From: Clostridia bacterium
GTDB taxonomy: Bacteria > Bacillota > Clostridia > Oscillospirales > Acutalibacteraceae
Reading direction: 5' to 3'
DNA: 36,622 bases
Assembly: GCA_017407645.1 (NCBI GenBank)
Contig: JAFQWE010000036.1
Coordinates: forward strand, 1-36,622
Each line of letters starts with the position of its first letter. The stretch's first letter is position 1. Position numbers and translations under genes: made by a program. Shown piece after piece: positions 1 to 36,622 of this stretch. The notes beneath the pieces are model-generated. The model searched no databases. It saw only the letters and a list, made by a program, of their open reading frames with translations, and had not been told where the DNA came from.

Positions 1-1
1 A

Positions 2-151
2 GGAATTACAAAAAAACAATTAGGCTTAGAACTAGATATTAGCGAATCAACGGTAAATAAACGCCTGGCTAAATTACGGGAAATGGGATTGCTTTTAGAA
101 GAAAAGTGTAAACCTGCAAAATATATGTTGGATTTGAATGAACTTTCTTAA
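2..151 (+). CDS. Winged-helix DNA-binding protein, C-terminal fragment
   Basis: The frame is open from the window edge to a TAA stop and encodes about 49 residues. The segment KKQLGLELDISESTVNKRLA reads as a helix-turn-helix (a short helix, a turn at DIS, then the recognition helix STVNKRLAKL). It is followed by MGLLLEEK, which fits the wing strand of a winged-helix fold. It could be the end of a MarR/ArsR-like regulator, a replication initiator or a phage-type regulator; nothing in the fragment decides between these. The 5' part lies outside the window. The element directly after its stop codon recurs after two other genes in the window. Confidence 0.5.
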   Translation, partial: GITKKQLGLELDISESTVNKRLAKLREMGLLLEEKCKPAKYMLDLNELS

Positions 152-247
152 TTTTCCCCCTTTTGTGCATAGCACCACAGGCTGCAATTAAGTCCAAATA
201 ATCAAATTGTAGGTACAGGCGTCCTCGACTGTCCCTATTGAAACAAA
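152..247 (+). repeat. Dispersed intergenic element, copy A
   Basis: The stretch begins directly after the stop codon with ATTTTCCCCCTTTTG, continues through ATAGCACCACAGGCTGC, and ends with GTCCCTATTGAAACAAA at 231-247. A close match to the first part lies on the minus strand just after the gene ending at 15777. The terminal 17-mer recurs with one mismatch at 1011-1027. Function is unknown. Confidence 0.4.
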
Positions 248-250
248 CTA

Positions 251-285
251 TCCGCCCGAAAAAATTCGAGCGGATTTTTCTTTTT
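251..285 (+). terminator. Rho-independent terminator
   Basis: The hairpin pairs TCCGC-C-CGAA with TTCG-A-GCGGA around a short A-rich loop at 251-274 and is followed by a T-rich tract. It would end transcription of the winged-helix gene and insulates the promoter that begins four bases later. Confidence 0.75.
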
Positions 286-288
286 GTA

Positions 289-316
289 TTGCGTTTCCTT
301 TGCAGTATGCTATACT
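289..316 (+). promoter_or_regulatory. Sigma-A-type promoter for the lipoprotein gene
   Basis: A -35 box TTGCGT (289-294) and a -10 box TATACT (311-316) are separated by 16 bases. The predicted transcript start near 323 rules out the upstream TTG at 284 as a translation start and supports the ATG at 341. Confidence 0.6.
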
Positions 317-340
317 AAAAATATGAAAGGAGTGGATATT

Positions 341-991
341 ATGTTTAAAAAAGCCTTTGTATTATTTTTGAGTTTAATTGTTTTAACTTCGCTGATGTGT
401 GCTTGTCAAGGTGGTCAAGGCCACGATGAAGAATCAACTAAAAATTCAACAAGTATTGCTAAAAACAGCGACGCGGATGCCACTCCTAAATGGAAAACTG
501 CTTATCTTAATTTTATTGAAAAAGAAAAGGACTCCTACTGTTCTTATGCACTTATATATATCGACGGTGATGACATTCCCGAACTGTATTTAAGCGGCAT
601 AGACGAAGCGACGGGAGACAGTGTTTGCGCTTATAAGAATGGCGTTGTTGAGCAGCCGTTGAATCGAATTGGCGGCGGATGGTTTGTTGAAAAAAGCGGA
701 AATGTTGGTAACCGAAACGGTCATATGGGGGATCTTTATACCCACATTTACAATCTTAATGAAAACGGATTTGTACTAACCTTTGAGGCGCTTTGTTTAG
801 AACGTGTGGAAGCCTTGGGGGATGACGAATACAAACTTCATTATGAATATTCAATTGGTGACAAGCCAGCAACCGAATCAGAATATAACTCTGCGGTTGA
901 ATCCTCTTTTGATTTTGAAAATGCAACACGATTAAACGAGAATGAGGTAAACTACGATTCTATACGGCAACAAATTATAGACTTCAATTGA
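341..991 (+). CDS. Small secreted lipoprotein of unknown function
   Basis: The product is about 216 residues. It begins with a lysine pair and a hydrophobic stretch typical of a lipoprotein signal peptide, followed by a lipobox-like MCAC with the likely lipidated Cys at residue 22, then a polar Gly/Asp/Ser-rich spacer. The mature part contains SYALIYIDGDDIPELYL, an acidic patch often seen in clostridial surface lipoproteins. It should be anchored on the outer face of the membrane. The start is fixed by an AGGAG ribosome site eight bases upstream and by the promoter at 289-316. The gene stands alone between two terminators, so it is monocistronic. No enzyme motif was recognised. The intergenic repeats on both sides suggest an accessory gene. 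Confidence 0.8.
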   Translation: MFKKAFVLFLSLIVLTSLMCACQGGQGHDEESTKNSTSIAKNSDADATPKWKTAYLNFIEKEKDSYCSYALIYIDGDDIPELYLSGIDEATGDSVCAYKNGVVEQPLNRIGGGWFVEKSGNVGNRNGHMGDLYTHIYNLNENGFVLTFEALCLERVEALGDDEYKLHYEYSIGDKPATESEYNSAVESSFDFENATRLNENEVNYDSIRQQIIDFN

Positions 992-993
992 TA

Positions 994-1027
994 TTCCCTC
1001 TTTGCGTATTGTCCCTATTAAAACAAA
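994..1027 (+). repeat. Dispersed intergenic element, short copy C
   Basis: Directly after the lipoprotein stop the sequence ATATTCCCTCTTTGCG is followed by GTCCCTATTAAAACAAA (1011-1027). The two parts resemble the left and right ends of the element at 152-247, with the middle missing. A terminator follows, as in copy A. Confidence 0.35.
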
Positions 1028-1031
1028 TATT

Positions 1032-1065
1032 AAAGGATGTGTAGAAATTTCTACACATCCTTTTT
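1032..1065. terminator. Bidirectional rho-independent terminator
   Basis: A perfect palindrome (AAAGGATGTGTAGAAA paired with its complement) has T-rich flanks on both strands. It lies between the converging lipoprotein gene and hemZ and probably serves both. Confidence 0.8.
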
Positions 1066-1071
1066 GCTTTT

Positions 1072-2538
1072 TCAAAACTTCACATCTTCATAAAAGGGCT
1101 TTATTGCATCTTTACGGCGCAGGATTTCCTCAAAATTGCCGTTGTACTCGTAGGGGTACTTATAATTAAAAATGCGCTCGATAGTGTTTTCGCCCTTTTT
1201 AAGTTTAGTAACGCCCGAGGCACCGCATGCAAGGACGGTATGGGTTTCATCCATCATAAAAATGTTATAAAGGCACTCATAACCTGCCTTGGCGTAGCCT
1301 GTGTTTTCGTGATTACCCACCGTCTTTGACTGACGGTACAAATAATATGGGATATATGTAGGCTGCAAACGCTCACCCGTCATTTTAAGCATCTGCCCTG
1401 CCGCCAACGCCTGAGCGGTATCGGGCAGCTCACCCCCTGCTGTCAGTCGTGATGACCGCTTCATTGACAGAGTGTGGACCGTAATGCTTTCGGGGTCAAG
1501 GGCAAGGACGCCATCAAGGGTGCGGGAGTAAGACTCCACGTCATCCTCGGGAAGACCTGCAATCAAATCCATATTTATATTCTTCATTCCGCACTGACGG
1601 GCAAGATTAAAGGCGTCGATAGCCTCTTTTGCCGTATGCCGTCTGCCGATTGCCTGAAGCACCTTGTCGTTAAGGGTCTGTGGGTTGATAGAAATTCGGG
1701 TTGCGCCACCACTGAGTATGGCCTGCAGCTTATCGGCAGTTATGGTGTCGGGTCTGCCTGCCTCAACAGTATATTCAGTGGCGGTGGACAGGTCAAAATT
1801 ACTGCTGACCGCATCCATAAGCACCCTTATCTGCTCTGCCGACAGAGTAGTGGGAGTGCCGCCCCCAACATAGATGGTTGAAAGCTCAAGCCCCAACTCT
1901 TTTGCGATTTTGCCTGTCACTGCAAGTTCTTTGCACAAAAGAGTCACGTACTCATCCATAAGCCCCATTGAATGCTCAACCGAATGGCTTACAAAGGAGC
2001 AATAACTACACCTGGTTGGGCAAAAGGGTATGGCAAAATAAAGGCTGAAGTGGTTGGGCTTTGATGAAGACACAATCCTTTGCTCGTTGTCTGATGCGGC
2101 GGCGCAAAGTTCAATCTTTTGCCCACTGCAAAGCAGTTTTTCGGCAAAATAATTCTTGGCGCCCTCTACCCCCATAGACTCGCTGAGCCGTCTCATAAGT
2201 TTTGCAGGTCGCACCCCTGTCAGTATACCCCAACTGGGACGAAGCCCCGTATACTCGCAGAGTATCTCGAAAAGGAGCACTGCCAATTTGCGCTCGCACT
2301 CGGCGGTGTCGTCAGCATCGCAGGTGTCCTCGCCCAAACGAACAAAATCCCCCGATTTGAACCTTACGGTCAGATGTGCCTTTCCCTCTTTTGCAGTCAA
2401 ATAGGCGGCAACCCACATTTCCTTTTGGTCTGCCGCGCTTTCTTCATCCGTCACCGTAATCTTCTCAAAAGGAAAGAAAAGGCGGCAGATATTCTCTAAT
2501 TCATATTTAAAGGTGTTGTTAATCGTACAAAGTACCAT
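1072..2538 (-). CDS. hemZ: HemZ-type radical SAM protein (coproporphyrinogen dehydrogenase family)
   Basis: At 488 residues this matches the HemZ family of Firmicutes. The N-terminal domain carries PSWGILTGVRPAKL near residue 101, a family signature. The radical SAM core has CPTRCSYC with Cys at about 173, 177 and 180 to bind the 4Fe-4S cluster, followed by the glycine-rich YVGGGTPTTL. HemZ proteins are annotated as oxygen-independent coproporphyrinogen oxidases, but their exact reaction is uncertain and no other haem genes are nearby. The ATG has an AAGGA site nine bases upstream. It overlaps the 3' end of the MBL hydrolase gene by 20 bases and is the last gene of the recJ-relA-dtd operon, ending at the terminator at 1032-1065. 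Confidence 0.9.
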   Translation of the reverse strand: MVLCTINNTFKYELENICRLFFPFEKITVTDEESAADQKEMWVAAYLTAKEGKAHLTVRFKSGDFVRLGEDTCDADDTAECERKLAVLLFEILCEYTGLRPSWGILTGVRPAKLMRRLSESMGVEGAKNYFAEKLLCSGQKIELCAAASDNEQRIVSSSKPNHFSLYFAIPFCPTRCSYCSFVSHSVEHSMGLMDEYVTLLCKELAVTGKIAKELGLELSTIYVGGGTPTTLSAEQIRVLMDAVSSNFDLSTATEYTVEAGRPDTITADKLQAILSGGATRISINPQTLNDKVLQAIGRRHTAKEAIDAFNLARQCGMKNINMDLIAGLPEDDVESYSRTLDGVLALDPESITVHTLSMKRSSRLTAGGELPDTAQALAAGQMLKMTGERLQPTYIPYYLYRQSKTVGNHENTGYAKAGYECLYNIFMMDETHTVLACGASGVTKLKKGENTIERIFNYKYPYEYNGNFEEILRRKDAIKPFYEDVKF

Positions 2539-3169
2539 TTTTAGCCATCCTTACGTATGGGTTGCAATTTTTCTCGGTAGCAATATCGGATATTTCACCG
2601 TGACCTGAACAAAGGGTCAAGCTTTCATCAAGATTGCAGATTTTAAGCAGAGACTGTGCCATTTTTTCCACGTCACCCGTTGGAAAGTCAACCCTGCCCA
2701 TACTGCCTGCAAAAATAGTATCGCCGCTAAAGACTACCCCCTCACCAACAAAGCAAACGCCCCCGTCGGTGTGACCCGGTGTGTGAATAACCGTCAAGGT
2801 GTCACCGCCTATATCAAGGGTGTCGCCCTCCTTTAGCAAAAGGTCGGCAGACCCCGTCTGTTGCTCACTGAAAAGGTATGCGGACACGTAGGGAAAAAGG
2901 CTGTCCTCCGCGTTTTGCAGTCCGCACTCGTCATCGGTATGAATAGCGATTTTGGCGCCAGTCAGTTTTCTTAAAGGAATTGCGGCAAGCAGATGGTCAC
3001 TGTGGCGGTGGGTAAGCAAAATATATTTTAGCCGCTCACCCAAAGCCGCCGCCTCGTTAAAGCCCTCGCCACCCTCGTAGCCCGGGTCGATGACGGCGCA
3101 GTCACCATTTTTGCCGTATATTATATAGGTATTGCAACAAAAGTTGCTTAAAAAAGACTTATAATTCAA
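2519..3169 (-). CDS. MBL-fold metallo-hydrolase (glyoxalase II-like)
   Basis: The product is about 216 residues. The zinc-binding signature THRHSDH lies near residue 58, and further ligands are visible in HTPGHTDGG and FSGDTIF. This is the class of small metallo-beta-lactamase-fold hydrolases resembling hydroxyacylglutathione hydrolase; the substrate is unknown. It sits in the conserved clostridial order relA-dtd-MBL-hemZ. The frame can open with GTG at 3178, which overlaps the dtd stop, but the AAAGGTGAG ribosome site abuts that GTG. It is better spaced for the TTG three codons later, which I chose. It is probably cytoplasmic and translationally coupled to dtd. Confidence 0.85.
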   Translation of the reverse strand: MNYKSFLSNFCCNTYIIYGKNGDCAVIDPGYEGGEGFNEAAALGERLKYILLTHRHSDHLLAAIPLRKLTGAKIAIHTDDECGLQNAEDSLFPYVSAYLFSEQQTGSADLLLKEGDTLDIGGDTLTVIHTPGHTDGGVCFVGEGVVFSGDTIFAGSMGRVDFPTGDVEKMAQSLLKICNLDESLTLCSGHGEISDIATEKNCNPYVRMAKNGTLYD

Positions 3170-3174
3170 GCCGC

Positions 3175-3630
3175 TCACCTTTTTACAATTTCGTCGGAAT
3201 CAAGCATTATAGTAACGGGGCCGTCGTTAACAAGCGCCACCTGCATATCGGCACCGAAAACGCCACGCTCAACCTTAATCCCCAATTTTTCCGCTTCGCC
3301 GCAGAAAAATTCGTAAAGCTCATTTGCCCTTTTAGGCTCACACGCACCTGTGAAAGAGGGACGGTTGCCCTTGCGACAGTCGGCGTACAGAGTAAACTGT
3401 GACACCGCAAGAAAACTGCCGCCGATGTCGGTAACGCTTTTGTTCATCTTGCCGTCAGCATCCTCAAAAACTCGCATCTGCACAACCTTTTGCGCCATTT
3501 TTGAGCAAATAGCCTCGTCATCCTCAGGGGCCACACCCACAAGGATTAAAAAGCCCTTGTCAATTTTGCCAACCTGCTTTTCATCAACCGTTACTGATGC
3601 GCCCTTTACACGTTGTACTAAAAGTCGCAT
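3175..3630 (-). CDS. dtd: D-aminoacyl-tRNA deacylase
   Basis: The 151-residue product is a standard-length Dtd. It contains both family signatures: SQFTLYADCRKGNRPSF in the middle and NDGPVTIML near the C-terminus, the latter carrying the Gly-cisPro element that excludes L-amino acids. The enzyme cleaves D-amino acids from mischarged tRNA in the cytoplasm. The ATG overlaps the relA stop by one base (TAATG), so translation is probably coupled. The relA-dtd neighbourhood is widely conserved in Firmicutes. Confidence 0.95.
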   Translation of the reverse strand: MRLLVQRVKGASVTVDEKQVGKIDKGFLILVGVAPEDDEAICSKMAQKVVQMRVFEDADGKMNKSVTDIGGSFLAVSQFTLYADCRKGNRPSFTGACEPKRANELYEFFCGEAEKLGIKVERGVFGADMQVALVNDGPVTIMLDSDEIVKR

Positions 3631-5804
3631 TATATCACCGACCTTTCAACCGAAAGCACGCCGTTTATTGCCGAAAGCTTGGAAATAACCGATTTAAGAT
3701 GTTCAACGCCCTCTACACATACGGTCAGGTCAATAACGCAGTTGCCGTCTTTAAGCTGACGGGCGGAAACTGCAGTCATCTTGATTCGCATATTCAGAAC
3801 GGCGGTGGAAACGTCCACCAAAATGCCGTCGCGGTCAATGGCGTGAACCTGCAATGCGGCGCAGAAGGATTTTGAACGGGTAACCGACCAATGGGCAGGA
3901 ATCCATCTGCCGGGCTCGTCAGCAAGTGACAAATCTTTAGGCACGTTGGTGCAGTCACGCTTATGCACAGATACACCGTGGCCGCGAGTGATAAAGCCGA
4001 TTATACTGTCACCGGGCAACGGAGAGCAACAACGGGACAGCTTTACAAGGCAGTTGTCTATACCTTCTACCACAACGCCGTCGGGAGATGCCGACTCTTC
4101 ATCATCAGAAACCATAGATGCAATATCTTTTTGAGGTTTTTGACGGAATCGGTCCTTAATAGAAGGCACGATGTTTGAGAAAATCAACCCGCCGTAGCCG
4201 ATTTTTGCATAAAAATCATCGGCAGTGGAGCATTGATAACGCTCGGCAAGGTCTTTAATAAGATTTTCGTAATCTTCTTCAGAAATACGGATGTTTGCCT
4301 GCCGTAAGGCGCGCTCAACCTCTTCCTTACCCGTTTCGATATTTTCGGGGCGGCGCTCCTTTTTAAACCAGGCGCGAATTTTACTTCTTGCCTCGCTTGT
4401 TTTAACCATCTTAAGCCAGTCACGGCTTGGTCCTCGGTCGGCTTGAGAGGTGGTGATAACCTCAATAACGTCGCCCGTTGCAATCTGATAATCAAGAGGA
4501 ACGATTCTGCCGTCAACCTTGGCGCCAACCATACGGTTGCCAACTGCCGAGTGAATGGCATAGGCAAAGTCGATAACGGTGCTTCCCACAGGCAGACTGA
4601 TAACGTCACCCTTGGGAGTTACGCCAAACACGTCTTCGGGAGCAAGGTCGGTCTTGATGGTTTGCACGATTTCGCCAACGTCTTCTACGTCGTTTTGAGA
4701 TTCAAGCAGTTGACGAATCCATGCCAAACGCTCCTCAAAACGCTCGTCTGAGCCACTGATTCCCGATTTATACTTCCAGTGCGCCGCAATTCCGTATTCT
4801 GCGGTGTGATGCATATCCCAAGTGCGAATCTGCACCTCAAAGGGCAAGCCCTCACGACTGATAACGGTGGTGTGCAGTGACTGATACAAATTTGATTTAG
4901 GGGTGGAAATATAATCCTTAAATCTGCCCGGGATGGGTCTGAACATTTCGTGCACAAGACCCAATACGTTATAGCAATCGGTTACGGTGTTAACTATAAC
5001 GCGCAATGCATACACGTCGTAAATTTCCTCAAACTGCTTGTTTTGCATATACATTTTGCGGTAAATTCCGTGTATAGATTTAATTCTGCCCTCAATAGAC
5101 AGATTGGGCACGCTGTCACCCATACGCTCTTTTATTCGGGATTTGATGCTTTCAATAAAGGTGTCGCGGTATTCTCTGTTTTTCTCAAGCTGCTCTTCAA
5201 TTTCGGCATAGGCAATGGGGTCAAGATAAGAAATTGCCAAATCTTCAAGCTCTTCCTTAACGGCGCGAATTCCCAATCGGTGAGCAATGGGGGCATATAT
5301 TTCAATGGTTTCAAGAGATTTTTCAAGCTGCTTACGGGTAGATTGCGCCGACAAGGTGCGCATATTGTGCAGTCGGTCGGCAAGCTTTATTATAATAACG
5401 CGGATGTCTGCCGCCATAGCAATAAGCATTTTTCTGATGTTTTCTGCCTGTTGCTCCTCACGAGTGGCAGTATCAATCTTGCCAAGCTTTGTAACGCCGT
5501 CAACAAGCAGAGCCACATTTTCGCCAAACTGACGGCGCACGTCCTCGCTTGTGATGGGAGTATCCTCAACGGCATCGTGCAGAAGCGCCGCCTCAACCGA
5601 TTCACTGTCCATTCCCAAGGATATAACTATCTCTGCCACCTTTAAGGGATGCCAGAAATACTCCTCACCCGAAAGACGAAGTTGCCCCTCGTGTGCCGCG
5701 CGGGATATATTGTAAGCGCGCTCAATAGCGGCGGTATCGTAGTTGCCGCCTTGCTTTTTCATAGCGTTAAGCAATATTTCCATTCCGTTGTCAAGCGTTT
5801 GCAT
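3630..5804 (-). CDS. relA: RelA/SpoT-homologue (p)ppGpp synthetase/hydrolase
   Basis: The 724-residue length is normal for a long RSH protein. In order it shows a hydrolase HD domain (His near 52, HD in LLHDAVEDT at 76-77), a synthetase domain (GRIKSIHGIYRKM, GRFKDYISTPK and EVQIRTWDMHH), a TGS domain (near 396-458) and a C-terminal ACT domain. Both catalytic domains look intact, so it should make and break the stringent-response alarmone. It lies 21 bases after recJ. The adenine phosphoribosyltransferase gene that often sits between recJ and relA in related bacteria is absent here. The ATG has an AAAGGAG site nine bases upstream. Confidence 0.95.
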   Translation of the reverse strand: MQTLDNGMEILLNAMKKQGGNYDTAAIERAYNISRAAHEGQLRLSGEEYFWHPLKVAEIVISLGMDSESVEAALLHDAVEDTPITSEDVRRQFGENVALLVDGVTKLGKIDTATREEQQAENIRKMLIAMAADIRVIIIKLADRLHNMRTLSAQSTRKQLEKSLETIEIYAPIAHRLGIRAVKEELEDLAISYLDPIAYAEIEEQLEKNREYRDTFIESIKSRIKERMGDSVPNLSIEGRIKSIHGIYRKMYMQNKQFEEIYDVYALRVIVNTVTDCYNVLGLVHEMFRPIPGRFKDYISTPKSNLYQSLHTTVISREGLPFEVQIRTWDMHHTAEYGIAAHWKYKSGISGSDERFEERLAWIRQLLESQNDVEDVGEIVQTIKTDLAPEDVFGVTPKGDVISLPVGSTVIDFAYAIHSAVGNRMVGAKVDGRIVPLDYQIATGDVIEVITTSQADRGPSRDWLKMVKTSEARSKIRAWFKKERRPENIETGKEEVERALRQANIRISEEDYENLIKDLAERYQCSTADDFYAKIGYGGLIFSNIVPSIKDRFRQKPQKDIASMVSDDEESASPDGVVVEGIDNCLVKLSRCCSPLPGDSIIGFITRGHGVSVHKRDCTNVPKDLSLADEPGRWIPAHWSVTRSKSFCAALQVHAIDRDGILVDVSTAVLNMRIKMTAVSARQLKDGNCVIDLTVCVEGVEHLKSVISKLSAINGVLSVERSVI

Positions 5805-5825
5805 ATACCGTCGCTCCTTTCAAAA

Positions 5826-7829
5826 TTAAAGGTTGTTTATTCGTTTAAAAATCGGTGAATTTTCCAATTGCATTTTGCCCTCAACAGCGTTAAGGGTAAC
5901 AGTAAGACTGCCTCCGTCATTTGTGCAGTTGATTATGCCAAGCTGCCTAAGCACCTCAAGGGCCGCGCGCATAGAGAAATAGTCCAGTGAACAATGCATT
6001 GCCAAGGCTTCCTCGTTGCCTGAAAATCCACTTTGCAAGGCTCTGTAAACCTTAACAATATCATCACGGGTGAGAGTTGCGCCCTGTATATCTTCATTTC
6101 TCATAAGCCGCTCAAAAAGGCGCATTTGTTTAAGGGTTTTGTCCTCATCAACACCTGCAGGACGAATACCCTTAACGGTTATGGTCACCTGCTCGTGACC
6201 CATATATTCACTGATTTCCGCATTAACCGCAAGGTCAACAACGTCACCCTTGCAAAAGCCCAATTTTTCTGCCGAGCAGCCAAAAAGCATAACGTTTGCC
6301 ACCGCGCCGTCGCGACTGACCTCAAGTCGCAAATGTCCCCCGTTGCCCACAGGCATAATTCGGTCGATTTTCATACCGAACAGACCGAAAACCGGAACGG
6401 GATTGCCCACACCAAAGGGGGCAAGCACATCCAATGACCTCACAAGGTCAGGCGTTATTGCAGAGGGACGCAGTTTGCAGTCAATATTAAGGGTATCAAA
6501 GGGCATATCACCATAAACAGACTTGGCATACTCATTTATGCCCCGTCTGAAATCATCCACCTTATCCATTGCAAGAGAAACGCCTGCCGCCTGTGCATGA
6601 CCGCCAAAACGGATAAGCATATCCCTGCAGGATGCAATGGCATCGTAAAGAGAAAACTCCCCTACACTGCGAGCAGAGCCGACGGCAATCCCCTCTTCAT
6701 CTGACAAAACGATGGCAGGTCTGCCGTAGCGGTTGCATATTCTTGATGCAACAATACCGATAACGCCGTGGTGCCATCCCTCACCGTATACCACAATTAC
6801 ACGGTCGTACTGCATACCGTTTTTCTCAATAAGCTGAATAGCCTGCTCGGAAATATCACGCTCAAGCTGTTGGCGCAAGGCGTTTGCCTCGTTAACCTCT
6901 TTGGCAAGAGCGGTTACAACCGATTCATCCTCTTCGGTAAGCAGTCGCACTGCTCTGAGGCAACTGCCCACTCTGCCTGCGGCGTTAAGTCGGGGGGCAA
7001 TTCCGTAACTTACAGTGGTGGCATTGGTGCCCCGTTTACGAAGCCCTGCCACGTCAAGCACTGCAGTAAGTCCTGCACGGTTGTCAATATTTTCAATACC
7101 CCGCTTTACAATAATGCGGTTTTCACCTGTAAGCTTCATAACGTCAGCAACTGTGCCAATAGCCGCAAGATCTGCATATCCTTGACACATTTCTTCACCG
7201 CTTACACCCTCTAAAGCGCAAACCACCTTAAAGGCAACGCCTGCCCCTGCATACTCCTTAAAAGGACTGGGGCAATCCTCACGGTGAGGGTCAACCACTG
7301 CCACTGCATCGGGCAACTCCCCTTGAGGCAAGTGGTGGTCGGTAACAACTGTGTCTATGCCAAGGCTTTTGGCGTGGGCAACCTCTTTTGAAGCGGTGAT
7401 GCCGTTGTCAACGGTGATAATAAGGGTTACTCCCTCACTGTGCATTTGGTCAACGGCAGCAATACTGATGCCGTATCCCTCTGACCGCTCAGGCACCTTA
7501 TAGGTAACCCTTGCACCCTTGCTTTTTAAGTAGGTGTAAAGAATGGCGGTAGAGGTCACACCGTCGGCGTCATAGTCACCGTACACGCATATATTCTCGC
7601 CCTTTTCAATGGCAGACAGTATGCGCTGACAAGCCTTGTCCATATCGGCAAGGTCAAAAGGGTCACCTAACTGTTGGTCGTCAGACAAAAATTCCTCAAC
7701 TTCAAAAGGGTCGCAAATTCCCCGTGAAACAAGTATTAAAGCCACAAGTGCATCAATGTCGCACTCCTCGGCAAGTTCCCGTGCAAGAGCCTTGTCGTAA
7801 TCTGCGACAAGCCATCTTTTTCTGCTCAA
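5826..7829 (-). CDS. recJ: Single-stranded-DNA-specific exonuclease RecJ
   Basis: The product of about 667 residues has the DHH-phosphoesterase motifs: GDYDADGVTS near residue 85, VDNGIT, TDHHLP near 164 and RFGGHAQAAG of the DHHA1 domain. These bind two metal ions. RecJ degrades single-stranded DNA 5' to 3' in recombination and mismatch repair. After the nuclease core comes an OB-type domain and a C-terminal extension rich in charged residues. The frame can begin with GTG at 7838, but the CGGAG ribosome site touches that codon; the TTG at 7829 is eight bases away and is preferred. It is the first gene of the operon, behind the promoter at 7866-7894. Confidence 0.93.
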   Translation of the reverse strand: MSRKRWLVADYDKALARELAEECDIDALVALILVSRGICDPFEVEEFLSDDQQLGDPFDLADMDKACQRILSAIEKGENICVYGDYDADGVTSTAILYTYLKSKGARVTYKVPERSEGYGISIAAVDQMHSEGVTLIITVDNGITASKEVAHAKSLGIDTVVTDHHLPQGELPDAVAVVDPHREDCPSPFKEYAGAGVAFKVVCALEGVSGEEMCQGYADLAAIGTVADVMKLTGENRIIVKRGIENIDNRAGLTAVLDVAGLRKRGTNATTVSYGIAPRLNAAGRVGSCLRAVRLLTEEDESVVTALAKEVNEANALRQQLERDISEQAIQLIEKNGMQYDRVIVVYGEGWHHGVIGIVASRICNRYGRPAIVLSDEEGIAVGSARSVGEFSLYDAIASCRDMLIRFGGHAQAAGVSLAMDKVDDFRRGINEYAKSVYGDMPFDTLNIDCKLRPSAITPDLVRSLDVLAPFGVGNPVPVFGLFGMKIDRIMPVGNGGHLRLEVSRDGAVANVMLFGCSAEKLGFCKGDVVDLAVNAEISEYMGHEQVTITVKGIRPAGVDEDKTLKQMRLFERLMRNEDIQGATLTRDDIVKVYRALQSGFSGNEEALAMHCSLDYFSMRAALEVLRQLGIINCTNDGGSLTVTLNAVEGKMQLENSPIFKRINNL

Positions 7830-7865
7830 AAATATCACTCCGAAAAAATAGTTATATATATGTTT

Positions 7866-7894
7866 ATTGTATCACACTTTAAGCACAAGAGCAA
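7866..7894 (-). promoter_or_regulatory. Sigma-A-type promoter for the recJ-hemZ operon
   Basis: On the minus strand a -35 box TTGCTC (7889-7894) and a -10 box TACAAT (7866-7871) are separated by 17 bases. The predicted transcript starts near 7859, about 30 bases before the recJ start. Confidence 0.6.
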
Positions 7895-7921
7895 CAGTTA
7901 TTTAAGGGTAAAAGGGCATAA

Positions 7922-7960
7922 AAAAGTCCTATGGCGTTTGGTCCTTGCCATAAGACTTTA
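7922..7960 (-). terminator. Rho-independent terminator of the minus-strand XRE gene
   Basis: AAAGTCCTATGGC (7923-7935) pairs with GCCATAAGACTTT (7947-7959) with one mismatch. On the minus strand the stem is followed by TTTTT. It begins right after the stop codon at 7963 and separates this regulator from the recJ promoter. Confidence 0.75.
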
Positions 7961-7962
7961 AT

Positions 7963-8160
7963 TTATGGTTTGTCTTTTAATCCCAAAATGTAATCAACAG
8001 ATACTTTGTAAAACCTTGAAAGCAACACCAGCTTTTCTGAACTAATATCTGCTTTCCCTGTTTCTATTTTACTATACTGTTGCTGTGTAGTTTTAATAAC
8101 TTTTGCCACTTGCGCTTGACTTAAATCTCTATCTTCTCTTAACGCCTTAATTCTATTCAT
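7963..8160 (-). CDS. XRE-family (Cro/CI-type) helix-turn-helix regulator
   Basis: The 65-residue product is essentially one HTH_3 domain: LSQAQVAKVIKTTQQQYSKI forms the helix-turn-helix and FYKVSVDYILGLKDKP is the usual end of such domains. It should bind DNA as a dimer in the cytoplasm. The ATG at 8160 has an AAGGAG site seven bases upstream; the frame can be extended by 11 codons but without ribosome-site support. It is transcribed away from a second small HTH gene, and a perfect palindrome lies between them. This looks like a self-regulating repressor pair, although no phage genes are close. Confidence 0.85.
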   Translation of the reverse strand: MNRIKALREDRDLSQAQVAKVIKTTQQQYSKIETGKADISSEKLVLLSRFYKVSVDYILGLKDKP

Positions 8161-8184
8161 TCTATCACTCCTTAACCTATGTTT

Positions 8185-8190
8185 AGTATA
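8185..8190 (-). promoter_or_regulatory. Candidate -10 box for the minus-strand XRE gene
   Basis: TATACT lies on the minus strand about 25 bases upstream of the start codon. A matching -35 box is weak (CAATAC at 17 bases), so this promoter may depend on activation or be intrinsically weak compared with the opposing one. Confidence 0.4.
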
Positions 8191-8210
8191 CATTACATCT
8201 AAAAATTGTA

Positions 8211-8239
8211 TTGACTTTTACACCTATTAGGTGTAAAAT
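8211..8239 (+). promoter_or_regulatory. Strong promoter with embedded palindromic operator
   Basis: A near-consensus -35 box TTGACT (8211-8216) and a -10 box TAAAAT (8234-8239) have the ideal 17-base spacing. A perfect inverted repeat of arms TTTTACACCTA and TAGGTGTAAAA around a single T occupies 8216-8238, covering the spacer and parts of both boxes. A dimeric regulator bound here would exclude RNA polymerase. One or both flanking HTH proteins are the natural candidates for binding it. Confidence 0.75.
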
Positions 8240-8266
8240 GTATCAAAAAAACAAAGGAGTATAAAA

Positions 8267-8497
8267 ATGCAGAACACAAGCAACGAATTTGATAACCTTA
8301 TTTACAATTTATGCAAATTACGAAAAGAACACACTCTGCCTAAATATAAAATGGCAAAGGTTTTAGGCATAGGCATAAGCACTTGGAACAAGATAGAAAG
8401 CGGGTATATGCCCGAACGACTTGGTGTAGAATCAATTTTCAGAGCGTGTGATTTTTTTGGAATAAAGCCAAAAGACTTGTTGGCAAATAAACTATAA
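8267..8497 (+). CDS. Small helix-turn-helix (XRE-like) regulator
   Basis: The 76-residue product has an XRE-like domain: LPKYKMAKVLGIGISTWNKI fits the helix-turn-helix, and FRACDFFGIKPKDLLANKL is the terminal helical part seen in HTH_3/HTH_26 domains. The ATG has an AAAGGAG site seven bases upstream and sits about 20 bases after the predicted transcript start of the palindrome-bearing promoter. It is divergent from the other small regulator. The two proteins are only loosely similar, so this is not a simple tandem duplication. Likely a Cro-like partner or an orphan transcription factor. Confidence 0.8.
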   Translation: MQNTSNEFDNLIYNLCKLRKEHTLPKYKMAKVLGIGISTWNKIESGYMPERLGVESIFRACDFFGIKPKDLLANKL

Positions 8498-8510
8498 CTC
8501 ATAAAAAAAC

Positions 8511-8530
8511 GGCGAGGGCAAGCCCTCGCC
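8511..8530 (-). terminator. Rho-independent terminator
   Basis: A nine-base perfect stem GGCGAGGGC / GCCCTCGCC with an AA loop is followed on the minus strand by GTTTTTTT. It ends the long minus-strand operon starting at 15558, and may also stop the plus-strand HTH gene. Confidence 0.85.
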
Positions 8531-8538
8531 TTAAATAT

Positions 8539-8742
8539 TTATTCTTCGGTTCTTTTGTTAATCACAAAGCCCCACAAAATCAGCACCGCTCCTGCAAGGC
8601 CTGCCGAAAGATAACTGACTGCGCCGCCAATTGTGCCGTCAAATTTAAGTCCGCCCGACTGCACAAGGTCGAATATAAGACTTGCAATTTGAAGCACCGC
8701 TAAAGCAGCGCCGATTATTATTAAAACCTTACCTTTTTTCAT
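8539..8742 (-). CDS. Small two-TM membrane protein
   Basis: The 67-residue product has two hydrophobic segments, about residues 5-27 and 40-60, joined by a short polar loop and ended by a charged tail (NKRTEE). The N-terminus is lysine-rich, suggesting both ends are inside the cell. It lies nine bases after the multidrug-export-family gene and has an AGGAAAGG ribosome site. I do not recognise the family. It is the last gene before the terminator at 8511-8530. Confidence 0.7.
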   Translation of the reverse strand: MKKGKVLIIIGAALAVLQIASLIFDLVQSGGLKFDGTIGGAVSYLSAGLAGAVLILWGFVINKRTEE

Positions 8743-8751
8743 AGCCTTTCC

Positions 8752-9261
8752 TTATCCTACTATCAATCTGAACAAATCAGGTGCAGTATATGCCAAGGTG
8801 GTGATTATAACACCTGCGGTAAGCACCCCTGCCGTTATAATGGGCAAGGTCTTTTTGATAGGCAAATCCAAGAAATTAGCCACCAAGGCGCCCGTCCAGG
8901 CACCAGTGCCGGGAAGAGGAATTGCCACAAACAAATAAAGTCCCCAATAGGTGTATTTGCCAAGCTTTTTGCTACCTTTATCTGCCTTGCGCATAACCCA
9001 GTCCACAACCTTGCCAAGACCTTTTTTGGTGCGCATCCAAGACAGAATACGACGGATAAAAAGCAGTATAACGGGGATTGGAAGCATATTGCCTATAAAG
9101 GATATGGCAAAAGCAACCACCATATTCATATCGGTAAGCCCTGCGTAAAGCATACCGCCGCGTATTTCTGAAATAGGGATGATTGAAAGCATAAAAACTA
9201 CGCCCTCGTCAGAAAACACCTTTGCAAAAAGCTCTGCAATAGCATCGGTCACTTGCGTCAC
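8752..9261 (-). CDS. Small multidrug-export family membrane protein (COG2426)
   Basis: The 169-residue product has several hydrophobic segments and the conserved family sequences IISIPISEIRGG-like (here SIIPISEIRGGMLYA near residue 25) and AIPLPGTGAWTG near residue 113. These define the Sm_multidrug_ex family (PF06695), whose transport role is assumed rather than proven. The frame opens with GTG at 9261, but the AAAGGG site lies very close; the GTG three codons later at 9252 is an alternative start. It follows the dead-sortase gene by 27 bases and is probably co-transcribed with it. Confidence 0.8.
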   Translation of the reverse strand: MTQVTDAIAELFAKVFSDEGVVFMLSIIPISEIRGGMLYAGLTDMNMVVAFAISFIGNMLPIPVILLFIRRILSWMRTKKGLGKVVDWVMRKADKGSKKLGKYTYWGLYLFVAIPLPGTGAWTGALVANFLDLPIKKTLPIITAGVLTAGVIITTLAYTAPDLFRLIVG

Positions 9262-9288
9262 ACCCTTTCACAATATAATATGCAACAA

Positions 9289-10707
9289 TTATTCCTCAAT
9301 ATCGGTTGCCTGCTCGATAAAGCGTTTCGCAACCACAACAACCACCTTGTTTTTGTCCTTACTGTAAGGCGTAACAAGGGTCATAAAATTATCTGTAAGC
9401 TCTACACTGTCAATTGTAGCGCCTGTGTTAACCTTAGATTTTTTAAGTGCAGTTTTAATCATCTCTGCTCTTGCATCGGCATCAAGCTCCTTGAAATTGT
9501 CGGCAAAATTATACTCCTTGCCTTCTTTGTCCACAAGCATAACGCTGATGATATCCCACTTTTCTTCGCCGAAAAGCGCAGAGTCGGTGGTTACCGATTT
9601 AACCTTGCCGATACCCTGAAGGAGTCCCTCAAGCTTGCCGAAAGCCTTGCCGTCGCCCTTGTTGTTACCGTAAATTACAAGGTTAGGATTGATGTTTGCG
9701 GCAGTGTCATAGGCATACTTGATGTATGGGGTGCCGTAGGGGTTGCTTTTGCCGTTAAAGAGGTGGTTTTCGTAATAGTTGGCAGAGTGGCGCGCACCTG
9801 TTACAACGGGAGTATCAATGCCAAGTCCCTCGATTTTAAGCCAACTGATAACGTCGGCATTTTGCTTGTAAAGGGCGGCAAACTTAACCGAATATTCCTC
9901 AGGCATACCTGCATCGGATGCATCCTCAGCGGTAGCGTTGGTATATTTATCCTTTGCCTCGGCAACCGATACCTCGTACATATTGGGGAGCCACCATTTT
10001 GAGTAGCCTACAATTCCCCCTGCAATGCAAATCACAAGCACCGACAAAACGGAAACAAGAGCAATCAAAACGCCCTTCTTTTTGCCTTTTTTCTTAAACT
10101 CTAAAAAATCGTCGTCTTCAATATCTGAAAAAAGGTCAGTCTCTTCCTCTTGTTCAGGCTCGTAATATAGATCTTCCTCTGTCTGAGGCTCTTGCTCAAT
10201 CACAGGCTCCTCGACGGGTTCCTCCTCCTCGACAGGTTCCTCAACGGCAGGCTCTTCAATTATTTCGGCAGGCTTAACGTCCTTTATAACCGCCTGCAAG
10301 TAGGGTAACACGTAGGTTTCGGTCAAAAACTCAAGGGCAGATGCATCCTTATTAACTGCAATGATGCACTGGTCGGCATTTTCGATAATCATACCCGCAA
10401 TATCACTGCCCACTAAAAGAGGCAATGCGCCCTTAGGTAAAACGGCCTCATCCTTGCCCACGATACCAAACTTGCTCCAATCCACAGGCTCAAGAGGTAA
10501 ACCCAAGCCCTTAGAAAGCACCTTTATAAGTTGGGCAATATCGCCCACCGCAACGGTGGTATTGCTGACACTGACCGCATTGGACAGTGCCATCAAAAAC
10601 TCACGGCGGTCCTCACCGGAGGCAACGTTTACCTTGTCAAGAGAAGACAGTATATCCTGCACCCTTTGATTAGGCGCAGTATTGTAATAAATTAGTTCAA
10701 CAGACAT
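9289..10707 (-). CDS. CinA MoCF-like domain fused through an acidic linker and TM helix to a catalytically dead sortase
   Basis: Four parts are visible in 472 residues. Residues 1-142 resemble the N-terminal MoCF domain of CinA: LGLPL near 68, then LPKGALPL, AGMIIE and ETYVLPYL, which match the usual LGLPL / LPNPVGTAPG / E..VLPYL pattern. The GGLGPT-type loop is missing. Residues 143-205 are an acidic EEPVEEE linker. Residues 212-234 are a TM helix. Residues 270-465 align with the neighbouring sortase, but the His in YGHH is Asn (348), the Cys in STC is Pro (447) and the Arg is Lys (461). It therefore cannot act as a cysteine transpeptidase and may be a scaffold or regulator. The ATG has a strong GGAGG site seven bases upstream, 32 bases after the sortase gene. 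The sortase and TM assignments are firm; the CinA relation is inferred from short motifs. Confidence 0.75.
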   Translation of the reverse strand: MSVELIYYNTAPNQRVQDILSSLDKVNVASGEDRREFLMALSNAVSVSNTTVAVGDIAQLIKVLSKGLGLPLEPVDWSKFGIVGKDEAVLPKGALPLLVGSDIAGMIIENADQCIIAVNKDASALEFLTETYVLPYLQAVIKDVKPAEIIEEPAVEEPVEEEEPVEEPVIEQEPQTEEDLYYEPEQEEETDLFSDIEDDDFLEFKKKGKKKGVLIALVSVLSVLVICIAGGIVGYSKWWLPNMYEVSVAEAKDKYTNATAEDASDAGMPEEYSVKFAALYKQNADVISWLKIEGLGIDTPVVTGARHSANYYENHLFNGKSNPYGTPYIKYAYDTAANINPNLVIYGNNKGDGKAFGKLEGLLQGIGKVKSVTTDSALFGEEKWDIISVMLVDKEGKEYNFADNFKELDADARAEMIKTALKKSKVNTGATIDSVELTDNFMTLVTPYSKDKNKVVVVVAKRFIEQATDIEE

Positions 10708-10739
10708 AGCGATACCTCCGTAAAAGTTAAATGGTTAAG

Positions 10740-12005
10740 TTATCCGATGGGAGTAGGCAGAGGTGCAATGGGTGTGGGAGCCTGCATCTCAGCAGATGAG
10801 GTGAAGGGGTTGGTAGGTGTAGGCAACTGCTGACTTGGAGCAGTGCTTGAAGCAGGCGCCTCACTTGATGTGGGAGCCTGACTTGAAACAGGCGCCTCAC
10901 TTGAAGTATTGCTTGAAGTAGGCTCACTTACAACGCTTTCGGGAGCAATTGAGCCGGGAGCGTTAACGTCCTCACGGTCGTAGTCACCTGATACCCAGGT
11001 ATACAGTCCGTCTGCATAGGTGGGCTTAACTCCCTTAAAGTGATCGTACCAAGCCTGAGGATAGATAATCTTGCTGTTGGTGGTTACGTCGCCTGTGTTA
11101 ACTGCAACACTCTCACCGTCGCGCACCTTACGGGCAACAACCACGCAAAGCAGATCGGCATCCTTTACCTCATAGGTGCAGGTGGAAAGGGTAAGAATCT
11201 GGTCGTTGGCGTTAACGTCAACTGCGGTGTTGTAAAGAGAACGGCGGCGGATTTGCTCAATCCAACTCATAAAGTCGGCATCACTGCGGAATGAGGGAGC
11301 GGCAAAATCGAAGAAATAGCCGTTATCATCCATATTGTCGGCGTTGGTTATCATACAGGCAAAAACCTTGTACTGACCGCCTGTACCGTAAATGGTATCA
11401 AAGGTAATAACGGGGTTTTCCTTATAAAAACTGATGGTCTTATATCTGTGAAGCTGTGCAAACATAGAGCCATCCTTCATATGATGACCGTACAGAGTAA
11501 TGTTTTTAGAGTTACCTGCGCGAGAGATAATATCGCGGTAATCGGCAAATATTGCGCCGTAAACGCTCTTTTCCTTAATGCCGTTGTGGTCAAGATAGAA
11601 GTCGTTATTTACAGTCTGATAAATCGGGTTGTCAACGTTGGTGTTGGGAACGGTAATCCAACCCACGCAATCGGTATTTTGCTGCAACAACAACTCATAA
11701 CGGTTAAATACGCCCGTCTGGTCATTTACACTGTCGTCATTGCGGTCGTATTTGTCACGGGCATCGTCAACTATGCTCTTGTTTTGGAAGTATTTGACCA
11801 TAAAGTCACCAACGTAGCAGCTTGACACAACAAGAGATACGATTATTGCGGCAAAAAGAAGTTTGGTCAGAATCTTAGAAAGATTGTCACCCTTCCAAGG
11901 AATAAAGTTTTTAACAGCCTTAACAAAGCCGTTTTCCTTTTTAGTATTAACCGAAGGCTCCTCCTCAAAGACGGCATCCTCTTTAAGTACAAAATCTTCG
12001 TCCAT
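10740..12005 (-). CDS. Class B-like sortase with Ser/Thr/Pro-rich C-terminal tail
   Basis: The 421-residue product has an acidic cytoplasmic N-terminus, one TM helix (about 46-66) and an external sortase domain with all three catalytic residues: His174 in LYGHHMKDGSMF, Cys276 in LTLSTCTYE and Arg292 in VVVARK. It should cleave a sorting signal and attach a protein to the cell wall or another protein; no substrate with a sorting motif is in the window. After the domain comes a tail (about 350-421) with repeated SSEAP, SSQAP and SSTAP units, unusual for a sortase. The ATG has no visible ribosome site. The reading frame continues upstream for 18 codons to a TAG that is the stop of the CinA-type gene. 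Confidence 0.88.
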   Translation of the reverse strand: MDEDFVLKEDAVFEEEPSVNTKKENGFVKAVKNFIPWKGDNLSKILTKLLFAAIIVSLVVSSCYVGDFMVKYFQNKSIVDDARDKYDRNDDSVNDQTGVFNRYELLLQQNTDCVGWITVPNTNVDNPIYQTVNNDFYLDHNGIKEKSVYGAIFADYRDIISRAGNSKNITLYGHHMKDGSMFAQLHRYKTISFYKENPVITFDTIYGTGGQYKVFACMITNADNMDDNGYFFDFAAPSFRSDADFMSWIEQIRRRSLYNTAVDVNANDQILTLSTCTYEVKDADLLCVVVARKVRDGESVAVNTGDVTTNSKIIYPQAWYDHFKGVKPTYADGLYTWVSGDYDREDVNAPGSIAPESVVSEPTSSNTSSEAPVSSQAPTSSEAPASSTAPSQQLPTPTNPFTSSAEMQAPTPIAPLPTPIG

Positions 12006-12059
12006 TATTTCTGTATTAGATACGGTAGCAACAGGCTCTTCAACTATAGGCTTTGCTGC

Positions 12060-13160
12060 CTATTCAGCAACAGCCTCCTCAACGATAATGGGTGCTGTGG
12101 CAGATATCTCGAAATCTTGCACTTCTTCGTCACCGTCAAGCTCAAAATTAAAGTCAAGCTGTTCAGGCTCTTCTGTCTCAGGTCTGATAAACATAGCGGC
12201 ATCAACCTGCTCGTAGGACAGATGTATCTCGTCGGCGGGCAAAATTATACCGTCGTCAACAAGACCTGCTTCGTCGGCACTTTTAACGGCGCTTTCTACG
12301 AAAGAAAGACCGGAATGGGTAGTAGCAGGCTTTTCCTGCTTGCTGTCGTTATCGAATATAATGCCGCCAACGGCAACTGCCTCGCCAATTCCAAGCAAGG
12401 TGCGACGAAGCATATCAAGAGCAACGGTGGCAGAGGTGTTGCGAACGGCTGTGCGGGCATCCTCAACGTCCACGTCAACATTAAGCTCCTTAGTCCACAT
12501 ATTATCCCCATCGCAAAGGCTTACGTAAACAAGTCCGCTTGGCTTATCCTCGTAAGACTCACCTGCAACTCCTGTAATACCTATACCGTAGGTGCAATCG
12601 CTAATACGACGCACGTTGGTAGCCATAGATTCGGCAACCTCACGGCTGACGGTACCCTTTTCATCAATAATTTCTTTGGGCACGCCCAAAACCTTTGACT
12701 TAATATCGGCAGAATAGGCGGCAATGCCCATACTGAACACGTCGGATGAGCCCTTTACGTCGGTAAGACGCTTTGAAAGCAAGCCTGCGGTACAAGACTC
12801 GGCGGTAGCCACAGTTTTGCCCTGCTCTTTAAGCAAATCAACAACAACCTGCTCAATGCCCTTTTCTTCCTCGGTATATATAGCATCACCAAGCGCACTG
12901 CGTACTTTTACGGAAACGGCAAGTGCTTTAAGACGGGCTTCCTCTTCACTTTCGCCATAGGCGGTAAGCACAAATTTAAACTCGCCGTCTTTATTTTTCA
13001 CTGAAAGCGCAATGCCCTTTTCAGAGGCTATATCAGCCTTTAACTCGTCAACAAGAGCGTCGGTAACGTCTGCGGCGTAAAAGATACGCACGCTTTTTGC
13101 CTTACCTTCTGCTGTTTGAGGGATAGGATTCATATTGTTTTCCATCATATCTGCGTTCAT
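12060..13160 (-). CDS. cinA: CinA KH-like plus amidase domain protein with acidic tail
   Basis: The 366-residue product lacks the N-terminal MoCF domain of full CinA. Residues 24-98 fit the KH-like middle domain. Residues 103-257 are the CinA/PncC amidase domain, with TVATAESCTAGLLSKRL near 117 (catalytic Ser in AESCT), YSADIKSKVLGV near 149 and GITGVAG near 194. This domain deamidates nicotinamide mononucleotide in NAD recycling. Residues 258-366 are an acidic, probably disordered tail. The stop is TAG, and the same frame stays open from it into the sortase gene. The ATG has a close AAAGGA site, 24 bases after thiI. The missing MoCF part appears to be in the gene at 9289-10707. Confidence 0.85.
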   Translation of the reverse strand: MNADMMENNMNPIPQTAEGKAKSVRIFYAADVTDALVDELKADIASEKGIALSVKNKDGEFKFVLTAYGESEEEARLKALAVSVKVRSALGDAIYTEEEKGIEQVVVDLLKEQGKTVATAESCTAGLLSKRLTDVKGSSDVFSMGIAAYSADIKSKVLGVPKEIIDEKGTVSREVAESMATNVRRISDCTYGIGITGVAGESYEDKPSGLVYVSLCDGDNMWTKELNVDVDVEDARTAVRNTSATVALDMLRRTLLGIGEAVAVGGIIFDNDSKQEKPATTHSGLSFVESAVKSADEAGLVDDGIILPADEIHLSYEQVDAAMFIRPETEEPEQLDFNFELDGDEEVQDFEISATAPIIVEEAVAE

Positions 13161-13184
13161 AGTCCTTTCTATATATAAAGAAAA

Positions 13185-14354
13185 TCAATCAATAAGCTCA
13201 TATTCAGTGCCTGCAACCGCCTCGTCAATAAGAGCCTGCTCATCAAGAGGTGCTGCGGCGGCATCCACCGCCTCAACGGTAGGACGGGTACGGGGATGGC
13301 GGGGAGTAAATACGGTGCAACAATCCTCATAAGGAAGCACCGATATATCAAAGGTGTCGATTTTTCTTGAAATGCTGACGATTTCTTCTTTATCCATACC
13401 GATAAGGGGACGAAGCACCAGCATATCGGCAGCAGCGTCGGTAACCTGCAAGGCTGGCAAGGTCTGGCTTGCAACCTGACCAACGCTTTCACCCGTTATA
13501 AGCGCACTGCAATGGTCACGCCTTGCAAGACGGGATGAAATCTTCATCATATAGCGGCGCATAATAAGGGTAAAATATTCCTCGGGGCATTTTTCCCCGA
13601 TTAACTCTTGAATTTTAGTAAAGGGTACGGTTGCCATATTGATTGGGCCGCTGTAACGGGCAACCTGACGAAGCAAATCCTTAACCTTTTTAAGAGCAAG
13701 GGGGCCTGTATATGGGGGGCTTGCAAAGTGAATTGCAGTCAGTTCAATGCCGCGCTTTGCCATCATCCAAGCGGCAACGGGACTGTCAATACCGCCTGAA
13801 ATGAGTATGGCGGCACGACCGCCTGTGCCAACAGGCATACCGCCTGCGCCTGACTCCTGACCTGCGCGGACATAGGCGGCAAAATCGCGCACCTCAACCA
13901 CAACGGTAACCTCAGGATTGCGAACGTCCACCTTAAGATATGGGCAACGCTCAAGTATTGCGCCGCCCATTGCGGCAGAAATTTCAGGAGATTTGAGGGG
14001 GAAACGCTTGTCGGCTCGCTTTGCCTCAACCTTAAAGGTTTTTACCCCTTTAAGACGCTCCGCCGCCCAATCGGCACCTCTTGAAAGTATATCTGCCATA
14101 TCCTTTTCGCAAACGGCGGCACGAGAAAATGCCGCAACACCGAAAACTCGGCTAACGCGGTCAAGGGCCTGCTCAAAATCAAAATTATCGTCGCAGGGCT
14201 CAATAAACACAGTTGACTGTGCCTTGCGAATCTGTACGTTGCCAAGAGGCTTAAGTCGACGACGAATATTGCGAATCATTGCATCTTCAAAGTTTGAACG
14301 GTTAAGACCTTTAAGAGCAATTTCACCGTTTTTAACCAAAATAATCTCTTTCAA
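13185..14354 (-). CDS. thiI: tRNA 4-thiouridine synthase ThiI
   Basis: The 389-residue protein has an N-terminal ferredoxin-like region with a THUMP domain (roughly 60-165) and a PP-loop ATPase domain marked by ILISGGIDSPVAAWMM near residue 183. It adenylates uridine 8 of tRNA for sulfur insertion and may also supply sulfur for thiamine synthesis. The C-terminal rhodanese domain of the E. coli enzyme is absent, as is usual in Firmicutes. Sulfur would come from the cysteine desulfurase encoded four bases upstream. The start is TTG, with an AGAAGG ribosome site seven bases away. Confidence 0.93.
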   Translation of the reverse strand: MKEIILVKNGEIALKGLNRSNFEDAMIRNIRRRLKPLGNVQIRKAQSTVFIEPCDDNFDFEQALDRVSRVFGVAAFSRAAVCEKDMADILSRGADWAAERLKGVKTFKVEAKRADKRFPLKSPEISAAMGGAILERCPYLKVDVRNPEVTVVVEVRDFAAYVRAGQESGAGGMPVGTGGRAAILISGGIDSPVAAWMMAKRGIELTAIHFASPPYTGPLALKKVKDLLRQVARYSGPINMATVPFTKIQELIGEKCPEEYFTLIMRRYMMKISSRLARRDHCSALITGESVGQVASQTLPALQVTDAAADMLVLRPLIGMDKEEIVSISRKIDTFDISVLPYEDCCTVFTPRHPRTRPTVEAVDAAAAPLDEQALIDEAVAGTEYELID

Positions 14355-14358
14355 AACT

Positions 14359-15486
14359 TTACCTTCTTCTTACAAGTTTATCTATTCCTTGACCGACAGC
14401 ATCAATCAGAGCATCAATATCTTCCTCGGCGGTGAAGTGGGACATACTAATCCGCACCGCACTGTCGGCAGACTGACGGGATACCCCTTGAGCCTGAAGC
14501 ACGTGACTGCTTTCGCCCTTTGCACAGGCAGAGCCGCTTGACACGTAGATGCCCTTTGACTCAAGCCAGTGAAGCATAACCTCGGAGCGTATGCCTGCCA
14601 CCGAAAGGTTAATTATATAAGGCAGTGCGCCCTCACCCGAATTGACGGTGACACCCTTAAGGGCAGAAAGCCCATTCACGCATTTTTTACGAAGTGTGTC
14701 AATACGGTTAAATTCACCCTGAAGCTCTGGCAGAGCCGATACCGCGGCGCTAAAGCCCTCTATCAATAAGGTGGGTTCGGTACCCGAGCGCAATCCCTTT
14801 TCCTGACCGCCGCCGTAAATAAAGGGTAATATGCGGCACCCGTTTTTAACGAAAAGGGCACCCACACCCTTTGGCCCGTGGATTTTGTGACCGCTCACCG
14901 ACACCAAATCGGCACCCAGTCCCTTTACGGTAAAAGGCAATTTGCCAAAAGCCTGCACACAGTCGGTATGAAAAAGGGCACCACAGCCCGACGACTTAAT
15001 TGCCGCCGCAATTTCGGGAATAGGCATAACGGCACCCGTTTCGTTGTTAACGTACATAACGCTGACAAGAATTGTATCCTCAGTCAGTGCATCGGCAACT
15101 GCCTGGGCAGTGATTACGCCCTCACTGTTAGGCTTAAGATATATAACCTCAAATCCTTCGGCCTCAAGAGCCTTGGCGGCGTTAAGCACCGAATGATGCT
15201 CGATAGCCGTTGTAATAATCCGCTTGCCGCGGCGTTTCATTGCTCTGGCGGCACCAAACAAGGCGGTATTGTTTGCCTCGCTTCCGCAAGAAGTAAAATA
15301 TAACTCCTTTGCCTCGCAACCTAAAAAAGCGGATATGTTTTGACGGGCATTGTCAAGCGCCATCAAAGCCTCTGCTCCCAAAGCGTGCAGGGATGAGGGG
15401 TTGCCAAAGCGCGCCATTGCATTTGACATAGCGGTTATAGCCTCTTGGCACAGAGGGGTTGTTGCGCTGTTATCAAGATAGTGCAT
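14359..15486 (-). CDS. Cysteine desulfurase (NifS/IscS group)
   Basis: The 375-residue product begins MHYLDNSATTPL, the usual N-terminus of the family. The PLP lysine lies in SVSGHKIHGPKG and the persulfide cysteine in SSGSACAKGESSHVL; HTDCVQAFGK is also typical. It converts cysteine to alanine and passes sulfur on, most likely to ThiI encoded directly downstream. The frame can start at an ATG at 15507, but the GGAGG site lies between that codon and the ATG at 15486, which I prefer despite a 12-base gap. It is the first gene of the operon, behind the promoter at 15530-15558. Confidence 0.93.
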   Translation of the reverse strand: MHYLDNSATTPLCQEAITAMSNAMARFGNPSSLHALGAEALMALDNARQNISAFLGCEAKELYFTSCGSEANNTALFGAARAMKRRGKRIITTAIEHHSVLNAAKALEAEGFEVIYLKPNSEGVITAQAVADALTEDTILVSVMYVNNETGAVMPIPEIAAAIKSSGCGALFHTDCVQAFGKLPFTVKGLGADLVSVSGHKIHGPKGVGALFVKNGCRILPFIYGGGQEKGLRSGTEPTLLIEGFSAAVSALPELQGEFNRIDTLRKKCVNGLSALKGVTVNSGEGALPYIINLSVAGIRSEVMLHWLESKGIYVSSGSACAKGESSHVLQAQGVSRQSADSAVRISMSHFTAEEDIDALIDAVGQGIDKLVRRR

Positions 15487-15529
15487 AAAAGGGGCATACC
15501 TCCGCATATTAGATAGTTATACAAAATAT

Positions 15530-15558
15530 ATTATACTACACCCTGCAAAATTTCTCAA
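15530..15558 (-). promoter_or_regulatory. Sigma-A-type promoter for the desulfurase-thiI-cinA-sortase operon
   Basis: On the minus strand a -35 box TTGAGA (15553-15558) and a consensus -10 box TATAAT (15530-15535) are separated by 17 bases. The seven following minus-strand genes have short gaps and a single terminator at 8511-8530. Confidence 0.7.
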
Positions 15559-15609
15559 CATAAAATTGATATTTTTTTGAACTTTTTAATAGGGAAAATT
15601 CCTCCAAGT

Positions 15610-15644
15610 AAAACAGGTGTGCAGAAATTCTGCACACCTGTTTT
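15610..15644. terminator. Long hairpin terminator
   Basis: AAAACAGGTGTGCAGAA pairs perfectly with its complement around a single base at 15610-15644, and runs of T flank it on both strands. It probably ends transcription of the gene at 15777-16250 and insulates the desulfurase promoter. Its core resembles the hairpin at 1032-1065. Confidence 0.65.
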
Positions 15645-15670
15645 GATTTTGTATTATACCATACAAGCAA

Positions 15671-15714
15671 GGAAAAGGTATATCCCCTTTTCCGCTTTTT
15701 AGGAGAACCTAAAA
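15671..15714. terminator. Two adjacent small hairpins
   Basis: GGAAAAGG (15671-15678) pairs with CCTTTTCC (15686-15693), followed by GCTTTTT. TTTTAGG (15697-15703) pairs with CCTAAAA (15708-15714) around AGAA. Either could slow or end transcription; they may simply be internal structure of the intergenic element. Confidence 0.4.
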
Positions 15715-15776
15715 CTCTTACTTAACATTGTTCACAAACTAAAGCAACCTGTGGGGCTATCAGCAAAAGGGGGAAA

Positions 15777-16250
15777 TTACTGTTCCGACTTTTCTTTTAA
15801 TTCTATCAAATATTGTTTCAATCTGCCGCTATCCAAAAAATCAATTTCCCAACTGCCGCCCATCCTACTCCAAAAAGGATAAAGAATTAAAACAGCAATT
15901 TGTTCTGCACTAAGATATTTAACGTCCACTTGATATGGAGAACAATTTTTATTAACTTTTATTGATTGCCAGATATCAGCCAAAGTAATAACAGGTGGCA
16001 TTGTTTTTTTACAGTTTATATATGCGTTGTAAATATCGGGTTCTTTTTCCTTTGTTGATAAAAATAACTCAGAGGAATTGCCACATCTTGCAAAAGCATA
16101 GGTGATACCGGTTACTGTATCAATAAACTTCTTAAAAAGTGGTTGCGGAATATATTCCCACTTGTTTTTGAAATCGGTATAATAAATGTTGCTACCATTA
16201 CAAAAATAATCAATGAATTCATCTGTTATAAGCAAATGATACCATTTCAT
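15777..16250 (-). CDS. Hypothetical protein
   Basis: The 157-residue product begins MKWYHLLITDEFIDYF and is rich in aromatic residues. It has no signal peptide, TM helix or motif that I recognise. The ATG at 16250 has a GAGG site eight bases upstream; a GTG three codons earlier touches that site and is less likely. A TATAAT box on the minus strand at 16271-16276 could drive it. It is monocistronic, placed between terminators, and followed by the intergenic element, which suggests an accessory gene. Confidence 0.7.
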   Translation of the reverse strand: MKWYHLLITDEFIDYFCNGSNIYYTDFKNKWEYIPQPLFKKFIDTVTGITYAFARCGNSSELFLSTKEKEPDIYNAYINCKKTMPPVITLADIWQSIKVNKNCSPYQVDVKYLSAEQIAVLILYPFWSRMGGSWEIDFLDSGRLKQYLIELKEKSEQ

Positions 16251-16317
16251 TTTATTCACCTCTTGAAAGCATTATAGCACACCTTATGTCCAATAAAAAG
16301 GATTTTGCAAAGAAAAA

Positions 16318-16345
16318 TCCCTCTACCGAGCAATCGGCAGAGGGA
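16318..16345 (-). terminator. Rho-independent terminator of the glycosidase operon
   Basis: TCCCTCT-A-CCGA pairs with TCGG-C-AGAGGGA around GCAA. On the minus strand the stem is followed by TTTTTCTTTG. It closes the operon that starts near 24929. Confidence 0.8.
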
Positions 16346-16405
16346 CAAATTTGTTTTAAAATCTAATTATTTGCTTTCTTTGCTTGTTTTCTCTTTTAAG
16401 CAGTA

Positions 16406-17383
16406 TCACTCTGCCATTTGTTGAATTTCCAGTGTTTTACGGGTGGCGTAAATTACCTCGTCCACCCTCAAAACAACCTCCTTTTTGCCCTCAACCAAAT
16501 TGACAAAATCGGTCAAATAATCGGTTGTAGGCTCCTTTTCCTCTAACAAGTGAGGGGTTTTGTCGCCTGCAATAAAGTAGTAGGACTTTTCTTCGTTAAA
16601 AGCAAGACTTATGGTACCTTTTGTGCCCCACACGAAAAACTGCCAATAGTATGGCAGACCGAACTCAACACCGTCGGGGACGGCATAGGATACGTCGGCA
16701 AGCACACCGCCGTTATTTTCGGTTTTTAGCATAAACTGCGCGCTATCCTTAAAATCAGGCTTATCCTGTGCAAATTTATTCCATTCCCGAGCCGAACAAA
16801 CCCGGCTAACCTTAAGTCCAAGCGCATAGGTCAAAATATCAATGCCGTGTATGGCAATATCGTTAATAAGGCCGCCGTATTTATCCTTTTCAAAATACCA
16901 GTCGGGGCGTCGGCCGTACATAAGAGGGTGTTGACCGCCAAAATAAACGTTGTTAATTTCACCAAGGGCACCGCTTTCAACAAGTTTTTTCAGCCCGTTG
17001 ATTTTCTTTTCATAGCGCATGGTAAACATACAGCTTACAGCCTTGCCCTTTTCTTTTGCCAAGGCTTCAATTTGATTAAGCTCTTCCATATTTGTGCAAA
17101 GGGGCTTGTCAACAATTACGTGCTTACCTGCCTGCAAAGCCTTTATTGCCATCGGACCGCGGTCGGCAAAGCATCCGCCCAAACCAACAACGTCAACCTT
17201 GCTGTCGGCAAGAATATCCTCATAGGTGGCAAAATTACATTCAACTCCGTTGGCTTGGGCTGTCTCTTTGGCAGCCTGATTATCCTCAAAAGCGCCAACA
17301 ATATTAAAATCTTTATGGTTTTTCACCATATCGTAAAGCATAAAGACGTGACCGTGTCTGAGTCCTGCAAAAGCGATATTCAT
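16406..17383 (-). CDS. Gfo/Idh/MocA-family oxidoreductase
   Basis: The 325-residue protein starts MNIAFAGLRHGHV, a Rossmann dinucleotide-binding strand-turn in which the usual GxGxxG is relaxed. VIVDKPLCTN replaces the classical EKP motif but keeps the catalytic Lys. GGLINDIAIHGIDIL is the typical substrate-side sequence with the conserved Asp and His. Such enzymes oxidise or reduce sugars and cyclitols with NAD(P). It is the last gene of the glycosidase operon, 128 bases after nagB. The ATG at 17383 has an AAGGAG site seven bases upstream; extending the frame seven codons lacks support. Confidence 0.88.
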   Translation of the reverse strand: MNIAFAGLRHGHVFMLYDMVKNHKDFNIVGAFEDNQAAKETAQANGVECNFATYEDILADSKVDVVGLGGCFADRGPMAIKALQAGKHVIVDKPLCTNMEELNQIEALAKEKGKAVSCMFTMRYEKKINGLKKLVESGALGEINNVYFGGQHPLMYGRRPDWYFEKDKYGGLINDIAIHGIDILTYALGLKVSRVCSAREWNKFAQDKPDFKDSAQFMLKTENNGGVLADVSYAVPDGVEFGLPYYWQFFVWGTKGTISLAFNEEKSYYFIAGDKTPHLLEEKEPTTDYLTDFVNLVEGKKEVVLRVDEVIYATRKTLEIQQMAE

Positions 17384-17511
17384 ATAGTCTCTCCTTACTT
17401 GCAAGGCTTGCCCTTTACAAATACTTTTTTAACACAAATATTTTCGTTTGAAAGATAAGCAATCCCGTTTTGATTTTTCAGGGTATACCGCTTAAATCGG
17501 TATATTCCGTA

Positions 17512-18279
17512 TCAACGCTGCAGCAACTCTCTGCCACTGTCGCTATCGCAGAACATTACGACGCTGTTGTGCTTTCTCATAATGGTGGCAGGGCATTCTT
17601 CATTTATTTCACCATTAACCGTTCTGCCAACTGCCCAAGCCTTTGTGGCGGCAGGAACGGTGCAAACCAAATGCTTTGCAGAAACAAGGGTTGGAATAGT
17701 AAGCGTCAAAGCGTACTTTGGAACCTCTGAAAGAGTTTTGAAGCAACCGTCGTTTACCTGCTGCTGACGGCAAACCTCGTCAAGCTCAACCGCCTTGACG
17801 GTAGCAGGGTCGTTAAAATCGGCAACGTGGGGGTCGTTAAATGCGATATGGCCGTTTTCACCGATACCAAGCAAGACAACGTCAACGGGATTAGCCTTTA
17901 ACAAAGCGGTGTAACGCTCGCACTCCCCATCAACGTCCTTTGCCTCGCAGTTGATGTAGTTAACGCTCTTAAAGGGCAACTTGCCAAAGATGGCGTCTTT
18001 AAGGAAATTGCCAAAGCCCTGAGGAGCATCAGCAGACAAACCGATGTACTCATCCATATGAAAAGCGTTTACTCTGCCCCAATCAATGCCATCTGCCTCT
18101 ATCAATGCGGCAAGCATCTCGTTTTGAGAGGGAGCAGCGGCAAAAATAACGTTTGCCTCTTCCTTTACTGCCAGAATTTCTTTAATTCTCTTGGCGGCAA
18201 GGGCACCTGCGGCTTTACCCATTTTGGCACGGGTATCATAAATTTCAACGGCAAGCAAATCTTTTGTTATCTTTTTCAT
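17512..18279 (-). CDS. nagB: Glucosamine-6-phosphate deaminase family protein
   Basis: The 255-residue product carries AFHMDEYIGLS near residue 72 (the family has FNMDEY) and LLGIGENGHIAFNDP near 137, both active-site signatures of NagB. The enzyme converts glucosamine-6-phosphate to fructose-6-phosphate and ammonia. Its place after a rhamnosidase, without nagA, suggests either amino-sugar release from the target glycan or a related sugar-phosphate isomerase role. The ATG at 18279 has an AAGG site nine bases upstream; the earlier ATG at 18288 is too close to it. It starts five bases after the GH78 stop. Confidence 0.9.
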   Translation of the reverse strand: MKKITKDLLAVEIYDTRAKMGKAAGALAAKRIKEILAVKEEANVIFAAAPSQNEMLAALIEADGIDWGRVNAFHMDEYIGLSADAPQGFGNFLKDAIFGKLPFKSVNYINCEAKDVDGECERYTALLKANPVDVVLLGIGENGHIAFNDPHVADFNDPATVKAVELDEVCRQQQVNDGCFKTLSEVPKYALTLTIPTLVSAKHLVCTVPAATKAWAVGRTVNGEINEECPATIMRKHNSVVMFCDSDSGRELLQR

Positions 18280-18284
18280 GGTTA

Positions 18285-20600
18285 TCATCCTTTTTGAGAA
18301 TTGTTTATAAAAGTGACGTTGGGTTTATCATCAAAAATCAACTCAACGTTTTTCGGTGCGCTTATGGTGTAAACTATCCCCTTTTCTTCCCGTTTGAAAG
18401 CGGCTTTAATCCAACCGTCAGGTATGGGAAACTCAATTTCGGCAAAATCCAGACTGTCATCAACAGAGGGCGATATAGTAAAGGATTTCATAGCAGGGTT
18501 GGGCTTAATACCCATTATGTTATAGGTGTAATTAAAGACGGGAAATGCGCCCCAAGGCTGACAAAGGCTGGTGTTCCATTTTTGCTCTTTACCCCAGGCT
18601 TCAAAAAGGGTGGTGGCGCCCTCGCTTATCATAGTGTGCCAAGAGCGCTCGTCCTTGCAGGTCAGCAGGTCAAAAGCAAAGGCATCCTCACCTACGGCAT
18701 AGAGTCCTTGGATTACCCAATATGCAAAGCCCAAGCTGCAACTGAACCGCTTCTCTTTCATAAAGTTTATGATGGGCTCGTATCCCTTAGGTGGCACCAA
18801 TCCAAAGCAAAGCTGCAAGGTATTGGCGTGAAGTGAACAGTGATTTGAAACAGGGGTATCTTTAAACAGTCCCTTTTCGTAATCGTAGGTTTTTTCTATG
18901 ATTGAATTGCCCATTTTGGTATAAATGGCTTCAAGCTCTTGGGCGCGGTCATTATTTTCAACAATGCGGTAAAGTTTTGCCAATGTCTTTAAAAATCCAT
19001 AGAAAAACATATTTACCGAGGTGCATATGCCCTTATGACCAAACTCGTCAAAATCATAATCGTCGCGGTGATTTTTGGGCCAGTCAAGCAAAATCGGAGC
19101 CATAGTTTTGGGTACCTTTTCAATATGCTGAATGGCTTCAAGCAGTCCGTCATCATTTAAAAAGTCGGAGAAATAGTCCCAAACGCCCTCTGCAACGGGC
19201 AACAATTCTTTAAGAAAAACCTTGTCGCCTGTGTAGACGTAGTAATTCTCCAAAAACAAAGGCACAAGTGAAGAATATTCCGCGCAGATATTAAGATTGT
19301 AGCTTGGCACGTGTGCCGAAATAGCGGGCGAATAACGAGAAGAGTTTAATAAATCTACAAGGTATTTAACGTAAATTCGCAAATCACCCGTAATAATAAG
19401 GTGGGGCATACTTGAAAGCAAGGCATCACCCACAAATCCGCCGCGCTCTCTGGTGGGGCAATCGTAGTAGGTATCTTGAACCCCTGCTTTTAAGGTATTT
19501 ACACTTATTTCCCAAACCTTATTCATCAATTCGTTTGAACATTTAAAGTTGGCAATTTTATCGGGATAGGGATAATTTCGGTTAAACACGTACACCTTTT
19601 CGGGTTCAAAATTTTCGGGAGGATTGAGAATTTCGGCATAACGAAAGCCTTTGTATTCAAAAAACTCAGTAAAATCCTCCTCACCGGTAAGGGTAACAGT
19701 CTCTACGTAATGACAGTTAGCGCGAATGTCAAACCTGACCCGTCCGTCATCAAGCAGTTCTTCACCGTAGCGAAACTCAACCCGATCCCCTTTGTTACCC
19801 TTTAACCAGGTAAAAACAGAACCTGTCATTTCGGTGCCGAAATCAAACCAATACCCATTTTCTATCTTTTTTATTTCCACGGGATAAAAGTATTCGTGCT
19901 TAACGGTGGGGGTGATTTGGGGCACAAGAGTATATTCCATGGGCAACGGCTTGCCTTGACGCAAGGGCTTGCTCCATCGGGAATCGTCAAAGTCGTTTTC
20001 CCGCCAGCCCTTAGGATATTTTTGCAAGTCTATATCCTCTGCAAACTGGGTATGACCGAAGACCTGCATAATGCCGCTGTAAGCATCAATCTCGGAATAT
20101 TTCCAGGTTTTGTCGCTTAAAACGGTTTGTGTTGTGCCATCCTCAAAGGTAATTTCAAGCTGAGCAATCATACCGCAAAGGTTGTCGGCAGAAACTGCGT
20201 ATATGTTGAACAGACCTTGATAATAAAGCTGAACTGCGATAGTGTTTTCACCATTTTTGATAAGGTCGGTAACGTCATAGCAGTTATAGTTATAGGCAAA
20301 GGGAAAGGATTGAGCAGGACCTTCACCTACAAACTGAGCGTTAAAAAACAGCTTGTAAAGGTCATCACCCGTTATAAACAACTTTGCATCGGCGATTTTT
20401 TTGTCACCCACAACAAACTTTTTGCGAAAAAAGGTGTGGATGTTTTGAATTTCTGAATCAAAGCTCTCTGAACGATTCCAAAAGTATCTGTGGCAGTTTT
20501 CGGTGTGGTAAAAGCGGTAAGAGGTCAGCCAATAGCCTGCCCAATCAACCTTTTCACCCACAATGGGGCGATGCTTATAGTTGCTGTAACAATTAGTCAT
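18285..20600 (-). CDS. Alpha-L-rhamnosidase, GH78 family
   Basis: At 771 residues it has N-terminal beta-sandwich domains and an (alpha/alpha)6 barrel from about residue 350. DCPTRERGGFVGDALL near 380 is the GH78 signature with the general acid Glu. EGATTLFEAWGK near 660 carries the second catalytic Glu. A small C-terminal beta domain follows. It should release terminal alpha-L-rhamnose. No signal peptide is present, so it acts inside the cell on imported oligosaccharides or glycosides. The ATG has a GGAG site seven bases upstream, 17 bases after the preceding gene. Confidence 0.88.
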   Translation of the reverse strand: MTNCYSNYKHRPIVGEKVDWAGYWLTSYRFYHTENCHRYFWNRSESFDSEIQNIHTFFRKKFVVGDKKIADAKLFITGDDLYKLFFNAQFVGEGPAQSFPFAYNYNCYDVTDLIKNGENTIAVQLYYQGLFNIYAVSADNLCGMIAQLEITFEDGTTQTVLSDKTWKYSEIDAYSGIMQVFGHTQFAEDIDLQKYPKGWRENDFDDSRWSKPLRQGKPLPMEYTLVPQITPTVKHEYFYPVEIKKIENGYWFDFGTEMTGSVFTWLKGNKGDRVEFRYGEELLDDGRVRFDIRANCHYVETVTLTGEEDFTEFFEYKGFRYAEILNPPENFEPEKVYVFNRNYPYPDKIANFKCSNELMNKVWEISVNTLKAGVQDTYYDCPTRERGGFVGDALLSSMPHLIITGDLRIYVKYLVDLLNSSRYSPAISAHVPSYNLNICAEYSSLVPLFLENYYVYTGDKVFLKELLPVAEGVWDYFSDFLNDDGLLEAIQHIEKVPKTMAPILLDWPKNHRDDYDFDEFGHKGICTSVNMFFYGFLKTLAKLYRIVENNDRAQELEAIYTKMGNSIIEKTYDYEKGLFKDTPVSNHCSLHANTLQLCFGLVPPKGYEPIINFMKEKRFSCSLGFAYWVIQGLYAVGEDAFAFDLLTCKDERSWHTMISEGATTLFEAWGKEQKWNTSLCQPWGAFPVFNYTYNIMGIKPNPAMKSFTISPSVDDSLDFAEIEFPIPDGWIKAAFKREEKGIVYTISAPKNVELIFDDKPNVTFINNSQKG

Positions 20601-20617
20601 AACCTTGCTCCTAAATC

Positions 20618-22744
20618 TTATGATAATGCTTTTTCAATATATTGGCAGTTCAAATACTTTTCGGCAAGCATACCTTTGTTGTAATAATAGTGATTTGCCG
20701 CCTCGTATCCAATACCGCTGTTAAGGCACATCAGCTTATACATAGACAGTGCAATCTGCTTTTCTTCCTTTGCAACAGTCAGCAGTGAGGAGGTGTCACC
20801 CTCTTCTCTGCAAAGCACAAACTTGGTCTGCAAATAACAAGACCTAAATATATAATAGGCGCCGTATGCCATCTGCTTATATTCGCAGTCGGGCATTGAT
20901 TGGATAATTTCAAGTCCCTTTTCCCACTTGTCGCTTACCTTGTGAAACTGTTCTGAATAGACATCTCGGGGATAGATACATCTCCATTTGTCAATGTCGT
21001 CGTAGGCATAGCAGGTCATAGTTGCTTGAAAACCGCTTGGGGTTAGATACAAGGGGTTGGAGGGGCCTGCATTGTGAGGACCGTTATAAGCGCTGTAAAT
21101 ATAAAATGGATATTCTCTGAACGCCTCAGAAAATGCCTTTGATGAGTTGTAGACCGCCTCTGCCCATTCCCCAAACTCGTCCTTTAGCAGTTGCTTATAC
21201 TTCTCTTCATCGGGGTCGGCAAGGCAGGAGGCGGCAATCTTCATACTGATTGAGGGATATCCGCCTAAAGTCCAACTGAGCATCAAATGCTTTACGCCTT
21301 CGTTTTTCAAGTTGGTCATATGCTCCCTAATCAAATCAAAAACAGGCAAATAGGGCAAGGTGCTGCACTCCCAGCTGGAATTTATCTGCACCTTTGCGCC
21401 AACCTCAAGTCCGTTTTGACGGGCAACACTCCAAGTTCTTTTGGCAAAGTCGGAGGGGCCGGGGATAGATATGCTGTAATCACGCACGCGGCCTTCAACA
21501 CCGCCGATTACAAATTCTTTATTAACCTCACTGTTAGATAAAAGAATAACCTCCTTGGGCATACTGTTAAGGCATTCTATAACCTCGTCATCATCCATAT
21601 ATTCTTCCCAAGCCCAAGTCCACACAATAACGTCAATGTCGGGATTGACCGATTTTGCCTCGCCATTTATGGCGGTTACAACGTCCGACACAAGCTTTGA
21701 CACCTTTAGGTCGGCGCAACGGGGACAAAGGGATGATATATCGTGACGGGACCTGCAATGAGTCAGGTTTTCGGAGCAAGTGATACAGAAAAATCCGCCA
21801 ATATCACTCACCTGCTCACACAAATATCTTACCCCATATCTGAGATATTCCATAACCTTGGGATTTGAGGTGCAAAGGGAGGCATAGTTGTTTTGAACGG
21901 TACCCTTTAACTCGGGGTAGTTGTCAAAGAAATAATTAGGCATACAACGGGGCTCGTTAAGATATAAATAGACCTTTATACCATATTCCTTTGCCGTTGC
22001 AATAAGCTTTTTCAAGTTATTAAGCCTTGTCTCATATCCCTTTGAAAAAGACTCATCAAAGGGAAATGGCACCAACTGATAAAGTGCGGCAGGCAACCAA
22101 ACGGCGTTGATACCCTGCTTTTTGTAAGCCGACAGCAATTCTTTGGAGTAGGATAAATCCACGTCGCAGTCAAGAGCCTTGGCATATAAGCCAAAGTAAG
22201 AATAAATCAGTCTTAAGCCGTCACTGTCAGGGGTTTCGGTATCCCCTTGATTGCGTATTCCCTCAAAAGCGAAGGGTACGGCTCCCTCAAACATATCGCC
22301 GAAAAAGGTGGTCATAATCTCTTTTATGGTCTTTAACTGTGCCTTCTGTCCGTCATTCAAATCGGGCAAAACGATAGGCTGGCAATAGGGCTTAAAGTCA
22401 CCCAATTTGACAAACAAAAAGTCGTCTTCTTTTAAAATGGTTGCAAGCTCGTCCTCTGTCCATCCAAGCAGCTTAAGCAGATTTTCATAAGGCAAGATGT
22501 GCCAAGCATTGCGGATGGTGGTTATGTATCCCTTATCCTTCCACAACTCAGTATGCTTCTGGGCGGGAAGTCCCATATCCTCGGCTGCCTTTAAAATATG
22601 CTTTTTGTCTATGTCTAAGGCGTTGGCTATATCATCTGCCGAGCAGGTTTCCCACAGTTTAAAAACTGCGGCGTGAAATCTGCTTGGAAAATGGGGAAAT
22701 TCCATATCCTTGTCTTTTTTAAGCTCGGGTAATTTTGAATACAT
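20618..22744 (-). CDS. Putative TIM-barrel glycoside hydrolase with Cys-rich loop
   Basis: The 708-residue product has no signal peptide. The part from about 215 reads as a (beta/alpha)8 barrel: INAVWLPAALY, YGIKVYLYLNEPR, GGFFCITCSENLTHC and DVIVWTWAWEEY look like successive strands with acidic or aromatic ends. The closest impression is the GH20/GH-A type of retaining glycosidases, but I cannot assign a family. CxxC and CPRC pairs around residues 330-355 could bind zinc. The N-terminal 150 residues look helical. Its place between GH78 and a beta-propeller glycosidase-like gene supports a role in glycan breakdown. The AGAGG site lies seven bases from the ATG. Confidence 0.6.
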   Translation of the reverse strand: MYSKLPELKKDKDMEFPHFPSRFHAAVFKLWETCSADDIANALDIDKKHILKAAEDMGLPAQKHTELWKDKGYITTIRNAWHILPYENLLKLLGWTEDELATILKEDDFLFVKLGDFKPYCQPIVLPDLNDGQKAQLKTIKEIMTTFFGDMFEGAVPFAFEGIRNQGDTETPDSDGLRLIYSYFGLYAKALDCDVDLSYSKELLSAYKKQGINAVWLPAALYQLVPFPFDESFSKGYETRLNNLKKLIATAKEYGIKVYLYLNEPRCMPNYFFDNYPELKGTVQNNYASLCTSNPKVMEYLRYGVRYLCEQVSDIGGFFCITCSENLTHCRSRHDISSLCPRCADLKVSKLVSDVVTAINGEAKSVNPDIDVIVWTWAWEEYMDDDEVIECLNSMPKEVILLSNSEVNKEFVIGGVEGRVRDYSISIPGPSDFAKRTWSVARQNGLEVGAKVQINSSWECSTLPYLPVFDLIREHMTNLKNEGVKHLMLSWTLGGYPSISMKIAASCLADPDEEKYKQLLKDEFGEWAEAVYNSSKAFSEAFREYPFYIYSAYNGPHNAGPSNPLYLTPSGFQATMTCYAYDDIDKWRCIYPRDVYSEQFHKVSDKWEKGLEIIQSMPDCEYKQMAYGAYYIFRSCYLQTKFVLCREEGDTSSLLTVAKEEKQIALSMYKLMCLNSGIGYEAANHYYYNKGMLAEKYLNCQYIEKALS

Positions 22745-22755
22745 AAAATCGCCTC

Positions 22756-23415
22756 TTATTGTTGTTGTTTATAAATTTTTCTTACTTTAAAAAATCCAAT
22801 TACTTGACATATAAACGAATATACCGAGAAAATTAAATATGTAGCTTGCTCGGGAGACTCTTTTAACATTACAACATACAAAATGATGTTGATAACACTG
22901 CTTATTATCATAAGCCAAGTATACTCCACAAAGGCAAACATTGTAAGAAATGAAGTTAATATTACCATAAGGGTTATTGCGTTGTCAAGCAAAGCATAGT
23001 CTGAGCTAAACTGCTTGCGCACATATTGAATTAAAGCCAAAACAATCACAAACGCCACGCAAATAAAAAATCGGTATTTATTGCTCATTTTGCGAAAGAC
23101 GGTAGTCTCTTTCCACGAATTGCGATTCCACATAACAAAGGTGATAATTTGGATAGGACAAGAGACAAATAAGGCACTAAACGCCATACCGTAAAGGCCG
23201 TAATAAAGGTAAACAACAAAATACAAAATTGAGTTGATACCGCCGATTAAGGCGTGATATCGGTTGGCTTTGGATTGTAAAAGCGCAATGGTTAAAGAAA
23301 CAAACAAGGGGCTGATACGCCAAAAGGATTGTTTAAATATTATTGCTGCAACAACTATTGCAATAGCTGAACCAACCATTAAGGCAGACATAAGAATTTT
23401 TTTAATTTTATTCAT
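22756..23415 (-). CDS. pnuC: PnuC-family transporter
   Basis: The product of about 219 residues has six or seven hydrophobic helices. The sequence RYHALIGGINSILYFVVYL, then WNRNSW, then DNAITLMVILTSFL and VEYTWLMI follow the pattern of PnuC proteins, which move nicotinamide riboside or related vitamins across the membrane by facilitated diffusion. It is embedded within a carbohydrate operon, four bases after the upstream gene and 11 before the next, so it is certainly co-transcribed. That context is unusual and the substrate may differ. The ribosome site is weak, suggesting translational coupling; the frame could also open with TTG at 23427. Confidence 0.7.
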   Translation of the reverse strand: MNKIKKILMSALMVGSAIAIVVAAIIFKQSFWRISPLFVSLTIALLQSKANRYHALIGGINSILYFVVYLYYGLYGMAFSALFVSCPIQIITFVMWNRNSWKETTVFRKMSNKYRFFICVAFVIVLALIQYVRKQFSSDYALLDNAITLMVILTSFLTMFAFVEYTWLMIISSVINIILYVVMLKESPEQATYLIFSVYSFICQVIGFFKVRKIYKQQQ

Positions 23416-23419
23416 AGAC

Positions 23420-24898
23420 TTATTCAAACCTCATTGCATATATTTCAGCATCGCGCATAGTGAATCTGAAGCAAACTGCTTTGCCTTTCAAATCACCCAA
23501 AGGTTTTTCAAAATCTATTACTCTGTCAAGGGTGTCACCAAAAATTTCACAGGTACTGTATCCGTCTATAGCTTTACCCGTCTCATCCAAAACATCAAGG
23601 TAAATGCTTCCTCTTGCAGACGTGCGGAAGTTCAATTTTAAGGTGCTTGCATCAAATTGAAACACCGGCGTTTGCAGAGTTTTGCCCGAATAATCGGCTT
23701 TTATTGATGCAAATCCGTCGCGACGGTATACGTAGCGCACAAGTTGAACTTTTTCAGGCATCCAGTGGTGGTTAAAAACATACACCGACAACTCGTTGGG
23801 CTCGCCGTCAAAATTGCTTGAGGTTTCTACAACACCGCCGATAGCAGGATAGCAGTCACCGTATACCCAGTTGCCCTCATATTCTATACCGGGAGTGATG
23901 CAAGCCTCGTCAAATCGGTACCACTTATAGTTGTCACGAGAACTCATAAACACACAATCGGTAAGAACCAATCCATAGCGCTGATTAACGCCCCCGATAT
24001 TAGGCTCGGTTGTCATTCGCTTTTTGCGTCGGTCCGCACCGCATAGACGGTCATAATTGGCAGTCCATTTTTTGCGCTCAACGTATCGGGTGGGGAAGCC
24101 AATATAATAACGGGTATCAAAGGGATATGCCATAACACAGTTGGTATACAGAGGATAATCCTCGCGGCCGCCAAAATCCAACGGTACGGGAGTAGACCAG
24201 TTAAAGAAATCCTCTGATTCCGATACCATAATACCCCTTACATTTGTTTCGTTGAAAACCGAGTCGGGTTGTTCAGGCTTTTTATTAAAACACCTAAAAT
24301 AGCAGTAGTATTTGTTGGTGTGGGGATTCCAATGCAACGAGTTTTGCGAGTCGTAGTCATAGCCTTGAGACACAACGCTGTAGTTTTCAAAATGAATCCC
24401 GTCGGCTGATACCATACATATCAGGCCTTTTCTTGCCTTGTTAGGATCATCGTTTACAAACCCCGTCACGTCACCGCAAGACATAAGGGCTTTGTAGCGA
24501 TGCTGAGGTAAACAATCGGGGTTTTCATCCTTCATAACAACAATATTATCATAAATTCCGGTCATAATTATATTGTTGTTTGTGTTGCCGCGAAACTCAC
24601 ACATATTAAGATTGGGGCGCTCCCAATGAATGCCATCCTTACTCTCGGCATAGCATACGTTAATACCCTCGGTGTAGCTTTTGTCAAAAAATGACCATGT
24701 TTCATAATACATACGGTAAAATCCGTCGTCTTTTACGATGGTAAAAAAGTCGTTTGAATCGCCATCCCACGGTTGATCAAACAGCATAACAACATCTTTT
24801 TTCTCAGGCTTGTTGACAGATAAAACAGCGTCGGTGTTTTGTCTGTCAATCATATAGTCATCCCAAAAAGGAACCAAGCCTTTTTCAATTTTTATCAT
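23420..24898 (-). CDS. Beta-propeller glycoside hydrolase-like protein (GH32/GH43 fold)
   Basis: The 492-residue protein contains repeated blade-like sequences: DGFYRMYYETW, VCYAESKDGIHWERP, GLICMVSADGIHFE, NKYYCYFRCF and GIMVSESEDFFNWS. These are the strand pattern of five-bladed propellers of the GH32/43/68 groups. Candidate acidic residues lie in PFWDDYMID near the N-terminus and in EGNWVYGDCYP. A C-terminal beta-sandwich from about 395 completes the layout. No signal peptide is seen. The family cannot be fixed from the sequence. It is the first gene of the operon, with an AAAGGAG site eight bases before the ATG, divergent from the AraC regulator. Confidence 0.7.
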   Translation of the reverse strand: MIKIEKGLVPFWDDYMIDRQNTDAVLSVNKPEKKDVVMLFDQPWDGDSNDFFTIVKDDGFYRMYYETWSFFDKSYTEGINVCYAESKDGIHWERPNLNMCEFRGNTNNNIIMTGIYDNIVVMKDENPDCLPQHRYKALMSCGDVTGFVNDDPNKARKGLICMVSADGIHFENYSVVSQGYDYDSQNSLHWNPHTNKYYCYFRCFNKKPEQPDSVFNETNVRGIMVSESEDFFNWSTPVPLDFGGREDYPLYTNCVMAYPFDTRYYIGFPTRYVERKKWTANYDRLCGADRRKKRMTTEPNIGGVNQRYGLVLTDCVFMSSRDNYKWYRFDEACITPGIEYEGNWVYGDCYPAIGGVVETSSNFDGEPNELSVYVFNHHWMPEKVQLVRYVYRRDGFASIKADYSGKTLQTPVFQFDASTLKLNFRTSARGSIYLDVLDETGKAIDGYSTCEIFGDTLDRVIDFEKPLGDLKGKAVCFRFTMRDAEIYAMRFE

Positions 24899-24928
24899 AG
24901 CAACTACTCCTTTTGTAAAGTAATTACA

Positions 24929-24956
24929 ATTATAAGCACTATTGCTATCTTGTAAA
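24929..24956 (-). promoter_or_regulatory. Promoter of the glycosidase operon
   Basis: On the minus strand a -10 box TATAAT (24929-24934) and a -35-like TTTACA (24951-24956) are 16 bases apart, about 30 bases before the first gene. Confidence 0.55.
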
Positions 24957-24967
24957 TATTAGTTACA
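24951..24967. promoter_or_regulatory. Candidate operator for the divergent AraC regulator
   Basis: An inverted repeat with arms TGTAA and TTACA, seven bases apart, overlaps the -35 box of the glycosidase operon. It is a plausible AraC-type binding site, but only one copy is clear. Confidence 0.3.
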
Positions 24968-25007
24968 GACTTATTTTTGCAAAAATGTCTTAATTTAAAA
25001 GAGTTTG

Positions 25008-25035
25008 TTGACTTTTATTCCTTATTTCATATAAT
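25008..25035 (+). promoter_or_regulatory. Promoter of the AraC-type regulator
   Basis: TTGACT (25008-25013) and TATAAT (25030-25035) are 16 bases apart. The predicted transcript has a very short leader before the ATG at 25054. Confidence 0.65.
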
Positions 25036-25053
25036 TTATATGAGGTGAAGTAG

Positions 25054-25941
25054 ATGAGATGTCTTAATTCAATACAATTTCAAGAGTATAGTGCGTATAT
25101 AGAAAACATCTTCATACGCCTTTTATTATCTGTGCCGCAAAAGGATAAAAACAATTATGAGTCGGTTCACGTTACCCATTCGCACAATTCTTCAGAATTG
25201 TTCGTTTGCAGTCAAGGTGAAGTAGTAATTAAAACCAAAAACGGATATATTAACCTGTCAGAAGGAGATTCTGCTATTATTCCGCCAGGAATTACCCACG
25301 TTAAATATCCTACGGCAGATAACACCGTCAATTATGTGTTAAGTTTCAGTTGCACCCGCACCAACCACCGTTATTGCACCGATATTTATAAGCAATTTTT
25401 ACCCTTTGTAAGCGGCAATAAGATTATAATTTTCCGCAATCAACCCTCATTGGTTAACTGGGCAGAAAACATCAATAACAATATAAATTCAGAGGATAAT
25501 TTTTTGCCTGTATTAAATATGGTCAACCTTTTGCTTTTAGCATCAAAAATCCCCTTTGAAACGGAAGAGAATGAGTCCACAAGCCATTCGCCAAACGCTA
25601 ACCTTAAAAGCATTGACAGAGGATATCAGCTGGACCATTTAATAAGCATTTACTTCAACAAAAAATTTGTTGCAAATGAGATTGCCCAACAACTGCACGT
25701 TTGCTCCCGTCAATTAGACCGCATTGTGCATCAAAGATACGGCAAAAGCCTGCACGCAGTTATTATGGAAAAGCGTATAAAAACAGCTGAACAACTTTTG
25801 TTGACAACCGATAAAACCAATGAACAAATTGCGACGGCACTTGGCTTTAGCTCTGCTTCAGGATTTTATAGAGAGTTTTTCAGACAACACCGATTAACGC
25901 CTAACGAATTTCGTAAAAACAGACCCGATAATGACCATTAA
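25054..25941 (+). CDS. AraC-family transcriptional regulator
   Basis: The 295-residue product has an N-terminal cupin-like sensor domain (HVTHSHNSSELFVCSQGEV, then LSEGDSAIIPPGITHVKYP) and a C-terminal pair of helix-turn-helix motifs from about residue 190 (FVANEIAQQLHVCSRQLDRI and TNEQIATALGFSSASGFYRE). AraC regulators of this layout usually activate neighbouring sugar-use genes on binding a ligand. It is divergent from the six-gene glycosidase operon and is the likely controller of it. The ATG has a GAGG site eight bases upstream. Its stop overlaps the stop of the converging Gfo/Idh gene by three bases, and no terminator separates them. Confidence 0.9.
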   Translation: MRCLNSIQFQEYSAYIENIFIRLLLSVPQKDKNNYESVHVTHSHNSSELFVCSQGEVVIKTKNGYINLSEGDSAIIPPGITHVKYPTADNTVNYVLSFSCTRTNHRYCTDIYKQFLPFVSGNKIIIFRNQPSLVNWAENINNNINSEDNFLPVLNMVNLLLLASKIPFETEENESTSHSPNANLKSIDRGYQLDHLISIYFNKKFVANEIAQQLHVCSRQLDRIVHQRYGKSLHAVIMEKRIKTAEQLLLTTDKTNEQIATALGFSSASGFYREFFRQHRLTPNEFRKNRPDNDH

Positions 25942-26933
25942 AACGAATATATTTCTTCAATCAGTTTAACAGCCCTTTGACCTTCAAAGCCGTCTATAAG
26001 CAGCTTCTCGTCACCCTGAATTGCCTTAATAAAATTGTCAATTTGCATTGCGTGGTTTTCATACTCAACGGCGGCAGGATTACTTGCGGTAGCCGCAACA
26101 GTGCCGCTATCACCCTCAAGCAACGATTGACCGCCCACAATCAATTTTTCAAGCTTATCTTCACACAAAACGGCACATCCGTTACTGCCCAAAATCTCTA
26201 TTTTGCGCTCAAATCCCGGATAGGTGCAGGTGGCCGCCTCAACAGTACCGATTGCGCCGTTATCAAACTGAAGCAACGCGGCAACCGAATCTTCCACCTC
26301 TATATTGTGATATACTGTTTGCTTTTTAGCCCCCAAAACGTTGGCGTTGCCTGCAATATAAAGGAGCAAATCCACACCGTGAATGCCTTGATTCATCAAT
26401 GCGCCGCCACCGTCAAAGGCAAGCGTGCCCTTCCACTCGCTTGAGGAATAATATTCAGCCGAGCGCCAATATTTCATATAAAGATTGCAAAAAGCAAGGG
26501 AGCCAAAAGCCTTTTCTTCAACAAGTTTTTTAAGTTTATTAACGTCTTTTGAAAATCTCAACTGTGAAATGACCGTCAATTTTTTGTCGGTCTTTTTACA
26601 TATATCAATCAGTTTTTGCGTGTCTGCATAGGTGATTGCCATAGGCTTTTCAAGCACCACGTTTTTGCCTGCATTAAGGGCGCAGATGGCATTTTGAGCG
26701 TGAAATCCGCTGGGAGTGCAAATGCACACAGCATCAACGTCTCCGTCTGCTAACATCTGTTCATAATTTGAGTAGGCTTTGACACCATATTTTTCGGCAA
26801 ATTTTTCGGCATATGCCAAATTATTATCTGCCACGCCGTAAAGATTGGCATTATCAAGAGAAAGAATTGCTTTGGCGTGAACGTCTGCAATCATACCGCA
26901 ACCGAGTATGCCGAAATTTAATACACTTTTCAA
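25938..26933 (-). CDS. Gfo/Idh/MocA-family oxidoreductase
   Basis: The 331-residue product starts MKSVLNFGILGCGMIADVHA, with an intact GxGxxA-type nucleotide-binding turn. VVLEKPMAITYAD has the classical EKP motif and GGGALMNQGIHGVDLLLYI the substrate-side Asp/His sequence. It should be an NAD(P)-dependent sugar or cyclitol dehydrogenase, distinct from the paralogue at 16406-17383. A TTG at 26933 lies eight bases after an AAGGGAGG site and is the likely start. It is the last gene of the AraC-SGNH-amidohydrolase group and converges with the other AraC gene. Confidence 0.9.
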   Translation of the reverse strand: MKSVLNFGILGCGMIADVHAKAILSLDNANLYGVADNNLAYAEKFAEKYGVKAYSNYEQMLADGDVDAVCICTPSGFHAQNAICALNAGKNVVLEKPMAITYADTQKLIDICKKTDKKLTVISQLRFSKDVNKLKKLVEEKAFGSLAFCNLYMKYWRSAEYYSSSEWKGTLAFDGGGALMNQGIHGVDLLLYIAGNANVLGAKKQTVYHNIEVEDSVAALLQFDNGAIGTVEAATCTYPGFERKIEILGSNGCAVLCEDKLEKLIVGGQSLLEGDSGTVAATASNPAAVEYENHAMQIDNFIKAIQGDEKLLIDGFEGQRAVKLIEEIYSF

Positions 26934-26954
26934 AATAAAATCCTCCCTTTGCAA

Positions 26955-27857
26955 TTACAAGCCAAGCAATTTTTCTGCATTATATCTTGCGATTTTGCAA
27001 TAGTTTTCGTCGGTGATTTTGCCCGTCTCCACCAAGTTCTTCAAGAATTCGTCAAAGCCAAAGGGGAAGGTTTGACTGTTAAGGCAAATATCCACGCCGT
27101 AAAGAATTCTGTCGGCAAATTCATTGATAAACTTTGCAGCATATTCAGGGTCGCGCATAAAGGCAGCGGCACCGCTGCCTGCAGAAATATCGCAATAAAG
27201 ATTGTCATATTTGCGCATAAGCTGAGCAATCCTGCCTTCGGTCACTTTGCCTGTGGGATAGGCGTTTCTGTCCTCTTCCTTGCAGGTAGAGGTGATTTCG
27301 CACCAAAAAGCTTGAGAATGGCCCAAAAGCTTAAGCTTTGGGAAGTTTTTAAGTATTTTTTCAATACGTGGAAGCCCGATATCGTCAACAATGCCGTAAT
27401 TAACAAAATCGGTGGCAATGTGAATTGTAACGGGCAAAGCTAACCTTTCGCAAGCGGCAAAAAGGTTGTAAAGCTTGGGGTCGTCGGCATAAATATTTGC
27501 CGTAACCTCGCCTACTCCCTTTGCGCCGATAGACTTGTAAAAGGCAAGCACATCGTAAAGATTGGCAGTTTCAATATTTCCGCAAGCCCGCGGGTCAACG
27601 TTGCAAAACCACATAAAGCGGTCAGGATATTTGTCTGCCAAAAATTTGCAATTCTCACTTGGGCAAGGGGTAATTACACCCTCTGCCGCCGTAAGAGGCA
27701 AAAGCACGCTTTTGTCAATACCGATTTTATCCTGAAAGGCAATCAGCTCTTCAACCGAAATAAACCTTTCACCGCTGTATGCAGGCGGAAAATATTCTGT
27801 AAAAGGATAGGTGTGGGAATGAATATCTATTTTTTTGATAGTTTTGTAGTTTTCCAT
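26955..27857 (-). CDS. Amidohydrolase family 2 (ACMSD-like) metal-dependent hydrolase
   Basis: The 300-residue protein has the metal ligands of the amidohydrolase superfamily: IDIHSHT near residue 10, TIHIA near 143, LGHSQAFW near 176 and LYGVDIC near 256. This fits PF04909 members, which act as lactonases, decarboxylases or hydrolases on small organic acids. Next to a Gfo/Idh dehydrogenase it could open a lactone made by that enzyme (inference). The gene begins two bases after the SGNH hydrolase stop, with an AAGGA site. Confidence 0.85.
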   Translation of the reverse strand: MENYKTIKKIDIHSHTYPFTEYFPPAYSGERFISVEELIAFQDKIGIDKSVLLPLTAAEGVITPCPSENCKFLADKYPDRFMWFCNVDPRACGNIETANLYDVLAFYKSIGAKGVGEVTANIYADDPKLYNLFAACERLALPVTIHIATDFVNYGIVDDIGLPRIEKILKNFPKLKLLGHSQAFWCEITSTCKEEDRNAYPTGKVTEGRIAQLMRKYDNLYCDISAGSGAAAFMRDPEYAAKFINEFADRILYGVDICLNSQTFPFGFDEFLKNLVETGKITDENYCKIARYNAEKLLGL

Positions 27858-27859
27858 TT

Positions 27860-28960
27860 TTACAGATCCTTTTTAAGTTCAAATTTATCAAGCAATGCGT
27901 TATATAAAATTTGGTTGCCGTTGGGGTTAAGGTGAACGTTGTCAATTCGCCAAGAGGTCACGTCATTATCATCAAACAAGGCTGACATCCGCATAACCTC
28001 AATATTATGCTTTGCGCCGCTTTTCAGCCCAAAATCGTTGTAGCCCTCGTCTCCAAGCTTGGCGCAAACTCTCTCTACCGCACGGTTATAGGTTTCGGCA
28101 GTGATAAGGCTTGAAAAACCGCCCATATCCTTTCCCTCATCCATTGGGTCGTGGGTGTTAGGCGGAGTTAAAAACAAAATTTTAACCTTTGGGAAACGAC
28201 CAAAAATCATAGAAAACATTTCCAACAAATTCACCCGTACCGCTTCCGGAGCAATTTTGATGCGGTCGTTTGCGGTAAGGGAAATTATAATCAAATCGGG
28301 GTTAAATTTGCCAATACGCTCTTCAAAATTTTCAATGAAAAAGCGGATTTTTTCACCGCCTCTGCCGTTAAGGGTAATCTCTCTGTATACCGAGCCCACG
28401 GCGGCAACCGTAATTTTAGGGTTTTTGCCCCGAATATTTAAAAACTTAACGGTATGATTGGACTTTTTATCGCAAGGCAAGGGTAAAACACTCAACCCAT
28501 ACCCTGCAAAAAAGCTCTCATCCCCCATAGTGTCAACGTCGGTCAAAACCACCTTGTCATCCACTACTACGTCAAAAACGCAGGGGTTATCAATGCGGTT
28601 TTGCAGATATAAAACAATCTGCTCACTGCAAAAGGGCACCTCAAAGGCTACCTCTTTTTCAGGATAAAGGGTCATAACCTTGCCGCCAAACGCCGCTGTA
28701 TAGGGTATCTTGCAATCGTTATCTATGCCCTGGGTGGCTTTGCAGTTAAAGTTTAATTTGTTGCCAAAAATAAAATTTTCATCTTCAAAATAAAGTCTGT
28801 CACGCAGGGCAAAAGACCAACTTTGCATACCTACGCCGTAGTCAAAGGCATTGTTATTGTTGCGAATGGGTGGGTCATATCCGTAGTGATTAAAAGACAG
28901 ACTGTCCCCCGTTATTAAAATTTTTGCGCCGTCTTTGTTTAAAAATTCACTGTAATTCAT
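27860..28960 (-). CDS. SGNH/GDSL-family hydrolase
   Basis: The 366-residue product has the catalytic blocks: ILITGDSLSF with the nucleophile Ser near residue 20, SLTANDR with the oxyanion Asn near 230, and DNVHLNPNG with the Asp/His pair near 345. A beta-rich insert lies between blocks I and III (about 90-200). Enzymes of this type remove acetyl or other acyl groups, often from glycans. There is no signal peptide, so it probably deacylates imported sugars. An AGGAG site that overlaps the stop of the preceding AraC gene precedes the ATG by five bases. Confidence 0.87.
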   Translation of the reverse strand: MNYSEFLNKDGAKILITGDSLSFNHYGYDPPIRNNNNAFDYGVGMQSWSFALRDRLYFEDENFIFGNKLNFNCKATQGIDNDCKIPYTAAFGGKVMTLYPEKEVAFEVPFCSEQIVLYLQNRIDNPCVFDVVVDDKVVLTDVDTMGDESFFAGYGLSVLPLPCDKKSNHTVKFLNIRGKNPKITVAAVGSVYREITLNGRGGEKIRFFIENFEERIGKFNPDLIIISLTANDRIKIAPEAVRVNLLEMFSMIFGRFPKVKILFLTPPNTHDPMDEGKDMGGFSSLITAETYNRAVERVCAKLGDEGYNDFGLKSGAKHNIEVMRMSALFDDNDVTSWRIDNVHLNPNGNQILYNALLDKFELKKDL

Positions 28961-28968
28961 AATTACTC

Positions 28969-29829
28969 CTACACAGATTGATTAACTTTTCTGCTTTTGC
29001 CGGGTGATACACCGCAAACAGATTTATAACTGCGGCAAAAATAATTGGCACCCTCAAATCCGCACATTTCGGCAATTTCAGATATGCTTTTGTCGGTGTT
29101 TTGAAGCAAGGTGTCTGCAACGGTTATGCGGTAATCACGCAGATATTGCATAACTGTTTTTTCGGTGACGGCTTTGAAAACTCGGCAAAAATAATGCTTA
29201 CTCACTCCGCAAAGGTGCGCCAGCTCTTCAAGGGTGACGTTGGCAGAGTAGTTATCGCGAATGTGACGGAGCGCCGGCTCAATCAGTGAGTAGGAATGCA
29301 GAATGTCACTTCTGACCGAATAATTTACGTCATCCGAAATGCCGTTTCGCAGCAAATAAACAAAAACCTGCGTCATCAACGCGCGGATATAAGCGTTGCA
29401 GCCCGTTCTTTGCTGAGCGTACTCTTTGCCCGCAAGCATCAAAATATCGTACAAATATTTATTGCCGCTAAAATGATTGGTAAAGGAATTTTTCTGTGCA
29501 ATTATTATGTTGCGCAAATCCAATTCGTCGGGTGAAACCTGTTGCATATAATCCAGCGGCACCATAAAAAGATGGTATTTGCCCTTTTCAGCTTCTTCGC
29601 CGCATTTTACCGTAGCGTGAAACTCATAAGGGTTGATTACAACCACGTCACCCGCTTTAACGTTAATTGTCTGGTTTTCTATAAGCAGAGTGGCAGTGCC
29701 CTCATAAAAGCACTTTATCTCGACGTCTTCGTGTAAGGCGCTGCGCATAGCATTGATATCGTTAATCTGCGCTATTCGGTCGGGGTGCACACGAATTTGA
29801 TTGCCCAAATTCTTTTCCAAAATAACCAT
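28969..29829 (-). CDS. AraC-family transcriptional regulator
   Basis: The 286-residue product has a cupin domain (NVKAGDVVVINPYEFHA) and a C-terminal double helix-turn-helix (VTLEELAHLCGVSKHYFCR and SISEIAEMCGFEGANYFCR). It is likely to control the SGNH-amidohydrolase-Gfo/Idh genes downstream in the same transcript. The AAAGGA site touches the ATG at 29829; the TTG at 29820 is better spaced and may be the real start. The stop is TAG, rare in this window, followed by GAG and TAA in frame. Confidence 0.88.
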   Translation of the reverse strand: MVILEKNLGNQIRVHPDRIAQINDINAMRSALHEDVEIKCFYEGTATLLIENQTINVKAGDVVVINPYEFHATVKCGEEAEKGKYHLFMVPLDYMQQVSPDELDLRNIIIAQKNSFTNHFSGNKYLYDILMLAGKEYAQQRTGCNAYIRALMTQVFVYLLRNGISDDVNYSVRSDILHSYSLIEPALRHIRDNYSANVTLEELAHLCGVSKHYFCRVFKAVTEKTVMQYLRDYRITVADTLLQNTDKSISEIAEMCGFEGANYFCRSYKSVCGVSPGKSRKVNQSV

Positions 29830-29855
29830 TCCTTTGCCTAAAAATTTATATAAGG

Positions 29856-29861
29856 ATTATA
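29856..29861 (-). promoter_or_regulatory. Candidate -10 box for the second AraC gene
   Basis: A minus-strand TATAAT lies about 27 bases before the AraC start. No good -35 box is seen at the proper distance, so the gene may also be read from the upstream aminotransferase. Confidence 0.35.
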
Positions 29862-29902
29862 GCACAATATTAACAAGTTTTCATTATTTTTTTAAATTTT
29901 TA

Positions 29903-31222
29903 TCAATCGTTTGACATTCCGTACCAACGGCCGCCCTGAGCGTCATCCGAGCCCTCGCCCAACAAAAGCTCGTAATTCTCGGCAACCTTGCGGAAAGCGG
30001 CGGCATATTTTTCAATCCATTCTTTGTCAAACTTTACGAAACGGGGCACCAAGAAGCACTGCTTTTCGTTTGAGGGATTGCACTTGTCATCATCAGCACC
30101 GGCATCGCGATCGATAAAGGTGTTGCGAGTAGGCTTGCCAAGTCCCATGAAATCGTAGCTCTTAAAAATTTCGTGGTTGTGCAAGCAATAGTTAGCACCG
30201 TCCCAACAACCGCCGTAGCCTTCGGCGCGAACTGCCTCGCAGAACCTCTTAACCGAAAGTCCGCCAAGCTCTTCGGGGTGATAGGTACCGTGAGCGCAAT
30301 ACCAACCTGCCATATTGGAGCCGGTGGATTCGTCAACACGAATGGCACGAATGCCGGGCACACCCTCAAGCAAATCCCAGAAGTAGTTCATTGCCTTTCT
30401 GACCTCTTCGCAACGCTGGTCGTAATATTTAAGCTGAACGCGGGCAAGAGCCGATGAAGACTGATTTGCTCTGCCCTTTACAAAGCCAAGAGGCATATTG
30501 AAATAGGGCTTTAACTCTTCACTTTCGGTAATATATTTTTCGCAGTTGCGCTCATAGTGGGCATAGGCAATGGCGCGCTCGTGAATTTTCTTGTTATCGG
30601 TAATAAGCATACCAAGCTCACCTGCGGCAAAGGATTTGCAACTCATCAAGCTCATTGCGGCAACGTCACCAAAGGTACCAAGGCGCTTGCCTTTATACAT
30701 ACCGCCTTGAGCGTGAGAAACGTCCTCAATAACCTTAAGATTGTGCTTTTTGGCAATTGCCATAATTCTGTCCATATCGCAGGGGTATGATATGTAGTGA
30801 ACAACCATCAACGCCTTGGTGTTTTTGGTGATGCAACGCTCAATATCATCAGGGTCCATTGAAAGATTGTCGTCAACGTTGCAAAAGACGGGGGTTGCGC
30901 CCATAGACATTGCCTGCAAAATGCTTGCCCAGTAGGTTTTGGTGGTGCAAATAATCTCGTCACCTGCTTTAAGACCAATGCCAAACATTGCGGCAGCCAA
31001 TGACAAGGTGCCGTTGCAGAATGCCAAAGCGTACTTGGTGCCAAGCCACTGAGCAAACTCATCTTGAAGCTTTTCGGTAATATCGGTGCCTGAAAAACTG
31101 TTGTTACGAAGAACGTCCAAATAGGCTTCTTCGTCTTCTTTAGTGATAATCGGCCAATCAAAAATTCGTGAAGGGGGATTTTCTATTGCGGGTTTGCCGC
31201 CTAAGATTGCAAGTTTTTCCAT
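29903..31222 (-). CDS. DegT/DnrJ/EryC1-family PLP aminotransferase
   Basis: The 439-residue protein has the fold-type I pattern of sugar aminotransferases: FCNGTLSLAAAMFGIGL, GDEIICTTKTYWAS, VIEDVSHAQGG and LMSCKSFAAGELGML, the last carrying the PLP lysine. Family members move an amino group to keto-sugars, or in some cases act as dehydratases. It is longer than most by a C-terminal extension. The ATG at 31222 has a GGAG site eight bases upstream. A 73-base gap separates it from the AraC gene. Its substrate could be the keto product of one of the Gfo/Idh enzymes (inference). Confidence 0.87.
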   Translation of the reverse strand: MEKLAILGGKPAIENPPSRIFDWPIITKEDEEAYLDVLRNNSFSGTDITEKLQDEFAQWLGTKYALAFCNGTLSLAAAMFGIGLKAGDEIICTTKTYWASILQAMSMGATPVFCNVDDNLSMDPDDIERCITKNTKALMVVHYISYPCDMDRIMAIAKKHNLKVIEDVSHAQGGMYKGKRLGTFGDVAAMSLMSCKSFAAGELGMLITDNKKIHERAIAYAHYERNCEKYITESEELKPYFNMPLGFVKGRANQSSSALARVQLKYYDQRCEEVRKAMNYFWDLLEGVPGIRAIRVDESTGSNMAGWYCAHGTYHPEELGGLSVKRFCEAVRAEGYGGCWDGANYCLHNHEIFKSYDFMGLGKPTRNTFIDRDAGADDDKCNPSNEKQCFLVPRFVKFDKEWIEKYAAAFRKVAENYELLLGEGSDDAQGGRWYGMSND

Positions 31223-31254
31223 TAAAAACACTCCAAATCAATTTTATTACCTTA

Positions 31255-31283
31255 ATTAAAACATTTTCTGCTAATTTTAACAA
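31255..31283 (-). promoter_or_regulatory. Promoter of the aminotransferase gene
   Basis: A minus-strand -35 box TTGTTA (31278-31283) and a -10 box TTTAAT (31255-31260) have 17-base spacing. A second possible start site, TTGACA (31346-31351) with TTAAAT 18 bases on, lies further upstream. Confidence 0.45.
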
Positions 31284-31398
31284 TGTACTAACTTGCCTTG
31301 TTTTAGCACAAATTTGACTTGATTTAACCGTTTTCTTGAAATCAATGTCAAAATCAACATATTTTAGTGTAAAATCTTTTTTTCAGCACCATACAACA

Positions 31399-31436
31399 AC
31401 CCCCTGCAATATGCATCAAGCATTATCACAGGGGGT
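31399..31436. terminator. Hairpin terminator downstream of the spore protein gene
   Basis: ACCCCCTG and CAGGGGGT pair around a loop that contains a second small stem (ATGC/GCAT). It is downstream of the spore protein stop on the minus strand; the better T-run is on the plus strand, so its direction is uncertain. Confidence 0.55.
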
Positions 31437-31462
31437 CGCTTTTGTTATTTTATTGGGCAAAA

Positions 31463-31651
31463 TTACTTCATATTGTTCTCATAGGACTCGATCATCTTTT
31501 TAACCATCTGACCGCCGATAGAACCTGCCTGCTTAGAGGTAAGGTCACCGTTGTAGCCCTGCTTAAGATTAACGCCTACTTCAGAAGCTGCTTCCATCTT
31601 GAAACGGTTAAGAGCCTCACGAGCCTCGGGCACTACGTTCTTGTTAGCCAT
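31463..31651 (-). CDS. Alpha/beta-type small acid-soluble spore protein
   Basis: The 62-residue product contains LNRFKMEAASEVGV, which includes the GPR protease cleavage region, and the DNA-binding sequence LTSKQAGSIGGQMVKKMI. Both define the alpha/beta SASP family, which coats and protects spore DNA and is degraded on germination. This shows that the organism belongs to an endospore-forming lineage. The ATG is preceded by AAGGAG. Expression would be expected in the forespore under sigma-G, but I could not see a convincing sigma-G promoter. Confidence 0.95.
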   Translation of the reverse strand: MANKNVVPEAREALNRFKMEAASEVGVNLKQGYNGDLTSKQAGSIGGQMVKKMIESYENNMK

Positions 31652-31773
31652 TTTTGATTCACTCCTTCACACTTTTCTTGCGTTTGCCTTAATATTTTTA
31701 GCAAAGAAGTGAATTTTATAATTAGCAATTTTTTGATTTTGTTTTGTTAAAATTTGCGAATAATTTTGTATGA

Positions 31774-32361
31774 CCCTTTGCGGTTGTAGGTATACCCTTT
31801 GCGGTTAAAGGTGCAGGGCAAGAGCCCCACCGCACCGCGAACAAGTGTAGGACACTTTGCGGTTAAAAATGACCCCCCTTTGCGGTTAAGGGTGCAGGGC
31901 AAGAGCCCCACCGCACCGCAAACAAAGCACCTTGTACCTTTGTGGTTAAGGGTACAGGGTAACCGCCACACCGCACCGCTACGGAGTTCTTAACCCCTAT
32001 GCGGTTGTAGGTGTACCCTTTGCGGTAAAGAAAGGATGCCCACAAAGTCAGGGGTTACACCTTTGCGGTTGTAGGTGTACCCTTTGCGGTTACAAGTGTA
32101 AACCGCAAACAACGACAAGGCGGTTTTGTTACTGTTCCCACTTATTTAGCGAAAGCAAGGCAAACCGCCACCGCTCTTGTAGGGGGGGTTGCGGTTAAGG
32201 GTGTAAGGCACAAAAGACCGCACACGGACAAAACAAACGCTTTTGTTCGGGTGGTGCGGTTAAGTAGTGCAAGGCAAACCGCACCGCACCGCAAGGCAAG
32301 GGACACACTACCCCCTTTGCGGTTAAGGGTGTAAGGCGGTCTTGTCCCACCCTTTGCGGTA
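31774..32361. repeat. Dense GCGGTT-type repeat array
   Basis: About 13 copies of a core CCCTTTGCGGTT, some degenerate, lie in 590 bases. Three pairs are exactly 21 bases apart (31774/31795, 31995/32016, 32059/32080). A 44-base unit recurs 81 bases later with two mismatches (31801-31844 and 31882-31925). It contains a hairpin in which GGTGC and GGGC pair with GCCC and GCACC. Spacing is otherwise irregular, so this is not a CRISPR. Short frames through it encode repeated CTLNRKG peptides in changing phases and are not believable genes. The array fills the gap between the spore protein gene and the four-gene cassette; the rest of that gap (31652-31773) is AT-rich with no recognised feature. Confidence 0.85.
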
Positions 32362-32416
32362 TTTGATGCAAACAACAGGGAAACCTGATGTTAATAAATT
32401 AAAAGGAGCAAATAAA

Positions 32417-32788
32417 ATGAGTATGCAGAATCAAGAAGAACGCAATTTTGACACAGTTTTGGAGGGATTACTGGACTTTATGAGGAACATTCCTCAACCC
32501 CAGTTAAAAATGATAAACCTGCCCCGATACAAACTGATGTTAAAAACAGCGGCACAACTTACAGAAATGTTAAAAAAGGCCACTCCAAACGGAACAATAG
32601 ACGTTGACGTAGACCCTGTTTTTAATCTGGGTTCAGTCACTGTTGAACTTGATGACCTCTCCGTTACAAACCCGTTGGCATTTGCAAACATCATTTGCAA
32701 AGCAGATAACTTTGAAATTTATCCGCTGACCAACGGAAAAATTAGGTTTGACATTACATTTCATTCTGTATTAAAAACAATCAAGTAA
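32417..32788 (+). CDS. Hypothetical protein, first gene of a four-gene cassette
   Basis: The 123-residue product has no signal peptide or TM helix. The first half looks helical (FDTVLEGLLDFMRNIPQPQL, then YKLMLKTAAQLTEML) and the second half looks like beta strands (IDVDVDPVFNLGSVTVELDD). No family was recognised. The ATG at 32417 has an AAAAGGAG site and lies just after the repeat array; the same frame runs upstream into the repeats but without a proper start. It is 12 bases before the zinc-ribbon gene. Confidence 0.75.
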   Translation: MSMQNQEERNFDTVLEGLLDFMRNIPQPQLKMINLPRYKLMLKTAAQLTEMLKKATPNGTIDVDVDPVFNLGSVTVELDDLSVTNPLAFANIICKADNFEIYPLTNGKIRFDITFHSVLKTIK

Positions 32789-32800
32789 GGAGAGATTAAA

Positions 32801-33037
32801 ATGGAAAAGAAAACAATCAGATGTCAGGACTGCTACAACAAATTCATATTTACCGTTAAGCAGCAAGAACGGTATGCAGAAAACGGATGGACCGACCCCA
32901 TAAGATGTCCAAGCTGCCGAGCACGTAAAAAAGAAATTTGGGCAACAACAACGGATTATCAGCAACTGATGGAAGAAATTACGTTAAGAAAATGCTCCCC
33001 TGCGTGCAGAAGTTTCTTTAGAAAAATTGGCAGATAA
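32801..33037 (+). CDS. Zinc-ribbon protein (zf-trcl-like)
   Basis: The 78-residue product begins with IRCQDCYNKFIF and continues with YAENGWTDPIRCPSCRARKK. The two CxxC pairs and the intervening FTVKQQERYAENG match the probable zinc-binding domain PF13451. The C-terminal LRKCSPACRSFF adds a further Cys pair. Such proteins may bind nucleic acid or partner proteins. An AAGGAG site precedes the ATG. It is the second gene of the cassette. Confidence 0.8.
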   Translation: MEKKTIRCQDCYNKFIFTVKQQERYAENGWTDPIRCPSCRARKKEIWATTTDYQQLMEEITLRKCSPACRSFFRKIGR

Positions 33038-33053
33038 GAAAGGAGAAAATAAA

Positions 33054-33767
33054 ATGTTTTCAATTTTTGTTGCTTTGTTTGGCGGTTTGTATTTTGCAGG
33101 AAGAAGGGCTTATGAAAAATCCTTATCCGACAAGCATGATTCAGATTTCAGAATGGGACAAATAAACAAGGCTTTAATGGTTAACCGCAAATTTGAGGAT
33201 GAACTTGTAAAGAAAATAGCCGACCCGCACTATCGGGAAGAAATAGAAGCCTTGGTCAAAGAGGACTTGCAGTGTATATACGGAGATGCGTGGAAAGAGT
33301 TGTTTGCAGGCGATTGGTACGAGCCACGGGCATACACAACCTCTTTTGGCTCTAAAGAAGGCATAATTTTAATGCTGATGCTGTCTAAAAGCGGGCTAAT
33401 CCCCTCTTACTATCAATATGCAGGAATAGAGATAAGCAACTTTGATATCTCAAATATTTACGAGTGCTTAAAAATACTGCAGTGTGTAGAAAAAAATGTC
33501 AGAGCAAAGAAGGACTTTTTGGATGCAAGATTAGTTTTTGTGCCTCAAATAATGCACTGTTCCCTTAACAGAAAAGGTGACGTAGGAACACCAAACTATG
33601 CAAATCCAAGCACAGGGAAATTCTACTGGAATTTTGAGCCGGTTTTCGCCTGTTCACGATTTGCGGTGTATTTAAGCAACTCGGTGCTTGTAAACGCCTG
33701 TAAGGAGGCTTCTATAGGTGAGCGGAGTTTGGCCAGCAATCCTTATAAGGATAAATTAACCCTTTAA
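33054..33767 (+). CDS. Hypothetical protein with N-terminal hydrophobic segment
   Basis: The 237-residue product starts with a short hydrophobic stretch (MFSIFVALFGGLYFAG) followed by RR, so it may be anchored to the membrane with the bulk inside. The rest is mixed and charged, with no recognised family. The ATG at 33054 has an AAGGAG site. Near residue 170 the peptide CSLNRKGD is encoded by DNA that resembles the nearby repeat core, which suggests that a repeat copy was absorbed into the gene. Confidence 0.75.
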   Translation: MFSIFVALFGGLYFAGRRAYEKSLSDKHDSDFRMGQINKALMVNRKFEDELVKKIADPHYREEIEALVKEDLQCIYGDAWKELFAGDWYEPRAYTTSFGSKEGIILMLMLSKSGLIPSYYQYAGIEISNFDISNIYECLKILQCVEKNVRAKKDFLDARLVFVPQIMHCSLNRKGDVGTPNYANPSTGKFYWNFEPVFACSRFAVYLSNSVLVNACKEASIGERSLASNPYKDKLTL

Positions 33768-33797
33768 ACCGTTACAAAATAAAAAGGAGATACAACA

Positions 33798-34172
33798 ATG
33801 AAATTAAATAAAGAAATGTATAATCTTATGTCAGATTTAGAGTGCTTGATTGGTACCGAAAGTTACAATCCCAATGCTTATGACGGTTGGAATAACGTTT
33901 ACGGTTGTTTCTTTCGTTACCCTGTAAACATTACCGATAAAAACGGAAATTGCATCAAAATAAGAACCAACATTTACGAGTCGTCTTTAATAGATAACAA
34001 CAATCTTACGGAAGAATCCTTTTTAAATATGATATACAAATTCGGTTCAAATCAGTTATATATCGGACGAGGACTTACCGCTGTTTTGAAATATTTGGAG
34101 GAACGGTATAATTTGGACTTTAACGAGCTTGAAAAATCAAAGCAATACTCTGACTCTGCAAGCAAAGTATAA
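33798..34172 (+). CDS. Hypothetical protein, last gene of the cassette
   Basis: The 124-residue product has no TM helix, signal peptide or known motif. It is acidic and rich in Asn and Tyr. The AAGGAG site lies eight bases before the ATG, and the gene starts 30 bases after the preceding one. A terminator follows immediately after the stop, closing the four-gene unit. Confidence 0.75.
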   Translation: MKLNKEMYNLMSDLECLIGTESYNPNAYDGWNNVYGCFFRYPVNITDKNGNCIKIRTNIYESSLIDNNNLTEESFLNMIYKFGSNQLYIGRGLTAVLKYLEERYNLDFNELEKSKQYSDSASKV

Positions 34173-34203
34173 AAAGCGAGGGGGTTCACCTCGCTTTTCG
34201 TTA
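34172..34203 (+). terminator. Rho-independent terminator of the four-gene cassette
   Basis: AAAAGCGAGG (34172-34181) pairs with CCTCGCTTTT (34189-34198), beginning at the last base of the stop codon and followed by CGTTATATTT. Confidence 0.8.
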
Positions 34204-34302
34204 TATTTCGGGCTTCTTCAAATCGTCGGTGGCGGGGTTATCAATCACCTTGCCGTCAGCGTCAAAACGAAAACTGACGCCGCTTGATTGCGACGTCAGT
34301 TT
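34201..34302 (-). pseudogene. Possible C-terminal remnant of a lost gene
   Basis: On the minus strand a 33-codon frame ends with FRFDADGKVIDNPATDDLKK, then PEI and a TAA. The peptide has the even composition of a real protein end. It is preceded directly by an in-frame TAA and has no start codon or ribosome site. It may be the remainder of a gene lost between the cassette and the TIM-barrel gene. It overlaps a terminator hairpin. Confidence 0.3.
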
Positions 34303-34304
34303 TT
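34270..34304. terminator. Hairpin terminator
   Basis: AAAACTGACG-C-CGC pairs with GCG-A-CGTCAGTTTT around a six-base loop, with T-runs on both strands. It lies just after the stop of the minus-strand TIM-barrel gene and probably ends that operon. Confidence 0.7.
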
Positions 34305-34323
34305 ATTTATAGTTATGATTCGG

Positions 34324-35133
34324 TTATAAACTCCACACCTGTCGGGCAGCTTTAAGGGTAAGATTCAAAAACTCTTGCACCAAGCATTCAGACATTGAGC
34401 CGTGGGCGTACTCTACACTCATAACACCCTTGTAATCAATATCTTTAAAGGCACCTATGGTTGCTTTCCAATCAATATCACCCGTCATAGGCATTTGATG
34501 GGAATCGGTGCCCGTATTATCGTGAAGATGGGTGCACTGTATCAGTTTGCCCAACTTGCCGATTACCTTTGGGGCATCCTTGCCAAAGGTAACGTTGGAG
34601 TGACCGAAATCCCAACAACAAACGGCATTTTCACTGTTAAAAGACCCTATCAGCTCAATCAGTTCATCTGCTTTTGAGGTGTAACGGCGGCAGTTCATAT
34701 CTTCAAACACCGTTTCAAAAGCAACCTTGTAGCCTGCTTGCTTCGCCCTTTCAACAAAGGGACCAAACAGATTGTGATTGTATTCAAGGGCGGCATCAGG
34801 GGAAAAGGTCAATCGTTCAAAATCAAACTCATCCCCGTGGGCGACCATAAACTTGGCACCCATAAATTCGGTAGCCTCGGCACATCTTTGCAAACAGAGT
34901 TGATGCTTGTCTCCATAACTGCCGTAACGGTTAAAAGGCGCATGGGTTTGATGAACGGTCAACCCGTAAAAATCAAAGATTTTTACAGCCTCTTTCATAT
35001 CAGATTCCCAACTGTCCTTATTCACGTAGGGGTTATAATCAAGCATGGTAAAGCCTGATTTTGCCACCATCTCTGCAGCGGCTTTAATCCCTAAATATCT
35101 TGCAAAAAAATTAATGTTTATACCGTATTCCAT
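34324..35133 (-). CDS. Sugar phosphate isomerase/epimerase-like TIM barrel
   Basis: The 269-residue protein has the metal and substrate residues of the xylose-isomerase-like TIM barrels (PF01261): VHQTHAP, VAHGDEFD, VAFETVFED, CCWDFGHSN, THLHDN and MSVEYAHG in order. These enzymes interconvert keto-sugars or act on inositol derivatives. The preferred ATG at 35133 has a purine-rich GGGGG site; a GTG at 35148 would add five residues. It lies 87 bases after the dehydrogenase gene and may share its transcript. Confidence 0.87.
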   Translation of the reverse strand: MEYGININFFARYLGIKAAAEMVAKSGFTMLDYNPYVNKDSWESDMKEAVKIFDFYGLTVHQTHAPFNRYGSYGDKHQLCLQRCAEATEFMGAKFMVAHGDEFDFERLTFSPDAALEYNHNLFGPFVERAKQAGYKVAFETVFEDMNCRRYTSKADELIELIGSFNSENAVCCWDFGHSNVTFGKDAPKVIGKLGKLIQCTHLHDNTGTDSHQMPMTGDIDWKATIGAFKDIDYKGVMSVEYAHGSMSECLVQEFLNLTLKAARQVWSL

Positions 35134-35220
35134 TTCATACCCCCACACAAACCATTATTTCGATTACATTATACTATTTTTATACTATTTTTTGAAGCAA
35201 GTCAAGGGCGCTCAATAAAA

Positions 35221-36537
35221 TCACAAATTATCGCAAACTTCATCAAGTTCGCCAATATCCCAAAGCAGTCGCGGCAAAACGTATTTATCCCTGATATCCT
35301 TAGTACATTTAATTATTAAAGGCAACTCTCTTTCGGGTATGCCGATTTCTTCAAGGCTTGTGGGCAATCCGATTGATTTTAAAAGCCTTTCAAACTCCGT
35401 TACAGTCGGCAATTCTTCATCTATGATTTTAAGGATGTTTTGCCAATTATTGATAATAATCTCAAGCCGTTGTTTATGCTTGTCCCTATCATATTTCTTT
35501 TCTTTATATTCAAGGGCTATCATAGGCTCTGCCCCTTTACCGAGAAACTCTCTCAACCTGTTGCTCCAAGCATCAAAATCAAATTTTTCTGCATACTTTA
35601 ATGCTTTTTCCCGATTGGGCACTATGTTTTTCAACTTTTGATAGCACTTTATGGCGTATAAGGTGCCAATGGCACACTGTACGCCATGGGACGCGGTGGA
35701 CGTGCCAAATTCAAGTCCGCGCATATCTAACATCTGGCAAAAATAATGCTCAACTCCGCCACCCGGTCGGGAAACCCCCGAATAATCAATGGCTTTTCCG
35801 CAGTTAATCAGTCCCTCAAACAGTTTTTTCATACTGTCCTTATCCTGTTTCATCAATCCCTCGGAATTTTGAACGCAAGCATCGCGGGACTGCCTTGTAA
35901 ACTCTGCAACCCGTTCGCAATAATATTCGCCGTTAATAAGATTAGAAATGCGCCATTCACATATGCTTACGTACTTTGCCATCATATCCCCAAGTCCTGC
36001 CGCCGCCATATATTTCGGCGCACCCGTTAAAATATCAAGGTCGCCAATGATAACGTCGGGGCTTTTGGCAGGTATGGTCGTCTTTATTCTGTCAACCGGC
36101 ATAGTAGAGGTTCTGGCGGCATAGCCATCCATATAGGCGGCGGTTGCCACTATAATATAGGGCCTTTTCGTCTGGTATGCAAACACCTTGCAAATATCGT
36201 TTATAACCCCTGAACCAATGCCGATAATCAGGTCGCATTCAGCATCAAAATGCATTACAAGAGATCCCATAGCGTGCTCGTCAGGTTCCAGGCGCTTTTG
36301 CTGATAAATATAGTGAACTGAGCCTATGCCGTTTTCCTTCAGCATATTCTCAATCTTCTCGCCCGCGATAGGATAGGTGTTTACATCCGACACGATGAAG
36401 GCTTTTGTTGCGTTATATTTTTTGGCATATTCGGGTATACGGTTAACAGCACCCTCCTCTATTACGCAATTTTCAACATCCGTTTTATGTACCTTTCCGC
36501 AGGCACAAACTTCATTAGGATTAAACTCCAAGTTCAT
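35221..36537 (-). CDS. araM: Glycerol-1-phosphate dehydrogenase family protein (AraM/EgsA)
   Basis: The 438-residue product has an N-terminal nucleotide-binding region and an iron-type alcohol dehydrogenase domain. GIGSGVINDICKVFA, ATAAYMDGYAA, GLGDMMAKYVSICEW, RPGGGVEHYF and ASHGVQCAIGTLY carry the usual metal-binding Asp and His residues of the G1PDH family. Bacterial AraM reduces dihydroxyacetone phosphate to sn-glycerol-1-phosphate. The ATG at 36537 has a GGAGG site seven bases upstream; a 16-codon extension is unsupported. It overlaps the end of the upstream gene by 17 bases, so the two are translationally coupled. Confidence 0.9.
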   Translation of the reverse strand: MNLEFNPNEVCACGKVHKTDVENCVIEEGAVNRIPEYAKKYNATKAFIVSDVNTYPIAGEKIENMLKENGIGSVHYIYQQKRLEPDEHAMGSLVMHFDAECDLIIGIGSGVINDICKVFAYQTKRPYIIVATAAYMDGYAARTSTMPVDRIKTTIPAKSPDVIIGDLDILTGAPKYMAAAGLGDMMAKYVSICEWRISNLINGEYYCERVAEFTRQSRDACVQNSEGLMKQDKDSMKKLFEGLINCGKAIDYSGVSRPGGGVEHYFCQMLDMRGLEFGTSTASHGVQCAIGTLYAIKCYQKLKNIVPNREKALKYAEKFDFDAWSNRLREFLGKGAEPMIALEYKEKKYDRDKHKQRLEIIINNWQNILKIIDEELPTVTEFERLLKSIGLPTSLEEIGIPERELPLIIKCTKDIRDKYVLPRLLWDIGELDEVCDNL

Positions 36538-36622
36538 TGAATTCCCTCCATAGTTTATTGGTAATAAGGTTTTCAGAAACTGCATAACCTTGTTCCTCTG
36601 TGTATCTCAGCTTATCCCAGAT
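36521..36622 (-). CDS. C-terminal end of an upstream gene (partial)
   Basis: The minus strand is open from the window edge to a TAA inside the AraM gene, giving 33 residues ending in LITNKLWREFNELGV. The frame contains the AraM ribosome site (TGGAGGGAA), a common arrangement for overlapping operon genes. The fragment is too short to assign. In other Firmicutes araM lies with sugar or phosphatase genes. Confidence 0.55.
   Translation of the reverse strand: MWDKLRYTEEQGYAVSENLITNKLWREFNELGV

Follow-up and report, generated by a model that had tools for sequence, protein, structure and literature searches.

The window analyzed here, a stretch of 36,622 nucleotides from a Clostridia bacterium of the Acutalibacteraceae, carries three adjacent open reading frames (ORFs) on the minus strand (12060–13160, 10740–12005, and 9289–10707), found at the coordinates of the initial annotation. 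The first two are treated below as gene 1 and the third as gene 2. The features of the locus are:

8752–9261, minus strand: small multi-drug export-like membrane protein (PF06695), neighbor of gene 2
9289–10065, minus strand: gene 2, transmembrane (TM) helix (residues 215–233) and pseudo-sortase B domain, no SpoIID
10087–10278, minus strand: gene 2, acidic linker (residues 144–207)
10270–10707, minus strand: gene 2, degenerate MoCF (COG1058-like) domain, TGGLGPTxDD and PGPPxE motifs lost
10740–12005, minus strand: gene 1 membrane/outer part, TM helix (ORF residues 45–63), class B sortase, Ser/Thr/Pro-rich C-terminal tail
12006–12059, minus strand: linker of 18 codons (AAKPIVEEPVATVSNTEI) from the TAG to the first ATG of the sortase ORF
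12060–12062, minus strand: in-frame TAG breaking the CinA–sortase frame, with more than 30 codons beyond it open
12060–13160, minus strand: gene 1 cytoplasmic part, weak KH domain and complete CinA/PncC amidase, then an acidic tail; MoCF absent
13185–14354, minus strand: ThiI, conserved neighbor
14359–15507, minus strand: NifS-like class V aminotransferase, conserved neighbor

The cytoplasmic part of gene 1 has the KH-plus-amidase content first ascribed to it: a Pfam scan identifies the amidase (PF02464, E 1.4e-45), and the KH domain scores below threshold (PF18146, 22.6 bits vs. a cut-off of 27). The 11 amidase positions checked, which are those given in PMC3855486 and an additional Arg, are all kept, catalytic residues included. 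This is not a full-length CinA of MoCF, KH, and amidase domains, given the missing MoCF and the subthreshold KH, and its match to PRK00549 reaches 187 bits, with a cut-off of 379. The sortase ORF is likewise intact, as initially described; it encodes a class B sortase (TIGR03064, 172.4 bits, cut-off 153.75) in which the catalytic His, Cys, and Arg are all present, and which clusters with CinA-fused sortases of relatives in two quick sortase trees. The CinA and sortase ORFs share one frame, interrupted by the single TAG. Gene 1 (13160–10740, minus strand) descends from a CinA–linker–TM–sortase B fusion; it has no MoCF domain, the CinA of the window having lost its own MoCF separately from the history of gene 2.

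The TAG may be a genuine mutation or else an error of this assembly. A TAG also terminates another gene of the window (28969–29829), where a further stop follows one codon later; therefore, the standard code appears to hold, and a genome that reads TAG as sense was set aside. A standard code and the ATG lying 18 codons after the TAG would both suit a functional stop, with the CinA part and the sortase as two deliberate products or with readthrough setting their ratio. We consider this very unlikely, as no Shine–Dalgarno-like sequence was seen by eye before the sortase ATG, the frames of all 38 fused relatives run open without internal stops, and the TAG is more simply explained by a single-base error in the assembly or by a recent mutation. 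One relative, G045, has a TAA inside a 514-codon frame.

Gene 2 follows the same plan as gene 1, and the arrangement envisaged for both halves in the initial annotation, a cytoplasmic CinA part, an acidic linker, a TM helix, and an external sortase fold, is borne out. Its linker spans 64 residues, 34% of them Glu, and hydropathy indicates one TM helix. The outer domain matches TIGR03064 (E 2.6e-15, 56.4 bits) under the cut-off of 153.75, and its catalytic columns have changed from His to Asn, Cys to Pro, and Arg to Lys; by sequence, it is a sortase B homolog without catalytic residues. Profile scans gave no SpoIID match in gene 2 of the window, and its sortase-like domain clusters in the tree with catalytically dead, mostly SpoIID-fused sortases.

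The MoCF-like domain proposed for residues 1–142 of gene 2 went undetected in single-sequence Pfam and NCBIfam scans, and 16 gene 2-type members scanned singly against Pfam returned one match to PF00994 (E 0.14) and none that was significant. It emerged when a profile of 16 sequences was compared with ordinary CinA MoCF by hhalign (probability 97.7%, E 1.5e-12, 147 columns; amidase control, 0.1%). Searched against all solved structures, the profile found CinA (6mr3, E 1.5e-4) as its best match, followed by the COG1058 protein 3kbq (E 0.15) and the unrelated 1f1m (E 0.2), with gephyrin matched only at E 1.5 and above. An iterated HMM (“Ndom”) drifted to ordinary MoCF, and the homology rests instead on the hhalign comparison and the solved-structure search. 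The domain has diverged: the CinA MoCF motif columns are lost in the window and in the other 15 aligned members, and AlphaFold confidence for the window’s domain is low (block means 27–67).

Relatives from what is probably the GTDB family Acutalibacteraceae place gene 2 in context. A separate MoCF-like gene is present in 28 of 65 family loci (63 genomes) and was not detected in 37; these loci were partly chosen for long frames, so that proportions are not those of a random sample, and the recount omits 5 loci (of 33) in which the degenerate MoCF sits in the CinA ORF itself. The A2 profile matched 104 of 150 family genomes but also ordinary CinA MoCF, and its matches are no count of gene 2. In several relatives the gene 2-type protein also bears a degenerate amidase. 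In gene 2-type proteins without a sortase, the stretch after the MoCF-like domain resembles the amidase of CinA (probability 95.6 and E 1.3e-8 by hhalign; control, 0.1). A search of the pseudo-amidase profile against solved structures did not return CinA, so the evidence for this homology comes from hhalign and weak HMM matches.

The initial annotation had proposed that one CinA was split in two and its MoCF half moved to a second sortase gene. Here the MoCF-like domain and the KH-amidase do lie on different proteins, and, as that model expected, no complete ordinary cinA turned up elsewhere: the 71%-complete genome yielded neither a second CinA nor a PF00994 match. The model nevertheless fails in relatives and is highly improbable, since a CinA keeping both MoCF and amidase is found in 22 of the 28 loci with a separate MoCF-like gene, the second gene in several genomes also has a degenerate amidase, and the window’s MoCF-like domain lacks the conserved motifs. 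In G011 and G018, for example, the MoCF-keeping CinA that accompanies the separate MoCF-like gene is itself fused to a sortase. Because those 22 loci have both, gene 2 is a degenerate CinA paralog, a pseudo-paralog, rather than the missing half of a split CinA.

Loss of sortase catalysis goes together with SpoIID. Sortases fused to SpoIID are dead in 19 of 20 cases and other sortases, the window included, in 10 of 63 (Fisher p 1.3e-10, a statistic that ignores kinship); L098 is an active sortase joined to SpoIID. Half of the relatives’ separate gene 2-type proteins (14 of 28) contain SpoIID, 11 of these 14 with a dead sortase. PF08486 is above cut-off in gene 2 of L067, L119, and L053, as is TIGR02669 in that of L067, and the SpoIID match of L069 is under the Pfam cut-off. 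Of nine readable SpoIID proteins that lack a sortase domain, eight are circularly permuted. Six proteins join CinA, a dead sortase, and SpoIID; for five of them, with the upstream stretch covered (L069, L103, L105, L117, and L122), a separate active sortase lies between NifS and ThiI. The same holds for L095 and L107, and L160 has this layout as known from gene order, not from residues. Complete CinA fusions without SpoIID keep the sortase His and Cys in 22 of 28 cases and are dead in 6; among the latter, the stretch yielded no active sortase in L052, L060, and L113, and L106 is cut by a contig end.

The joining of CinA to sortase is widespread. Among the 134 family genomes with a CinA, a single frame covers both the CinA amidase and a sortase in at least 38; of 35 complete fusions, 23 carry an active sortase and 12 a dead one. 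The active CinA-fused sortases do not form one clade (26 rows vs. 28, AU p 0.0003); joining or separation of CinA and sortase therefore took place more than once. The two sortase trees are both quick ones and omit rows with a missing catalytic column (L051 gene 2 kept in the first), the first also leaving out L087, L088, and L090 and the second, further, L084, L130, and all dead sortases. The 40 fused amidases all retain every one of the 11 checked positions, and of the 32 MoCF domains detected in fusions, most retain the motifs. The sortase is unfused in many CinA-containing loci, often adjacent to CinA (for example, L053–L056, L059, L064, L070, L125, L129, and L130), and a sortase is missing from the stretch in 8 of 61 (L066, L071, L072, L099, L124, and L126–L128).

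Such fusions could be neutral, with adjacent cinA and sortase B genes losing stop codons and the two enzymes remaining independent, a change that would be tolerated because the sortase N terminus is cytoplasmic. The frequency of adjacency without fusion, a topology that renders joining harmless, and G005, which looks like a secondary split, are in keeping with this somewhat unlikely account. It has to accommodate, however, that joining or fission occurred more than once, that dead sortase–SpoIID modules are fused as well, that amidase sites and most MoCF motifs are conserved in the fusions, and that 28 of 65 loci retain a degenerate CinA-type gene, a pseudoenzyme it leaves unexplained. Alternatively, fusion might tether nucleotide salvage to the membrane, bringing CinA close to where NMN or ADP-ribose originates, with the sortase as a mere anchor. 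Conservation of the amidase residues in every fusion and a PnuC-type NMN transporter encoded ~10 kb away in the window (22756–23427) are compatible with tethering, but it is quite improbable: retention of the sortase His and Cys in 22 of the 28 complete fusions without SpoIID exceeds an anchor’s needs, and the sister genome G001, the reverse of the window, has MoCF–TM–sortase, with the amidase not found in its 65%-complete assembly.

The surroundings are conserved as well. ThiI adjoins CinA in 53 of 61 CinA-containing family loci and does so with a sortase in the same stretch in 48, so the gene order reported for the window recurs in relatives. PF06695 follows the gene 2 counterpart in 9 of the 28 loci with a separate gene, and likewise in L155. 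The window’s genome has an ordinary SpoIID gene elsewhere; SpoIVA gave no match in this 71%-complete genome, from which we draw no conclusion about a link to sporulation. Rfam had no match in the window. A defence system was set aside, as PADLOC gave no match for the four proteins scanned.

Collectively, the domains, topology signals, residue states, synteny, and repeated fusion and fission lead us to infer a two-component membrane complex, as first suggested from the window and now strengthened by comparison with relatives. The chances appear even that the products of genes 1 and 2 form one such transmembrane assembly, in which CinA and pseudo-CinA would hold together a sortase, a pseudo-sortase, and often SpoIID. 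Gene 1 would supply the NMN amidase in the cytoplasm and, beyond an acidic linker and one TM helix, an active sortase outside, and gene 2 would be its partner, with a degenerate CinA-type MoCF, a linker, a TM helix, and a dead sortase. CinA may pair with pseudo-CinA in the cytoplasm, like the chains of a CinA dimer, and sortase with pseudo-sortase outside, together with SpoIID where present, such that surface-protein anchoring would coincide with local peptidoglycan cutting. NAD-cycle nucleotides binding the CinA part may tune the complex, and the mechanism could work without SpoIID. A more specific version, which we regard as unlikely, is that CinA and its dead twin form a hetero-oligomer that reads NMN (from DNA ligase) or ADP-ribose and drives sortase/pseudo-sortase and SpoIID, relaying the state of replication or repair to protein anchoring and wall opening.

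The profile homology of the gene 2 MoCF and pseudo-amidase, the number of fusions, the kept amidase sites, and the separate active sortases beside dead ones favor such a complex. Against it stand the strongly variable domain content, with gene 1 MoCF and gene 2 SpoIID absent in the window and no amidase detected in G001, as well as the loci with unfused or absent sortases or without a detected separate MoCF-like gene and the active SpoIID-joined sortase of L098. The dead sortases of L052, L060, and L113, with no active sortase in the stretch, are not predicted by the pairing model.

Repeated CinA–sortase fusion, a dead CinA copy, and a wall-cutting domain point to an undescribed envelope machine; CinA–sortase fusion with matching dead copies had no match in the profile libraries or the open-license literature searched. 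The fusion suggests a way, open to testing, by which the nucleotide state of the cytoplasm could reach protein anchoring at the cell wall, as well as a role for the widespread CinA outside NAD recycling, and sortase pseudoenzymes and circularly permuted SpoIID would join the known wall proteins of these gut bacteria. That sortase anchoring matters in the family is exemplified by Limousia, for which PMC12997984 describes a predicted LPxTG-anchored scaffoldin.

The proteins of the locus resemble several known systems. The amidase with its 11 checked positions is that of CinA/PncC, and many fused relatives have all three CinA domains; here, in contrast, a TM helix connects CinA to a sortase, often with a degenerate CinA-type partner, and the window copy lacks MoCF. 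Thermus thermophilus CinA is a dimer in which the MoCF (COG1058) domains are mobile and contact the KH domain of the partner chain, and the available part of that account describes no membrane anchor (PMC4246079). CinA domains are occasionally fused to other domains, according to PMC3855486, in whose main text the word “sortase” is absent. The product of 10740–12005 shares with class B sortases (TIGR03064) the TM anchor, family match, and His/Cys/Arg residues, but differs in its acidic cytoplasmic extension, which bears CinA in relatives, and in the catalytically dead homolog adjoining it. The SpoIID/LytB lytic transglycosylases, for which an essential Glu is known in Bacillus subtilis SpoIID (PMC6635528), are in relatives fused to pseudo-sortase and pseudo-CinA and are absent from gene 2 of the window. 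In the Glp/GlpR system of Corynebacteriales, as outlined in the available part of PMC10522489, a MoCF-containing MoeA has been repurposed as a scaffold in cell division, bound to a membrane protein that has an acidic disordered region. That system, as described there, involves another MoCF family, a separate receptor, and neither sortase nor SpoIID, and the best solved-structure matches of gene 2 are CinA and COG1058 rather than MoeA; the likeness is one of principle only, a MoCF enzyme serving as a cytoplasmic scaffold at the membrane.

Window genome (1.36 Mb in 41 contigs, of which the window is contig C21; 71% complete) features are listed here in minus-strand order, comprising six genes and the stop codon that interrupts the frame of gene 1, the CinA amidase and intact sortase reading frames taken together (G and L handles denote genomes and fetched loci).

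14359-15507, minus strand: NifS-like gene
13185-14354, minus strand: ThiI gene
12060-13160, minus strand: CinA amidase frame (PF02464, E 1.4e-45; KH match under the curated cut-off)
12060-12062, minus strand: TAG ending the CinA frame; the downstream frame stays open
10740-12005, minus strand: class B sortase frame, exceeding the NCBIfam cut-off
9289-10707, minus strand: gene 2
8752-9261, minus strand: PF06695 membrane protein gene

The MoCF domain is absent from the CinA frame. Beyond the TAG, the open frame, with sequence AAKPIVEEPVATVSNTEI, continues into the ATG of the sortase frame, upstream of which no Shine-Dalgarno-like sequence was apparent by eye; GGAGG precedes the start of gene 2. 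In two sortase trees, computed with and without dead sortases (those that have lost the catalytic His or Cys), the window's intact sortase has as its nearest neighbor the MoCF-sortase of G001, a genome of the same genus (starred, 97 and 98), followed by the CinA-fused sortase of L123 (99, starred, with dead sortases; 92 without). Because the window's sortase thus groups inside a mostly fused set, gene 1 most likely descended from a CinA–sortase fusion, the TAG being either a genuine stop or an assembly error. Some 10 kb separate the CinA gene from a gene for a PnuC-type nicotinamide mononucleotide transporter (22756-23427, minus strand; PF04973, E 1.3e-16).

Domains were mapped with HMMs built in this analysis in 80 stretches from relatives, a nonrandom sample picked partly for long CinA frames; 65 stretches (63 genomes) belong to the window's own family, which is probably GTDB Acutalibacteraceae, judging by named matches such as Caproiciproducens galactitolivorans, Neglectibacter, and Candidatus Acutalibacter. 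CinA is present in 134 of 150 sampled family genomes, and its region was examined in 62 of the 134, the window's included, covering all 38 with an open frame of more than 560 residues; CinA amidase and sortase share one frame in all of these 38, which is a lower bound for the 134. ThiI adjoins CinA in 53 of the relatives' 61 CinA-containing family loci, and 48 of the 61 combine this adjacency with a sortase within the stretch. One-frame fusions also occur outside the family, in G027 and G038; at L084:7202-9922 in G038, which is from another family, an amidase–sortase fusion lacks MoCF, like the window, and is followed by a SpoIID gene. Across the order, 258 of the 295 genomes searched have CinA, and the matches listed outside the family include a single frame above 560 residues (604, in G171). 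In a set of 80 named CinA loci drawn from many phyla, the examined stretch includes a sortase in 10, and three of these (L155, L160, L175) are one-frame fusions.

The 11 amidase positions checked show no change in any of the 40 fused amidases (38 from the family and two others) or in the window; the 34 unfused amidases deviate in four cells, at three positions. The 32 sortase-fused MoCF domains detected, one of them in G001, keep the first two Gly of TGGLG in 29 cases, the Glu of PGPPxE likewise in 29, and the other checked motif positions in 22 to 31. His and Cys are both kept in 22 of 28 complete CinA–sortase fusions without SpoIID (three more are cut by contig ends). Of the SpoIID-fused sortases, 19 of 20 are dead; for SpoIID fusion against loss of His or Cys, Fisher p is 1.3e-10, window included and uncorrected for kinship. 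The sole intact SpoIID-fused sortase, L098:1158-4784, is a single protein comprising degenerate MoCF, KH, amidase, active sortase, and SpoIID. A single clade of fused active sortases (26 rows, including the window and G001, against 28) was rejected (AU p 0.0003), using quick trees and a grouping defined with knowledge of an earlier tree. Since the fused active sortases do not form one clade, fusion or fission of CinA and sortase happened repeatedly.

Gene 2 encodes an N-terminal domain of ~142 residues, a 64-residue linker that is 34% Glu, a TM helix (residues 215-233) with net positive charge N-terminal to it, and a sortase B-like domain. The MoCF relation proposed for the N-terminal domain in the initial annotation is undetected by single-sequence scans, and the TGGLGPTxDD and PGPPxE motifs are lost. 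A profile of 16 gene 2-type domains, however, matched nine ordinary CinA MoCF domains in hhalign over 147 columns (probability 97.7, E 1.5e-12), versus 0.1% for the control, the CinA amidase. Against all solved structures the top match was CinA 6mr3 (E 1.5e-4), followed by 3kbq (E 0.15) and an unrelated protein (E 0.2). AlphaFold gave low confidence for the N-terminal domain (block means 27-67) and good confidence over most of the TM helix and the sortase fold.

Of the 65 family loci, 28 carry a separate MoCF-like gene, and at 22 of these a CinA retaining MoCF and amidase is encoded as well. SpoIID lies in the same protein in 14 of the 28, and a sortase domain in 12, dead in 11; in the remaining one, from G001, the catalytic Cys is missing and the His column holds a gap. 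Separate genes without sortase can contain degenerate MoCF, an acidic linker, a degenerate amidase, a TM helix, and SpoIID. A set of 11 degenerate-amidase stretches matched CinA amidase in hhalign with a probability of 95.6 and E 1.3e-8, versus 0.1 for the control. Their degenerate MoCF and degenerate amidase therefore indicate that the partner protein is a pseudo-CinA.

At ten family loci (G018, G048, G058, G061, G071, G085, G105, G107, G124, G162), a MoCF-KH-amidase-active sortase fusion is followed by a degenerate MoCF-dead sortase-SpoIID protein; in G124 the first sortase has Lys in place of the catalytic Arg. At six loci (L069, L103, L104, L105, L117, L122) a single protein spans CinA, a dead sortase, and SpoIID, and a separate active sortase gene lies between NifS and ThiI in all five with the upstream stretch covered, as it does in L095 and L107 (CinA–dead sortase without SpoIID). 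Running against this pattern, the CinA–dead sortase loci L052, L060, and L113 have no active sortase within the stretch. Pfam supports SpoIID in gene 2 of L067, L119, and L053, the L069 match being below cut-off. SpoIID order is canonical in 13 of 13 readable proteins with a sortase domain and circularly permuted, with a GYGHGVGMSQ-like segment ahead of the EALKAQ-like one, in eight of nine readable proteins without (L053:8145-10535, L054, L058, L059, L068, L132, L133, L137; exception, L187); eight proteins with sortase and one without were unreadable by these motifs. Of the eight permuted proteins, L054 has no detected MoCF-like domain, and L058 has that domain encoded by a gene of its own. 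In the window's own genome, L212:1402-2766 (contig C33) has a partial SpoIID match followed by repeats that by eye look peptidoglycan-binding.

CinA domains differ between the two members of the genus: KH-amidase without MoCF occurs in the window, and G001 has MoCF-TM-sortase (PF00994, 36 bits, exceeding the cut-off), with no amidase match found in its 65% complete genome. The G001 protein (L051:3669-5915; MoCF, linker, TM helix, active sortase) is the reverse of the window's loss. Because the two genomes lost reciprocal CinA domains and both keep gene 2, selection may be keeping a membrane pair with some CinA-type domain per arm, and not NMN deamidation itself; a part absent from either incomplete genome could alter this reading.

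As to how a membrane pair would act, known CinA is an asymmetric dimer in which the MoCF domains rotate and touch the KH domain of the other chain (PMC4246079). A CinA/pseudo-CinA hetero-oligomer would draw the two TM arms together, setting the active sortase next to the dead one outside, plus SpoIID where present; we infer coupling to NMN or ADP-ribose. The main alternative is neutral fusion, in which cinA and sortase would have been joined by chance and would work independently. The open-licence literature, mostly as titles and abstract openings, gave nothing on CinA–sortase, SpoIID–sortase, sortase pseudoenzymes, or Acutalibacteraceae sortases of this kind, and PMC3855486 reports CinA domains now and then fused to other domains and sets such fusions aside. 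A precedent for a MoCF-containing protein as a membrane-linked scaffold is offered by Glp/GlpR, in which the scaffold is a MoCF-containing MoeA homologue and the receptor has an acidic disordered region (PMC10522489).
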